From assembly GCA_017457215.1 (NCBI GenBank), contig JAFTHU010000016.1, positions 1-44,769 of the forward strand: a DNA stretch of 44,769 bases, in the 5' to 3' direction. This DNA is from Clostridia bacterium. Its GTDB lineage: Bacteria > Bacillota > Clostridia > Christensenellales > Borkfalkiaceae. A program made the position numbers and the translations under genes. Within the stretch, counting starts at the first letter, position 1. The number at the start of each line of letters is the position of its first letter. The notes beneath the pieces were generated by a model. The model did not search any database and was not told where the DNA came from. It worked only from the letters and a program-made list of their open reading frames with translations. Positions 1 through 44,769 of the stretch are shown here, piece after piece.

Positions 1-156
1 AAGGCTTTTTTCTTTGCAATAAACGCCAATTTCCACCCAATTTTTACTGCTTATTTTTTTGCAGTTTTATAAAATATCTTTTCTTGCAATACTTTTTTTT
101 GCTCAACATTATGAAATTTTATAGCACATATTTGCAATTTTTATTCTTTTAATGGA

Positions 157-185
157 TTGTATATTTTTAAGGTATATGTTATAAT
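157..185 (+). promoter_or_regulatory. Sigma-A promoter of the ROK kinase operon
   Basis: A -35 box TTGTAT (157-162) and a perfect -10 TATAAT (180-185) are separated by 17 bp. The kinase start codon follows 30 bp later with a GAGGTG ribosome site. Positions 1-156 are AT-rich and hold no gene I can support. Confidence 0.75.
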
Positions 186-214
186 AAGGACAAAGAATGC
201 GTTTGAGGTGAATT

Positions 215-1153
215 ATGTATCGCATTGGATTTGATATTGGGGGGACAAAATGTGCCGTTTCTCTTGCAAAAAAAGAAAACGGAAAAATTTTTATCATGGA
301 ACGGGTAGAAACGCCCACGTTAGATTCTCCGCAAGAAACTTTATATAATTTAGAGACGCACGTACGCAGTTGGAAGGAGAAAATGGGGGTAAAAACCGCC
401 GGAATCAGCTGTGGGGGCCCATTGAATAGCACATTGGGCGTAATCGTTTGTCCGCCAAACTTGGCGAAAAGATGGCACGGATTTCAAATTGTAGAATACT
501 TAAAGGAGCATTTCGGATTATCGGCGAAGTTACAAAATGATGCGAATGCTTGTGCGGTTGCGGAATGGCGATACGGCGCGGGAAAGGGAACGAAAAATAT
601 GATTTTTCTTACCTTTGGAACAGGTTTGGGCGCAGGTTTGATTTTAAATGGGAAACTATACGCAGGGGCGAATGATAACGCTGGTGAACTCGGACATATC
701 CGTTTGGCGGATAAAGGACCAACGGGATACGGTAAAGCGGGTTCTTTTGAGGGATTTTGCAGCGGCGGAGGCATTGCGCGGTTGGCGGTAGAAATGGCGA
801 AGCGTTGCAAAAAAATGCCTCTTTGTATCGAAAAGATGGGGGGCATGTCTGCGATTACGACAAAAAAGTTGAGCGAGGAGGCAAAAGCGGGGGACGGTTT
901 TGCCAAGCGCGTTTTTGCGAAGAGCGGAGAAATGTTGGGCAAAGGGCTCGCCATTGCAATCGATATATTGAATCCCGAAAGAATTGTGCTGGGCGGAGTA
1001 TTTATGCGTTCTTCTGAACTGTTGATTCCGTCTATGAAAAAAGTTTTGGAACGCGAAGCGTTATCGGAAAGCTTATCAGTTTGTGAGATTGTGCCTGCAA
1101 AATTAGGTGAAAATATTGGGGACGTTGCGGCTGTAGCGGTTTCCGAAAGTTAA
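215..1153 (+). CDS. ROK-family sugar kinase (glucokinase-like)
   Basis: The protein (312 aa) has the ROK/ASKHA phosphate-binding start with DIGGTK at residues 7-12. A second glycine-rich block (TFGTGLGAG) lies mid-protein, followed by GELGH, the family's sugar-binding Glu/His region. ROK kinases phosphorylate glucose or related sugars such as N-acetylmannosamine with ATP in the cytoplasm. The usual zinc motif after GELGH (CxCGxxGCxE) is missing: the sequence continues with no cysteine triad, so this is a zinc-less ROK subtype and the substrate cannot be assigned. The start is supported by GAGGTG upstream and a strong promoter. It is followed 12 bp later by a SIS-domain isomerase, so the two probably act in one sugar-phosphate route. 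The kinase family is clear; the substrate is not. Confidence 0.85.
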   Translation: MYRIGFDIGGTKCAVSLAKKENGKIFIMERVETPTLDSPQETLYNLETHVRSWKEKMGVKTAGISCGGPLNSTLGVIVCPPNLAKRWHGFQIVEYLKEHFGLSAKLQNDANACAVAEWRYGAGKGTKNMIFLTFGTGLGAGLILNGKLYAGANDNAGELGHIRLADKGPTGYGKAGSFEGFCSGGGIARLAVEMAKRCKKMPLCIEKMGGMSAITTKKLSEEAKAGDGFAKRVFAKSGEMLGKGLAIAIDILNPERIVLGGVFMRSSELLIPSMKKVLEREALSESLSVCEIVPAKLGENIGDVAAVAVSES

Positions 1154-1165
1154 TAGGAGAGGACT

Positions 1166-1804
1166 ATGCAAGAAAGAGTAAAAAAAGTGTTGAATATACT
1201 TTGTGAAAGATATCCTATTTTGGCGGGGCAAGCGGAGGCGATTGCAAAAGCTTTCGCTTTGGTGTGCGATAGTTTTAAAACGGGCGGGCGTTTATATCTT
1301 TGCGGGAACGGCGGCTCGGCGGCTGATTGCGAACATATTGCGGGGGAATTGTTGAAAAGCTTTAAAAAGGCGCGTCCTTTACCTGCGGCATATGCCGATA
1401 AATTAAAAGCAGACGGCGTAGATGGAGAAACGCTCTGCGCGTACCTTGAAAGCGGTTTGCCTACTATTTCCCTTTGCGGGCATACGGCTTTTGCGACGGC
1501 GTATATGAACGATAAAAACCCCGATTTTGTCTTTGCACAGCAAGTGAACGTTTGGGGGCAAGCAGGGGACGTACTGTTGGCGTTGTCCACTTCAGGGAAC
1601 TCGAAAAATTGTATTTATGCGGCAAAAGTAGCCAAGGCAAAAGATATGCACGTTGTATTTTTAGGCGGAGGGACAGGGGGAAAATTAAGGGAAATTGCAG
1701 ACGTTTCTATCCTTGCGCCCGAAACGGAAACCTTTAAGGTGCAAGAATTGCATTTGCCGATTTACCATTGCCTTTGCTCTATGTTAGAAGAGGAGTTTTT
1801 TTAA
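1166..1804 (+). CDS. SIS-domain sugar-phosphate isomerase (GmhA-like)
   Basis: The protein (212 aa) is a single SIS domain. It contains CGNGGSAAD at residues 46-54, the sugar-phosphate binding loop typical of phosphoheptose isomerases, and a second loop LSTSGNSKN. The family converts ketose and aldose phosphates, for example sedoheptulose-7-phosphate to D-glycero-manno-heptose-7-phosphate. It is the second gene of the kinase operon, with an AGGAGAGG ribosome site 6 bp before the ATG. No heptose-modifying enzyme is nearby, so the heptose reaction is only the nearest family match. A role in processing the product of the ROK kinase is equally possible. Confidence 0.8.
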   Translation: MQERVKKVLNILCERYPILAGQAEAIAKAFALVCDSFKTGGRLYLCGNGGSAADCEHIAGELLKSFKKARPLPAAYADKLKADGVDGETLCAYLESGLPTISLCGHTAFATAYMNDKNPDFVFAQQVNVWGQAGDVLLALSTSGNSKNCIYAAKVAKAKDMHVVFLGGGTGGKLREIADVSILAPETETFKVQELHLPIYHCLCSMLEEEFF

Positions 1805-1841
1805 CGTAAAAAAATTTTTCAAAAAAATTTCAAAAAAATCC

Positions 1842-1865
1842 AACGAAAAGCGTCTTTCGTGCGTA
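1842..1865 (+). promoter_or_regulatory. Possible ECF-type promoter of the lipoprotein/sigma/anti-sigma operon
   Basis: An AAC element (1842-1844) and CGTA (1862-1865) are 17 bp apart, which resembles the AAC...CGTA elements of ECF promoters. The spacer includes an inverted repeat ACGAAA-N6-TTTCGT. No good TTGACA/TATAAT pair lies in front of this operon, which would fit autoregulation by the sigma factor it encodes. This is inference from motif similarity only. Confidence 0.4.
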
Positions 1866-1869
1866 TATA

Positions 1870-1905
1870 TATTGAAAACCCGAGGAAAACCCTTTGTTTT
1901 CAATA
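1870..1905 (+). other. Hairpin in the leader of the lipoprotein operon
   Basis: Perfect 10-bp arms TATTGAAAAC (1870-1879) and GTTTTCAATA (1896-1905) enclose a 16-nt loop, just upstream of the AGGAGG ribosome site at 1926. There is no T-run, so it is not a terminator. It could stabilise the mRNA or be a protein-binding dyad. Confidence 0.5.
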
Positions 1906-1937
1906 AATAAAGCCAAAAAAGGCGCAGGAGGATTCAA

Positions 1938-2867
1938 ATGAAAATCAAAAAACTTTTTACGACGTTAATGGCAGTGGCGATTGGTTGCAGTATGTTTGCA
2001 GCGTGCTCCAAAGATGATGAAGCGCAAAGCGAAGCGGCAAATTACGTCAGTTTGCGCATCAATCCCGAAATCGAGTTGTTGATGGACGACGGCGGAACGG
2101 TTATAACGGCGAACGCAATCAACGATGACGGCGAAGTGGTGCTTTCTATGGTAGAATTGGAAGGCATGAGCGTAGAATCGGCGAGCGTTACCTTTACGGA
2201 AACCGCAGAAGAACTTGGTTATTTTGACCCCGAAGGTGAAAATGATACCGTTTACGTGGGTACGGATAATGCGGAATTGGAAGAAAAGGTAAACAAGAAC
2301 ATTCGCGATTATTTCACGAATAAAGGCATAAATGGGAAAGTTTCGCAGGACACCTTGGATAAATATGCGGACAAAGCTGCAGAATGGGGGATTTCCAAGG
2401 GACATACGAAGATTGTGATGCGCGTTTTAGACGCTTATCCCGAATTCACAGACGAAGAAATTTTGGAATTGAAAGTGAAAGATTGGCTCAATATGTTGAA
2501 GGTCGACAAGAAAGACGATAAGATTGCAGCCGGTTTAAAGAGCGAATACAGCGCGGCAATAAAGGCTTTGAGAAGCGAATATGCGGAATTGTTTACACTT
2601 CGCGCAGAATTAGAAGATTTACTGGCACAGTTGGACGAAATGGACGCGAAGACGGAAGAAGCAAAGGCGTTGAAAACGCTTATTTCGCAACAGGAAGACG
2701 CATTAAAGCCTTTGCAAAAGGCGTTTGATGAAGCGTTGGCAGCAATCAAAGCGGAGTACAAAGAACAATCGAAAGAAATGCGTAAAGCCTACAAAGCGGA
2801 AGGCGAAAAAAGAAAAAAAGAATTTGATAAAAAAGATAAGAATAAAGAAGGCGAAGTTGCAGCGTAA
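1938..2867 (+). CDS. Lipoprotein with RsgI-like extracellular sensor domain
   Basis: The N-terminus is a lipoprotein signal peptide ending in MFAAC, so Cys23 would be lipidated and the protein anchored outside the membrane. Residues about 35-90 (YVSLRINPEIELLMDD...) match the pattern of the RsgI ectodomain, where YIDINPS-like motifs occur. They align visibly with the anti-sigma factor two genes downstream (YIDVNPSVALEVNLF). The shared stretch extends further: GISKGHTKIVMRVLDAYPEFT here parallels GISAGKYKLIKEIMAADSTYT there. The C-terminal third (about 190-309) is Lys/Glu/Ala-rich and probably a coiled coil. An AGGAGG site sets the start. I infer a soluble or lipid-anchored partner of the membrane sensor, perhaps a decoy or co-sensor. 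No catalytic motif is visible. Confidence 0.7.
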   Translation: MKIKKLFTTLMAVAIGCSMFAACSKDDEAQSEAANYVSLRINPEIELLMDDGGTVITANAINDDGEVVLSMVELEGMSVESASVTFTETAEELGYFDPEGENDTVYVGTDNAELEEKVNKNIRDYFTNKGINGKVSQDTLDKYADKAAEWGISKGHTKIVMRVLDAYPEFTDEEILELKVKDWLNMLKVDKKDDKIAAGLKSEYSAAIKALRSEYAELFTLRAELEDLLAQLDEMDAKTEEAKALKTLISQQEDALKPLQKAFDEALAAIKAEYKEQSKEMRKAYKAEGEKRKKEFDKKDKNKEGEVAA

Positions 2868-2902
2868 TACGTTGCGCTCTGCACAGAAAGGACGGGCAAG
2901 AT

Positions 2903-3466
2903 ATGGCGCATTTGCGTGAACAACAAAAAATCGACGAGTATTTAAAGGACTTGAGGCGGGGCGATAGCGCCGCCTTGAGCGCCCTGTATGACGCTACTTC
3001 AAAACAGCTATATTCTTTATGTTATACGTATATGCACAGCCATCAGGACAGCGAAGACGCGTTATCCGACACCTATCTTGCAGTTGTAAGAGGCATTGAC
3101 AAATTCAAAGGCAAGAACGGTTTTAATTGGATGTACACCATTGCAAAAAACGTATGTCTGGATTTGATTCGAAAGAAAAAGCGGGCGGTTATGGTAGATT
3201 TCGACGATGAAGAAACGGTAAACACGTTGCGACTATCTTCCGATACGCCGCAGGCGCATGATGAAAGCGGCATTATCGCTCTGTCGGAAAAAGTTTTAAA
3301 CGAAAACGAGTTCCGTATCGTGGTATTACATGCGATAAACGGATTAAAATTTAAAGAGATTGCGGAAACGGTGGGCGGAAAGGAAAGTACGGTTCGTTGG
3401 CAATATAACAATGCGCTTCAAAAAGTGAAAGAAGTATATCAAAGGAGGGAAAGTTATGGCGGATAA
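2903..3466 (+). CDS. ECF-type RNA polymerase sigma factor
   Basis: The protein (187 aa) has the two-domain layout of ECF sigma factors. Region 2 is at about residues 22-90, with the acidic DSEDALSDTYLAV segment and FNWMYTIAKNVCLDLIRKKKR for -10 recognition. Region 4 is at about 130-180 (GLKFKEIAETVGGKESTVRWQYNNALQKVKEV), a helix-turn-helix for the -35 element. It overlaps the downstream anti-sigma gene by 11 bp, the usual coupling of a sigma factor to its inhibitor. RsgI-type ectodomains are best known with SigI, which is a different sigma class, so the pairing here is notable. The promoter targets are unknown apart from a possible autoregulated promoter at 1842. Confidence 0.9.
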   Translation: MAHLREQQKIDEYLKDLRRGDSAALSALYDATSKQLYSLCYTYMHSHQDSEDALSDTYLAVVRGIDKFKGKNGFNWMYTIAKNVCLDLIRKKKRAVMVDFDDEETVNTLRLSSDTPQAHDESGIIALSEKVLNENEFRIVVLHAINGLKFKEIAETVGGKESTVRWQYNNALQKVKEVYQRRESYGG

Positions 3467-4202
3467 GAAGTTGGAAAGCTTATACCAAGAAAGCGATGAG
3501 CTTACGCCGCGCGATGGATTAAAGCAGGATATTCTCGCTCGCGCGCAGCAAGAAATTTCCCTAAAAAAAAATCGTGAATCGGCAAGGGTAAACGAACGCA
3601 GAAGAGCGCCTAAAAGCAGTTTCCGCCGCTGGATAGCGGTTGTTGCTTGTTTCCTTTTCGTGTGCTTATTGGGCGGTGGATTTTGGGGCGTATATCAGCA
3701 AGATTATCACACGGTTTATATTGACGTGAATCCGTCCGTGGCTTTGGAAGTCAATTTATTTGGGCGTGTTAACGGAGTGGAATATGTGAACGAAGACGCA
3801 AGCGAGGCGCTTTCCGGAATAAAATTGAAAGGAAAGAGTGTTGAAGATGCGTTGGAAAAAGTAATCAATGCCTATGCTGAAGCTGGATATTTTGAAGAGG
3901 AAGCAGAGCTTTTTATCAGCGCGATATCTAAAAACAGCAAAAAAACGGATAAGCTTTTGAAAAAGCTGGCAAAGCGTGCGGAAAAAGTCAAAGGGGATAA
4001 AAAATATAACGTTAATACGGCGAAATTAACGAAAGAAGAAAAGGAATCAGCAAAGGAACAAGGGATTTCTGCTGGTAAATACAAATTGATTAAGGAGATT
4101 ATGGCGGCAGATTCTACGTACACCGTAGACGATTTAAAAGACAAAGCCATGAAAGAATTGAAAGACATTCTTAAAAAGATTGAAAAGGGAAATAAAAAAT
4201 AA
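3456..4202 (+). CDS. Membrane anti-sigma factor with RsgI-like ectodomain
   Basis: The protein (248 aa) starts with about 50 charged cytoplasmic residues that would bind the sigma factor. One transmembrane helix follows at about 53-75 (WIAVVACFLFVCLLGGGFWG), then an extracellular part beginning YIDVNPSVALEVNLF, the RsgI periplasmic-domain pattern. The C-terminus is Lys-rich (GKYKLIKEIM... KKIEKGNKK). The canonical RsgI N-terminal domain is not recognisable, in keeping with an ECF partner rather than SigI. The ATG sits inside the end of the sigma gene with AGGAGGG upstream. It probably holds the sigma factor at the membrane until the ectodomain senses an envelope or polysaccharide signal, which is inference from the family. 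Confidence 0.8.
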   Translation: MADKKLESLYQESDELTPRDGLKQDILARAQQEISLKKNRESARVNERRRAPKSSFRRWIAVVACFLFVCLLGGGFWGVYQQDYHTVYIDVNPSVALEVNLFGRVNGVEYVNEDASEALSGIKLKGKSVEDALEKVINAYAEAGYFEEEAELFISAISKNSKKTDKLLKKLAKRAEKVKGDKKYNVNTAKLTKEEKESAKEQGISAGKYKLIKEIMAADSTYTVDDLKDKAMKELKDILKKIEKGNKK

Positions 4203-4226
4203 TTGATTTGTAAAATGTAAAAGAAA

Positions 4227-4252
4227 AACGCGTCCAAGCGACGCGTTTTTTA
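4227..4252. terminator. Bidirectional intrinsic terminator
   Basis: An 8-bp perfect stem AACGCGTC/GACGCGTT with a 5-nt loop is followed by a T-run, and preceded by an A-run that serves the opposite strand. It lies between two converging genes. Confidence 0.9.
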
Positions 4253-4265
4253 TTGTAAAAAGTGG

Positions 4266-5264
4266 TTATATCGATAAAGGCTTTACACATTCGCCGCCGC
4301 TGGCGCTTTGGAAAATGACGAAAAAGCCTTCGCTGTCCGTTAGACGGGAAAGAGGGACGAATGTACACACGTCCTTAATTTCTTCGGGCGGAGAGTTTTT
4401 GTCTTGCGCAGCAAGGGCATAGCAAATGTATTTGGCGCGTCCATCTTCGTAAAGAACGCCTACGAGGTATTGCGGCGCGGATTCAGTTCCTTTTATGCGA
4501 ACCCATTCGCTGCAAGAAAATGCACCCTGCAGGGTATTATCCTTGGGATAGGAGCGGAAAAGCTCGTCCAGCTCGCCCTTTACGGAAGTGTAATATCCGT
4601 CGGAATCGGTTTTAAACGGGTGGCATACGTCTTCAGCATTGCCATTTTCTTTAGAAGCACGCCTTGTTTTTTCGTTTTCTTCCACGCTGATTTCAGCGTG
4701 TGCATTTTGGCAATTTTGATTAGGCAGTTTTTGTTCATGTGTTATTTCCTCGGCAAAGTAATTTTCTTCGGCGACGCTTTCGTCGTCGTAGGCAGAGGGG
4801 GCGTTGGTTGGTTGGGCGGAATGGGGGACTGCGTCGGCTTTTGTTTCGGCGATTTCCGTTTGCAGCTCGCCCGTGCTCTTTTTCGGGAAAACGGGGGGAA
4901 GAGCAGTGTTTAAGATGGTGCGCCAATCATAATTTCCGTTTCCGTTAATGCCGTATGCAATGGGTATGACGTCGTTTTTAACGTAGCAGATAATGCCACA
5001 AAAACCGCTTGAAATATCAATATCCGATAAAATATTGAACATACTTTTTCCGCGAAGAGAAAGCATTTCGGTTTTTCCTTTTCCGTCGGAAAGCAAGCAG
5101 TAATATTCCCCCGTGGAAAGCGGAGCAAAGTTGATAATGGATATTTCCACTGCAAGATTTTTACCGTATTGTTCTATCTTGATTAATCCGGAAAGCGTTT
5201 TTCCGTCTCCGGAAAAGCCTTGTTTGATTTGTCGTAAAATGCACATTTTTTTAACGTAGTTCAT
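4266..5264 (-). CDS. Unknown two-domain protein with acidic linker
   Basis: I do not recognise this protein (332 aa). The N-terminal about 120 residues (IKQGFSGDGKTLSGLIKIEQYG..., ending YGINGNGNYDW) look like a compact beta-rich domain. A Glu/Ala-rich linker of about 90 residues follows. The C-terminal about 100 residues (GYYTSVKGELDELFRSYP...QYLVGVLYEDGRAKYICYAL) form a second folded domain. It has no signal peptide and no membrane segment, so it is probably cytoplasmic. An AAAGGA site precedes the ATG, and a TATAAT on the minus strand lies about 30 bp upstream without a good -35. It is a single-gene unit between convergent and divergent neighbours. The layout suggests a lineage-specific conserved protein of unknown role. 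Confidence 0.7.
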   Translation of the reverse strand: MNYVKKMCILRQIKQGFSGDGKTLSGLIKIEQYGKNLAVEISIINFAPLSTGEYYCLLSDGKGKTEMLSLRGKSMFNILSDIDISSGFCGIICYVKNDVIPIAYGINGNGNYDWRTILNTALPPVFPKKSTGELQTEIAETKADAVPHSAQPTNAPSAYDDESVAEENYFAEEITHEQKLPNQNCQNAHAEISVEENEKTRRASKENGNAEDVCHPFKTDSDGYYTSVKGELDELFRSYPKDNTLQGAFSCSEWVRIKGTESAPQYLVGVLYEDGRAKYICYALAAQDKNSPPEEIKDVCTFVPLSRLTDSEGFFVIFQSASGGECVKPLSI

Positions 5265-5398
5265 TTTTGCGTCCGTCCTTTATTTCTAAAGATATTATAT
5301 ACAGATATATGGACGAAAAAATGCCGTTTTTTGCCTTTTTTTGGGGAATATGAAAGAAAAAATCTTGTAAAATACTTTGTGAAATGGGTGGAAATATA

Positions 5399-5427
5399 TT
5401 GACCCGCGCCTGCGTTTCGCGTATAAT
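5399..5427 (+). promoter_or_regulatory. Strong sigma-A promoter giving a nearly leaderless mRNA
   Basis: TTGACC (5399-5404), 17 bp, then TATAAT (5422-5427). The expected start site is at about 5434, which is the ATG of the VanZ-family gene itself. Confidence 0.8.
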
Positions 5428-5433
5428 AGAATT

Positions 5434-5988
5434 ATGAGATTTTGTTGGATAAAAAAAAGAACGCTGTGGCTCTGGGTTTTGCGGGGCTCGCTAACAGCGG
5501 CGTGTATTGCAATGCTCGTTTTTATTTTTTCCAACTCGTTAAAGACGGGGGAAGAGTCTGCAGAGCAAAGCCTTGCGGTGGTGGACACCGTGCAAAAGGT
5601 CGCGGCGGTGGTCGCGCCGAATTCTACGATAGCAACGGCGACGGGTAGCGCATACGAGCGGCTGCATATGATTGTTCGCTCGGTGGCGCATTTTGCGGAA
5701 TTTGCGCTTTTGGGAGCGTTGTTGCTGTGGTGCGCGGCGTCGTATACCTTGGAAAAAGAGGGGTTATTGATATCCTTGCCCTTGGCGTTGGCTGTGCCGA
5801 TGATAGATGAAACTTTACAATATTTTGTAGCAAACCGCGGTGCAGAATGGAAAGACGTTTGTATCGATATGGCAGGCGGCGTGATGGGAATTATGTTCGC
5901 GTTGTTGACGGTTATTTTGGGATTACATATCTATAAAAAACGAAAAAAAATGTGTGCAGAAGCGACCCGTGTAGTGAAAAAAGAATGA
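5434..5988 (+). CDS. VanZ-family membrane protein
   Basis: The protein (184 aa) has the VanZ-like pattern: a first membrane helix running into FIFSNSLKTGEES, then RSVAHFAEFALLGALLLW, a third helix, and the ending DETLQYFVANRGAEWKDVCIDMAGGVMG. Family members are small four-helix membrane proteins, and VanZ itself is linked to low-level teicoplanin resistance, but the activity is unknown. There is no Shine-Dalgarno sequence before the ATG and the promoter places transcription start on it. The next in-frame ATG (5512) would remove most of helix 1 and also lacks a ribosome site, so leaderless translation from 5434 is the best reading. The popT-like gene follows after 23 bp, so both are probably co-transcribed. 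Confidence 0.85.
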   Translation: MRFCWIKKRTLWLWVLRGSLTAACIAMLVFIFSNSLKTGEESAEQSLAVVDTVQKVAAVVAPNSTIATATGSAYERLHMIVRSVAHFAEFALLGALLLWCAASYTLEKEGLLISLPLALAVPMIDETLQYFVANRGAEWKDVCIDMAGGVMGIMFALLTVILGLHIYKKRKKMCAEATRVVKKE

Positions 5989-6011
5989 AAAACCTCGAAA
6001 AGGAGTAGAAA

Positions 6012-7049
6012 ATGTCGGAAATGGATTTGCAAATGGAGCTAATCAAATATAATAAAAAAACCTGGTGTAAGAGCGGGCTTTTGGGGTTTATTATAGGGCT
6101 TGCTGTGATTATACCCGGGATTAGCGGTTCGACGGTAGCGATTATTTTTAAATTGTACGACCAATTTTTGTACGCAATAGGAAATTTGTTTAAAAAGTTC
6201 AAAGCTTGCGTTATTTTCTTATTGCCGATTGGTTTGGGCGCAGTATTGGGCTTTGCCGTTGGTTTTTTGGGTGTTCAGAAGCTGCTGGAAATTAATACCT
6301 TTGCGGTTGTGTGCCTGTTTGCGGGGTTGATGTGCGGCGCATTCCCTGCGGTCAAAGACGAGATTAAGGGCGCGAAAATTACGCGCAAGCGCGCGATTTT
6401 ATTCTTATTGGGCTTGTGTATTCCTTTGGTGTTGGGTTGCGTTTCCGCAATTCTCAAAGCAAACGATTTGGCAGACGCGGCGATAGCGGAAACGACGGAC
6501 AGCGCACGTTTTGCGGGCAACATTTTCTTGACTTTTAAATGGTGGCACGTGGTGCTTGCCGTAGCAATCGGCTTTGTGGTCGGGATTACCCAAATTGTGC
6601 CGGGATTGAGCGCAAGTGCATTTTTAATGTCGGTGGGTTGGTATAAGAGCTTGACGCAAAGCGTAAGTATGACCTTTTGGAAAGAAGAAAATGCGCTGGT
6701 GATGCTGGTATACGGCGGATTGGCAATCGGATTTTTGTTGGGATTGTTCTTCTTTTCAAAACTCCTCACCTATCTTTTTGGCAGAGCGCGCTCCACTTCG
6801 TATTTTATGATTGTAGGTATGTCGTTCGGTTCGTTGTTGTCGATGTTCTGCAACGGGGATATTATGGAAGTATATTTCGATTGGGCGCACGGAAACGCAA
6901 GCGGAACGGAGATTGCGCTTTCGGTGGGGATCGGCGCGGTGCTTTTTGCCGTAGGCGTTGCAATTGCCTATTGGCTGGTGCGTTTTGAACGGAAAAAAAA
7001 TGAACAGGAAAAGGCGAAAGAAACAGAGGTTAAAGAGGCTGAAAATTAA
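6012..7049 (+). CDS. popT: DUF368/PopT-type undecaprenyl-phosphate translocase
   Basis: The protein (345 aa) is strongly hydrophobic, with eight to ten membrane segments. It shows the duplicated DUF368 signature: FIIGLAVIIPGISGSTVAI near residue 20 and VVGITQIVPGLSASAFLMS near residue 195. DUF368 proteins (PopT) have been shown to recycle undecaprenyl phosphate across the membrane, returning the lipid carrier needed for peptidoglycan and teichoic acid synthesis. The C-terminus is a short Lys/Glu tail in the cytoplasm. AAGGAG lies 8 bp before the ATG. A VanZ-family gene directly upstream suggests a small cell-envelope operon. The gene symbol is by family assignment. Confidence 0.85.
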   Translation: MSEMDLQMELIKYNKKTWCKSGLLGFIIGLAVIIPGISGSTVAIIFKLYDQFLYAIGNLFKKFKACVIFLLPIGLGAVLGFAVGFLGVQKLLEINTFAVVCLFAGLMCGAFPAVKDEIKGAKITRKRAILFLLGLCIPLVLGCVSAILKANDLADAAIAETTDSARFAGNIFLTFKWWHVVLAVAIGFVVGITQIVPGLSASAFLMSVGWYKSLTQSVSMTFWKEENALVMLVYGGLAIGFLLGLFFFSKLLTYLFGRARSTSYFMIVGMSFGSLLSMFCNGDIMEVYFDWAHGNASGTEIALSVGIGAVLFAVGVAIAYWLVRFERKKNEQEKAKETEVKEAEN

Positions 7050-7056
7050 AAAAGAG

Positions 7057-7099
7057 GCGTACAGGTATGCGATGAATGCCCGTACGCTTTTATTTTTTT
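7057..7099 (+). terminator. Intrinsic terminator after popT
   Basis: Stem GCGTAC (7057-7062) with GTACGC (7082-7087), extended by GG/CC, is followed by TTTTATTTTTTT. The comF-like ribosome site begins only 10 bp later and I see no promoter between, so comF may depend on read-through. Confidence 0.7.
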
Positions 7100-7121
7100 G
7101 GTCGAAATGGAGAGAAAAGAA

Positions 7122-7874
7122 ATGGCGTTTTTTGCAAAATGGCTAGAAAAATTTCGTAAAGCGACGGCGGAATACGGTTATCTTTGCGACAGTTGCGGCA
7201 AAGAGATATTTACCTATCCCGTGTATCGGTTTTGTGAAGAATGCGAAAGCAAAATGCCCCGTCCACAAACAAAATTTTGTCCGAAATGTGGCAGAGAAAC
7301 GATAACCGACGGCATTTGCTTGGATTGCAAAAGCAATCCGCCGAAATTTGAACAAGGGATAGTGCCCTTCGTTTATCGTGGAAAAGCGGCGTCGCTGGTG
7401 AACCGTATGAAAAACGGTTCGCCGCGGCTTGCGCTCTATTTTGGGGAGGAGATGGGGCGGGCATTTGCGGCGCAGTATAAGGGCAACGCCGCGCAGCCTT
7501 TATTGGTCGTACCCGTGCCGATGACGGAAAAGGCGAAAAAAGAACGTGGATACAATCAAGCGGAACGGCTTGCGGAGGCTGTCTGCACAGAATTGAACAA
7601 GCTTGGATTTCAAGCGGAACAAGACAACGAAGTATTAGAGAAACGCCGTGAAACGGCACAACAAAAGCATATGGATTTTCGTTCGCGTGCGGATAACGTA
7701 GCAGGAGCTTATCACGTGCACAAACGAAATGCATGCAAGGAAAAAATCATTCTGCTTATCGACGATATTATGACCACGGGTGCGACGAGCGGCGAATGTA
7801 CGCTCCGTTTGCTCGGCGCGGGCGCGTCGTCCGTTTATTTTTTAGCGGCGGTTGCTTTGGCGGAGCGTAAATAG
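7122..7874 (+). CDS. ComF-family phosphoribosyltransferase-like protein
   Basis: The protein (250 aa from this start) begins with a zinc ribbon of CxxC pairs: CDSC, CEEC, CPKC and CLDC, all within the first about 75 residues. A type I phosphoribosyltransferase domain follows, with VPVPMTEKAKKERGYNQAERLA and the PRPP loop ILLIDDIMTTGATSGEC. This is the ComF layout. In competent bacteria ComF helps process single-stranded DNA taken up by the cell. No other competence gene lies here. I chose ATG 7122 because GGAGAG lies 7 bp upstream; ATG 7107 or TTG 7098 would overlap that ribosome site. Confidence 0.88.
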   Translation: MAFFAKWLEKFRKATAEYGYLCDSCGKEIFTYPVYRFCEECESKMPRPQTKFCPKCGRETITDGICLDCKSNPPKFEQGIVPFVYRGKAASLVNRMKNGSPRLALYFGEEMGRAFAAQYKGNAAQPLLVVPVPMTEKAKKERGYNQAERLAEAVCTELNKLGFQAEQDNEVLEKRRETAQQKHMDFRSRADNVAGAYHVHKRNACKEKIILLIDDIMTTGATSGECTLRLLGAGASSVYFLAAVALAERK

Positions 7875-7885
7875 TAAAAATATTG

Positions 7886-8731
7886 TTAAATAAACCGTCG
7901 CGCTTGGACGTAAAACGACCAGCGTTTGGCGGTCATTTTTTCAATACGGGCAAAATCGGACGCCGTGTGTAAAATGTAGTCGTCGCCCAAATAAATGGCA
8001 ACGTGTCCGATTCGTTCTACGCCCGTATTATATTTCCGCTCGTCGTTGGTAAAATAGATACAATCGCCGCGCTCAAGTTTGTTTTTGGGAACGGCAACGC
8101 CTTGCGTTGACTGCGTGCGGGTGGTAACGTTCAACAATGTATTTGCGCCCTTATAGAAAACGTATTGAACGAGGGAAGAGCAATCGAATTTCTGTGCGGT
8201 GAAGCCCGTTAAAAGACGTCCTGTTCCGTCGTGGAGACGTATTGCGCCATATACGTACGGAACCCCGATAAGTTTATATGCCTCTTCCAAAACGGTTTCC
8301 GTTTTATCGTCCGTTTTTTCGATAGTGAAAACGGAGGCGTAAGAGGTATGCAGATAAGCTACTTTATTGCGGTAATAGGTTTTATACCAGTTCCCCATTT
8401 TTCCCAAAACCGCATACACGGTATCTTTCTCCGCGCTGCCAAGAACAGAATAATCGGTGCCTGCGCCCGAGCGGAGGTTGACGTTGTTTCCAGTGCAGCG
8501 TATGTATTGCATAGGGGTTGAAATGGGGATTTCGGGTTCTACTTCGGGCAAAGTTGAAGAAACTTCTTCGCTTTCGGAAGTTTCGGTGCTGGAAGAATCG
8601 GGTAGAAGTTCCGTAGATTCTTGCGAGGTATTTGCTGTGTAGGTATCCGTGTCGCAAGCGGCAAGCACGGGGAGAGAAGCAGATAAAAAAGCCGTCAAGA
8701 GGGCGGCTAAAAGCAGTTTTCTTTTTTTCAT
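7886..8731 (-). CDS. SH3b-NlpC/P60 lipoprotein (cell-wall endopeptidase)
   Basis: The protein (281 aa) starts with a lipoprotein signal peptide (KKRKLLLAALLTAF... VLAAC, Cys26). A Ser/Thr/Glu-rich spacer follows, then a bacterial SH3 domain (about 77-132, NNVNLRSGAGTDYSVLG) that binds wall material, then an NlpC/P60 domain. The catalytic Cys184 is in KFDCSSLVQYVF, and the histidines are at about 243 (RIGHVAIYLG) and 255. NlpC/P60 enzymes cut D-Glu/diaminopimelate bonds in peptidoglycan stem peptides. I moved the start to the ATG at 8731 because only this places the signal peptide at the N-terminus. The only ribosome-site match there is GGAAC. A promoter on the minus strand (8774-8803) supports transcription as a single gene. 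Confidence 0.9.
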   Translation of the reverse strand: MKKRKLLLAALLTAFLSASLPVLAACDTDTYTANTSQESTELLPDSSSTETSESEEVSSTLPEVEPEIPISTPMQYIRCTGNNVNLRSGAGTDYSVLGSAEKDTVYAVLGKMGNWYKTYYRNKVAYLHTSYASVFTIEKTDDKTETVLEEAYKLIGVPYVYGAIRLHDGTGRLLTGFTAQKFDCSSLVQYVFYKGANTLLNVTTRTQSTQGVAVPKNKLERGDCIYFTNDERKYNTGVERIGHVAIYLGDDYILHTASDFARIEKMTAKRWSFYVQARRFI

Positions 8732-8773
8732 ATTTAACAAGTTCCTTTTTTGAATTACGCAATGCGCTGTTTT

Positions 8774-8803
8774 ATTGTAACGAAAATTTAGCCTTGCCGT
8801 CAA
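8774..8803 (-). promoter_or_regulatory. Sigma-A promoter of the NlpC/P60 gene
   Basis: On the minus strand TTGACG (8803-8798) and TACAAT (8779-8774) are 18 bp apart, about 40 bp upstream of the chosen ATG. Confidence 0.7.
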
Positions 8804-8917
8804 CGGCAAAAAATTGGGAAATGAGGCAAAGATTGAGAAAAGAACGAAAAACGGGCAGGAAAATTCCTAAAAACGGCAACAGAGGAAAAATTTTATCGGT
8901 TGCATAGCTTTGTGGAC

Positions 8918-8946
8918 TTGAAAAAGTGCAGTGGGTGTGCTATAAT
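8918..8946 (+). promoter_or_regulatory. Sigma-A promoter of the PHP phosphatase
   Basis: TTGAAA (8918-8923), 17 bp, TATAAT (8941-8946). It supports the ATG at 8984 over any earlier start, since an earlier start would lie upstream of the transcript. Confidence 0.85.
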
Positions 8947-8983
8947 AAATTTAAAAGAGAATTTTGAAAAAAGAGGCGAGTAT

Positions 8984-9811
8984 ATGCAAAAATTTTTAAC
9001 GGATATGCATACGCATTCTACGTTTTCGCACGACGGGCGGGACGAATTATCGGTGATGCTTGCTGCTGCGCAAAAAGCGGGAATGGCTTTTTACGGCGTA
9101 AGCGATCATTTCGATTTTGATTATGACTTGTTTCAAATGAGCGAAGAGGAATTGGCGCAAATTAAAAACGCTGACCCAGAGGTGTATTTTCACGGTGCAC
9201 GGCATTTGCAAGAGGATTACGAGGGTGTAATGAACGTGTGCGTCGGCGCAGAATTCGGCTATTCGGATAAGGCGGAAGTAAAAGCGCGCTATCAAAAAAT
9301 TTACGACAAATACCGTCCCGATTTTGTAATTAACAGCGTACACGGGGGGGACGGGAAGGATTTTGCTCGGTATATTTTTACCGAGGATAAAAAAAGCACG
9401 TACCGTTCGTATCTGGGTTTGATTCGTCGAAGCTTGGACGTGGAATATCCCTATGACGTGGTGGGGCATATCGGGTATATTGCGCGCTATGTGCCCTACG
9501 AAGACAAACGACTTTCTTTGGCGGAGTTCGGTGAGGAAATTGACGATATTTTAAAAACTATCATTCAAAAAGGAAAAATTTTAGAAGTCAATTCGGCAAA
9601 CAAAGGTTTGCAAAACCGTACGTTGCCCGCCGAAGAAATCGTACAGCGGTATTATGATTTGGGCGGACGAAAAGTTTCGTTTGGGTCGGATGCTCATTTT
9701 AAAGAACGGATAGCGGATAAGCGTGAAGAAGTAGTGGAGATGCTCAAAAAAATAGGATTCACGCATTTGACTGTACCCTTCCGTGGCGAACATATAGCCG
9801 TTTTGCTGTAG
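8984..9811 (+). CDS. PHP-domain phosphatase (histidinol-phosphatase family)
   Basis: The protein (275 aa) has the PHP metal motifs in order: DMHTHSTFSHDG (H9, H11), GVSDHFDFD, an acidic GAEFGYS, NSVHG, GHIGYIARY, and GSDAHF near the end. These residues bind three metal ions. The closest family pattern is the histidinol-phosphatase HisJ/HisK group, which makes histidinol in histidine synthesis. No other his gene is present, so the phosphatase substrate is uncertain. The start at 8984 has GAGGCGAG upstream. A 68-aa gene follows 15 bp later in the same operon. Confidence 0.85.
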   Translation: MQKFLTDMHTHSTFSHDGRDELSVMLAAAQKAGMAFYGVSDHFDFDYDLFQMSEEELAQIKNADPEVYFHGARHLQEDYEGVMNVCVGAEFGYSDKAEVKARYQKIYDKYRPDFVINSVHGGDGKDFARYIFTEDKKSTYRSYLGLIRRSLDVEYPYDVVGHIGYIARYVPYEDKRLSLAEFGEEIDDILKTIIQKGKILEVNSANKGLQNRTLPAEEIVQRYYDLGGRKVSFGSDAHFKERIADKREEVVEMLKKIGFTHLTVPFRGEHIAVLL

Positions 9812-9825
9812 GCAAGGAGGAAATT

Positions 9826-10032
9826 ATGTCGGAATTGGATATTTTAAAAGTGTTGCAGCAATTTGGAGAGGAAACGGATTTGGCGGATTTTTCTCCCGAC
9901 GAACTGCAAGAGCTTATAGAGCGTATGCAAGCAGACGGCGAACCGATTTTGACGCCGGCAGCGTTTAAGGAACGGTATTTTGCCTATTACGACGACGTCA
10001 AAGATAAATCGTTAAAGAAACAAGATTGGTAA
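9826..10032 (+). CDS. Small acidic protein of unknown function
   Basis: A 68-aa protein, acidic and helical (FSPDELQELIERMQADGEPILTPAAFKERYFAYYDD), with a perfect AAGGAGGAAATT ribosome site before the ATG. It shares the operon of the PHP phosphatase and ends at a strong terminator. I recognise no domain. The composition is that of a folded small protein rather than a shadow frame, and the ribosome site makes translation very likely. Confidence 0.75.
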   Translation: MSELDILKVLQQFGEETDLADFSPDELQELIERMQADGEPILTPAAFKERYFAYYDDVKDKSLKKQDW

Positions 10033-10050
10033 AAAAATTGCAAAATAAAA

Positions 10051-10085
10051 ATCCCCCGAAGCCATTTGCTTCGGGGGATACTTTT
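10051..10085. terminator. Strong intrinsic terminator between convergent genes
   Basis: A 12-bp perfect stem ATCCCCCGAAGC/GCTTCGGGGGAT with a 5-nt loop is followed by CTTTTT. The A-rich left side lets it work on the minus strand as well, for the DeoR gene. Confidence 0.92.
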
Positions 10086-10091
10086 TAAAAA

Positions 10092-10850
10092 TTAAATGAC
10101 CACGATATCCATTGCCTTAAATTGTTCTTTGAGGTCGTCGGGGAAGTTGTCGTCGGTAATCAAAACGTTGATATCTTCCGCGCGGGCAAAGGTATACGAT
10201 TTGATTTTGCCGATTTTGGAGCTGTCCAGCATCATATACAGAAACTTCGCCTTTTTGCAAATAACGCGCAACAGTTCCGATTCCATTTGCGAACTGCAAG
10301 AAAAACCGTTTTCGGGGGTAAAAGCAGAGGCAGAAATGATGGCGATTTCAAAATTTGTATCCGTAAAATACAAAGACGAAAAGGAGGACGCCGTCGCCAA
10401 ATTTTCTTTGATGAGCTGCCCGCCCAAAAGGCTTACCACTACGTTTCTTTTCTTGGCGAGTTCGGTAGCAACGGCAAGACCGTTGGTAAATACGCTGCAA
10501 TAGCGGTCAGGCATTTCTTTGGCGAGATAGAGCGCCGTTGTGCCGCCGTCAAGGAACAAGGAAGCGCCCTCGTCAATTAAATCGGCTGCTTTTTGCGCGA
10601 TTACGATTTTTTCGTCCGTATGAATGGCTGTTTTTTTGGCATACGGCTCGCCCGAGGTCTTTTGAACTTCGCGTACGGACATTGCGCCGCCGCGAACGCG
10701 AATGATTTTCCCTTCTTCTTCTAATTGAAATAAATCCCGACGCAGAGTCATCTGGGAAACGCGGGGAAAGTGTTCTTCTAATTGTTCCAAGGTGAGTTTG
10801 CCACGTTTATCCAAAAGTTCGGCAATTTCTTGAATGCGTTCTCGTTTCAT
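10092..10850 (-). CDS. DeoR-family transcriptional regulator
   Basis: The protein (252 aa) has the DeoR N-terminal helix-turn-helix (RIQEIAELLDKRGKLTLEQLEEHF ... SQMTLRRDLFQLEEEGKIIRVRGGA). An effector domain follows that is homologous to sugar-phosphate isomerases, with DGGTTALYLA near residue 100 and a middle SSFSSLYFTDTNFEIAIISASAF. Such regulators usually repress sugar genes and respond to phosphorylated sugars. No sugar operon is adjacent, so the target is unknown. GGAGG lies 7 bp before the ATG. It is transcribed alone and converges on the PHP operon. Confidence 0.93.
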   Translation of the reverse strand: MKRERIQEIAELLDKRGKLTLEQLEEHFPRVSQMTLRRDLFQLEEEGKIIRVRGGAMSVREVQKTSGEPYAKKTAIHTDEKIVIAQKAADLIDEGASLFLDGGTTALYLAKEMPDRYCSVFTNGLAVATELAKKRNVVVSLLGGQLIKENLATASSFSSLYFTDTNFEIAIISASAFTPENGFSCSSQMESELLRVICKKAKFLYMMLDSSKIGKIKSYTFARAEDINVLITDDNFPDDLKEQFKAMDIVVI

Positions 10851-10886
10851 GTTAAATCCTCCAAGGAGAAATTTTCATTTTACATA

Positions 10887-10915
10887 AATTTACCACAAAA
10901 AATGTGAAAAAGCAA
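10887..10915 (-). promoter_or_regulatory. Likely promoter of the DeoR gene
   Basis: On the minus strand TTGCTT (10915-10910), 17 bp, TAAATT (10892-10887). The spacer carries CACA-N5-TGTG. The rest of 10851-11060 is AT-rich with no gene seen. Confidence 0.55.
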
Positions 10916-11060
10916 GCGTACCGCGCAAAAAAAGTCGTTTTTATAGTTTTTTTTGATAATTTTGCAGATATTAAGAACAATTTTTTCATTTTTGGCTTGT
11001 AAAAAATAACAAAAACAGGAAGGCGAGAGTGTGCGGTTTTTAATTTTTACCTATTTTCGC

Positions 11061-11090
11061 TTGCGGTTTTGCGCGTGATTGTGCTATAAT
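11061..11090 (+). promoter_or_regulatory. Sigma-A promoter of the 208-aa protein
   Basis: TTGCGG (11061-11066), 18 bp, TATAAT (11085-11090), about 30 bp before the ATG at 11122. Confidence 0.75.
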
Positions 11091-11121
11091 AAAAAAGGAA
11101 ATAGGTTCGGGGCGGAGCGTT

Positions 11122-11748
11122 ATGAACGATTTTATTTTAGAATTAGACGAATATTTTTGCGAGAAATATGCAAATTATGATAAACTGTGTGTGTTGCCCG
11201 GTTATAAAATGCCGTTGATGCAAGCTTCGGAGGTGCGTGAAGACGGCAGAACGTACGCCTACACACTTCCCATGGAAACGATGAGTCTTTCTCGTCAGGA
11301 AAACAAGGCGGAGCTTTTGGCAGCGTTAAAAAATCGTATGGTAGACGTTACTTTTTCTTTTTCGTTCCGTCCCATTTGGATTTTCGGACGCATTAAAAAC
11401 GTCTTTTCCAAGTATGCGGTGCATAAAAATTTGAAGTTGATTTTGGAAAAATACAAATGGACGGACGAGGCGGTTTTAGAAAGCATAAACGTTTCCCCCG
11501 AAGTTTGGAAAGGTATTCGCAAAAATAAATACCTGCCGTCGAAAAATTTAATTTTCTCGTTGGCGATTGCGGGGCATTTCACGATGGAGGATACGACGGC
11601 GCTTTTGGCGCTTTGCGGGTACGAATGGAATTACGCTTTGGTAAAAGACGTGGTAATCACTTATCTTTTACGGGAAAAAGTATTCAACCCGACCATGGTG
11701 CAAGCGGCGTTGGACGAATACAAGGTAACAAATCTTTTCATAAAATAA
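11122..11748 (+). CDS. Unknown protein with XRE-like C-terminal domain
   Basis: I do not recognise the N-terminal half (208 aa in total). The C-terminal half (about 105-205) has the layout of the degenerate XRE-type domain found at the end of several Firmicutes regulators. A helix-turn-helix region (ESINVSPEVWKGIRKNKYLPSKNLIFSLAIAG) leads to TALLALCGYEW, a variant of the LLxxAGY motif, and to a YFIE-like end (ITYLLREKVFNPTMVQAALDEYKV). The family link is pattern recognition, not a search. The protein is cytoplasmic, with GGGGCGGAG as ribosome site and its own promoter. It could be a DNA-binding regulator or a phosphoprotein-like sensor; neither is shown. Confidence 0.6.
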   Translation: MNDFILELDEYFCEKYANYDKLCVLPGYKMPLMQASEVREDGRTYAYTLPMETMSLSRQENKAELLAALKNRMVDVTFSFSFRPIWIFGRIKNVFSKYAVHKNLKLILEKYKWTDEAVLESINVSPEVWKGIRKNKYLPSKNLIFSLAIAGHFTMEDTTALLALCGYEWNYALVKDVVITYLLREKVFNPTMVQAALDEYKVTNLFIK

Positions 11749-11763
11749 AATGCCGTTAAACGC

Positions 11764-11792
11764 TTGCGTTTTTATCGGCGGTATGCTATAAT
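11764..11792 (+). promoter_or_regulatory. Promoter of the T-box/cysE-cysS operon
   Basis: TTGCGT (11764-11769), 17 bp, then TATAAT (11787-11792) preceded by TGC, close to an extended -10. Transcription would begin near 11799, at the start of the T-box leader. Confidence 0.8.
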
Positions 11793-11798
11793 AACTAA

Positions 11799-12050
11799 AA
11801 ATTGAATATCCGAGCAAGAGAAGAGTAACCGAAAAGGAGACGGAACAGAGAGTAACGCCGTAGGCTGAAAGCGTTGCACGGTCTTATCTGGCGGTGAAAG
11901 TGCGTTTTTGCGTTATTAGGACAGACTAATCCTCTGCGGTAGCCTCCGTTATCGGGCATACGAGGGAAAGCTTTTTTGCGGCTTTCTGAAATAAAGTGGA
12001 ACAGCGTTTAATCTCGCCTTTATATAATGTAAAGGCGGGATTTTTTATTA
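11799..12050 (+). promoter_or_regulatory. Cysteine T-box riboswitch (tRNA-Cys sensing leader)
   Basis: The stem I base GCAAGA (11814-11819) pairs with the T-rich 3' side near 11905-11911. AGTA-type and AGAGAGTAACGC...GGCTGAAA distal-loop motifs are present. After the ACCG/CGGT helix the specifier loop shows GAAAG-TGC, so the codon is UGC, cysteine (11901-11903). The T-box sequence AAAGTGGAACAGCG (11993-12006) forms the antiterminator AAAG-(UGGAACA)-GCG with CGC-CUUU (12015-12021). UGGA in the bulge has A opposite the discriminator U73 of tRNA-Cys. The competing terminator is ATCTCGCCTTTA/TAAAGGCGGGAT with T6 (12011-12046). Uncharged tRNA-Cys would therefore turn on cysE and cysS. Confidence 0.93.
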
Positions 12051-12115
12051 TAGGTCGGGAAAACGGAAGAAAAAATTGATGAGAGGATAAAAAAAGAAAA
12101 TAGGAGGAAAGGACT

Positions 12116-12760
12116 ATGTGGTTCAAAAACCTTCGCGCCGACATCAAAGCGGCGAAACAAAACGACCCTGCGGCACGGAATTGGTTTGAAATTTGGTTGA
12201 CTTATTCGGGTGTGCACGCTTTGTCGTGGCATCGTGTTGCCTATTTTTTTCATAAAATCAAATTAAAATTGATTGCTCGTATTATCAGCCAAACGGCGCG
12301 CTTTTTCACGGGCATTGAAATTCACCCAGCGGCAAAAATCGAAGGCGGCGTGTTTATCGATCACGGTTCGGGCGTTGTTATTGGGGAAACGGCGGAGGTG
12401 CATAAAGGGACGGTCATTTATCAAGGCGTTACCTTGGGCGGCACGGGAAAAGAACGCGGCAAACGGCATCCTACCATTATGGAAAACGTAACGCTTTCGG
12501 CGGGAGCAAAGGTTTTAGGTGGTTTTACCGTGGGCGAGGGCGCAAAAATCGGCGCAGGCGCGGTGGTGTTAAAGGAAGTTCCGCCCTATGCGACGGTGGT
12601 AGGTGTTCCGGGACGTATCGTGCGTATTCGTCCGCCGGAAACGACGAATCCCACGCATGCGGGTATGGTTGCAACAATGGCACTTTCCCACGAAGCAAAG
12701 GAAGAAATGGCAAAGGAAGCGGCGCGCGTCGCGGAAGAAGAACGGAGCAAGAAAAAATAA
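12116..12760 (+). CDS. cysE: Serine O-acetyltransferase
   Basis: The protein (214 aa) has the CysE layout. A helical N-terminal part (LRADIKAAKQNDPAARNWFEIWLTYSGVHALSWHRVAYFF) is followed by a left-handed beta-helix of hexapeptide repeats (IEIHPAAKIEGGVFIDHGSGVVIGETAEVHKG). The catalytic DHGxGVVIGETA region and GVTLGGTGKERGKRHP are present. It transfers acetyl from acetyl-CoA to L-serine, giving O-acetylserine for cysteine synthesis. The C-terminus carries about 30 extra charged residues (KEEMAKEAARVAEEERSKKK). It lies directly behind a cysteine T-box and in front of cysS, so both respond to tRNA-Cys charging. The ribosome site is AGGAGGAAAGG. Confidence 0.95.
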   Translation: MWFKNLRADIKAAKQNDPAARNWFEIWLTYSGVHALSWHRVAYFFHKIKLKLIARIISQTARFFTGIEIHPAAKIEGGVFIDHGSGVVIGETAEVHKGTVIYQGVTLGGTGKERGKRHPTIMENVTLSAGAKVLGGFTVGEGAKIGAGAVVLKEVPPYATVVGVPGRIVRIRPPETTNPTHAGMVATMALSHEAKEEMAKEAARVAEEERSKKK

Positions 12761-12799
12761 AACGAGCATACCATGTATGCGATGAAATAGGAGAACGTT

Positions 12800-14248
12800 A
12801 TGAAAATTTACAATTCGCTGTCGAAAAGAAAGGAAGAATTTATCCCTTTGGAGGGGAACAAAGTAAAGATGTATGCTTGCGGGATTACGGTATCGGGCGA
12901 AGCGCATATCGGGCATGGGTATCAGGCGTTGATTTACGATATTATGCGTAAATATTTAAAGAAACTCGGCTATGACGTTACGTACGCGCGGAACTATACG
13001 GACGTGGACGATAAAATTATTGCAAAATCCCATGAAACGGGGATACCTGCAGATGAATATGCGGCGAAAATGATTGAAAACATCAATAAAGTTATGGCAG
13101 GATTCCACGTAGACGATCCCGACGTGTGGCTGAAAGCAACCGAAAATATCGAGAATATTATCGAATTTGTGTCCACCTTGATTGACAAGGGGCATGCATA
13201 CGCAACGAAGAACGGGGACGTGTATTTTGACGTGGAAAGTTTCCCCGCCTACGGAAGATTGTCCAACCGCAATATCGAGGACGCGTTGGACGGCGTGCGC
13301 GTAGATAACGACGACGAAAAGAAAAACGCATACGATTTTGCGTTGTGGAAGAGTGCGAAAGCGGGCGAAATTTATTGGGAATCCCCTTGGGGGAAAGGCA
13401 GACCGGGCTGGCATATCGAGTGTTCGGCAATGAACCGTGCGGCGTTTGGCGAACAAATCGACATTCACGGCGGCGGCAGAGATTTGATTTTTCCGCATCA
13501 TGAAAACGAAATTGCACAGACGGAGGCATTGACGGGAAAACCGTTCGTTAAATATTGGACGCATAACGGTTTAATCAAGGTCAACGGGCAGAAAATGAGC
13601 AAATCGCTGGGCAACAGCTTGCTCTTGAACGAACTTTTGGAAAAATATTCGGACGAAGCGGTGAAGTTTGCGCTGTTGCAAACCAACTACCGCAACGATA
13701 TCAATATTACGGACGACCTTTTCCCCGAAGCGGAAAAGCATTTGTACGATTTCTATTCCGTTTTGGCGCTCGTTGATAAAATAACGGTGAAATTAAAGGG
13801 TATGGAACTGACGGTTGACGGCGACGACGCAATGAAAGCGGCGGAACTTTCCGAAAAAATCGACGGCGAATTCAACGCTTGCATGAGCGACGATTTCAAT
13901 ACCGCGCTTGCCCTTTCCAACCTCTTTGGATATTTTAAAGAACTGAAAAAGAATCTTGCGGAAAAGACCACGGGCGGGTATTTTGCGGCGCTTGGTATGG
14001 CGGTACAAATCCGCAAGACGTATTCGCTTTTGGGCTTATTTAAAAAAGTTCCCGCAGAATACGTTGCTTGGTATGAAGAGAAGAATGCAGAGGATATTCC
14101 TGCGGAAGTGAAAGCGGTGGCGGAAGAGCGTTGGCAAGCGAGGGCTTCAAAAGATTGGGCGAAGAGCGACGAACTCCGCGCAAAGCTTGCGGAAATGGGT
14201 TATGCCGTAAAGGACAGCAAGACGGGCTACGAATTGATAAAAAATTAA
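12800..14248 (+). CDS. cysS: Cysteinyl-tRNA synthetase
   Basis: The protein (482 aa) is a class I synthetase of normal length. It has [17 protein letters not shown] near the N-terminus (zinc cysteine and the HIGH motif), [13 protein letters not shown], then WHIECSAMN and the HHENEIAQ zinc ligands. KMSKSLGNS comes later, followed by the helical DALR-type domain. It charges tRNA-Cys. The context is unusually clear, as the operon is governed by a leader with a UGC specifier. [20 protein letters not shown] is the usual block before the catalytic zinc site. AGGAGAACG precedes the ATG. Confidence 0.97.
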
Positions 14249-14253
14249 AAAAT

Positions 14254-14289
14254 AGAAATTGTGTGAAAATGTCAAGAGAAATTGTGTGA
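14254..14289 (+). repeat. 13-bp direct repeats upstream of the alaS promoter
   Basis: AGAAATTGTGTGA occurs at 14254-14266 and again at 14277-14289, identical, with a 23-bp period (about two helical turns). It ends 18 bp before the -35 box of alaS. The position suggests a binding site for a regulator, or a decayed duplication. Confidence 0.6.
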
Positions 14290-14307
14290 TTACGTTGCGC
14301 CTATCGC

Positions 14308-14337
14308 TTGACAAAAGCTCCGTTTTACATTTATAAT
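14308..14337 (+). promoter_or_regulatory. Consensus sigma-A promoter of alaS
   Basis: A perfect TTGACA (14308-14313), 18 bp, and perfect TATAAT (14332-14337). The leader is only about 37 nt, so no T-box controls alaS here. Confidence 0.9.
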
Positions 14338-14380
14338 GTAAAAGTATTGAAAATAAATCCAATGACAGAGGAAAAAAAGT

Positions 14381-16216
14381 ATGAAAACGTATACAGGACA
14401 ATCTTTACGTGAAATGTATCTGAACTTTTTTAAAGACAGGGGGCACAAAGTAATTCCCTCGGCGTCTTTGATTCCCGAAAACGACCCCACCGTTCTGTTC
14501 ACGACGGCGGGTATGCACCCCCTCGTGCCCTATTTACTTGGGGAAAAACATCCCGCAGGCACTCGGCTTACCGACGTGCAGAAATGCGTGCGTACGGGCG
14601 ATATCGACGACGTGGGCGACGAACGCCATTGTACGTTCTTCGAAATGCTTGGCAACTGGTCGCTTGGCGATTATTTTAAGGAAGAAATGATTCCTTGGAG
14701 CTACGAATTTTTGACGGGGGAAAAATACCTGGGCATCCCTGCGGATAAAATTGCTGTAACGGTGTTTGGTGGGGACGAAACCATTCCTCGCGACGACGAG
14801 GCGGCGGCGCTTTGGGAAAAGTCTGGTATTAAAAAAGAAAATATTTATTATATGCCCCGTGAAAACAACTGGTGGGGACCTGCGGGCTTGACCGGCCCTT
14901 GCGGTACGGATACGGAAATGTTCGTTATCCGCAAACCGAAGTGCTCGCCTACCTGTAACCCCGATTGTAACTGCGGCGCGTTCTTGGAAATTTGGAACGA
15001 CGTATTTATGCGCTTTAACAAGCAAGCCGACGGCAGCTTTGTAGAACTTTCGCAAAAGAACGTGGATACGGGTATGGGTTTGGAACGCGCTTTGTGCGTG
15101 CTCAACGGAAAATCCAGCGTGTATGAAACGGACATTTTCGAAAATGCAATCAAGACGATTGCAGAATTGACGGGCAAGAACTACGGCGAAGACGAAGAAA
15201 CGACCAAATCTTTCCGCGTATTGCTTGACCATTGTCGTACGGCAACCTTTATGCTTGGTGATGAAAAGGGGATTGTGCCCTCGAACACGGACCAAGGCTA
15301 TATCTTGCGCAGAATTATCCGTCGCGCGGTGCGCTACGGCAGAAAAATCAATCTTCCCGAAGGCAGCCTTGCTAAAATTTCCGAAGCGTTTATCGAATAT
15401 TACAAAGAAGTATATCCCGAATTGAACGTCAACCGCGAAAAGATTGCGGAAGAGCTTGCCAAAGAAGAGGCGAAATTCACCAAGACGTTGCAGCAAGGAT
15501 TGAAAGAATTTGAAAAGTGTTTAGGCGGTATTGAAAGAAAGAATGCGTTTATGTCGCAAAAAGACCCTGCATACGTACCCGAAAAGGTAATCGGCGGCAA
15601 GCAGGCGTTCCACCTCTACGATACCTACGGTTTCCCCGTAGAAATTACGGACGAAATGGCGAAAGAACGCGGATTCTCGGTAGATATCGACGGCTATAAA
15701 GCGGCGTTTGAGGAACATCAGAACAAGAGTAAAGCGGGCAGCGAGCAGAAATTTGCTTGCGGGCTTGCCGACCATAAGGAAGCGACGACGGCTTTGCATA
15801 CGGCAACGCATTTGTTGCATGCGGCGCTTAAAAAAGTATGTTCGCCCGAGGTAAACCAAAAGGGTTCGAACATCACCGAAGAACGTTTGCGTTTCGATTT
15901 CAACCTGCCTCAACCTATGACGGCGGAGCAAATCAAAGCGGTAGAGGACCTCGTGAACGAAGTGATTGCGCAGGATATTCCTGTTGTGATGAAAGAAATC
16001 AGCTTGGACGAGGCGAAACAAGAGGGCTTTACGGGCTTGTTCGAAAGTAAGTACGGCGAAGTGGTAAAAACGTATACTATCGGCGATTTTTCCAAGGAAA
16101 TCTGCGGTGGGCCGCACGTGGAATCGACGGGCAAACTCGGTAAATTCAAGATTCAAAAAGAGCAGAGCTGCGGCAGCGGCATCCGCCGTATCAAAGCGGT
16201 TTTGCAAAACGATTGA
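14381..16216 (+). CDS. alaS: Alanyl-tRNA synthetase, short form without C-Ala domain
   Basis: The protein (611 aa) has the class II catalytic core of AlaRS at the start (SLREMYLNFFKDRGHKVIPSASL ... TTAGMHPLVPYLLG). A cysteine-rich insert CSPTCNPDCNCG follows, then the helical tRNA-binding part and an editing core with HTATHLLHAAL and CGGPHVESTG, which carry the metal-binding His, Cys and His. Bacterial AlaRS is usually about 870 residues; here the protein ends soon after the editing core (SGIRRIKAVLQ). The C-terminal DHHA1/C-Ala domain is absent, and the beta-barrel that normally precedes the editing core also seems missing. CGGTHV is CGGPHV. The frame ends in a clean stop and is followed by another gene, so this is a short form, not a frameshift. 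Confidence 0.95.
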   Translation: MKTYTGQSLREMYLNFFKDRGHKVIPSASLIPENDPTVLFTTAGMHPLVPYLLGEKHPAGTRLTDVQKCVRTGDIDDVGDERHCTFFEMLGNWSLGDYFKEEMIPWSYEFLTGEKYLGIPADKIAVTVFGGDETIPRDDEAAALWEKSGIKKENIYYMPRENNWWGPAGLTGPCGTDTEMFVIRKPKCSPTCNPDCNCGAFLEIWNDVFMRFNKQADGSFVELSQKNVDTGMGLERALCVLNGKSSVYETDIFENAIKTIAELTGKNYGEDEETTKSFRVLLDHCRTATFMLGDEKGIVPSNTDQGYILRRIIRRAVRYGRKINLPEGSLAKISEAFIEYYKEVYPELNVNREKIAEELAKEEAKFTKTLQQGLKEFEKCLGGIERKNAFMSQKDPAYVPEKVIGGKQAFHLYDTYGFPVEITDEMAKERGFSVDIDGYKAAFEEHQNKSKAGSEQKFACGLADHKEATTALHTATHLLHAALKKVCSPEVNQKGSNITEERLRFDFNLPQPMTAEQIKAVEDLVNEVIAQDIPVVMKEISLDEAKQEGFTGLFESKYGEVVKTYTIGDFSKEICGGPHVESTGKLGKFKIQKEQSCGSGIRRIKAVLQND

Positions 16217-16225
16217 TGGAATATT

Positions 16226-16600
16226 ATGAACGAAGTACAATCTGCGGAAGCGATTAAAAAATTAACTGCGTCTATTTTGGAAAGGGGATTTTCTTTCGAA
16301 TACTTTTATCAAAAGGGCGGGGACAGCAGTTGCGTATACGTTTGCCGCTATAAAAAGGGCAGAGATTTTTTCGATTGGCGCGAAGTTTCGGGTGGCAACG
16401 AAATCAATATCGTCGTCTGCGTGGGCGGTACGTACGCTTTCCCGTCGTTGCCCTATTTGTATAAAAAGGATTTCCGCGCGTTTAAAATGAAACATCTTTT
16501 CAAAAAAGCGACGTTGGACGAAAAACGGAAATTTACCGCTGAAATTTTGTGTAAGGAAATACAGAGTGGCAAATCCGATTTTTTCGGTATAAAATTATAA
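16226..16600 (+). CDS. Conserved-looking hypothetical protein behind alaS
   Basis: A 124-aa protein that I do not recognise. It reads as one small alpha/beta domain (FSFEYFYQKGGDSSCVYVCRYKKGRDFFDWREVSGGNEINIVVCVGGTYAFPSLPYLYKKD...), without signal peptide or membrane helix. It starts 9 bp after alaS with only a weak GGAATATT in front, so it may be translationally coupled. A strong terminator follows. The operon partner alaS gives no functional hint. Confidence 0.7.
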   Translation: MNEVQSAEAIKKLTASILERGFSFEYFYQKGGDSSCVYVCRYKKGRDFFDWREVSGGNEINIVVCVGGTYAFPSLPYLYKKDFRAFKMKHLFKKATLDEKRKFTAEILCKEIQSGKSDFFGIKL

Positions 16601-16610
16601 AAAGTAAAAA

Positions 16611-16643
16611 CCCCCGATTGCCTTGACGGCGTCGGGGATTTTT
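16611..16643 (+). terminator. Intrinsic terminator of the alaS operon
   Basis: CCCCGA..GCC pairs with GGC..TCGGGG around TTGAC, followed by ATTTTT. The minus-strand veg gene ends just to the right. Confidence 0.85.
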
Positions 16644-16657
16644 CTATGTGCGCCCAT

Positions 16658-16897
16658 TTACAGGCGTTTGATTTTTACCGTTCCGCACAGTACGTCCGAA
16701 TAGGAGTAGGCGGTTTTACCTAAAAAATCTTTGTCATCGGGTTTTACGGTGAACAGAGCGGGATAGATTCCCGATAAAATGCCCGAATAGCTAACGCTTT
16801 TGTTTCTGCCGAGATTGACGCGAACGGCAACCCGTTGCGCCGAGCAGTCTTTTACCATTTGTTTAACGTCTTTGATATTTTTTGTGGGCTTAATCAT
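16658..16897 (-). CDS. veg: Veg family protein
   Basis: The protein (79 aa from this start) shows the Veg pattern: IKDVKQMVKDCSAQRVAVRVNLGRNKSVSYSGILSGIYPALFTVKPDD, ending SYSDVLCGTVKIKRL. Veg is a small SH3-like protein of Firmicutes that affects biofilm gene expression in Bacillus subtilis. The longer reading frame to 17011 has an unnatural N-terminus; MIKPTKN is the conserved start. No ribosome site precedes the ATG. A CATACT six bases upstream with GAATATT further up could be a promoter giving a leaderless transcript. The neighbours SipL-like and ispE reproduce the veg-spore gene-ispE order of Bacillus, here with veg inverted. Confidence 0.88.
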   Translation of the reverse strand: MIKPTKNIKDVKQMVKDCSAQRVAVRVNLGRNKSVSYSGILSGIYPALFTVKPDDKDFLGKTAYSYSDVLCGTVKIKRL

Positions 16898-17036
16898 AAA
16901 ATAAGTATGCCCAAAAAAAAGGAAAAATATTCTAAAAGAGGCAGAAAAGGGCGGTGGTCGCGTTCTAATTTTTTCCCTCCTTGCATAGGATAAACAGACG
17001 AGAATAACCAATGTTATCGTAAGGAGGTCGTGAAAA

Positions 17037-18524
17037 ATGTCAATAAAACCGCAATTTGAGTGTCATCGCTACGTTGGGGAAATCTGCCGATTGCACGGGC
17101 AATCGGTGGTGGAATGCCGTCTGCCAGGGAGTGAAATTGGCGGGGTATTGGCGGTGTACGCCAAGGCGATTCCCGCAGATGCCGTATGCGCGGACGGTGA
17201 AGTGCAATACGGCGGGAAAGTGCTTTTTACCGTCGTATACGAGGACGGCGATAAAAAAGTTTGCCGCGCGGAGCGGGGCGCGGAATTTTTCCATAAGGTA
17301 GAGGGGGCGGCGGTTACGCCCGCTTGTTTTACGAAAGCGTTGCTGTCTGCGGGCAATGCAACTTGGCGGCGCGAGGGGTCGGGGTTATACGTCGGCGTTG
17401 TCGTGGAAGCAGAGCTTGCGGTGTACGGAAGCAAGCAAATGGAATACGTCGCCGACGGTGAGGATTTTATCGTTAAAAAAGAACCGATAAATCTTTGTAA
17501 AGTAGTTTGTGTTACGGGAGAAACCGAGGGCGAGGACGAGTTTGATTCCGATTACGTCGGCGACGTGCTTTTGCACAGTCAAACGGCGGTGGTGCACAGC
17601 GTTCGCGCAGAGGGCGGGCAGGTGGATATTGACGGGGAAATGGCGTTGAATATTTGCGTGTTGAAAAGTAACGACGGCATTGCCTCTTACGAGCGTTTAA
17701 TTCCCTTTCATATGCAGATACCCGCGGAAGAGGCGTTTGGAAAGGTGTTGGCGGAGGCGTCCGTTTTTGTGAAAACCGCGCATTTGACGGCGACAACCGA
17801 TGAGGAAAAGGGGAGGAGCCGTTTGGTCTTTTCCTATTGCATATCGGCATATTGCCGTTTGCATATCTGCGAGGAAATTTTAGCGGTTACGGACGGGTAT
17901 TCCACAACGGCAGAATTGACGTTAAAAAAGGCAAACGATGGAGGCATGTCTTTGTTGAAGACGAAAAAGCAGATAGAACGAGTGAGCGGCACGGCGTTGC
18001 TTTCGCCTATAATAGAGGGGGATTTTTCTTTGCAGGCGGCGGTTTTGCCTCGGGCGGAAATTTCCGTTAGAAAAACAGAAAACGGCGGAGAAGCAGAGGG
18101 GGCAGTTTTGGCGGAAGTGTTGCTTGTCGGCGCAGACGGCGGGCATAAGAGCGCAACGTTGTCTTTGCCGTTCGTGTTCCCCGTGGATACGGATGGGGGA
18201 ACGGTGGAAGCCGATTGTATCGTATGCGGGTTAAATGTGCGGCGCAAAAAGAGCGGAGAAACGGAAGCGGAAGCTACGTTAAAACTGTGCTTGCGGTATT
18301 ACGGAGAGCAGACTTGGGAATACGTGCAAGAAGTAAACGAGGGAGAGGAATATCCCAAAGAAGATTGCGCGTTTTCGGTGTTTATTCCGCATGCAGGCGA
18401 AGATTTATGGCAAACGGCGAAAAGGCTGTGCCGAACTCCGGAAGAATTGCAAAAAAGCAATCCGAATTTAGAATTTCCGTTAAAGGAAGGAGAGCGAATT
18501 TTCGTCTATCGGCAAATCACGTAA
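17037..18524 (+). CDS. SipL-like spore coat morphogenetic protein (DUF3794 + LysM)
   Basis: The protein (495 aa) contains repeated SPOCS/DUF3794 modules. The features are KVLFTVVYEDGDKKVCRAERGAEFFHKVEG near residue 65, an acidic middle, and a second and third module with ISAYCRLHICEEILAVTDGYSTTAELTLKK. A C-terminal LysM domain follows (FSVFIPHAGEDLWQTAKRLCRTPEELQKSNPN...GERIFVYR). This is the arrangement of SipL of Clostridioides difficile, which binds SpoIVA and tethers the coat to the forespore, and its presence argues for an endospore former. AAGGAGG sits in front of the ATG. It is transcribed divergently from veg and precedes ispE. Confidence 0.85.
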   Translation: MSIKPQFECHRYVGEICRLHGQSVVECRLPGSEIGGVLAVYAKAIPADAVCADGEVQYGGKVLFTVVYEDGDKKVCRAERGAEFFHKVEGAAVTPACFTKALLSAGNATWRREGSGLYVGVVVEAELAVYGSKQMEYVADGEDFIVKKEPINLCKVVCVTGETEGEDEFDSDYVGDVLLHSQTAVVHSVRAEGGQVDIDGEMALNICVLKSNDGIASYERLIPFHMQIPAEEAFGKVLAEASVFVKTAHLTATTDEEKGRSRLVFSYCISAYCRLHICEEILAVTDGYSTTAELTLKKANDGGMSLLKTKKQIERVSGTALLSPIIEGDFSLQAAVLPRAEISVRKTENGGEAEGAVLAEVLLVGADGGHKSATLSLPFVFPVDTDGGTVEADCIVCGLNVRRKKSGETEAEATLKLCLRYYGEQTWEYVQEVNEGEEYPKEDCAFSVFIPHAGEDLWQTAKRLCRTPEELQKSNPNLEFPLKEGERIFVYRQIT

Positions 18525-18561
18525 ATTTCACAAAAAACCCATAGAAAACGGGTGTAAAATA

Positions 18562-18590
18562 TTGAAATTTGGGGAAAAATATGTTACAAT
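18562..18590 (+). promoter_or_regulatory. Promoter of ispE
   Basis: TTGAAA (18562-18567), 17 bp, TACAAT (18585-18590). Transcription would start near 18597, just before a GC-rich hairpin. Confidence 0.7.
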
Positions 18591-18605
18591 TAGATAAGAA
18601 CAATC

Positions 18606-18635
18606 GGTGCGGCGGGCGTTCCTCGCCGCGCTTTT
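18606..18635 (+). other. GC-rich leader hairpin followed by CTTTT
   Basis: GCGGCG-GG / CC-T-CGCCGC with a CGTT loop forms one strong hairpin about 10 nt from the predicted 5' end, followed by CTTTT. It could protect the mRNA 5' end or act as a weak attenuator for ispE. Confidence 0.5.
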
Positions 18636-18645
18636 GGGATTAGAA

Positions 18646-19596
18646 ATGAATTCGGTAAAAATAAAATCGTATGCAAAAATCAATTTAACGCTGGAAATAC
18701 AAGGGGTGGAAAACGGGTTTCATCTTTTAGATTCCGTTGTGGCGAACGTGGATTTGTACGATACGATTTATTTGAAGAAAAAGAAAGGTCAGCACAGTAA
18801 CGTCGTGATGCACGGCATGGACAGTGAAACGATTCCGCCCGAACGCAATAATGCGTTAAAAGCGGCAGAGGCTTTTTCGGCTGCGTTTGGTACGGACGGC
18901 GCGGAAATTACCGTTTGGAAAGATATTCCTATCGGCGCGGGGCTTGGCGGCTCGTCGGCGGATATCGTCGGCGTTTTGAACGGCATGGCGAGGTTGTATG
19001 GGATTGAGGACAGAGAAAAATTGAAAAGCCTTGCCGATTCGCTTGGCAGCGATACGGGCTATATGCTAAACGGCGGGTTTGCTCGCATACAAGGCAGAGG
19101 CGAAAAGGTGTGCTCTATGCCCTTGCAAAATCGGTTATATTTCTTGTTGATATGCCCGAAAAGTTCGGTTTCAGCGGGGGCGTGTTATCAAAAATACGAC
19201 GAATTGCCCCATACGTTAGAATGGCGTGAAAGTCAAACGGAGGCTTGTTTGCAAGCATTGACAAAAAACGACTTGAACGGCGTGGGTGCGGCGTTGACGA
19301 ACGATTTGTACGTGTCTGCATTACATTTAAACGAAGACGTACAAGCGGCGTATGAACAAGCGCGCTCGTTTTCTCCGATGGGGGTAACGATGAGCGGGTC
19401 GGGAAGCGCGGTGCTTGCGCTTTTTGAAACGAAAGAACTGTGTCAGTGGGCGAAGAGCCGCTATAAGGGGAAATTCCGTACGTACGTAGTAAAGACGGTC
19501 ATTCCCGATTATACGGGCAAAAAGAAAAAAGGGCTGCTTTGGAAAAATCCCTATCGCCTTTCCGAAGAAGAACAAGCCTTGTTAGATGGGGAATAA
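18646..19596 (+). CDS. ispE: 4-diphosphocytidyl-2-C-methyl-D-erythritol kinase
   Basis: The protein (316 aa from ATG 18646) is a GHMP kinase. It starts with KSYAKINLTLEIQG, has the phosphate loop IPIGAGLGGSSADIVGVL near residue 92, and the C-terminal motif GVTMSGSGSAVLALF. It phosphorylates CDP-ME in the MEP route to isoprenoids. A GTG at 18607 would add 13 residues from inside a hairpin; the conserved start KIKSYAKINL favours 18646. The C-terminus carries about 30 residues beyond the GHMP fold (KKKKGLLWKNPYRLSEEEQALLDGE). A membrane protein follows in the same operon. Confidence 0.95.
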   Translation: MNSVKIKSYAKINLTLEIQGVENGFHLLDSVVANVDLYDTIYLKKKKGQHSNVVMHGMDSETIPPERNNALKAAEAFSAAFGTDGAEITVWKDIPIGAGLGGSSADIVGVLNGMARLYGIEDREKLKSLADSLGSDTGYMLNGGFARIQGRGEKVCSMPLQNRLYFLLICPKSSVSAGACYQKYDELPHTLEWRESQTEACLQALTKNDLNGVGAALTNDLYVSALHLNEDVQAAYEQARSFSPMGVTMSGSGSAVLALFETKELCQWAKSRYKGKFRTYVVKTVIPDYTGKKKKGLLWKNPYRLSEEEQALLDGE

Positions 19597-19640
19597 AGCC
19601 GTACAGCGGGGGCGTGTATCAAAAATAAACGGAGAAAGTT

Positions 19641-20594
19641 ATGGAAGAAAGAATTATTGACGACGAATACGGCAGAGGCGTTCGGTTAAAGAAAACGGAA
19701 GACGGATACGTGGACGTAACGGACGTGCTTGCAGAAAAACAAGAAGAGGAAGAAATGGGGGACGAAGTTTCTTTTGAGTTTCCGTTGTTGGACGGCGAAG
19801 ACGACGAGGATTTGGTTGGTTTAAGTCCCGAAGAGGCATTGGCGCTCCGCCAAAAGAAAGCGGAAGCGGCGGCGAAGCGGCAAGCCGAATATGAAAATGC
19901 CTGCGCCGAGGGCGAAGCCTTGCTTGCAGAAGGTAAGTACACGGAAGCGGAAAAAGCGTTTGAGCGAGCGTTACAGCTGGACGAAATTGCGACGGTGGCG
20001 TCTGCAGGATATTGGCGGGCGAAGACGGAAAATTTTGCCAAGGCAGACGTGCTGGCGGAAGAATACGCAAAAGACGGCATAGAAAGCTTGCAATACGATT
20101 TGGGCTATGACGCTACAGACGTTTTGCGCCGTGATTATCACGAAGTATTCCAAAAACGAATAGAAGAATTGACGGCAGAAGAAAAACCTCTTGCGGAAAA
20201 CGTAGAAGGGAAACAGAAAAATCGCCGCAAAGTGATTTTGGCTCGCTTGTACAAGAGCGGAATTGCGGTGGCGTTGGCGCTTTTGGCGACGGTTGTGTTC
20301 GGGATTTTGGCGTTTAGCAATTTTGCAGACCGCAGAACGGTAAAAGATCCTACGGGCTTTATCGTAAAAGCGTGCGTATTCGGCGCGCTGTGCGTTGCGT
20401 GTTTTGTTGTGTTGATTGTTTTTGTGAATAAGCTGTACAACGCGTTACGGATTCATTTGAAGAACGAAAGACTTTCGTCGACGGAAGAGGGTGGCCGCTT
20501 GGTCGTGGTACGGCGTTACAAGGCGTTATATGAAGCGTTGGCAAAGCTGCCGGAAGAGAGCGAGGACACGGCAGAAACGAAAAATGAGGACTAA
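19641..20594 (+). CDS. TPR-like membrane protein of unknown function
   Basis: The protein (317 aa) begins with an acidic unstructured part. A helical segment follows that resembles one tetratricopeptide unit (ACAEGEALLAEGKYTEAEKAFERALQLDEIATVASAGYWRAK, about residues 87-130). Two membrane helices lie at about 208-230 and 245-268. The C-terminus is charged and cytoplasmic. I cannot assign a function. It lies 44 bp after ispE with AGAAAG as a modest ribosome site, and before a terminator, so it probably shares the ispE transcript. The TPR-like unit suggests a scaffold at the membrane. Confidence 0.7.
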   Translation: MEERIIDDEYGRGVRLKKTEDGYVDVTDVLAEKQEEEEMGDEVSFEFPLLDGEDDEDLVGLSPEEALALRQKKAEAAAKRQAEYENACAEGEALLAEGKYTEAEKAFERALQLDEIATVASAGYWRAKTENFAKADVLAEEYAKDGIESLQYDLGYDATDVLRRDYHEVFQKRIEELTAEEKPLAENVEGKQKNRRKVILARLYKSGIAVALALLATVVFGILAFSNFADRRTVKDPTGFIVKACVFGALCVACFVVLIVFVNKLYNALRIHLKNERLSSTEEGGRLVVVRRYKALYEALAKLPEESEDTAETKNED

Positions 20595-20615
20595 AACAGA
20601 GTAGCAGAGCAGAAG

Positions 20616-20642
20616 AAACGGCGTCTTTACGCCGTTTTTATT
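20616..20642 (+). terminator. Intrinsic terminator after the ispE operon
   Basis: The stem AAACGGCG/CGCCGTTT with a 6-nt loop ends in TTTTTATTAT. Confidence 0.9.
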
Positions 20643-20662
20643 ATATAAGGAAGTAAAAACTC

Positions 20663-20691
20663 TTGCGTTCGGGTATTTTTCGTGGTATAAT
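20663..20691 (+). promoter_or_regulatory. Promoter of the ABC exporter pair, with almost no leader
   Basis: TTGCGT (20663-20668), 17 bp, TATAAT (20686-20691). The ATG is only 9 bp after the -10, so the mRNA would begin within one to three bases of the start codon. Confidence 0.8.
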
Positions 20692-20699
20692 GAAAGCGT

Positions 20700-22424
20700 A
20701 TGAAGAAGATTTTAGGGTATATAAAACCGTATAAATGGCAAGCTTTGCTTGGTCCGTTTTTCAAACTTTTGGAAGCCGCATTCGAATTGCTTGTGCCTTT
20801 CGTCGTTGCGGCAATCGTTGACAACGGCATAGCCGCGCGCGATCATTCGTACGTGGTGTATGCTTGTTTGATTTTGGCGGGGTTTGGATTATTCGGTTTT
20901 GTTTTTGCGGTGGCAGCGCAATATTTTTCCGCGCGCACGGCAACGGGAATGTCGGCGGGAGTACGCCGCGATTTGTTTAAAAAAATACAATCTCTTTCTT
21001 ATCGGGATATGGATAAGATGGGAGAAGCGACGATGCTTACCCGCATGACGGGGGACGTGGAGAAGCTGCAAACGGGGGTAAATCTGTTTTTGCGTCTGTT
21101 TTTACGTTCGCCGTTTATCGTCTTTGGCGCAATGTTCTGTTCGCTTGCCTACGGTTGGACTCCGTTTGGAATTTTCGCCGTGGTCATTATCGTATTGGCA
21201 ATCGTGGTGTACGCAGTGATGTTGCTGTGTATGCCGCTGTATAAAAAGACGCAGAGCAACCTGGACGAAGTGCTTTTGTCTACGCGTGAAAACCTTTCGG
21301 GCGCACGCGTTTTACGCGCCTTTTGCAAGGAAGAATCCGAACGGGAGTTGTTTGACGCCCGAAACGAGCGGTTAAACGACGGCAGAAAATTTGTCGGCGG
21401 CATTGCGGCGATAACGAATCCGCTTACGTATGCGTTTTTGAATATAGGGATTATTTGGCTCTTGTGGACGGGCGCACTTCGCGTGGAGAGCGGCGCGTTA
21501 TCTCAAGGCGCGGTGATTGCTCTGTATAATTTGATGGGGCAGATTTTGATCGAGCTGATTAAATTGGCAAATCTTATCGTAACGGTGGCGAAAGCGGCGG
21601 CTTCGGGCAGTCGAATTGAAGCGGTTTTAAAAATGCAGCCATCTCTTTGTATCACCGAAGAAAGCGAACGCAAGGACGAACCGTTCGTTGTTTTTGATAA
21701 CGTTTCCGCTCGGTATAGCGAGGGCGGAGATTCGGCTTTGGAAAATATTTCGTTTGCCGTTGCGCGCGGGGAAACCGTGGGCGTTATTGGTGGAACGGGT
21801 TCGGGAAAGACCACGCTCGTTAATTTGATTCCGCATTTTTACGACGCAAGCGCGGGGCAGGTACGCGTTGACGGGGTTAACGTACAGAACCGTGATAAGC
21901 AAGCGTTCTTGCGGGAACGAATCGGCGTTGTGCCGCAAAAGGCGCGGTTGTTTAAGGGAACGATTCGCGAAAATCTGCTGTGGGGCAGAGCGGACGCAAC
22001 GGATGAAGAGTTAATGCAGGCGGCAAAAATAGCACAAGCGGAAGAAATTATTTGCGGAAAAGGCGGATTGGACGCCGTGGTAGAGCAGGGCGGTAAAAAT
22101 TTTTCGGGCGGGCAAAAACAGCGCTTGACGATTGCGCGCGCCCTTGTGCGGAATCCCGAAATTTTAATTTTGGACGATTCCTCGTCCGCGTTGGATTATG
22201 CGACGGACGCAGAACTCCGCAAACAAATCAAGCAATTAAAGACGACGACCTTTATCGTAGCGCAACGCGCTTCAGCGGTGCGGGACGCGGATAAAATTAT
22301 CGTTTTGGACGACGGTAAAGCCGTGGGGATTGGGACGCACGACGAATTGATGGAAAGCTGTGAAGTGTACCGAGAAATTTATTTTTCCCAATACAAAGAC
22401 GACAAAGGGGGCGAAGCGATATGA
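20700..22424 (+). CDS. Heterodimeric ABC exporter, degenerate-site subunit
   Basis: The protein (574 aa) joins a six-helix membrane domain to an ATP-binding domain. It has Walker A GGTGSGKTT near residue 364, signature FSGGQKQR near 466 and Walker B LILDDSSSALD near 491. The glutamate after Walker B is Asp, and the H-loop histidine is Gln (VAQRAS near 521). Both changes mark the non-hydrolysing site of asymmetric exporters such as TM287/288, LmrCD or BmrCD. It is translationally coupled by a 4-bp overlap to a canonical partner. The substrate cannot be predicted; drugs or lipids are typical. There is no ribosome site and the promoter is directly upstream, so translation is probably leaderless. 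Confidence 0.93.
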   Translation: MKKILGYIKPYKWQALLGPFFKLLEAAFELLVPFVVAAIVDNGIAARDHSYVVYACLILAGFGLFGFVFAVAAQYFSARTATGMSAGVRRDLFKKIQSLSYRDMDKMGEATMLTRMTGDVEKLQTGVNLFLRLFLRSPFIVFGAMFCSLAYGWTPFGIFAVVIIVLAIVVYAVMLLCMPLYKKTQSNLDEVLLSTRENLSGARVLRAFCKEESERELFDARNERLNDGRKFVGGIAAITNPLTYAFLNIGIIWLLWTGALRVESGALSQGAVIALYNLMGQILIELIKLANLIVTVAKAAASGSRIEAVLKMQPSLCITEESERKDEPFVVFDNVSARYSEGGDSALENISFAVARGETVGVIGGTGSGKTTLVNLIPHFYDASAGQVRVDGVNVQNRDKQAFLRERIGVVPQKARLFKGTIRENLLWGRADATDEELMQAAKIAQAEEIICGKGGLDAVVEQGGKNFSGGQKQRLTIARALVRNPEILILDDSSSALDYATDAELRKQIKQLKTTTFIVAQRASAVRDADKIIVLDDGKAVGIGTHDELMESCEVYREIYFSQYKDDKGGEAI

Positions 22425-24187
22425 AGATGCCCCCTATGAACGCAAACAAAAGACAAAGCACTCTCCGCCGCGTGCTTCGTTACGTGGGGAAATATCCCGT
22501 TTCCCTTGTCGGCGTAATTCTTTTTTCTATGCTTACCGTAGCGGCTACATTATGTGTGCCCGTATTTTTTGGGGACGCTATCGATTGTATGGTGGGTAAA
22601 GGTGCAGTGGATTGGCAGGCTTTAAAAAATTGCTTTATTAAAGTCGGCGTGGCGGCAGCGATAGCGGCAGGAAGTCAGTGGCTGTTGAGTCTTTGTAACA
22701 ACCGAATTTCCTGTAACGTGGTACGGGATATCCGAAAAGACGCATTTGCGAAAATCGGTAAATTGCCCTTGCGATACGTGGATTCGCATTCGCACGGGGA
22801 TATCGTGAGCCGTATCGTAGCAGACGCCGATCAATTTGCAGACGGCTTGTTGATGGGCTTTACGCAATTTTTTACGGGTGTTATGACCATATTGGGTACG
22901 GTGGCTTTTATGTTGCTTACCAATTGGAAAATCGGCTTGATTGTGGTGGTTGCCTCACCCGCTTCCTTATTGGTGGCAAAGTTCGTAACGACGCATACGC
23001 ATAAATTTTTCGTAGAGCAAACGGTTACCCGCGGTGAACAAACGGCGTTCGTGGAAGAAGCGATAGGCGGGTTAAAGACGACCCAAGCCTTTGCGCACGA
23101 AGAGGAAAACCAAGAAAGATTTAACGAAATCAACGAGCGGTTGGAAAAAGCTTCGATGAACGCGATTTTCTATTCCTCGCTGACCAATCCCTCTACTCGT
23201 TTTATCAACAATCTCATTTATGCGGCGGTAGCGTTGTTTGGCGGGTTTGCCGTTATGGGCGGGGGATTTGCGGTTTCGGGGTTCACCGTCGGCGGATTGA
23301 CGAAATTTTTATCCTACGCAACGCAATATACCAAACCGTTCAACGAAATTACGGGCGTATTTGCCGAATTGAAGAGCGCGTTTGCCTGTGCGGCGCGGAT
23401 ATTTGAATTGATTGACGAAACGGAAGAAACGCCCGATACCGACTGCAGGGCGTTGGGCGTGGCAGAGGGCGACGTTTGTTTGGAGAATGTGGATTTTTCG
23501 TATGATAAAACGAAGAAATTGATAGAGAATCTTTCCTTGTCCGTACACAAAGGACAGAGAATCGCCATCGTGGGCAGAACGGGTTCGGGAAAGACGACCC
23601 TGATCAACCTTTTGATGCGTTTTTACGACGTAGACGGGGGACGTGTATGCGTTGACGGAAGGGACGTGCGGGCGGTTACCCGTCAATCCTTGCGAGAGAA
23701 TTACGGTATGGTATTGCAGGAAACTTGGCTGAAAACCGCGACGGTGCGCGAAAATTTAAAATTAGGAAAACCGACGGCAACGGACGAAGAAATGATTGCG
23801 GCGGCGAAAGCGGCGCACGCCCACGGATTTATCAAACGTATGGAAAAAGGTTACGACACTGTGCTTGGCGAGGACGGCGGTTTATCGGAAGGGCAAAAGC
23901 AGTTGCTCTGCATTGCGCGCATTATGCTACTGAATCCTCCGATATTGCTTTTGGACGAGGCAACGTCTTCGATTGATACCCGTACGGAGCTGAAAATCAG
24001 CGACGCTTTTCAAAAACTGATGGAAGGGCGGACGTCTTTTGTGGTGGCGCACCGACTTTCGACAATCGTGCACGCCGATTGCATTTTGGTTATGAAAGAG
24101 GGAAAAGTGGTGGAGCACGGCTCGCATAAAGAATTGCTTGCGCACGGCGGCGAATACGCAACTCTTTATAACGGACAATTTTCTTAA
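22421..24187 (+). CDS. Heterodimeric ABC exporter, catalytic-site subunit
   Basis: The protein (588 aa) has the same fold as its neighbour: a membrane domain with six helices and an ATP-binding domain. Walker A is GRTGSGKTT near residue 385, and Walker B is ILLLDEATSSID near 512 with the catalytic Glu present. The H-loop is VVAHRLST near 543. Its signature motif is LSEGQ instead of LSGGQ. In the dimer this altered signature faces the degenerate Walker site of the first subunit, so one ATP site is intact and one is impaired, as in known asymmetric exporters. The start overlaps the stop of the first subunit (ATGA). A CLC gene follows 36 bp later. Confidence 0.94.
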   Translation: MKMPPMNANKRQSTLRRVLRYVGKYPVSLVGVILFSMLTVAATLCVPVFFGDAIDCMVGKGAVDWQALKNCFIKVGVAAAIAAGSQWLLSLCNNRISCNVVRDIRKDAFAKIGKLPLRYVDSHSHGDIVSRIVADADQFADGLLMGFTQFFTGVMTILGTVAFMLLTNWKIGLIVVVASPASLLVAKFVTTHTHKFFVEQTVTRGEQTAFVEEAIGGLKTTQAFAHEEENQERFNEINERLEKASMNAIFYSSLTNPSTRFINNLIYAAVALFGGFAVMGGGFAVSGFTVGGLTKFLSYATQYTKPFNEITGVFAELKSAFACAARIFELIDETEETPDTDCRALGVAEGDVCLENVDFSYDKTKKLIENLSLSVHKGQRIAIVGRTGSGKTTLINLLMRFYDVDGGRVCVDGRDVRAVTRQSLRENYGMVLQETWLKTATVRENLKLGKPTATDEEMIAAAKAAHAHGFIKRMEKGYDTVLGEDGGLSEGQKQLLCIARIMLLNPPILLLDEATSSIDTRTELKISDAFQKLMEGRTSFVVAHRLSTIVHADCILVMKEGKVVEHGSHKELLAHGGEYATLYNGQFS

Positions 24188-24223
24188 AACAAGCGTTTGC
24201 TAGGCAGAGGCGAAAGGAAAAAT

Positions 24224-25843
24224 ATGAACACGAAAGTTACGGCAGAAAAAAAGAAAAAGGGCGGAGAATTGTATCGCAACTTCATACAGCTCGTTATCGT
24301 TGGCGGAATAACGGGCGTGTGTGCGGGTGCAATCGTAACGCTCTTCAATATTTTGGCGCACGAAGGCGAAAAAATTTCCCATAACGTTTACGCGTACGTA
24401 CGTAACAATCCGGGGTTTATTCCATTGCTCTTTTTGGCGTTATTAGCGGGCGCATTCTTAATAGGCGTTGCGGTCAATATATCTTCGGTGATTCGGGGCT
24501 GCGCCATTCCGCAAACGGAAGGGGCGACGCGTGGGATTGTTCCTTTGAAATGGTGGCGGGATCTTACGTTGATGTTCGCCTGCAGTTTACTCAGTATTTT
24601 TATGGGCTTATCAATCGGAGCGGAAGGACCGAGCGTATTGATAGGCGCATGTTCCGGGGATGGCGTAGCGAAAGCGTTTAAGCGCAATCAAATGATACGG
24701 AAATATCAAATTACGGGCGGGGCGTGCGTCGGGCTGGCGGTGGCGTCCAACGCACCGTTAACGGGTATGGCGTTTGCTTTTGAGGAAGCGTATAAGCGTT
24801 TTACGCCCGAAGTGTTCGTTTGCGCGGCGACTTCTGTGATTACGGGTATGCTGACAAGGCAAGGGATTTACCGTTTGCGCGGAGAAGCCTTAACGACGGC
24901 ATTTCATAATTTCCGCTTCTTCGAACTGCCCCTTCGTGCATACGGGTTTGTGGTATTGGCGGGCTTGGCTTGCGGATTGTTGGGCGTGGCGTTCTATAAA
25001 TTGACGTTTTTAATGCGAAAGCTTTTTAAAAAAATCGACGTCAAAAGCAATAAAAAAGTTTCTTATGGCTTGCGCATCGGCGTAGCGGTATTGCTTGGCG
25101 GAATCGTATCCTTGATTGCTGCGGGCGTTATGGGCGGCGGGCACGGATTGATTGAGAGTATCGGTACGCTAGGCGGCACGATAGAAATCAGCACGAAATC
25201 GGCGTTTGGATTAAGCTTGGTTTGGACGTTGCTCATCGTTTTATTGTTAAAGCTGTTGATTACGACGGTAAATATCGGTTCGGGTATTCCTTGCGGAATA
25301 TTTATCCCGATTATTGCGATAGGGGCGTGCCTTGGTGGATTGTTAAATTCTCTTTGGCTGCGTTGGGGAATGAATAAAATGTACTGCGATTTGATGGTGA
25401 TGATTTGTATGGCGGCGTTTTTTACGACGGTTGTCAAAGCACCGATAACCTCTATCGTTATGATTTGCGAATTTACAGGTAGCTTTGCACATTTGCTTCC
25501 CGTGATTATCGCCGTATTTATCGGGTATTTCCTCGGCGAAATTTTCCGCACGGAAGGAATTTACGAAGAATTGCTTGAAAAATACCAACACGAAACGGGC
25601 ATTCGAGAGCGTGTCCGCGAAGTCTTTACCCTTGCTTTGGAACGGGGTGCGCTTGCCGACAAGCGGCAGATACGCGATATTCTTTGGCCGGCAGGCGCGC
25701 GCGTGCAAGAAATTGTTCGTGGAGAAGAGCGGATTTTGCCGGACGGGGAAACCGTTTTACACAGCGGCGACGTTTTAACAATCGTTTGCGTAACGGATGA
25801 TTCTAACGGCGCTCGGGAAGAATTGAAACACATTTTAGGCTGA
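24224..25843 (+). CDS. CLC-family chloride channel/antiporter with RCK_C-type tail
   Basis: The protein (539 aa) is a CLC transporter of about ten membrane helices. The gating-glutamate motif is intact (SIGAEGPSVLIG). The third motif GIFIPI follows GSGIPCG. The first selectivity motif, normally GSGIP, reads GCAIP (IRGCAIPQTEGA), so the pore serine is replaced by Cys. The C-terminal about 90 residues (KRQIRDILWPAGARVQEIVRGEERILPDGETVLHSGDVLTIVC) form a TrkA-C/RCK_C regulatory domain. The family moves chloride, often in exchange for protons; some members are fluoride exporters, but their motifs differ from this. I prefer ATG 24224 with AAAGGA upstream over the TTG at 24197. Confidence 0.92.
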   Translation: MNTKVTAEKKKKGGELYRNFIQLVIVGGITGVCAGAIVTLFNILAHEGEKISHNVYAYVRNNPGFIPLLFLALLAGAFLIGVAVNISSVIRGCAIPQTEGATRGIVPLKWWRDLTLMFACSLLSIFMGLSIGAEGPSVLIGACSGDGVAKAFKRNQMIRKYQITGGACVGLAVASNAPLTGMAFAFEEAYKRFTPEVFVCAATSVITGMLTRQGIYRLRGEALTTAFHNFRFFELPLRAYGFVVLAGLACGLLGVAFYKLTFLMRKLFKKIDVKSNKKVSYGLRIGVAVLLGGIVSLIAAGVMGGGHGLIESIGTLGGTIEISTKSAFGLSLVWTLLIVLLLKLLITTVNIGSGIPCGIFIPIIAIGACLGGLLNSLWLRWGMNKMYCDLMVMICMAAFFTTVVKAPITSIVMICEFTGSFAHLLPVIIAVFIGYFLGEIFRTEGIYEELLEKYQHETGIRERVREVFTLALERGALADKRQIRDILWPAGARVQEIVRGEERILPDGETVLHSGDVLTIVCVTDDSNGAREELKHILG

Positions 25844-25856
25844 CGTAGCCTTGTCG

Positions 25857-25885
25857 GCATATCTATTTCCTCGGTTTCATATACT
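25857..25885 (+). promoter_or_regulatory. Probable sigma-E (mother-cell) promoter of yqfC
   Basis: GCATATC (25857-25863), 14 bp, CATATACT (25878-25885) matches the sporulation sigma-E pattern KMATATT-N14-CATACANT at most positions. The yqfC-yqfD genes of Bacillus subtilis are known to be sigma-E dependent, which supports the call. Confidence 0.6.
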
Positions 25886-25905
25886 GTAAGGAACGGAGGT
25901 AGGAT

Positions 25906-26175
25906 ATGGGATTATACGAAGAAGTTTTAAAAACCGCAAGCGGCGGCGTGTGTTCCCGTTGCGTTATCGTACCCGGTGGCGGCGGATATTTTGAGGGAGT
26001 AAAAGCGATAGGAGATTTTTCCTCTGAAAAAATAATCGTTTGCTTTCCGAAACAGACGGTAGAAATTACGGGGCAAAATTTGGTCATTAAGAAATATTAC
26101 GACGGCGATTTGCAGGTTGACGGACGATTGCTTTCCGTCTGCGTTGTTCCGACGGAAGCGGAGGTCAATCGATAG
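25906..26175 (+). CDS. yqfC: Sporulation protein YqfC
   Basis: The protein (89 aa) has the YabP/YqfC fold pattern: a short helix, then GGGYFEGVKAIGDFSSEKIIVCFPKQTVEITGQNLVIKKYYDGDLQVDGRLLSV. YqfC is a mother-cell sporulation protein of unknown biochemistry that acts with YqfD. GGAGGT precedes the ATG. The stop TAG is followed at once by the ATG of yqfD. The order yqfC-yqfD-phoH-yqfF-ybeY matches other Firmicutes and makes the call safe. Confidence 0.92.
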   Translation: MGLYEEVLKTASGGVCSRCVIVPGGGGYFEGVKAIGDFSSEKIIVCFPKQTVEITGQNLVIKKYYDGDLQVDGRLLSVCVVPTEAEVNR

Positions 26176-27102
26176 ATGTCCGTAGTTTCTTTCAAACAGC
26201 CGTTATACGTGGACGGAATTATGCCCGAACGCGCGCTTTTACGTTTGCGACGGGCGGGTATCGCCGTTTACGGTGTAAAAAAAATTTCCCCCAAGCGCAT
26301 CCGTTTAAGCGTGGAAAAAAAAGATATAGAAAAAGTTTTTGCAATTTATCCAAACGTGTGCTATAATAGTAACGTATATACTCCGTACACCGTGGAAAAA
26401 GCGCCGACGAAAGGGTTGGCGCGTGCGTGGGAACGGATAAGAACCCGTATCGGTTTGTGTTTGGGCTGCCTCTTGTTTTTTGCTGTAACGTTATTTGCGG
26501 ACGGATTTGTTTTTGGCGTGGATTTCGTCGGAACGGACGTTTATGCCCGAGAAACGTATGCGGCGTTAGAAGAGGCGGGCATTCGTTTGTTTGCGCCTTA
26601 TCGCGCGGGGAAAGAGGATTTGGTTTGCGCCAAATTGCTTGCGCTTGACGGCGTAGAGTTTTGCTCGGTGCAGAAAAAAGGAATGCGATTGCAAGTGGAA
26701 ATCCGCGTCGCGCCCTTTTTTGCGGGCGACGTTAAAAAGGGGAGTATGCGTGCCGAACACACGGGGGAAATTTTGTCTATAACAGCGCTTCGAGGAACGG
26801 CGTTAAAAAAGAAGGGAGAATTTGTAAACGCGGGCGAGCTGCTCGTCGGGGATTGGTTTACAGCAGAAGACGGGGAGCAGGTACGCGTTCAAGCTATCGC
26901 GCGCGTGCGTATGTCGTGCGTGTGGGAAGAAAAAATAGAAGCGACGACAGAGGAGGAAGCGTTTGCAAAAGCTTATCTTTCGCTTTGCGGAGCGAACGGA
27001 GAAAAAGCGCCGACTCTACGTGGAAGAGAAATTGCGTTGCAGGCAGATGGAACGTTTTTGGTAAACGTTCGTTACGAAATCGTGCAATCAATGAATTTTT
27101 GA
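26176..27102 (+). CDS. yqfD: Sporulation protein YqfD
   Basis: The protein (308 aa) has a cytoplasmic N-terminal domain (about 1-90), one membrane helix (about 95-115, LCLGCLLFFAVTLFADGFVFG) and an extracytoplasmic part. That part contains VDFVGTDVYARETYAALEEAGIRLFAPYRAG, which is the YqfD/FtsQ-like region. The family is usually nearer 390-400 residues, so this copy is short, mainly at the C-terminus and in the second half. It directly abuts yqfC. It is needed for an intermediate stage of sporulation in Bacillus, with unknown biochemical role. Confidence 0.9.
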   Translation: MSVVSFKQPLYVDGIMPERALLRLRRAGIAVYGVKKISPKRIRLSVEKKDIEKVFAIYPNVCYNSNVYTPYTVEKAPTKGLARAWERIRTRIGLCLGCLLFFAVTLFADGFVFGVDFVGTDVYARETYAALEEAGIRLFAPYRAGKEDLVCAKLLALDGVEFCSVQKKGMRLQVEIRVAPFFAGDVKKGSMRAEHTGEILSITALRGTALKKKGEFVNAGELLVGDWFTAEDGEQVRVQAIARVRMSCVWEEKIEATTEEEAFAKAYLSLCGANGEKAPTLRGREIALQADGTFLVNVRYEIVQSMNF

Positions 27103-27130
27103 AAGAGGAAATCTCGGAGGGGGAGAAACA

Positions 27131-28159
27131 TTGTCAATTTTTGATAAAACAACGGAAATCGTAGACGTGATGTCGGTGGACAGGCTGGCGAGGATATTGG
27201 GTGCGTTTGACGAGAATTTAAATTTTTTATCGCGGGAATTGGGAGTCGTTGCCTATGTGGACGGCGTAAAAATCCGTTTGGAGGGCGAATCGCAGGCGGT
27301 GCGAATCGGCGGACGGGTATTGAACGCATTGGTGAAAACGGCGGAAAACGGTGAAGAGATTGACAAGGGACGAATTGCTTATTGTATCGAGCTTGCCAAA
27401 GAGGGCAGAACGGACGAGATGGCGGCATTGGAAAGCGGCGTCGTAGCGATAACGGCGCGCGGGAAACAAATCAAATGCAAGACGGTGGGGCAAAAGCTCT
27501 ACGTGGACTCCATTAAAAAGGATACCGTCATATTCGGCGTCGGGCCGGCAGGCACGGGCAAGACGTACCTTGCGGTGTGTATGGCGGTTGCAGCGTTCAA
27601 AAGCAGACAGGTGGAAAAAATTATTCTTACCCGCCCGGCGGTAGAAGCAGGGGAAAAACTTGGATTTTTGCCGGGAGATTTGCATGAAAAGGTAGACCCG
27701 TATCTGCGTCCTTTATACGACGCCTTGCAAGAGTTGCTTGGGTTGGAAACGTACGGAAAACTGATGGAACGGGGTGCGATAGAGGTTGCTCCGCTTGCGT
27801 ATATGCGCGGTAGAACGTTGTCGAATGCGTTTATCATTTTAGACGAAGCGCAAAACACGACGAGAGAGCAGATGAAAATGTTTCTTACCCGTATGGGTGA
27901 GGGCAGTAAAATGGTCGTAACGGGCGACGTTACGCAAATCGATTTAGACGGAAAAGAAAGCGGACTTGTACACGCAACGAAGGTGTTAGAGGGCGTAGAA
28001 GGGATAGGCGTTTGCCGCTTGACGGCAAAAGACGTAGTGCGTCATCCGTTGGTAATGCGGATTATACGTGCTTATGAAAAGGACGCGGAGAACTCCGCGG
28101 AAGAAAAAACGCCAAACGGCGGTGGAAAAAACCGCAAGAAAGGCGTGGAAGGAGAGTAA
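27131..28159 (+). CDS. phoH: PhoH-family ATPase
   Basis: The protein (342 aa) starts at TTG 27131, which has GGAGGGGGAG 5 bp upstream; no ATG in reach has a comparable site. A short N-terminal KH-like part (LSRELGVVAYVDGVKIRLEGES) precedes the ATPase core with Walker A GPAGTGKTYLAV, RPAVEAGEKLGFLPGDLHEKVDPYLRPLYD, and Walker B FIILDEAQNTT. PhoH proteins are RNA-associated ATPases and partner with YbeY in ribosomal RNA processing. ybeY is two genes downstream, as in many Firmicutes. Confidence 0.95.
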   Translation: MSIFDKTTEIVDVMSVDRLARILGAFDENLNFLSRELGVVAYVDGVKIRLEGESQAVRIGGRVLNALVKTAENGEEIDKGRIAYCIELAKEGRTDEMAALESGVVAITARGKQIKCKTVGQKLYVDSIKKDTVIFGVGPAGTGKTYLAVCMAVAAFKSRQVEKIILTRPAVEAGEKLGFLPGDLHEKVDPYLRPLYDALQELLGLETYGKLMERGAIEVAPLAYMRGRTLSNAFIILDEAQNTTREQMKMFLTRMGEGSKMVVTGDVTQIDLDGKESGLVHATKVLEGVEGIGVCRLTAKDVVRHPLVMRIIRAYEKDAENSAEEKTPNGGGKNRKKGVEGE

Positions 28160-28165
28160 CGAAAG

Positions 28166-29674
28166 ATGGCAACAAAGCAATTAGGCTTGGAATGGACAAG
28201 GCGGGACACGGTAAAAAGCGCACTCTTGTTTTTGCTTCATTTCTTGATTTTGGTAGTGATTGCGGCGGGCGTGCTGTTAGGCGATAAGCTGTCGTATATC
28301 GTAGAATATATGTGGGAATACGGCGCAAACCATTTGTACGCGGTGGTATGCGTATTCTTGCTTGTGCTGATTATGTATCTGTATTTCTTGTTTGAAAACA
28401 AGAGCGTATTAAAGAGTACTGCAAAAATTTGGATGATATTCGCCGTATTGGATATCTATTTTCTCGGCTCGTGGTTTATGGGTGAAAAAATCCATATTTA
28501 CGCGCGTCCCGTAGCGTTTGTGCCCCTTATTATTTCGGTGTTGTTAACCCGCCGCGCGGCGATATTTATGAACATCATCAGCTCGCTGTTTATGTTCGTA
28601 GTGGATACCTTTACGGGTTCGCTTGCGGGAATGGAATTCGAATATTATTCCTCGTTGATTATGTCCTTTTCGGCGGGTATGTTTGCAATATTCTTCTGCA
28701 ACAAAGCGAAAACCCGTTTGCGCATCGTCGGGGTGGGCATTTTGATAGTTGTTCCCATCGATTTGATTATTTTTGCGTTAGACGTAATTCCGTTGCTTGA
28801 CTCGGCGAAGACGTTAAACTCGGAAACGTTCAACGATATTTTCCGTGCAATGGGCTTCGGTTTGATTGGCGGCGTCAGTTCGGCGGTGTTCTTCTTGGCG
28901 TTTTTGCCGATATTTGAAGCGGTCTTTAATTGTCTTACCGTTTTCCGCTTGCGTGAATTGACTAGCTTTGACGCACGGGTTTTAAAGAAATTGAAAGAAG
29001 AAGCCCCGGGCACGTATAACCACTCGGTTATGGTGGCGCAGCTTGCGGAAGCGAGTGCGGCGGCAATCGGTGAAAACGTAGATTTGGCGCGTGCGGCAGC
29101 ACTCTACCACGACGTCGGAAAATTGCACAATCCCGAACATTTCACGGAAAACCAAGGGGATTATAACTTGCACGACGAACTCACCCCCGAGCTTTCTGCG
29201 GATATTATCCGTTCTCACGCAAAGGACGGATACACGTTGATTCGAGCGAATCGCTTGCCGGAATTTTTAGCGGACGTCGCAATGCAACACCACGGCACGA
29301 TGCCCATTCGTTATTTCTATGCAAAGGCACTGAAACTGACGGACGCAGAATTGAACATAGAGGATTTCTCCTATTTAGGTCCGAAACCGCAGACGAAGAT
29401 TGCGGCAATCATTATGATAGCGGACGCTTCGGAAGCGGCGGTACGCGCAGCGCACGCCCGTACGGCGGAGGAAACGGAACGCGCTATCCGTTCGGTAATT
29501 GAAGAACGTATGGATTTGGAACAGTTTGCCGAATGTGATATTACGTTGGCGGATTTGACGAAGATACGGCAGGCGCTTGTCAATACGTTGACGGGGGTAT
29601 ACCATCACCGTATCAAATATCCCAGCATCAAATATAAACGTACGGAAAACGGTACGAAAGGAGAGCGGGATTGA
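28166..29674 (+). CDS. yqfF: PgpH-type HD-domain c-di-AMP phosphodiesterase lacking the ectodomain
   Basis: The protein (502 aa) carries membrane helices in its first half and a cytoplasmic HD domain in the second: NHSVMVAQLAEAS, YHDVGKLHNPEHF, HHGTMPIRYFY and IADASEAAVRA. PgpH enzymes split the second messenger c-di-AMP. The usual family members, such as YqfF of Bacillus, are about 700 aa, with a large extracellular 7TMR-HDED domain between the first helix and the remaining helices. Here only about 20 residues separate helix 1 (LLFLLHFLILVVIAAGVLLG) from the next helix, so the sensor domain is missing. The catalytic part is complete. It sits between phoH and ybeY as usual. Confidence 0.92.
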   Translation: MATKQLGLEWTRRDTVKSALLFLLHFLILVVIAAGVLLGDKLSYIVEYMWEYGANHLYAVVCVFLLVLIMYLYFLFENKSVLKSTAKIWMIFAVLDIYFLGSWFMGEKIHIYARPVAFVPLIISVLLTRRAAIFMNIISSLFMFVVDTFTGSLAGMEFEYYSSLIMSFSAGMFAIFFCNKAKTRLRIVGVGILIVVPIDLIIFALDVIPLLDSAKTLNSETFNDIFRAMGFGLIGGVSSAVFFLAFLPIFEAVFNCLTVFRLRELTSFDARVLKKLKEEAPGTYNHSVMVAQLAEASAAAIGENVDLARAAALYHDVGKLHNPEHFTENQGDYNLHDELTPELSADIIRSHAKDGYTLIRANRLPEFLADVAMQHHGTMPIRYFYAKALKLTDAELNIEDFSYLGPKPQTKIAAIIMIADASEAAVRAAHARTAEETERAIRSVIEERMDLEQFAECDITLADLTKIRQALVNTLTGVYHHRIKYPSIKYKRTENGTKGERD

Positions 29675-30156
29675 CGATGGATTTTCAAATTCTTTGCGAA
29701 GGGGAGGAATTCCCTGCGGAAAATGCGCGGGCGTTGGAACGTGCGTTGCAGGGCTTTGTGAAAACGGACGTAACGCTTGCAGTAGAGCTGTTGTTTGTGG
29801 GCGGAGAGGAGATTCGCCGTTTAAACCGTGAATTGCGGGGGATAGACAAAGTAACGGACGTATTGAGTTTTCCCGCTTTGGACGGCGTTAAAGGCGAGGC
29901 GATTTTTGCGGACGAACATCCTTACGAGATAGACGAAGAGGGCAATCTTTTGCTGGGTTCTATTGCGATTTGTTGCGAACGGGCAAAGGAACAAGCGGAA
30001 GAATACGGGCATTCGTATAACCGCGAGCTGCATTATTTAATCGTGCACGGCGTGATGCATTGTTTGGGATACGACCATATGACGGACGAAGACAAGGCGG
30101 AAATGCGTGAAAAAGAGGAGTTTGTTCTTGGCAAACTGGGAATTACGCGGTTATAA
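29671..30156 (+). CDS. ybeY: Endoribonuclease YbeY
   Basis: The protein (161 aa) has the YbeY metal site HGVMHCLGYDH (H-x3-H-x5-H) and KVTDVLSFP upstream. It acts in 16S rRNA 3'-end maturation and ribosome quality control. TTG 29671 overlaps the stop of yqfF and has GGAG at the optimal distance; ATG 29677, two codons later, is the alternative. In many Firmicutes dgkA and cdd lie between ybeY and era; both are absent here. Confidence 0.95.
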   Translation: MTMDFQILCEGEEFPAENARALERALQGFVKTDVTLAVELLFVGGEEIRRLNRELRGIDKVTDVLSFPALDGVKGEAIFADEHPYEIDEEGNLLLGSIAICCERAKEQAEEYGHSYNRELHYLIVHGVMHCLGYDHMTDEDKAEMREKEEFVLGKLGITRL

Positions 30157-30196
30157 GCGTAAAAAATTTGGAAAAAACGAAGGAGTTTTTTAAGAT

Positions 30197-31093
30197 ATGA
30201 AGAGCGGATACGTAGCGGTCATCGGTAGGGCAAACGCGGGAAAAAGTACGCTGATTAACGTGTTGGTAGGGGAGAAAGTTTCCATTGTTTCCCCCAAGCC
30301 TCAAACGACGCGGGATCGGATTTTGGGCGTATTGACGGAAGAGGATTATCAAATTGTTTTCGTGGACACGCCCGGCATTTATAAAGCCCGCAACGCCCTG
30401 ACGGATATGATGATGCGAACGACGGAAAACAGTGCGCGTTCGGTGGACTTTCTTCTGTACGTTTTGGATGGGCACGACGGGGTTAGCGAAGAAGATTTTA
30501 ACCTGATTCGCAAATACAAAGCGTTGAACGTACCCATGGCGATTGCGTATACGAAAATCGATATTATGCCCAAGGAAAATATCCCCCTGGATATGGCAAA
30601 ATTTTCCGATGCGGAGTTGGATATCGACGTGTTTCCCGTGTCTGCGCGTAAAGGCACGAACGTACGCAATTTAAAAAACTTCCTCGCGGAAAAAATGCCC
30701 GAAGGAGAAAAAGTATTTCAACAGGACATCGTATCGGACAAGAGCGAGCGTTTTATGATTTCGGAAATTATGCGCGAAAAAATTTTGTTGAAATTCGACA
30801 AAGAAATTCCGCACGGAATCGCTATCGTTATCAACACGTTCGAGCGAAACGACAACGGCGTGTACGAAATCAATTTGGATATCGTCTGCGAGCGGGCAAA
30901 CCACAAAGCAATCCTTATTGGGAAACAAGGCAGAGCGATTAAAGAAGTGTCCTCCTTTGCGCGGCAGGATATGGAAAAGTTTTTGGGCGGTAAAGTATTT
31001 TTGACTACTTACGTCAAAGTGAAAGAAGATTGGCGAGATCGCCCGAATATGCTGCGAGAATACGGATACGAGGATTACAGAGGGGAGGAATAA
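30197..31093 (+). CDS. era: GTPase Era
   Basis: The protein (298 aa) has a GTPase domain with G1 GRANAGKST, switch motif KPQTTRDR, G3 DTPG and G4 AYTKID. It ends in a KH domain with IGKQGRAIKEVSSFARQDMEKFLGGKVFL. Era assists 30S ribosome assembly by binding the 3' end of 16S rRNA. Two deviations from the usual GRPNVGKS and NKxD are visible: R-A in G1, and Thr for Asn in G4, the residue that helps select guanine. The start has GAAGGAG upstream. YqzL and RecO follow. Confidence 0.96.
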   Translation: MKSGYVAVIGRANAGKSTLINVLVGEKVSIVSPKPQTTRDRILGVLTEEDYQIVFVDTPGIYKARNALTDMMMRTTENSARSVDFLLYVLDGHDGVSEEDFNLIRKYKALNVPMAIAYTKIDIMPKENIPLDMAKFSDAELDIDVFPVSARKGTNVRNLKNFLAEKMPEGEKVFQQDIVSDKSERFMISEIMREKILLKFDKEIPHGIAIVINTFERNDNGVYEINLDIVCERANHKAILIGKQGRAIKEVSSFARQDMEKFLGGKVFLTTYVKVKEDWRDRPNMLREYGYEDYRGEE

Positions 31094-31164
31094 CGGCGTT
31101 TTTTGTTTGCGCTTTCGTATAAAATCCTTTCCGTTCCCCCAAACTGACGGGGGAGGGGTAAAAA

Positions 31165-31278
31165 ATGCGGGATAAACAGGGCGAAACGGAAGCGGCAAAA
31201 ATGGCGTGGAAACTCTTTGAGCAAACGGGCAGCATCAGCTATTATATGCTGTATTACGACCTTATACGGCGGCGTTAA
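31165..31278 (+). CDS. yqzL: YqzL-family small protein (37 aa)
   Basis: A 37-codon gene between era and recO. The translation contains MAWKLFEQTGSISYYMLYYD, which matches the YqzL pattern (TWKVFxQTGNIDxYLLxKE) known from the same position in Bacillus. GGGAGGGG lies 5 bp before the ATG. CCCCC at 31136-31140 can pair with the GGGGG of this ribosome site, so translation may be tuned. Function unknown. It is too short for usual gene finders, but position and motif agree. Confidence 0.85.
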   Translation: MRDKQGETEAAKMAWKLFEQTGSISYYMLYYDLIRRR

Positions 31279-31328
31279 TTTTTCGTCGCGGCGGGGGCGT
31301 GATAGGAAAAAGGAAAGGAAAAAGGGGT

Positions 31329-32054
31329 ATGGAGATAAAAACGGACGCAATCGTTTTGCAATCGATAGATTACAAAGACAACGACAAATTGCTTACGCTT
31401 TTTTCCCCGTCGTTGGGTAAAATCACTGCGGGAATCCGCGGCGTGAAGAAGCCCAAAGCTAAACTTGCTTTTTCTGCGCAGCCCTTTTGTTTTGCCGAAT
31501 ACGTTTTAGCGGAAAAGGGGGGCAGGTATACGGTTACGGGCGCGTATCTGCACGAAAGTTTTTTCTCTCTTCGCTATGATATCGTACGCTTTTACGCGGC
31601 GTGCGCGGCAACGGAAATCTGCTTGGGAATTCTGATGGAAAACGAGAGCTACGAGGGCTTGTTCATCGGATTGGCAGAGTGTTTAAAATCGCTGGCGTTG
31701 GCGGAAGAAGACGGGACGGAGGCGCTTATTTCTTTCGTTCTCATCGCCTTGCGAGAAAGCGGTTATCCCCTGGATTTGAGCTTTTTGGAAGAACAAGGCG
31801 GGGATATCGGCGAAAAACTTTGGTTCGATTTTTCGGACGGAAAATTTACGACGTTCGAACGTTGCGTACAGGGGGAACGTGCGAGCGTATCTACTTATCA
31901 CACCTTGCGCAAATGCGCGGGATTAGACTATGACGAAAGCGCGCTTTCAGGGGGACGCAAACGCGCCCTGCGTCTTTTGAAAGCCTTTTTGTCGGAGAAA
32001 ACGGAAGAGAAATTTAACAATTTCAGCGAACTCATCCGTTTGTACGAAGAATAA
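31329..32054 (+). CDS. recO: DNA repair protein RecO
   Basis: The protein (241 aa) starts MEIKTDAIVLQSIDYKDNDKLLTLFSPSLGKITAGIRGVKKPKAKL, the RecO OB-fold N-terminus. It ends in the helical domain (ALRLLKAFLSEKTEEKFNNFSELIRLYEE). RecO helps RecR load RecA on gaps. The zinc-binding cysteines found in many RecO proteins are absent: the corresponding segment reads FLEEQGGDIGEKLWFDFSDGKFTTFERC with one Cys. I set the start at ATG 31329; the GTG at 31299 would extend the protein through the ribosome site. Confidence 0.93.
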   Translation: MEIKTDAIVLQSIDYKDNDKLLTLFSPSLGKITAGIRGVKKPKAKLAFSAQPFCFAEYVLAEKGGRYTVTGAYLHESFFSLRYDIVRFYAACAATEICLGILMENESYEGLFIGLAECLKSLALAEEDGTEALISFVLIALRESGYPLDLSFLEEQGGDIGEKLWFDFSDGKFTTFERCVQGERASVSTYHTLRKCAGLDYDESALSGGRKRALRLLKAFLSEKTEEKFNNFSELIRLYEE

Positions 32055-32069
32055 GGAAAAGGAATGATT

Positions 32070-33545
32070 ATGGCAAGAACGGCAAAGAAACAGGAAACTC
32101 CCGTGGCCGCGACCCGTGCAGAGAAAAAGGACGCGGTTAAAAATATTATTCGGGAACTTTTGGCGGTAAAACCGCACAAGCACAACGAACTGATTGAAGA
32201 GGCGGCGAAGGTATACGCCGAGCGGTTTGGAGAAGAGAACGTCAACGACGTAAACGGCAGGATCGGTTCGGTTTTGGATATTATGAAAAAAGAGAGCGAC
32301 GTTATGTACGATGGGGGCATGTACGCGTTGAAAGCAAGAATTATGCCTCCGCCTCCCGTAAAAGAGAACGTAGAAAACACAGTAACCACAGAGGAAAAAC
32401 CCGCAAAAAAGACGCGGGCAAAGACGAAGAAAACGGCGGAAATCGTAGAGGAAAAAACCGAAGAAAAGCCCGTTAAGAAAACGGCGAAAAAGGTAAAAGC
32501 AGAAGAAGCCGCCAAGGAAGAAGTAAAAGCGGAAAAGTCGGAAGAGAAACCGACGAAAAAGACGCGTACTCGCACCAAGAAAGAGGTGGAAACGGTTGCG
32601 GTTGCGGAAGAGAAAGAAGAGGCGAAAGCGGAAGAAATTAAACCGCAAGAAAAACAAGAAGAAAAACAGGAAAAACGGGAAGAAAAGAAAAACCTGCCCG
32701 TTGTGAAAGAAAAAGCCGAGGTGGCGGAAAAAGACGTCGTAATGGATATGAGTTTTTTATTTGGCGACGTAAAGGCGGCGAAACCCGCACCCGCGCCCGT
32801 TTCCGTGCCCGCAAAGGCGGAAAACAGCCCCGTGGAAGCAAAGCCGACGGAAAAATCGGCTGAAATAGCAGAGGAAGAAAAGAACGCGCCTGCGGTAAAA
32901 ACCGAACGGAAACCGATGGAAAAGGCGGCGGTAAAACCTGCCGCGCGCATTTTAAAAACGGTAAAGCGCGTGCAAGCGCAGGAAAAACCTATGACGGCGG
33001 ACGAAAAACTGCGTGAAAATTTTCTTAAAAAGCTTCGTTCGCTTGGCGGGGACTATTTCGAATATTATTCGGTGTATTTGCTGGAACGGTATTCGTTGAA
33101 GAACGGAAGACGGTTAGAAGGTTTAAAAATCAGCGGCGGCGAGCACGACGGCGGTATCGACGGCGAAATTGAGCTGACGGACAAGCTCGGCTTTAAAGAA
33201 ACCATCTACATACAGGCAAAAAATTGGAACCCTGAAAAGGGGGACGAACGGCTGTGGGTAGTGGGCGAAACGCTATTGCAGCAATTTATTGGCGCTTGCG
33301 CTTGCAGGCAGGCAAAGGACAAAAAACAGCATTGCCGCGGCATCTTTATCACAACGTCCCGCTTTACACCCGAAGCGAAGCGCATTTTAAACGATATGTC
33401 GGATAAAATCGTGGGTTACGACGGTGAGGATTTGTACGAAGCGGCAAAGGAGTGTAAATTCGGGCTCTTATACGAAAACGGAAATTGGAAATTGGACGAA
33501 AAACTCCTTTCGGGAACAAAAGCATTCTTTTCGTTGTATGGATAG
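32070..33545 (+). CDS. HTH - charged linker - Mrr-type nuclease fusion
   Basis: The protein (491 aa) has three parts. Residues about 15-90 (AVKNIIRELLAVKPHKHNELIEEAAKVYAERFG... VMYDGGMYALKA) look like a winged helix, possibly the HARE-HTH type found with restriction enzymes. Residues about 100-300 are a long Lys/Glu/Ala/Pro linker. Residues about 315-490 form a Mrr-like nuclease: GGDYFEYYSVYLLERY, GEHDGGIDGEIEL with the catalytic Asp, then IYIQAKNW (Q-x-K), and FITTSRFTPEAKRIL. Mrr enzymes cut modified DNA. It follows recO after 15 bp, so it may be a chromosomal DNA repair or restriction factor. No methylase is nearby. ATG 32070 has the better ribosome spacing; ATG 32064 is possible. Confidence 0.75.
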   Translation: MARTAKKQETPVAATRAEKKDAVKNIIRELLAVKPHKHNELIEEAAKVYAERFGEENVNDVNGRIGSVLDIMKKESDVMYDGGMYALKARIMPPPPVKENVENTVTTEEKPAKKTRAKTKKTAEIVEEKTEEKPVKKTAKKVKAEEAAKEEVKAEKSEEKPTKKTRTRTKKEVETVAVAEEKEEAKAEEIKPQEKQEEKQEKREEKKNLPVVKEKAEVAEKDVVMDMSFLFGDVKAAKPAPAPVSVPAKAENSPVEAKPTEKSAEIAEEEKNAPAVKTERKPMEKAAVKPAARILKTVKRVQAQEKPMTADEKLRENFLKKLRSLGGDYFEYYSVYLLERYSLKNGRRLEGLKISGGEHDGGIDGEIELTDKLGFKETIYIQAKNWNPEKGDERLWVVGETLLQQFIGACACRQAKDKKQHCRGIFITTSRFTPEAKRILNDMSDKIVGYDGEDLYEAAKECKFGLLYENGNWKLDEKLLSGTKAFFSLYG

Positions 33546-33556
33546 TTTTTAAAAAG

Positions 33557-33589
33557 CCTCATTAATCAAGAGACCTCATTAATCAAGAG
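33557..33589 (+). repeat. 17-bp tandem duplication
   Basis: CCTCATTAATCAAGAG occurs at 33557-33572 and 33574-33589, identical with one base between. It looks like a recent replication-slippage duplication just behind the Mrr-type gene. Confidence 0.8.
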
Positions 33590-33616
33590 CCCTTGGAATG
33601 GTACGTAAAAAATGTA

Positions 33617-33757
33617 ATGCAATCGTTTACATTTATGTTCTTCTTCGGGGTCGAAAGCGGTGGGAAAAATACTATTGTTTTTACGGCGGCAAATCTGTTG
33701 GCTTCCATTACGACAAAGATAATTTCGTATAAAACGAAAAATAAAGAAGATAGATAA
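33617..33757 (+). pseudogene. Possible remnant or small membrane-peptide ORF
   Basis: Forty-six codons (MQSFTFMFFFGVES... AANLLASITTKIISYKTKNK) read like the end of a small protein. There is no ribosome site, and the frame stays open upstream only to the duplicated 17-bp repeat. Coding is doubtful. The rest of 33758-33880 holds a 15-bp hairpin (33771-33809). Confidence 0.25.
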
Positions 33758-33770
33758 ATCCATACAAGTA

Positions 33771-33809
33771 AACAACGTCCTGCGGGGAAATAAACCGCAG
33801 GGCGTTGTT
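33771..33809. other. Long hairpin, possible terminator without clear T-run
   Basis: The arms AACAACGTCCTGCGG and CCGCAGGGCGTTGTT pair over 15 bp (one G-T) around a 9-nt loop. The T-run after it is weak. It may end the recO-nuclease transcript. Confidence 0.5.
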
Positions 33810-33880
33810 CTATAAAGCGTTAAAAAAGCAAAAAATTCCTCGTGTGCGCAAAAAAATATTCGAAATCGCGCGTGAAAGGC

Positions 33881-33909
33881 TTGATATTTATTTCATTTTA
33901 TATTAAAAT
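33881..33909 (+). promoter_or_regulatory. Promoter of ppdK
   Basis: TTGATA (33881-33886), 17 bp, TAAAAT (33904-33909). The transcript would have a leader of about 125 nt. Confidence 0.65.
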
Positions 33910-33945
33910 GGAATATGGCTAAAAACCGAATAGGTGTTTTTTTCA

Positions 33946-33985
33946 CGCCCGAAAACGGGGAAACGTGTCGGGCGGGACATTTTTT
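33946..33985 (+). promoter_or_regulatory. Terminator-like hairpin in the ppdK leader
   Basis: CGCCCGA (33946-33952) pairs with TCGGGCG (33968-33974), followed five bases later by a T-run. The leader between promoter and ribosome site may therefore allow attenuation. I do not recognise a known riboswitch class. Confidence 0.4.
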
Positions 33986-34039
33986 GCGGCTTTTGGCAAA
34001 TAAGAATAGGAAAAAATCAATTTGGAGGAAATAAACATT

Positions 34040-36685
34040 ATGGCAAAGAAGTATTGCTATCTCTTCACGGAAGGCAACGCGAAGATGCGTGAAATCCTCG
34101 GCGGTAAGGGTGCAAACCTTGCGGAAATGACCAACATCGGTCTTCCCGTTCCCCAAGGCTTCACCATCTCCACCGAAGCTTGTACGCAGTATTACGAGGA
34201 CGGCAGAAAAATCAACGATAGTATTCAAGCGGAAATCATGGAATACATCGAAAAGATGGAAAACATCTGCGGTATGAAATTCGGAGACAAGGAAAACCCC
34301 TTGCTCGTATCCGTACGTTCGGGTGCGCGCGCTTCCATGCCCGGTATGATGGACACGATCCTCAACCTCGGCTTGAACGAAGAAGTAGTAGAAACCATCG
34401 CTGCAAAATCGGGTAATCCCCGTTGGGCTTGGGACTGCTATCGCCGCTTTATCCAGATGTTCTCGGACGTTGTTATGGAAGTCGGCAAGAAGTATTTTGA
34501 AAAGCTCATCGACGAAATGAAAGAAAAGAAGGGCGTTACGCAGGACGTAGAGCTTGACGCAAACGACCTTAAAGAACTTGCAAATCAGTTCAAGGCAGAA
34601 TACAAAGCGCAACTCGGCAAGGATTTCCCTTCCGACCCGAAAGAACAGCTTTTCGAAGCGGTAAAAGCGGTATTCCGTTCTTGGGACAACCCCCGTGCAA
34701 ACATCTACCGTATGGACCACGATATCCCTTACAGCTGGGGTACTGCGGTAAACGTACAGATGATGGCGTTCGGTAACATGGGTGAAACTTCTGGTACGGG
34801 CGTTGCGTTCACGCGCGACCCTGCTACGGGTGAAAAGGGTCTTATGGGTGAATTCCTCACCAACGCACAAGGTGAAGACGTTGTTGCAGGCGTTCGTACC
34901 CCGATGCCCATCGCACAGATGAAAGAAGTGTTCCCCGAAGTTTACGAACAGTTCCTCAAAGTTTGCGGTATTTTGGAAAACCACTACCGCGATATGCAGG
35001 ATATGGAATTTACCATTCAGGACAGAAAGTTGTACATGCTCCAAACGCGTAACGGTAAGAGAACGGCTGCGGCTGCTATCAAGATCGCTTGCGACCTTAT
35101 CGACGAAGGCATGATCACCGAACAAGAAGCGGTTATGCAAATCGACGCAAAGAGCTTGGACATGCTCCTTCACCCTCAATTCGACGCAAAGGCATTGAAA
35201 GACGCAGACAAGAACAACGTGGTTGGTAAAGGCCTTGCAGCTTCCCCCGGCGCAGCAGCAGGTAAAATCGTATTCACGGCAGAAGACGCAGTAATCGAAG
35301 GAAAGAAGGGCGAAAATGTTATTCTTGTTCGTTTGGAAACGTCCCCCGAAGATATCGAAGGTATGAAGTATGCGAAGGGTATTCTCACCGTTCGCGGCGG
35401 TATGACCTCTCACGCGGCAGTTGTTGCGCGCGGTATGGGTACGTGCTGCGTATCTGGTTGCGGCGATATCAAAATGCACGAAGAAGAAAAATATTTCGAA
35501 CTTGCAGGCAAGATTTTCCGCGAAGGCGACGCGCTTTCCCTTGACGGTTCGACGGGTAACATCTACGATACGATGATTAAGACCGTTCCCGCAGACCCCA
35601 ACTCCGGCTATTTTGGAAGAATTATGGCGCTTGCGGATAAATATAAGGCGCTTGGCATTAGAACGAACGCAGACAGCCCTGAAGATGCAAAACAAGCGGT
35701 TGCATTCGGCGCGCAGGGTATCGGCCTTTGCCGTACGGAACACATGTTCTTCGATCCTTCCAGAATCGGCGCATTCCGTGAAATGATTTGCTCCGACACC
35801 GTAGAAGAAAGAGAAGCGGCGCTTGCAAAGATCGAACCTATGCAGCAGGCTGACTTCGAAGGTTTGTTCGAAGCGCTCGGCGGTTATCCCGTAACCATTC
35901 GTTTCCTGGATCCTCCTCTTCACGAATTTGTACCTACGAACGAAGAAGATATCGCAGCTTTGGCAGCAGCGCAGGGTAAATCGGTTGCAAAGATTAAGGA
36001 AATTATCGAAGGCTTGCACGAATTCAACCCCATGATGGGGCACCGTGGTTGCCGTTTGTCCGTAACCTATCCCGAAATTGCAGTTATGCAAACGAAGGCG
36101 GTTATCAAGGCAGCAATCAACGTAGTGAAGAAACACCCCGATTGGAAACTTATCCCTGAAATTATGATTCCTTTGACGGGCGAAACGAAAGAATTGAAGT
36201 TCGTAAAAGATATCGTTGTTAAGACGGCTGAAGAAGTTATCGCAGCAAGCGGCGTTGCGCTCACCTACGAAGTAGGTACGATGATCGAAATCCCCCGTGC
36301 ATGCTTGACGGCGGAAGAGCTCGCAAAGGAAGCAGAATTCTTCTGCTTCGGTACGAACGACTTGACGCAGATGGCATTCGGGTTCTCCCGTGATGACGCT
36401 GGTAAATTCTTGCCCGCATACTATGCAAACAAGATTTACGAATCCGATCCGTTCGCAAGATTGGATACGACGGGTGTTGGTAAGCTTATGAAGATGGCGG
36501 TTGACGGCGGTAAAGCGGTTCGTCCCAACATGCACCTCGGTATCTGCGGCGAACACGGCGGCGATCCTTCGTCCATCGAATTCTGCCACGAAATCGGTTT
36601 GAGCTACGTTTCTTGCTCGCCGTACCGTGTGCCCATCGCAAGATTGGCTGCTGCACAAGCGAACATTAAAAATCCCCGCAACTAA
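34040..36685 (+). CDS. ppdK: Pyruvate, phosphate dikinase
   Basis: The protein (881 aa, normal length) begins MAKKYCYLFTEG and has the ATP-grasp domain (GGKGANLAEMTNIGLPVPQGFTIS, MDTILNLGLN). The phosphohistidine domain GGMTSHAAVVARGMG follows near residue 455, and the PEP/pyruvate barrel ends in GICGEHGGDP near residue 835. It interconverts pyruvate, ATP and phosphate with PEP, AMP and pyrophosphate, a common glycolytic alternative in Clostridia. I chose ATG 34040 because GGAGGAAA lies 10 bp upstream; TTG 34022 would include that site. It stands alone, with its own leader and terminator. Confidence 0.97.
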   Translation: MAKKYCYLFTEGNAKMREILGGKGANLAEMTNIGLPVPQGFTISTEACTQYYEDGRKINDSIQAEIMEYIEKMENICGMKFGDKENPLLVSVRSGARASMPGMMDTILNLGLNEEVVETIAAKSGNPRWAWDCYRRFIQMFSDVVMEVGKKYFEKLIDEMKEKKGVTQDVELDANDLKELANQFKAEYKAQLGKDFPSDPKEQLFEAVKAVFRSWDNPRANIYRMDHDIPYSWGTAVNVQMMAFGNMGETSGTGVAFTRDPATGEKGLMGEFLTNAQGEDVVAGVRTPMPIAQMKEVFPEVYEQFLKVCGILENHYRDMQDMEFTIQDRKLYMLQTRNGKRTAAAAIKIACDLIDEGMITEQEAVMQIDAKSLDMLLHPQFDAKALKDADKNNVVGKGLAASPGAAAGKIVFTAEDAVIEGKKGENVILVRLETSPEDIEGMKYAKGILTVRGGMTSHAAVVARGMGTCCVSGCGDIKMHEEEKYFELAGKIFREGDALSLDGSTGNIYDTMIKTVPADPNSGYFGRIMALADKYKALGIRTNADSPEDAKQAVAFGAQGIGLCRTEHMFFDPSRIGAFREMICSDTVEEREAALAKIEPMQQADFEGLFEALGGYPVTIRFLDPPLHEFVPTNEEDIAALAAAQGKSVAKIKEIIEGLHEFNPMMGHRGCRLSVTYPEIAVMQTKAVIKAAINVVKKHPDWKLIPEIMIPLTGETKELKFVKDIVVKTAEEVIAASGVALTYEVGTMIEIPRACLTAEELAKEAEFFCFGTNDLTQMAFGFSRDDAGKFLPAYYANKIYESDPFARLDTTGVGKLMKMAVDGGKAVRPNMHLGICGEHGGDPSSIEFCHEIGLSYVSCSPYRVPIARLAAAQANIKNPRN

Positions 36686-36708
36686 TTTGCAGGTATAACT
36701 AAAAAATA

Positions 36709-36747
36709 AAGCGGCTTGTCCTAAAAGGGCGGGTCGTTTTTATTTTT
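36709..36747 (+). terminator. Intrinsic terminator of ppdK
   Basis: A 13-bp stem with several G-T pairs (36709-36721 with 36727-36739) ends in TTTTTATTTTT. Confidence 0.85.
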
Positions 36748-36754
36748 GGAAGCA

Positions 36755-36783
36755 TTGACTTTGTTTTGGGATTGTAGTATAAT
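36755..36783 (+). promoter_or_regulatory. Promoter of the GH29-like gene
   Basis: TTGACT (36755-36760), 17 bp, TATAAT (36778-36783). Confidence 0.85.
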
Positions 36784-36815
36784 AAGGACGAATTTTATAA
36801 AAAGAGGAAAAACAT

Positions 36816-37772
36816 ATGCAAGCAAATAATATAAAAATAGCGCAGAATAGATTTTACAGTAGAAAGTGGGGTGTATTTAACCATTTTTTACACGTTATTC
36901 AAAACGATCCAAACACTTTGAATAGTTACGGGAAGCAAACCGATTGGGACACGCTTGTAAAAGAGTTTGACACGGAAACTTTGGCGAGGAATTTGCATGA
37001 AATGGGGGCGGGCTATTACGTTATAACCGTAATGCAAGGAACGAAGTATATGGTTGCCCCTAACGCAACTTTTGATAAAATAGCGGGTACAAAACCGGGC
37101 GAAGCGTGCAGCACGAGGGATTTGATAGAGGATTTGTATCAGGCCTTATCGAAATACGATATCGACTTGTTTTTGTATTTCACTGGCGACGGTCCGTATA
37201 AAAGCGTCGAAGAGGGTAAAAAATTTGGCTTTATCGAGCCGAGAGAGGTTGGCGTAACGAAACCCTTTGTCGAAAAATGGGCAAGCGTTTTGGAAGAATA
37301 TGCGATCAGATACGGCAACAAGATAAAAGGTTGGTGGATTGACGGCTGTTATAAAAGTTGGCTTAAGTACACGGACGAATTGCTTGAAATTTATTATAAA
37401 GCGTGTAAAAAAGGAAATCCAAATGCGTTGGTTGCGTTAAATAACGGATTGCTGGATAGGATAGAAGTAGGATTTTCGTTTGAGGATTTTCTGTGCGGAG
37501 AACAAAACGATTTTACCATTGTCCCCGAACAAAGATTTTACGGCACAGCGCAAGCGCATATTCTTGCCCCGCTTGGGCTTGGGGGATGCGTACTTGGCTG
37601 TTGGGGCACTTTTGGATTAAAAAGGGACGCAGAATATCTTACGGATTACATAAAAAAAGTAAATCAAGCCGGTGGTGTTGTAACCATTGATATAGGGGTG
37701 TACCGCGACGGTAAATTTGACGAAACGCAAATGGAAGCATTAAAATTTGTGGGTAAAAACATTTCATTTTGA
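36816..37772 (+). CDS. Alpha-L-fucosidase-like (GH29-type) barrel protein
   Basis: The protein (318 aa) shows the GH29 barrel pattern: WGVFNHFLHVIQ near the start, then LARNLHEMGAGYYVITVMQGTKYMVAP, and GNKIKGWWIDGCYKSW, where the Asp is in the place of the GH29 nucleophile. It ends with IDIGVYRDGKFDETQMEALKFVGKNI. It is shorter than a full fucosidase: no signal peptide, no second beta-sandwich domain. It would act in the cytoplasm on a small sugar, or be a barrel protein without activity. AAAGAGG precedes the ATG and it has its own promoter. The codon choice is somewhat richer in AT than ppdK. Confidence 0.7.
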   Translation: MQANNIKIAQNRFYSRKWGVFNHFLHVIQNDPNTLNSYGKQTDWDTLVKEFDTETLARNLHEMGAGYYVITVMQGTKYMVAPNATFDKIAGTKPGEACSTRDLIEDLYQALSKYDIDLFLYFTGDGPYKSVEEGKKFGFIEPREVGVTKPFVEKWASVLEEYAIRYGNKIKGWWIDGCYKSWLKYTDELLEIYYKACKKGNPNALVALNNGLLDRIEVGFSFEDFLCGEQNDFTIVPEQRFYGTAQAHILAPLGLGGCVLGCWGTFGLKRDAEYLTDYIKKVNQAGGVVTIDIGVYRDGKFDETQMEALKFVGKNISF

Positions 37773-37849
37773 AGGAACAGAAAACGGATTGTTTTGATGG
37801 CGGTATAGGTATATTTTTATAGTATATTAAAAAGGATAAAAAAGTAAAA

Positions 37850-37882
37850 AGAAAATCGTTAGGAAACTCCTAACGATTTTCT
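37850..37882 (-). terminator. Intrinsic terminator, minus orientation, behind tRNA-like fragment A
   Basis: A 15-bp stem AGAAAATCGTTAGGA/TCCTAACGATTTTCT is followed on the minus strand by TTTTTAC. It directly follows the CCA-like end of fragment A, as a tRNA terminator would. It may also serve the + strand gene that ends at 37772. Confidence 0.8.
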
Positions 37883-38039
37883 TGGTACCGCTGGCCGGAC
37901 TTGTTCCTTTAGCGGAGACGCCCCGCTCCGACGTTATCAACGTCGTCCTTTGCCGTCAAGTTTTCCATTGGCGAAAATGCGTACGGCAAAGCGTTTTGCT
38001 CTCGCAAAACGGCTCCCACCCTCAAGTCCGTCCAGATTA
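37883..38039. repeat. Hairpin-rich element bounded by inverted copies of a tRNA-Leu 3' end
   Basis: Fragment A (37883-37903) equals the last 21 bases of the tRNA-Leu fragment at 38089 except for one base. At 38023-38035 the same 13-base core returns inverted with one mismatch. Between them lie four consecutive hairpins: AGCGG..CCGCT (about 37911-37927), GACGTT-ATC-AACGTC, TTTGCCGT...ACGGCAAA with an inner TTTTC/GAAAA stem, and GTTTTGC-TCTC-GCAAAAC. No reading frame here is credible. It may be a small repeated element, a recombination site or a structured RNA. Confidence 0.6.
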
Positions 38040-38049
38040 CGCGTATCAA

Positions 38050-38088
38050 TACAAAGCCCCGATTTCTCAACGAGAAATCGGGGCTTTG
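38050..38088 (-). terminator. Intrinsic terminator behind the tRNA-Leu fragment
   Basis: An 18-bp perfect stem (ACAAAGCCCCGATTTCTC with its complement, loop AAC) lies directly after the CCA end on the minus strand and ends in CTTTGTATT. It is the natural terminator of a tRNA gene. Confidence 0.8.
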
Positions 38089-38144
38089 TGGTGCCGCTGG
38101 CCGGACTTGAACCGGCACGGATGTTACTCCGAGGGATTTTAAGG
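38089..38144 (-). pseudogene. 3' half of a tRNA-Leu(UAA) gene, att-site remnant
   Basis: Read on the minus strand, the sequence runs from the anticodon loop (CTTAAAA, anticodon UAA) through the 3' anticodon stem TCCCT and the leucine-type long variable arm (CGGA-GTAAC-ATCCG). It continues through the T arm GCCGG-TTCAAGT-CCGGC to the acceptor 3' strand CAGCGGC-A-CCA. The 5' half is absent: bases before the anticodon (TTTGC) cannot pair with TCCCT, and no acceptor 5' strand (GCCGCTG) follows within 100 bp. Identity therefore stops at the anticodon loop, a known crossover point of tyrosine integrases. I infer that an element integrated here and that it extends to higher coordinates. Confidence 0.8.
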
Positions 38145-38456
38145 CAAATGTGCTTTCAAACTCACAAAAACAAAAATTTTTCAAAAAGTGCGAAAACGGG
38201 GCGATTTTGCACGAAAAACCATTAAAAATGCCCCAAAATTGAAATTTTTACAAAGATGTGACTTTTGCTCTTTTTCTTGTATTTTTCATAGCTTCCCAGA
38301 TTTTCCCAAGGTTTTCCGCCGTTTTAGGCTTTTGCGTGAAAACCGTGAATCCCTTGAAAAACCTGACGAAAATCGGGGGTTTGATAGCATTGGGAACTTT
38401 TTGGGAACTTCACAAAATCCTTTGCGTCTAAAAAACGGAAGGATTTTTTTCGTGTA
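38145..38456. other. AT-rich non-coding stretch at the island edge
   Basis: No gene can be supported here. The longest frame (89 codons from 38188) has no ribosome site and a composition rich in Phe, Arg and Asn typical of chance. Short direct repeats TGGGAACTT occur near 38395-38410. No integrase remnant is recognisable. Confidence 0.5.
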
Positions 38457-38460
38457 ACGT

Positions 38461-38550
38461 ATTTTTCGTGTTTTTACACACTTCCCAAAAAATTCATAAC
38501 GGAATCATTGATGTTTAAGACGCGGTTATTATAACTGCGTCTTTGCTGTA
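38461..38550. repeat. Imperfect direct repeat, left copy, with terminator-like hairpin
   Basis: TTTTTCGTGT-TTTTACACACTTCC, then about 25 bases, then TTTAAGACGCGGTT...AACTGCGTCTTT. It parallels 40029-40118, so the two copies flank the DUF4143 ATPase gene. The right end forms a 12-bp hairpin AAGACGCGGTTA/TAACTGCGTCTT (38517-38543). Confidence 0.55.
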
Positions 38551-38556
38551 AAAAAA

Positions 38557-38583
38557 GGGATTGCGTTTGCAATCCCGAAAAAA
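38557..38583 (-). terminator. Terminator of the DUF4143 ATPase gene
   Basis: An 8-bp stem GGGATTGC/GCAATCCC with a 4-nt loop ends in seven T on the minus strand, just after the stop codon. Confidence 0.9.
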
Positions 38584-39882
38584 TTATAATTCAAGGCTGT
38601 TTTCTTTGAGAAGAAAATCTAAAAGGTTCATAATAACGTAACCTTTTTCATTTCTCCAAAGTTTTGTCCTGTCTTGCGTAATAATGATTTTTTTAAACGA
38701 GTCGTCTATACGGTCAAGTGACGCTTGCTCTTGTGCCATTTTTTCGGCACTAGGAATAGAGAAGGCAGATTGAATGTAATAGCGTTGATTACCTTTGTTG
38801 CATACAAAATCTACTTCCAAATGTTTGGTTTCGCGTTTATCGTTCTCAGTTCTAACAACGTGTTCTATTATGCCAACGTCAACGTTAAAACCACGCATAA
38901 CAAGTTCGTTATAGATTATGTTTTCCATGATATGGGTTTGTTCTTGTTGACGGAAATTAATCCTTGCGTTACGAAGTCCAATATCGCTGAAATAATACTT
39001 AAACGGCGAGTTAATATATTTCCTACCTTTAATATCATATCTTGCAGTTTTTCGTATTAAGAAGGAATCTAAGAGATATTCAATATAAGTGGATACGGTT
39101 TTATCGCTTACGTTCATGCCGTTAGAGACAAAAGTTTTTGCAATTTTGGTTGGATTATTTAACGAACCGATAGAGGAGGCTAAAACATCTATCAAGGTAT
39201 CAATTGCGACGTCGCCACGTAGACGGTTTTTTTCGATAATATCTTTGATATAAGTGTTCTTAAATAAATTGTTGAGATATTCGGCTTTTTCTTCGTCGGT
39301 TTCCATAGTCAAAAGCATAGGCATACCGCCGTAAGTAGAGTATTCGTCCCAAGCGTCGTATTTATCGCCGTATTTGTAGGCGGAATAAAACTCCGCGAAA
39401 GAAAGGGGATTTACGTGAACAACGTCGCCCCGACCACGGAATTCGGTTGCTATATCCGACGATAAAAATTTGGAATTGCTACCCGTAATATATACGTCAA
39501 CGTTTTTTAACCGAAGTAAACCGTTTAAAATTCCGTAAAGGCGAATAGGTTCTTTTGACTTTATTTCTTTATCGGAAATGGCGAACTGTACTTCGTCTAA
39601 AAGGAAATAAAAATTATCGGTTTCATTGGCTATTTTAGAGTATAAAAAAGCCGAAAGTTTATCGGGATCACGATATTCCCGATTGCGGTCATCGTCAAGA
39701 GCAAGTTTAATAATTTGCTCTTGTTTAACGCCTTCGCTAAGTAGATAATCATAGTAAAGGTTGTTAAGAAGATAGCTTTTGCCTGAGCGACGAAGCCCCG
39801 TTATAATTTTTATGCTACCATTATTTTTTTTGCGAATAAGCTTATTGAGATATAAATCACGCTTGATAACCAATTCGTTCAT
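38584..39882 (-). CDS. AAA_14/DUF4143 ATPase
   Basis: The protein (432 aa) has Walker A TGLRRSGKSYLL near residue 29, Walker B FYFLLDEVQF near 92, and the sensor TGSNSKFLSS with FRGRG behind it. The DUF4143 half (about 210-420) contains DKTVSTYIEYLLDSFLIRKTARYDIKGRKYINSPFKYYFSDIGLRNA and EVDFVCNKG, a nuclease-like E-V-D-F pattern. Such proteins are widespread, often horizontally moved, and their role is unknown. It is a single gene with a consensus promoter (39934-39962) and its own terminator, and it lies between imperfect direct repeats. AAGGAGC precedes the ATG. I take it as island cargo. Confidence 0.93.
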   Translation of the reverse strand: MNELVIKRDLYLNKLIRKKNNGSIKIITGLRRSGKSYLLNNLYYDYLLSEGVKQEQIIKLALDDDRNREYRDPDKLSAFLYSKIANETDNFYFLLDEVQFAISDKEIKSKEPIRLYGILNGLLRLKNVDVYITGSNSKFLSSDIATEFRGRGDVVHVNPLSFAEFYSAYKYGDKYDAWDEYSTYGGMPMLLTMETDEEKAEYLNNLFKNTYIKDIIEKNRLRGDVAIDTLIDVLASSIGSLNNPTKIAKTFVSNGMNVSDKTVSTYIEYLLDSFLIRKTARYDIKGRKYINSPFKYYFSDIGLRNARINFRQQEQTHIMENIIYNELVMRGFNVDVGIIEHVVRTENDKRETKHLEVDFVCNKGNQRYYIQSAFSIPSAEKMAQEQASLDRIDDSFKKIIITQDRTKLWRNEKGYVIMNLLDFLLKENSLEL

Positions 39883-39912
39883 AAAAAGCTCCTTATTTCG
39901 GGTAATTTGGTT

Positions 39913-40018
39913 TTGTCAACTTTTTCCGTAATAAGTATACTATATTTTAGCGAACGTGTCAAGAAAAATTTGGTGCATATTACGAAAAAAATGAACTTGT
40001 CAACGTTTCCCGTAATAA
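39913..40018. repeat. Two 22-bp operator-like direct repeats
   Basis: TTGTCAAC-T-TTTTCCGTAATAA (39913-39934) and TTGTCAAC-G-TTTCCCGTAATAA (39997-40018) match at 20 of 22 positions. The first touches the minus-strand -10 box of the ATPase gene. They are candidates for a repressor-binding site. Confidence 0.65.
39934..39962 (-). promoter_or_regulatory. Consensus promoter of the DUF4143 ATPase gene
   Basis: On the minus strand a perfect TTGACA (39962-39957), 17 bp, TATACT (39939-39934). Confidence 0.85.
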
Positions 40019-40028
40019 TATTGACAAA

Positions 40029-40118
40029 AATTTTTCGTGTATTTACACGCTTTCAAAGAAACGACGGAGAAATTAAAGGTATTTAGGACGTGGTTTTTAA
40101 CTGTATCTGTTATTTGTA
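40029..40118. repeat. Imperfect direct repeat, right copy
   Basis: TTTTTCGTGT-ATTTACACGCTTTC, then about 25 bases, then TTTAGGACGTGGTT..AACTG. It resembles 38461-38550 in order and spacing. A third, shorter relative (ATTTAGGACGCAGTT) stands at 42484, after the next operon. Confidence 0.5.
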
Positions 40119-40147
40119 TATAGCAGTTAAAAAAAGTGTAAAGATAA

Positions 40148-40191
40148 ATTTTTAAGAAAAATATTGTGTGGTAAGAATATTTTTAAGAAAA
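40148..40191. promoter_or_regulatory. Operator-like repeats before the XRE-ATPase-TOPRIM operon
   Basis: ATTTTTAAGAAAA is repeated exactly at 40148-40160 and 40179-40191 (31-bp period, about three helical turns). Overlapping them is an inverted repeat AAAAATATT-N10-AATATTTTT (40157-40184). The site lies about 26 bp upstream of the -35 box and could bind the XRE protein encoded first in the operon. Confidence 0.5.
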
Positions 40192-40216
40192 TATGTCAAA
40201 TATAACATAAAAACAA

Positions 40217-40245
40217 TTGCTAAAACCGATATTTTATTGTATAAT
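40217..40245 (+). promoter_or_regulatory. Promoter of the XRE-ATPase-TOPRIM operon
   Basis: TTGCTA (40217-40222), 17 bp, TATAAT (40240-40245), about 40 bp before the ATG. Confidence 0.8.
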
Positions 40246-40286
40246 TAATATGCAAGGGAAATAAAATTCTAAATAGGAGCGCTATT

Positions 40287-40607
40287 ATGAGTGATTTTCA
40301 AAGTTATCTTGATAAAGCATTAAAGAACTTGGATGTAAATGCTACAAAAAAAGAAGACGATTCTTTACAAATGATTGACTATGATATAGCAAAAGAAATT
40401 AGTGAATTGCTGGTATCTGTAAGAAAAGAGCTTAATATATCGCAGAAACAGTTATCCCAAAAAACAGGTATACCGCAAGCAAACATAAGTAAAATAGAAA
40501 ACGGAAAATATTTGCCAAGCTTATTGATATTAAAAAGATTATGTGACGGGCTTGGCAAAAAGTTGGTGGTAGATTTTGTTGATTTCGAGGAGAACTTGGA
40601 GGATTAA
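40287..40607 (+). CDS. XRE-family regulator (HigA-like)
   Basis: The protein (106 aa) has about 35 N-terminal residues and then an XRE helix-turn-helix: ISELLVSVRKELNISQKQLSQKTGIPQANISKIENGKYLPSLLILKRLCDGLG, ending KLVVDFVDFEE. This form with the DYDIAKEI lead is common among antitoxins of HigA type, but no HigB/RelE toxin gene is near. AGGAGCGC precedes the ATG. It is the first gene of a three-gene operon with an ATPase and a TOPRIM protein, with operator-like repeats upstream, so it probably controls the operon. Confidence 0.88.
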   Translation: MSDFQSYLDKALKNLDVNATKKEDDSLQMIDYDIAKEISELLVSVRKELNISQKQLSQKTGIPQANISKIENGKYLPSLLILKRLCDGLGKKLVVDFVDFEENLED

Positions 40608-40608
40608 T

Positions 40609-41721
40609 ATGTCAAAATATTTAAAAGATTTATTTATCGGACAATATAGGGGAATTAAAAATTTAGAGTTAAAGGCATTGAATTGTGTCAATGTTATTGT
40701 CGGCGATAACAATTCGGGTAAATCGTCTATATTAGAATCCATTTATTTATTGCGTGCACCTTTTAGCTTTGATAATGTTTTACGTACGGCAAGAATGAGA
40801 GATGTCGGCGTTTTTACTGGTCCGAATCTTTATACAAATTTTTTAAGTATTTTTCCTAAAAACAATGAAATTCAGAAGATTTATATTCAATCCATCGGAG
40901 ACGCTGGGGAGATTTCTTTAGAAATTGAAGGGGAAGAAAAATCGGTGTTGATAGAAGAAAAAGACGTGCAAATTTTTCCGTCTTCTGTTCGATCGGGTTA
41001 TACGAAAAGATTGCTTGGTCAAGAAGCGTCTGCATTTGTGGGTAGAATGTTTTCTTCTATTAATTCGAAACGTAAAGAAACGGATATTAGACTTACAAAT
41101 TATAGCAGATATTCGCTTTTAAGAAATAATCGAGATATGATTATAAATATTGATTATTTATCGCCAATTTCTCATATTACGGAGAATGCGTTTAATAATA
41201 TTGTCAAAAATGATACGTATAAAGATATTTGCATTCAATTAATACGCTTGTTTGATAGAGATATTGAGGATTTGGTATATATCAAGGATGATAATTCTTC
41301 CCGAGCTGTAGAATACGTTAGAAGTAAGAAAAAAGGATTAATGCCGTTATCTACCTATGGTGACGGTATTAAAAAAGTTTTGTCTTTAGCAAACGGGATA
41401 ATAAAAGCGCAAGGTGGCGTTTTATTAATTGATGAAATTGACACCTCTATTCATTATAAGTACTATGGTGAGATTTTTAATTTTTTAATAAAAGCTGCGA
41501 TGAAATGGGATGTTCAAATTTTTATCACTACGCACAGTTTAGAAGCTATAGATGAGATTTTAAACACACAAAATTATAACGGAAAAATTGATGAAAGGCA
41601 CGATTTAATAAATGTAATCACCTTAAAGAAAGACGTTGAAGGTGATTTAAAGGTGCGCTCTATGAAAGGTTCTGAAGTTTATAGGAACAGAGAACTTTTC
41701 GGCTTTGAGGTGCGTTCATGA
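40609..41721 (+). CDS. AAA ATPase of OLD/ABC type
   Basis: The protein (371 aa) has an SMC/OLD-like ATPase fold split across its length. Walker A is VGDNNSGKSSILES near residue 32. The signature-like PLSTYGDGIKKVLSLANGI lies near 247, Walker B is VLLIDEIDTSIHY near 274, and the switch histidine is in IFITTHSLEAIDE near 306. It ends in a short basic tail. GGAGGA sits 5 bp before ATG 40609, which makes the earlier TTG (40576) unlikely. The next gene overlaps by 4 bp and encodes a TOPRIM-like protein. OLD proteins carry both parts in one chain; here they are split, as in PARIS (AriA-AriB). Confidence 0.88.
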   Translation: MSKYLKDLFIGQYRGIKNLELKALNCVNVIVGDNNSGKSSILESIYLLRAPFSFDNVLRTARMRDVGVFTGPNLYTNFLSIFPKNNEIQKIYIQSIGDAGEISLEIEGEEKSVLIEEKDVQIFPSSVRSGYTKRLLGQEASAFVGRMFSSINSKRKETDIRLTNYSRYSLLRNNRDMIINIDYLSPISHITENAFNNIVKNDTYKDICIQLIRLFDRDIEDLVYIKDDNSSRAVEYVRSKKKGLMPLSTYGDGIKKVLSLANGIIKAQGGVLLIDEIDTSIHYKYYGEIFNFLIKAAMKWDVQIFITTHSLEAIDEILNTQNYNGKIDERHDLINVITLKKDVEGDLKVRSMKGSEVYRNRELFGFEVRS

Positions 41722-42458
41722 TAAGAATTATTTTGTGCGAAGGGGAAACGGACGCAACATTATTGGGTTTATATTTAGAAAAAACAACGTCTTGGAAATA
41801 TAATACTGAACGCAAACCGAAATTAAAAATGAATATTCCGCAAACTGTTCCGCTTAGCAATAAAAAATCATTCAACTATATTAAAGATAATGAAGACCTT
41901 CTTATTTGTGCTGTTGGTGGAAAAGATAATTTTGGTGGATTTTTTACGGAATATATATATCCAATGATTGAAACAGCACATCTTGGAGAAACAGATTTCC
42001 GCATTGCATTGATGACTGACGCTGATGAGCAAACGGTTCATGCCATAGAAACAGATATTTTGGAGCAATTGTCGCCCAATATAAAAAGTATAAAAAATAA
42101 CACTTGGAAGAAGAATATTTTATCAAACAAGTATCAAGAAAAGGCGAATGTTAATTTTTTATTAACGGTGATTCCGCAAGAAGGCGCAGGGGCGTTAGAA
42201 ACGGTTCTTTTAAGTGCATTGGCTGAAAAAGATGACGGCACATACATAGTAGAAGAAAGTGAAAATTTTATTGATGAATTAGAACCTGTATCTTATTTGT
42301 CAACAGATAGATTAAAATTAAAATCTAAATTGGGAGTGGCCTTGTCTGTTTTTTATCCCGACAAAGTCTTTTCTCAATTTGATGAGCAGCTTCAAATCGT
42401 TGACTGGGGAAAGTCAAAAGAGCTTGCAAAATGTTTAAGCGAAATCATAAAAATCTAA
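41718..42458 (+). CDS. TOPRIM-like protein (DUF3226 type), partner of the ATPase
   Basis: The protein (246 aa) starts IRIILCEGETDATLLGLYLE, the TOPRIM glutamate motif. It has ALMTDADEQTV (D-x-D) near residue 97 and a later VIPQEGAGALETVLLSALAE, which fits DUF3226/OLD-type TOPRIM domains. The three acidic elements are those that bind metal in OLD nucleases, so nuclease activity is plausible but unproven. It overlaps the ATPase gene (ATGA) and has GAGGTG upstream, so both are made together. In PARIS the TOPRIM partner is of the DUF4435 family; this one is different in sequence, so it is related in design, not a clear PARIS member. Confidence 0.8.
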   Translation: MIRIILCEGETDATLLGLYLEKTTSWKYNTERKPKLKMNIPQTVPLSNKKSFNYIKDNEDLLICAVGGKDNFGGFFTEYIYPMIETAHLGETDFRIALMTDADEQTVHAIETDILEQLSPNIKSIKNNTWKKNILSNKYQEKANVNFLLTVIPQEGAGALETVLLSALAEKDDGTYIVEESENFIDELEPVSYLSTDRLKLKSKLGVALSVFYPDKVFSQFDEQLQIVDWGKSKELAKCLSEIIKI

Positions 42459-42488
42459 GTTAAGGGATAATTAAATTATTCGTATTTA

Positions 42489-42516
42489 GGACGCAGTTTG
42501 CAAAGCTGCGTCTTTA
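42489..42516 (+). terminator. Terminator of the XRE-ATPase-TOPRIM operon
   Basis: GACGCAG (42490-42496) pairs with CTGCGTC (42506-42512), extended by inner T/A pairs, followed by TTTAAT. Its left flank ATTTAGGACGC resembles the repeats around the ATPase gene. Confidence 0.75.
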
Positions 42517-42884
42517 ATATAGTACAAAGCAGGTAAGAGTAGTCGTATTCATTTGAATTTGGCGTTAGATATGGTAAAGTATACCTGATTTATTCCTTTT
42601 TCTTGAAAAAGCAACTACCAATCTATTATTCAAGGTCGGGAAAAGTGTAAAAGTGATATAAACATTCTCGTATTATATTGCAACGGGTAAAATGGATATA
42701 AGGAGTTTTTGCCTATTCGTAAGCGCGCTCCAAAAAAGAAAGGGGACTAACATATAGGAGGGTAGACAGATTTCTACATTTCGTGTTGAGATGTGTCTAT
42801 AAAAAAATATGAAATAATTGCATAATAGAAAAGAGAATTCTACTAAATTTTAGGCGCAACCTTTTTTACATTATACGAAAAATC
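42517..42884. other. Non-coding stretch between operon and Fic gene
   Basis: No complete gene is visible. A 19-codon open piece ending PIRKRAPKKKGD (stop 42748-42750) could be the tail of a lost gene. A weak hairpin TAGACA...TGTCTA lies near 42762-42800. An AGGAGGG at 42757 has no start codon at a useful distance. Confidence 0.4.
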
Positions 42885-42913
42885 TTTACTTTTTATTTAA
42901 AATATGCTATAAT
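42885..42913 (+). promoter_or_regulatory. Promoter of the Fic gene
   Basis: TTTACT (42885-42890), 17 bp, TATAAT (42908-42913). The sequence TAAAGATT/AATCTTTA occurs around it on both sides (near 42880 and 42917), a possible operator for the encoded HTH. Confidence 0.75.
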
Positions 42914-42937
42914 AAGTAAAGATTTAGGAGCAAAAAT

Positions 42938-43855
42938 ATGATTTCTTACGATAATTTAGTAAAGATTTTGAAAGAAAACGGCTTGAAGAAGTCTGATTTG
43001 ACAAAGGTGCTTGATATTTCATCGCGTACGGTTGCCAAGATTAGCAAAGGCGAAAAAATTGCCGAAAACGTGTTGCGGAAAATTTCGGAATATTTCGCTT
43101 GCCGTGTGGAAGATTTGTGTCGAGAAGTTTGTGATAATCCCGTTTTACAGATCTTGCGCGAAGAAATGGAAATGAAAATTTTAGGCGGACTCTATCACGA
43201 AACGCAGGTACGCTTAACGTATAACTCTAACCGCATCGAAGGTAGCAAGCTCTCCGAAGACCAAACCCGTTTGATTTTTGAAACGAATACAATCGGTGCG
43301 GAAGAAGGGGTTCCCGTTGACGATATTATCGAAACGAATAATCACTTCCGCGCGATTGATTATGTTATCACGCATGCGGAAGAGGAGTTGACGGAAACGT
43401 TTATCAAAGAGCTACATCGCATTTTGAAAACAGCGACGTCAGATTCCCGTCTTTCGTGGTTTAGGGTTGGCGATTATAAGTCAAAGCCGAACACGGTAGG
43501 CGGTATGCCAACCGTTTCCCCTAACCAGGTATGCGTTGAAATACAAAAATTGCTTACTTGGTACGCAGGGATTGAGAAGAGTTCTTTTGAAAATATCGTA
43601 GAATTTCACTACCGATTTGAAAAAATCCACCCTTTCCAAGATGGGAACGGCAGGGTGGGACGTTTGGTTGCGTTCAAAGAATGTTTGCGTAATAATATCG
43701 TTCCGTTTATTATCGAAGACAGCAAAAAGATGTTCTATTATCGTGGCTTACGAGAGTGGAACAACGAAAAGGGCTTTTTAATTGAAACCTGCCTTGACGG
43801 ACAGGACACCTATAAAGCGTTGTTGAAATATTTTGAAATTGAGATAAGGAGTTAA
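42938..43855 (+). CDS. HTH-Fic fusion protein
   Basis: The protein (305 aa) begins with an XRE-like helix-turn-helix (about 1-60, LVKILKENGLKKSDLTKVLDISSRTVAKISKGEKIAENVLRKISEYF). It then has the inhibitory helix SNRIEG near residue 97, which fits the (S/T)xxxE(G/N) motif, and the Fic core HPFQDGNGRVGR near 231. Fic enzymes attach AMP or similar groups to target proteins. The Glu of the inhibitory helix blocks ATP positioning, so activity is probably restrained in the same chain. The fusion of a DNA-binding domain suggests that it controls its own promoter. TAGGAG precedes the ATG. Peroxiredoxin follows after 4 bp. Confidence 0.93.
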   Translation: MISYDNLVKILKENGLKKSDLTKVLDISSRTVAKISKGEKIAENVLRKISEYFACRVEDLCREVCDNPVLQILREEMEMKILGGLYHETQVRLTYNSNRIEGSKLSEDQTRLIFETNTIGAEEGVPVDDIIETNNHFRAIDYVITHAEEELTETFIKELHRILKTATSDSRLSWFRVGDYKSKPNTVGGMPTVSPNQVCVEIQKLLTWYAGIEKSSFENIVEFHYRFEKIHPFQDGNGRVGRLVAFKECLRNNIVPFIIEDSKKMFYYRGLREWNNEKGFLIETCLDGQDTYKALLKYFEIEIRS

Positions 43856-43859
43856 ATAT

Positions 43860-44318
43860 ATGTTAGAAGTTGGAATGAAAGCACCGAATTTTACGTTGCC
43901 CGATAAAAACGGGAATATGGTTTCTTTGTCCGATTTTCTCGGCAAGAAAGTGATTTTGTATTTTTACCCGAAAGATAATACGCCCGGTTGCACTCGGCAG
44001 GCGTGTGCGTTTGCGCTTAAAAATAAGGAAATAGAGAATAAAAATGCGGTGGTTATCGGCATTAGCAAGGATAGCGTGAATTCGCATTTTAATTTTGCAA
44101 CAAAATACAATTTGCCGTTTGTTTTGCTTTCGGACACCGAACTTTCAGTAATTCAAGCGTATGGAGTTTGGCAAGAGAAAAAGTTGTACGGAAAAGTGAG
44201 TATGGGCGTTGTGAGAACGACGTTCTTAATCGACGAGCAGGGCATTATAAAAGCGGTTGTGCCCAAAGTAAAACCCGACACGAACGCCGACGAAATGTTA
44301 GCATTGTTAGGGGATTAA
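43860..44318 (+). CDS. bcp: Thioredoxin-dependent peroxiredoxin (Bcp/PrxQ type)
   Basis: The protein (152 aa) has the Bcp pattern: GMKAPNFTLPDKNGNMVSLSDFLGKKVILYFYPKDNTPGCTRQACAF, with the peroxidatic Cys at about residue 43 in TPGCT. The resolving Cys is five residues later, as in PrxQ. It reduces hydroperoxides with thioredoxin in the cytoplasm. GGAG lies 10 bp before the ATG, inside the end of the fic gene, and the two genes are 4 bp apart, so they share a transcript. The pairing of Fic and peroxiredoxin has no obvious functional reason. Confidence 0.95.
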   Translation: MLEVGMKAPNFTLPDKNGNMVSLSDFLGKKVILYFYPKDNTPGCTRQACAFALKNKEIENKNAVVIGISKDSVNSHFNFATKYNLPFVLLSDTELSVIQAYGVWQEKKLYGKVSMGVVRTTFLIDEQGIIKAVVPKVKPDTNADEMLALLGD

Positions 44319-44366
44319 AAACGAACAAATACTTGAAACTTTTTTGAAGAAAGCAACTAAAACTGA

Positions 44367-44395
44367 TTGTAATATTTTAGTAAAAATATTATAAT
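44367..44395 (+). promoter_or_regulatory. Promoter of the small XRE gene
   Basis: TTGTAA (44367-44372), 17 bp, TATAAT (44390-44395). Confidence 0.7.
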
Positions 44396-44451
44396 AATAT
44401 TGTAATTCATTTATCCATAGGTGGAGATTTTCATTATATGGAGGTCAAACA

Positions 44452-44676
44452 ATGGATTACAAAGTACAACTGAACAAGAGAAAGACGGGCGAAAATATCT
44501 ATTTTCTAATCGACCAATCTAAATACACGCGGGAAGACGTTGCGGATTATCTTCAATTGGCTTCACCGAGAGTGATTTATGATTGGGAAAACGGCACTAA
44601 AATGCCTAGTACGGAAAATTTGTTTAATTTAGCAAAGCTTTTCAATGTTCAAATCGAAGACATCCTTGCGATATAG
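44452..44676 (+). CDS. Small XRE-family HTH protein
   Basis: A 74-aa protein made almost entirely of one helix-turn-helix: TGENIYFLIDQSKYTREDVADYLQLASPRVIYDWENGTKMPSTENLFNLAKLFNVQIEDILAI. Such proteins bind DNA as dimers and often regulate mobile or defence genes. GGAGGT lies 6 bp before the ATG. Its terminator overlaps the stop codon. Its target may be the dyad at 44692 and the promoter at 44737, both just downstream. The gene it would control lies outside the window. Confidence 0.88.
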   Translation: MDYKVQLNKRKTGENIYFLIDQSKYTREDVADYLQLASPRVIYDWENGTKMPSTENLFNLAKLFNVQIEDILAI

Positions 44677-44690
44677 GGTGTCTTTAATTT
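44657..44690 (+). terminator. Terminator overlapping the XRE stop codon
   Basis: AAGACATCCT (44657-44666) pairs with AGGGTGTCTT (44675-44684; one G-T), followed by TTAATTTTT. Confidence 0.75.
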
Positions 44691-44691
44691 T

Positions 44692-44706
44692 TGTACTGAC
44701 AGTACA
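44692..44706. promoter_or_regulatory. Perfect dyad, operator candidate
   Basis: TGTACT-GAC-AGTACA is a perfect inverted repeat 30 bp before a consensus -35 box. It is a plausible site for the neighbouring XRE protein. Confidence 0.5.
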
Positions 44707-44736
44707 TTGTAATTTGCTAACAAGTATGCTATTATA

Positions 44737-44766
44737 TTGACAAGACGGTTGCTTATGTGCTAAAAT
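44737..44766 (+). promoter_or_regulatory. Promoter at the right window edge
   Basis: A perfect TTGACA (44737-44742), 18 bp, TAAAAT (44761-44766). It points to a gene starting beyond the window. Confidence 0.7.
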
Positions 44767-44769
44767 AGT

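Follow-up and report, generated by a model that had tools for sequence, protein, structure and literature searches.

The window, a 44,769-nt stretch from a gut Clostridia bacterium of the Borkfalkiaceae (assembly GCA_017457215.1, contig JAFTHU010000016.1; genome 73% complete), carries on its forward strand three consecutive genes that encode an XRE/Cro-family, HigA-type HTH regulator (40287-40607, 106 aa; HTH_3, 6.9e-15), an OLD/ABC-type ATPase (40609-41721, 370 aa) and a putative TOPRIM nuclease (41718-42458, 246 aa). The initial annotation described them as tightly coupled, and they are: the HTH and ATPase ORFs are separated by a 1-nt gap, and those of the ATPase and TOPRIM proteins overlap by 4 nt (ATGA), an overlap found in 8/8 loci that carry the trio. 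The operon had also been given a promoter and a terminator of its own. A consensus scan finds a plausible sigma-70/A-type promoter-like site, TTGCTA-17-TATAAT (40217-40245, + strand; 10/12 matches), but promoter-like matches in the region number 19 against a shuffle mean of 15.8 (sd 4.0), so that an excess over chance is not clear. The terminator is on firmer ground, with a strong terminator-type hairpin downstream of the trio (42482-42520, + strand; -17.9 kcal/mol, z -6.8), which is absent from the output of a simple terminator scan. The next downstream gene of any size after the TOPRIM gene encodes an HTH-Fic protein.

Residues 1-369 of the 370 in the ATPase match the PADLOC model PDC-M38A (PDLC04608) at 1.6e-112, whereas the scores against AbiLi (1e-40) and AriA (4.7e-23) are both lower; AAA_21 is matched at 5.3e-21. 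The Walker A, Walker B and H-switch motifs that had been read from this protein are located at GDNNSGKS (residues 32-39), LLIDE (272-276) and THS with H309, and their key residues are invariant in a seven-row alignment. Relatives of known structure were sought by sequence searches of the PDB, in which the ATPase alignment profile picked up PtuA, OLD, retron and AriA chains (AriA at 3.4e-6) as relatives and also matched RecF and Rad50 chains, chiefly around Walker A. Between the window and a near-copy of the locus (L005) the ATPase gene differs by one synonymous and four non-synonymous changes, a count that does not show purifying selection.

The third protein matches PDC-M38B (PDLC04619) at 1.1e-71. 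Its predicted acidic motifs (E and DxD) correspond to E8, D101 and D103, which are invariant in a seven-row alignment of TOPRIM sequences; in eight rows that include viral relatives, E8 and D101 are again invariant and D103 is variable. Pfam DUF3226 is not matched by the window TOPRIM itself. The DUF3226 cut-off is exceeded by 10/11 of its relatives (7/8 and 3/3 in two sets, the exception being L016), among them the L015 TOPRIM, which is 40% identical to that of the window. No AriB or DUF4435 model matched the TOPRIM at E up to 1 in Pfam or PADLOC, and AbiLii is not among the nine PADLOC families listed for it at the same threshold. By way of its relatives the protein is, as judged from sequence, a member of the DUF3226 group rather than of DUF4435, as had been proposed. 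The literature searched (DUF3226, PF11536, PDC-M38) contained no paper on this branch.

Co-occurrence of the two genes was a neighbourhood check set beforehand, and a TOPRIM-profile match adjoins the ATPase in 24/26 loci examined; the top profile matches are defence candidates, not housekeeping families. The HTH gene lies directly upstream of the ATPase in eight of the 26 loci (seven without the near-copy). In the other 18 the ATPase occurs without it, 16 of them with a TOPRIM-profile match, and the ATPase-TOPRIM core therefore does without the HTH. In a tree of 28 rows all eight HTH-linked ATPases fall on one side of a 100/99 branch, and across seven trio loci the identity matrices of the HTH, ATPase and TOPRIM proteins correlate (r 0.93 and 0.92), which indicates that they diverge in step. 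The TOPRIM profile is matched in 3/391 genomes of a class sample, 2/396 of an order sample and 4/398 of a phylum sample, the window's genome being counted each time. Relatives occur on plasmids and in viral contigs. With the ATPase, tblastn recovered 143 plasmid records and three short phage matches; with the TOPRIM, it found none among phages and plasmids, and viral scans with the window TOPRIM and with an alignment of its close relatives returned no relative. A neighbourhood survey of the seven trio loci mixed with four loci lacking the HTH revealed a modest excess of defence genes, with 39 PADLOC families among 109 ORFs (25/39 of them among the matches listed) compared with 16 families among the 120 ORFs of the controls; one of 110 ORFs, antisense to ppdK, was left out, and one control stretch was the window's own first 16 kb.

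The view that a HigA-like HTH has been added to an OLD-type pair agrees with this single grouping of HTH-linked ATPases. A PDB search places a HigA chain (6af3, 7.7e-7) among the nearest solved relatives of the HTH; the NCBIfam HigA model TIGR02607 is not reached (13.0 bits vs a cut-off of 47.7, E 0.068). Gp49 (HigB) was not matched among the scanned proteins of 38584-44673, and the + strand directly upstream of the HTH has no ORF of at least 60 aa. The operator-like repeats of the initial annotation fared unevenly. Under generic palindrome scoring, 45/60 shuffles were as good as the window promoter, and over seven promoters 8 to 45 of 60 shuffles were equally good; only a comparative matrix, trained on L014, L076 and L077 only, separated a site. 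This matrix singles out the palindrome TATGTCAAATATAACATA (40192-40209), which at 22.1 bits tops the whole 44.8 kb (runner-up, 12.5 bits) and is also present in the near-copy. Upstream of the ATPase in the 18 loci without the HTH the matrix reaches a maximum of 7.1 bits, and among the seven distinct trio loci two (L015 and L075) have no site and L074 attains only 11.0 bits. Because the same matrix also marks a HigBA (Gp49-HTH) toxin-antitoxin operon in L014, the HTH looks HigA-type. We infer that it is a putative repressor, for which the palindrome next to its promoter would be the binding site.

The block in which the operon lies is mobile. Its near-copy sits at a different place in L005, and homology with that locus begins, within one base, at the 3' half of a tRNA-Leu(UAA) gene, which was recognized by its match to intact genes and forms the left edge of the block (38089-38143, - strand). 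Its last 29 nt recur without mismatch at the 3' ends of intact tRNA-Leu(taa) genes from three other loci (L129, L130 and L132), and a shorter copy of the tRNA-Leu 3' part is found at 37883-37903 (- strand). The earlier description of a tRNA-bounded island stands for the left edge but not for the other side, for which the window holds no further tRNA-Leu copy with up to three mismatches. Searches of the window for tRNAs by ARAGORN and Rfam (gathering threshold) returned nothing, and a permissive search of Rfam with the edge of the island yielded chance-level matches only. The distance between ppdK and bcp, compared with two relatives, is ~0.3 kb in L104, 7.2 kb in the window and 4.3 kb in L105, where defence-type cargo is present; the other ppdK loci compared showed no match to the window downstream of ppdK. 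The same block contains a divergent neighbour, an ATPase with AAA_14 (2.4e-26) and DUF4143 (5.8e-19) that matches PADLOC PDC-S01 at 3.4e-107 (38584-39882, - strand). PDC-S01 accompanies the trio in the window, in the near-copy and in L077; it was rejected as a fourth component since it also occurs in a control region. A 22-nt repeat flanks this gene (38462-38483 and 40031-40052), and the idea of a cassette or genome-wide repeat was discarded as these are the only two copies in the genome, which is 73% complete.

We suggest that the operon is probably a mobile, HigA-regulated, toxin-antitoxin-like abortive-infection module. An ATPase complex would hold the TOPRIM protein, a predicted metal-dependent nuclease, inactive, and the nuclease would be freed or activated once the ATPase senses a trigger of phage origin. 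The nuclease may then cut cellular nucleic acid, either RNA or tRNA in the manner of AriB or DNA in that of OLD and GajA, such that growth would stop ahead of phage release, while the HTH on its palindrome would repress the operon and keep the pair balanced. There is precedent for such restraint, at least in the portions of the papers available: in E. coli, toxic TOPRIM_OLD proteins are neutralised by their AAA partners (PMC10440598), and an AriA hexamer sequesters the AriB tRNase (PMC12409363). The same portion of PMC10440598 describes, for a related AAA-neutralised pair, a phage screen without hits and AlphaFold models without a convincing AAA-toxin interface, and in the accessible text of PMC12409345 the PADLOC candidates PDC-M63AB and PDC-S04 conferred no defence in a native host.

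A HigA-type regulator with its operator, in a mobile block with a tRNA edge, would also be expected of a pure addiction module in which the trio stabilises the block and senses no phage, and related AAA:TOPRIM pairs behave as toxin-antitoxin systems in the excerpted results of PMC10440598. This is nevertheless an unlikely account, given that the catalogue lists the family with defence candidates, that PtuA, OLD, retron and AriA chains are among the relatives of the ATPase profile and that L105 holds defence-type cargo at the corresponding site. HigA-type HTHs can act as antitoxins in addition to being repressors. The regulator could go beyond repression in a tripartite system, serving in its own right as antitoxin or sensor through contact with either the TOPRIM or the ATPase; it is kept in 8/8 members of its grouping and diverges in step with both partners, and an HTH is named as a neutralising domain in the part of PMC10440598 consulted. 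Against this, in 18/26 loci the ATPase has no HTH gene with it, and repression alone explains the operator, and we regard such a system as quite improbable. A role in host DNA repair or housekeeping, to which the RecF and Rad50 matches around Walker A and an archaeal OLD-family protein with a cell-cycle role (in the text available from PMC12796447) might point, is hard to reconcile with the very patchy distribution of the TOPRIM profile and with a mobile block, and appears highly improbable.

Beyond the abortive-infection module that we favour, a more speculative history can be entertained, tentatively: a HigA antitoxin may have been captured once, without HigB, by a split OLD-type module, and the three parts may since have co-evolved, with the HTH as the link between the ATPase-held nuclease and transcription, and perhaps also direct neutralisation or sensing. 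This would amount to a merger of a type II toxin-antitoxin circuit with a PARIS-like effector. If the reading of the operon as a HigA-regulated module holds, the HTH-linked grouping would offer a compact, testable case of a toxin-antitoxin control circuit joined to an ATPase/nuclease effector, in which operator and regulator are both named and seven divergent natural versions can be compared.

Most of what is known about split ATPase/TOPRIM systems comes from PARIS (AriA/AriB, class 4 OLD), which likewise has separate genes for an ABC-type ATPase and a TOPRIM protein, according to the sections available of PMC10568477 and PMC12796447, and of the profile checks proposed at the outset the one against AriA did return a match, though one below both PDC-M38A and AbiLi; the one against AriB returned none at E up to 1, and the absence of AriB/DUF4435 rules out identity with PARIS. 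In Gabija and class 1 OLD the ATPase and TOPRIM share one chain (GajA, OLD), accompanied in Gabija by the GajB helicase, and these are excluded by the two separate genes here and the HTH-Fic gene downstream. AbiL is a bicistronic ATPase/TOPRIM-like abortive-infection system with an RloB-type AbiLii, as far as the available part of PMC10440598 describes it; a plasmid relative of the ATPase (L012) is closest to AbiLi, and identity with AbiL is ruled out by the lack of AbiLii among the families listed for the TOPRIM. HigBA appears, by sequence, to share with the operon a HigA-like HTH and the operator of the Gp49-HTH operon in L014, but here the HTH has no HigB/Gp49 beside it and is instead partnered by an ATPase and a TOPRIM protein. 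The closest likeness is to the PADLOC candidate PDC-M38, which provides the best model for both proteins, encoded by adjacent and overlapping genes, and bears out the proposal of a split OLD-type defence system as a candidate; the comparison is made through models A and B only, and the HTH and operator mark one ATPase grouping here. A catalogue entry as a defence candidate already exists for the ATPase-TOPRIM pair, and the regulator is the new part, which makes this operon a distinct variant.

The three genes lie on one strand of the window, with the HTH gene at 40287-40607 (+), the ATPase gene at 40609-41721 (+), and the TOPRIM gene at 41718-42458 (+). The first two are 1 nt apart and the last two overlap by 4 nt, bearing out the tightly coupled three-gene operon proposed in the initial annotation. 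A promoter-like TTGCTA-17-TATAAT element (40217-40245) lies upstream of the HTH gene, in a region where the 19 promoter-like matches are no clear excess over a mean of 15.8, and a hairpin (42482-42520; folding energy -17.9 kcal/mol, z -6.8) lies 3' of the trio.

The ATPase and TOPRIM genes had been expected to co-occur, and they do: among 26 loci with an ATPase match (counting the window; loci from other genomes, plasmids or viral contigs are numbered with the prefix L), a TOPRIM-profile match (E ≤ 0.01) adjoins the ATPase in 24, including L074, whose TOPRIM ORF is only 95 aa long. The match in L059 is weak (0.0015). The exceptions are L082 and L058, the latter with an ORF 3' of the ATPase that carries an EG..D motif and is unmatched by the profile. 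A 27th locus, L018, was left out: its stretch carries a TOPRIM fragment and lacks an ATPase. The reverse survey from the TOPRIM profile matched seven genomes (the window's included), with the ATPase adjacent in six and L018 as the seventh. Across the seven distinct trio loci, sequence identities correlate between HTH and ATPase (r 0.93; Mantel 0.0042) and between ATPase and TOPRIM (r 0.92; Mantel 0.006).

The window ATPase, an AAA_21 match in Pfam, is ranked by PADLOC as PDC-M38A (1.6e-112), followed by AbiLi (1e-40) and AriA (4.7e-23), and the solved chains matched by the ATPase alignment profile include PtuA, RecF, Rad50, OLD (6p74), retron and AriA (30 sequences, E ≤ 0.001). The TOPRIM protein matches PDC-M38B (1.1e-71) and neither the AriB nor the AbiLii model (PADLOC, E ≤ 1). 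Its assignment to DUF3226 holds in part: 10 of 11 relatives pass the DUF3226 cut-off (L010, L012, L014, L015, L021, L022, L028, L075, L076 and L077, with L016 alone below it), but the window protein itself has no DUF3226 match, only a weak, sub-threshold Pfam match to an OLD-like TOPRIM (0.0036), so it is placed in this group through its relatives. Among solved structures, a single convincing relative was found, 2p62, hypothetical protein PH0156 (4.5e-4 and 1.9e-8 in two alignments). The ATPase catalytic motifs and the TOPRIM catalytic residues are intact in the window and invariant over seven-row alignments; D103 varies in an eight-row TOPRIM alignment that takes in viral relatives. A longer ATPase with about 390 additional N-terminal residues, adjoined by an overlapping TOPRIM-like ORF, occurs in L059 (4779-7031), L020 (3822-6014) and L025 (3798-6041). 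That of L059 matches PDLC04607 (PADLOC, 9.9e-292) and, below threshold, ParB_N (0.016), a match not found in that of L020.

Eight of the 26 loci have an HTH gene directly 5' of the ATPase (the window, its near-copy L005, L014, L015 and L074-L077; gaps of -20 to +2 nt), and no HTH-like frame was found within up to 1 kb upstream in the other 18 (a shorter stretch for some, L010 and L083 among them). In a midpoint-rooted maximum likelihood tree of 28 ATPases (the 26 loci and two viral rows), all eight fall on one side of a branch with 100/99 support. Motif search found two TATGY-N8-RCATA palindromes 5' of the HTH gene in each of L014, L076 and L077, and a matrix built from these six sites, with the window excluded from training, found a third in L076. 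The matrix places its top score in the 44.8-kb window at 40191-40210 (22.1 bits; runner-up 12.5). In L074 the site is weak (11.0 bits, the top of its locus), none was found in the L015 and L075 trio loci, and the 18 HTH-less loci reach at most 7.1 upstream of the ATPase (300 bases each; 194 in L083). Over 127 loci, some overlapping, matches of at least 16 bits fell in trio operons, once in viral locus L042 (16.4) and once in L014 (23.2), 16 bases 5' of a Gp49 gene (HigB-type, 1.1e-25) that is followed by an HTH gene; this pair is a HigBA-type operon.

Among solved chains, the window HTH protein is closest to 8tac 'DBP48' (5.3e-8), which we take to be a designed protein, and then to HigA antitoxin 6af3 (7.7e-7). 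Support for the HigA likeness noted initially comes from this chain and from the site at the HigBA-type operon, although the NCBIfam HigA model scores the protein far under its cut-off. We read it, from sequence, as a putative HigA-type regulator operating without HigB.

The trio lies in a mobile block. Over 4,008 aligned bases, window positions 38088-42093 share 98.75% identity with L005, which comes from a Clostridia MAG of the roe deer caecum, and the flanks differ. The left end of this homology coincides, within one base, with the terminal CCA of a tRNA-Leu 3' half (38089-38143, minus strand), whose last 29 bases recur in six viral-contig stretches and in three of them (L129, L130, L132) end an intact tRNA-Leu(taa) gene (ARAGORN). 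The tRNA-Leu 3' end is present in two copies within 37883-38109, 206 bases apart, and an 18-nt perfect inverted repeat (38051-38089) reaches up to the second. A 22-nt near-identical direct repeat (38462-38483 and 40031-40052) brackets an AAA_14/DUF4143 gene, with no further copies in the 1.26-Mb genome at up to three mismatches. The right end of the homology is inside the TOPRIM gene, and the L005 TOPRIM C-terminus differs; in that ORF (L005 7110-8426) the second half is exchanged for unrelated sequence, by either recombination or an assembly join, and a TraG-type gene lies further along.

Among 13 same-genus genomes (the window's included), the flanking genes ppdK and bcp were found in 11 and 4, respectively, and lie about 0.3 kb apart in L104, 7.2 kb in the window and 4.3 kb in L105. 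In L105 (2471-8540) the gap between them holds a PDC-S41 SLFN-g3 helicase gene, and a GmrSD-type gene lies shortly beyond bcp, making this region a possible defence hotspot; ppdK itself runs off the start of the L105 contig, and that genome yields another ppdK match as well. As the remaining ppdK loci examined show no window match 3' of ppdK, the variable-site reading stands on two relatives. On plasmids, distant relatives of the ATPase were matched in 143 records (130 of them from Klebsiella), and 18 of the best 20 records are about 4 kb long. In two of three inspected, an annotated DUF3226 gene adjoins the ATPase; the third, L011, has an unannotated TOPRIM-profile ORF reaching the record end. 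Both genes are present in 8 of 32 viral-contig loci (E ≤ 1e-3).

The system is sparsely distributed. With the TOPRIM profile, matches came from 3 of the 391 genomes sampled for the class, 2 of 396 for the order and 4 of 398 for the phylum, each total taking in the window's own genome. The ATPase alignment matched 6 genomes among 391 of the class (1e-30) and, at 1e-40, 11 among 200, 2 among 103 and 2 among 10 for three families. Defence-gene enrichment around the loci is modest: 39 PADLOC families for 109 ORFs within 7 kb of 11 loci (1e-20), against 16 for 120 control ORFs of the same genomes, some of the models being generic. Next 3' of the trio lies an HTH-Fic protein gene (42938-43855; PDC-S04, 2.5e-107); the passages of PMC12409345 on PADLOC candidates describe two without defence, one from this same family, PDC-S04. 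In L075, a SocA/Panacea-domain antitoxin-like gene (10525-11541; 4.1e-26) is upstream of the trio.

By analogy, the window ATPase may restrain the TOPRIM protein up to the point of a phage signal; expression of the operon would be set by the HTH protein via the putative operator. The relevant passages of PMC10440598 describe toxic TOPRIM_OLD partners from Clostridium algidicarnis and Streptococcus agalactiae that AAA proteins neutralise in E. coli, and speculate that these pairs are abortive-infection systems; they also describe a phage screen without hits for a third AAA-neutralised pair and AlphaFold models with no convincing AAA-toxin interface. A search of the available literature under the names PDC-M38, DUF3226 and PF11536 found no paper. 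The ATPase-TOPRIM pair is an already known candidate, and the new part of the system appears to be the HigA-type regulator with its putative operator.
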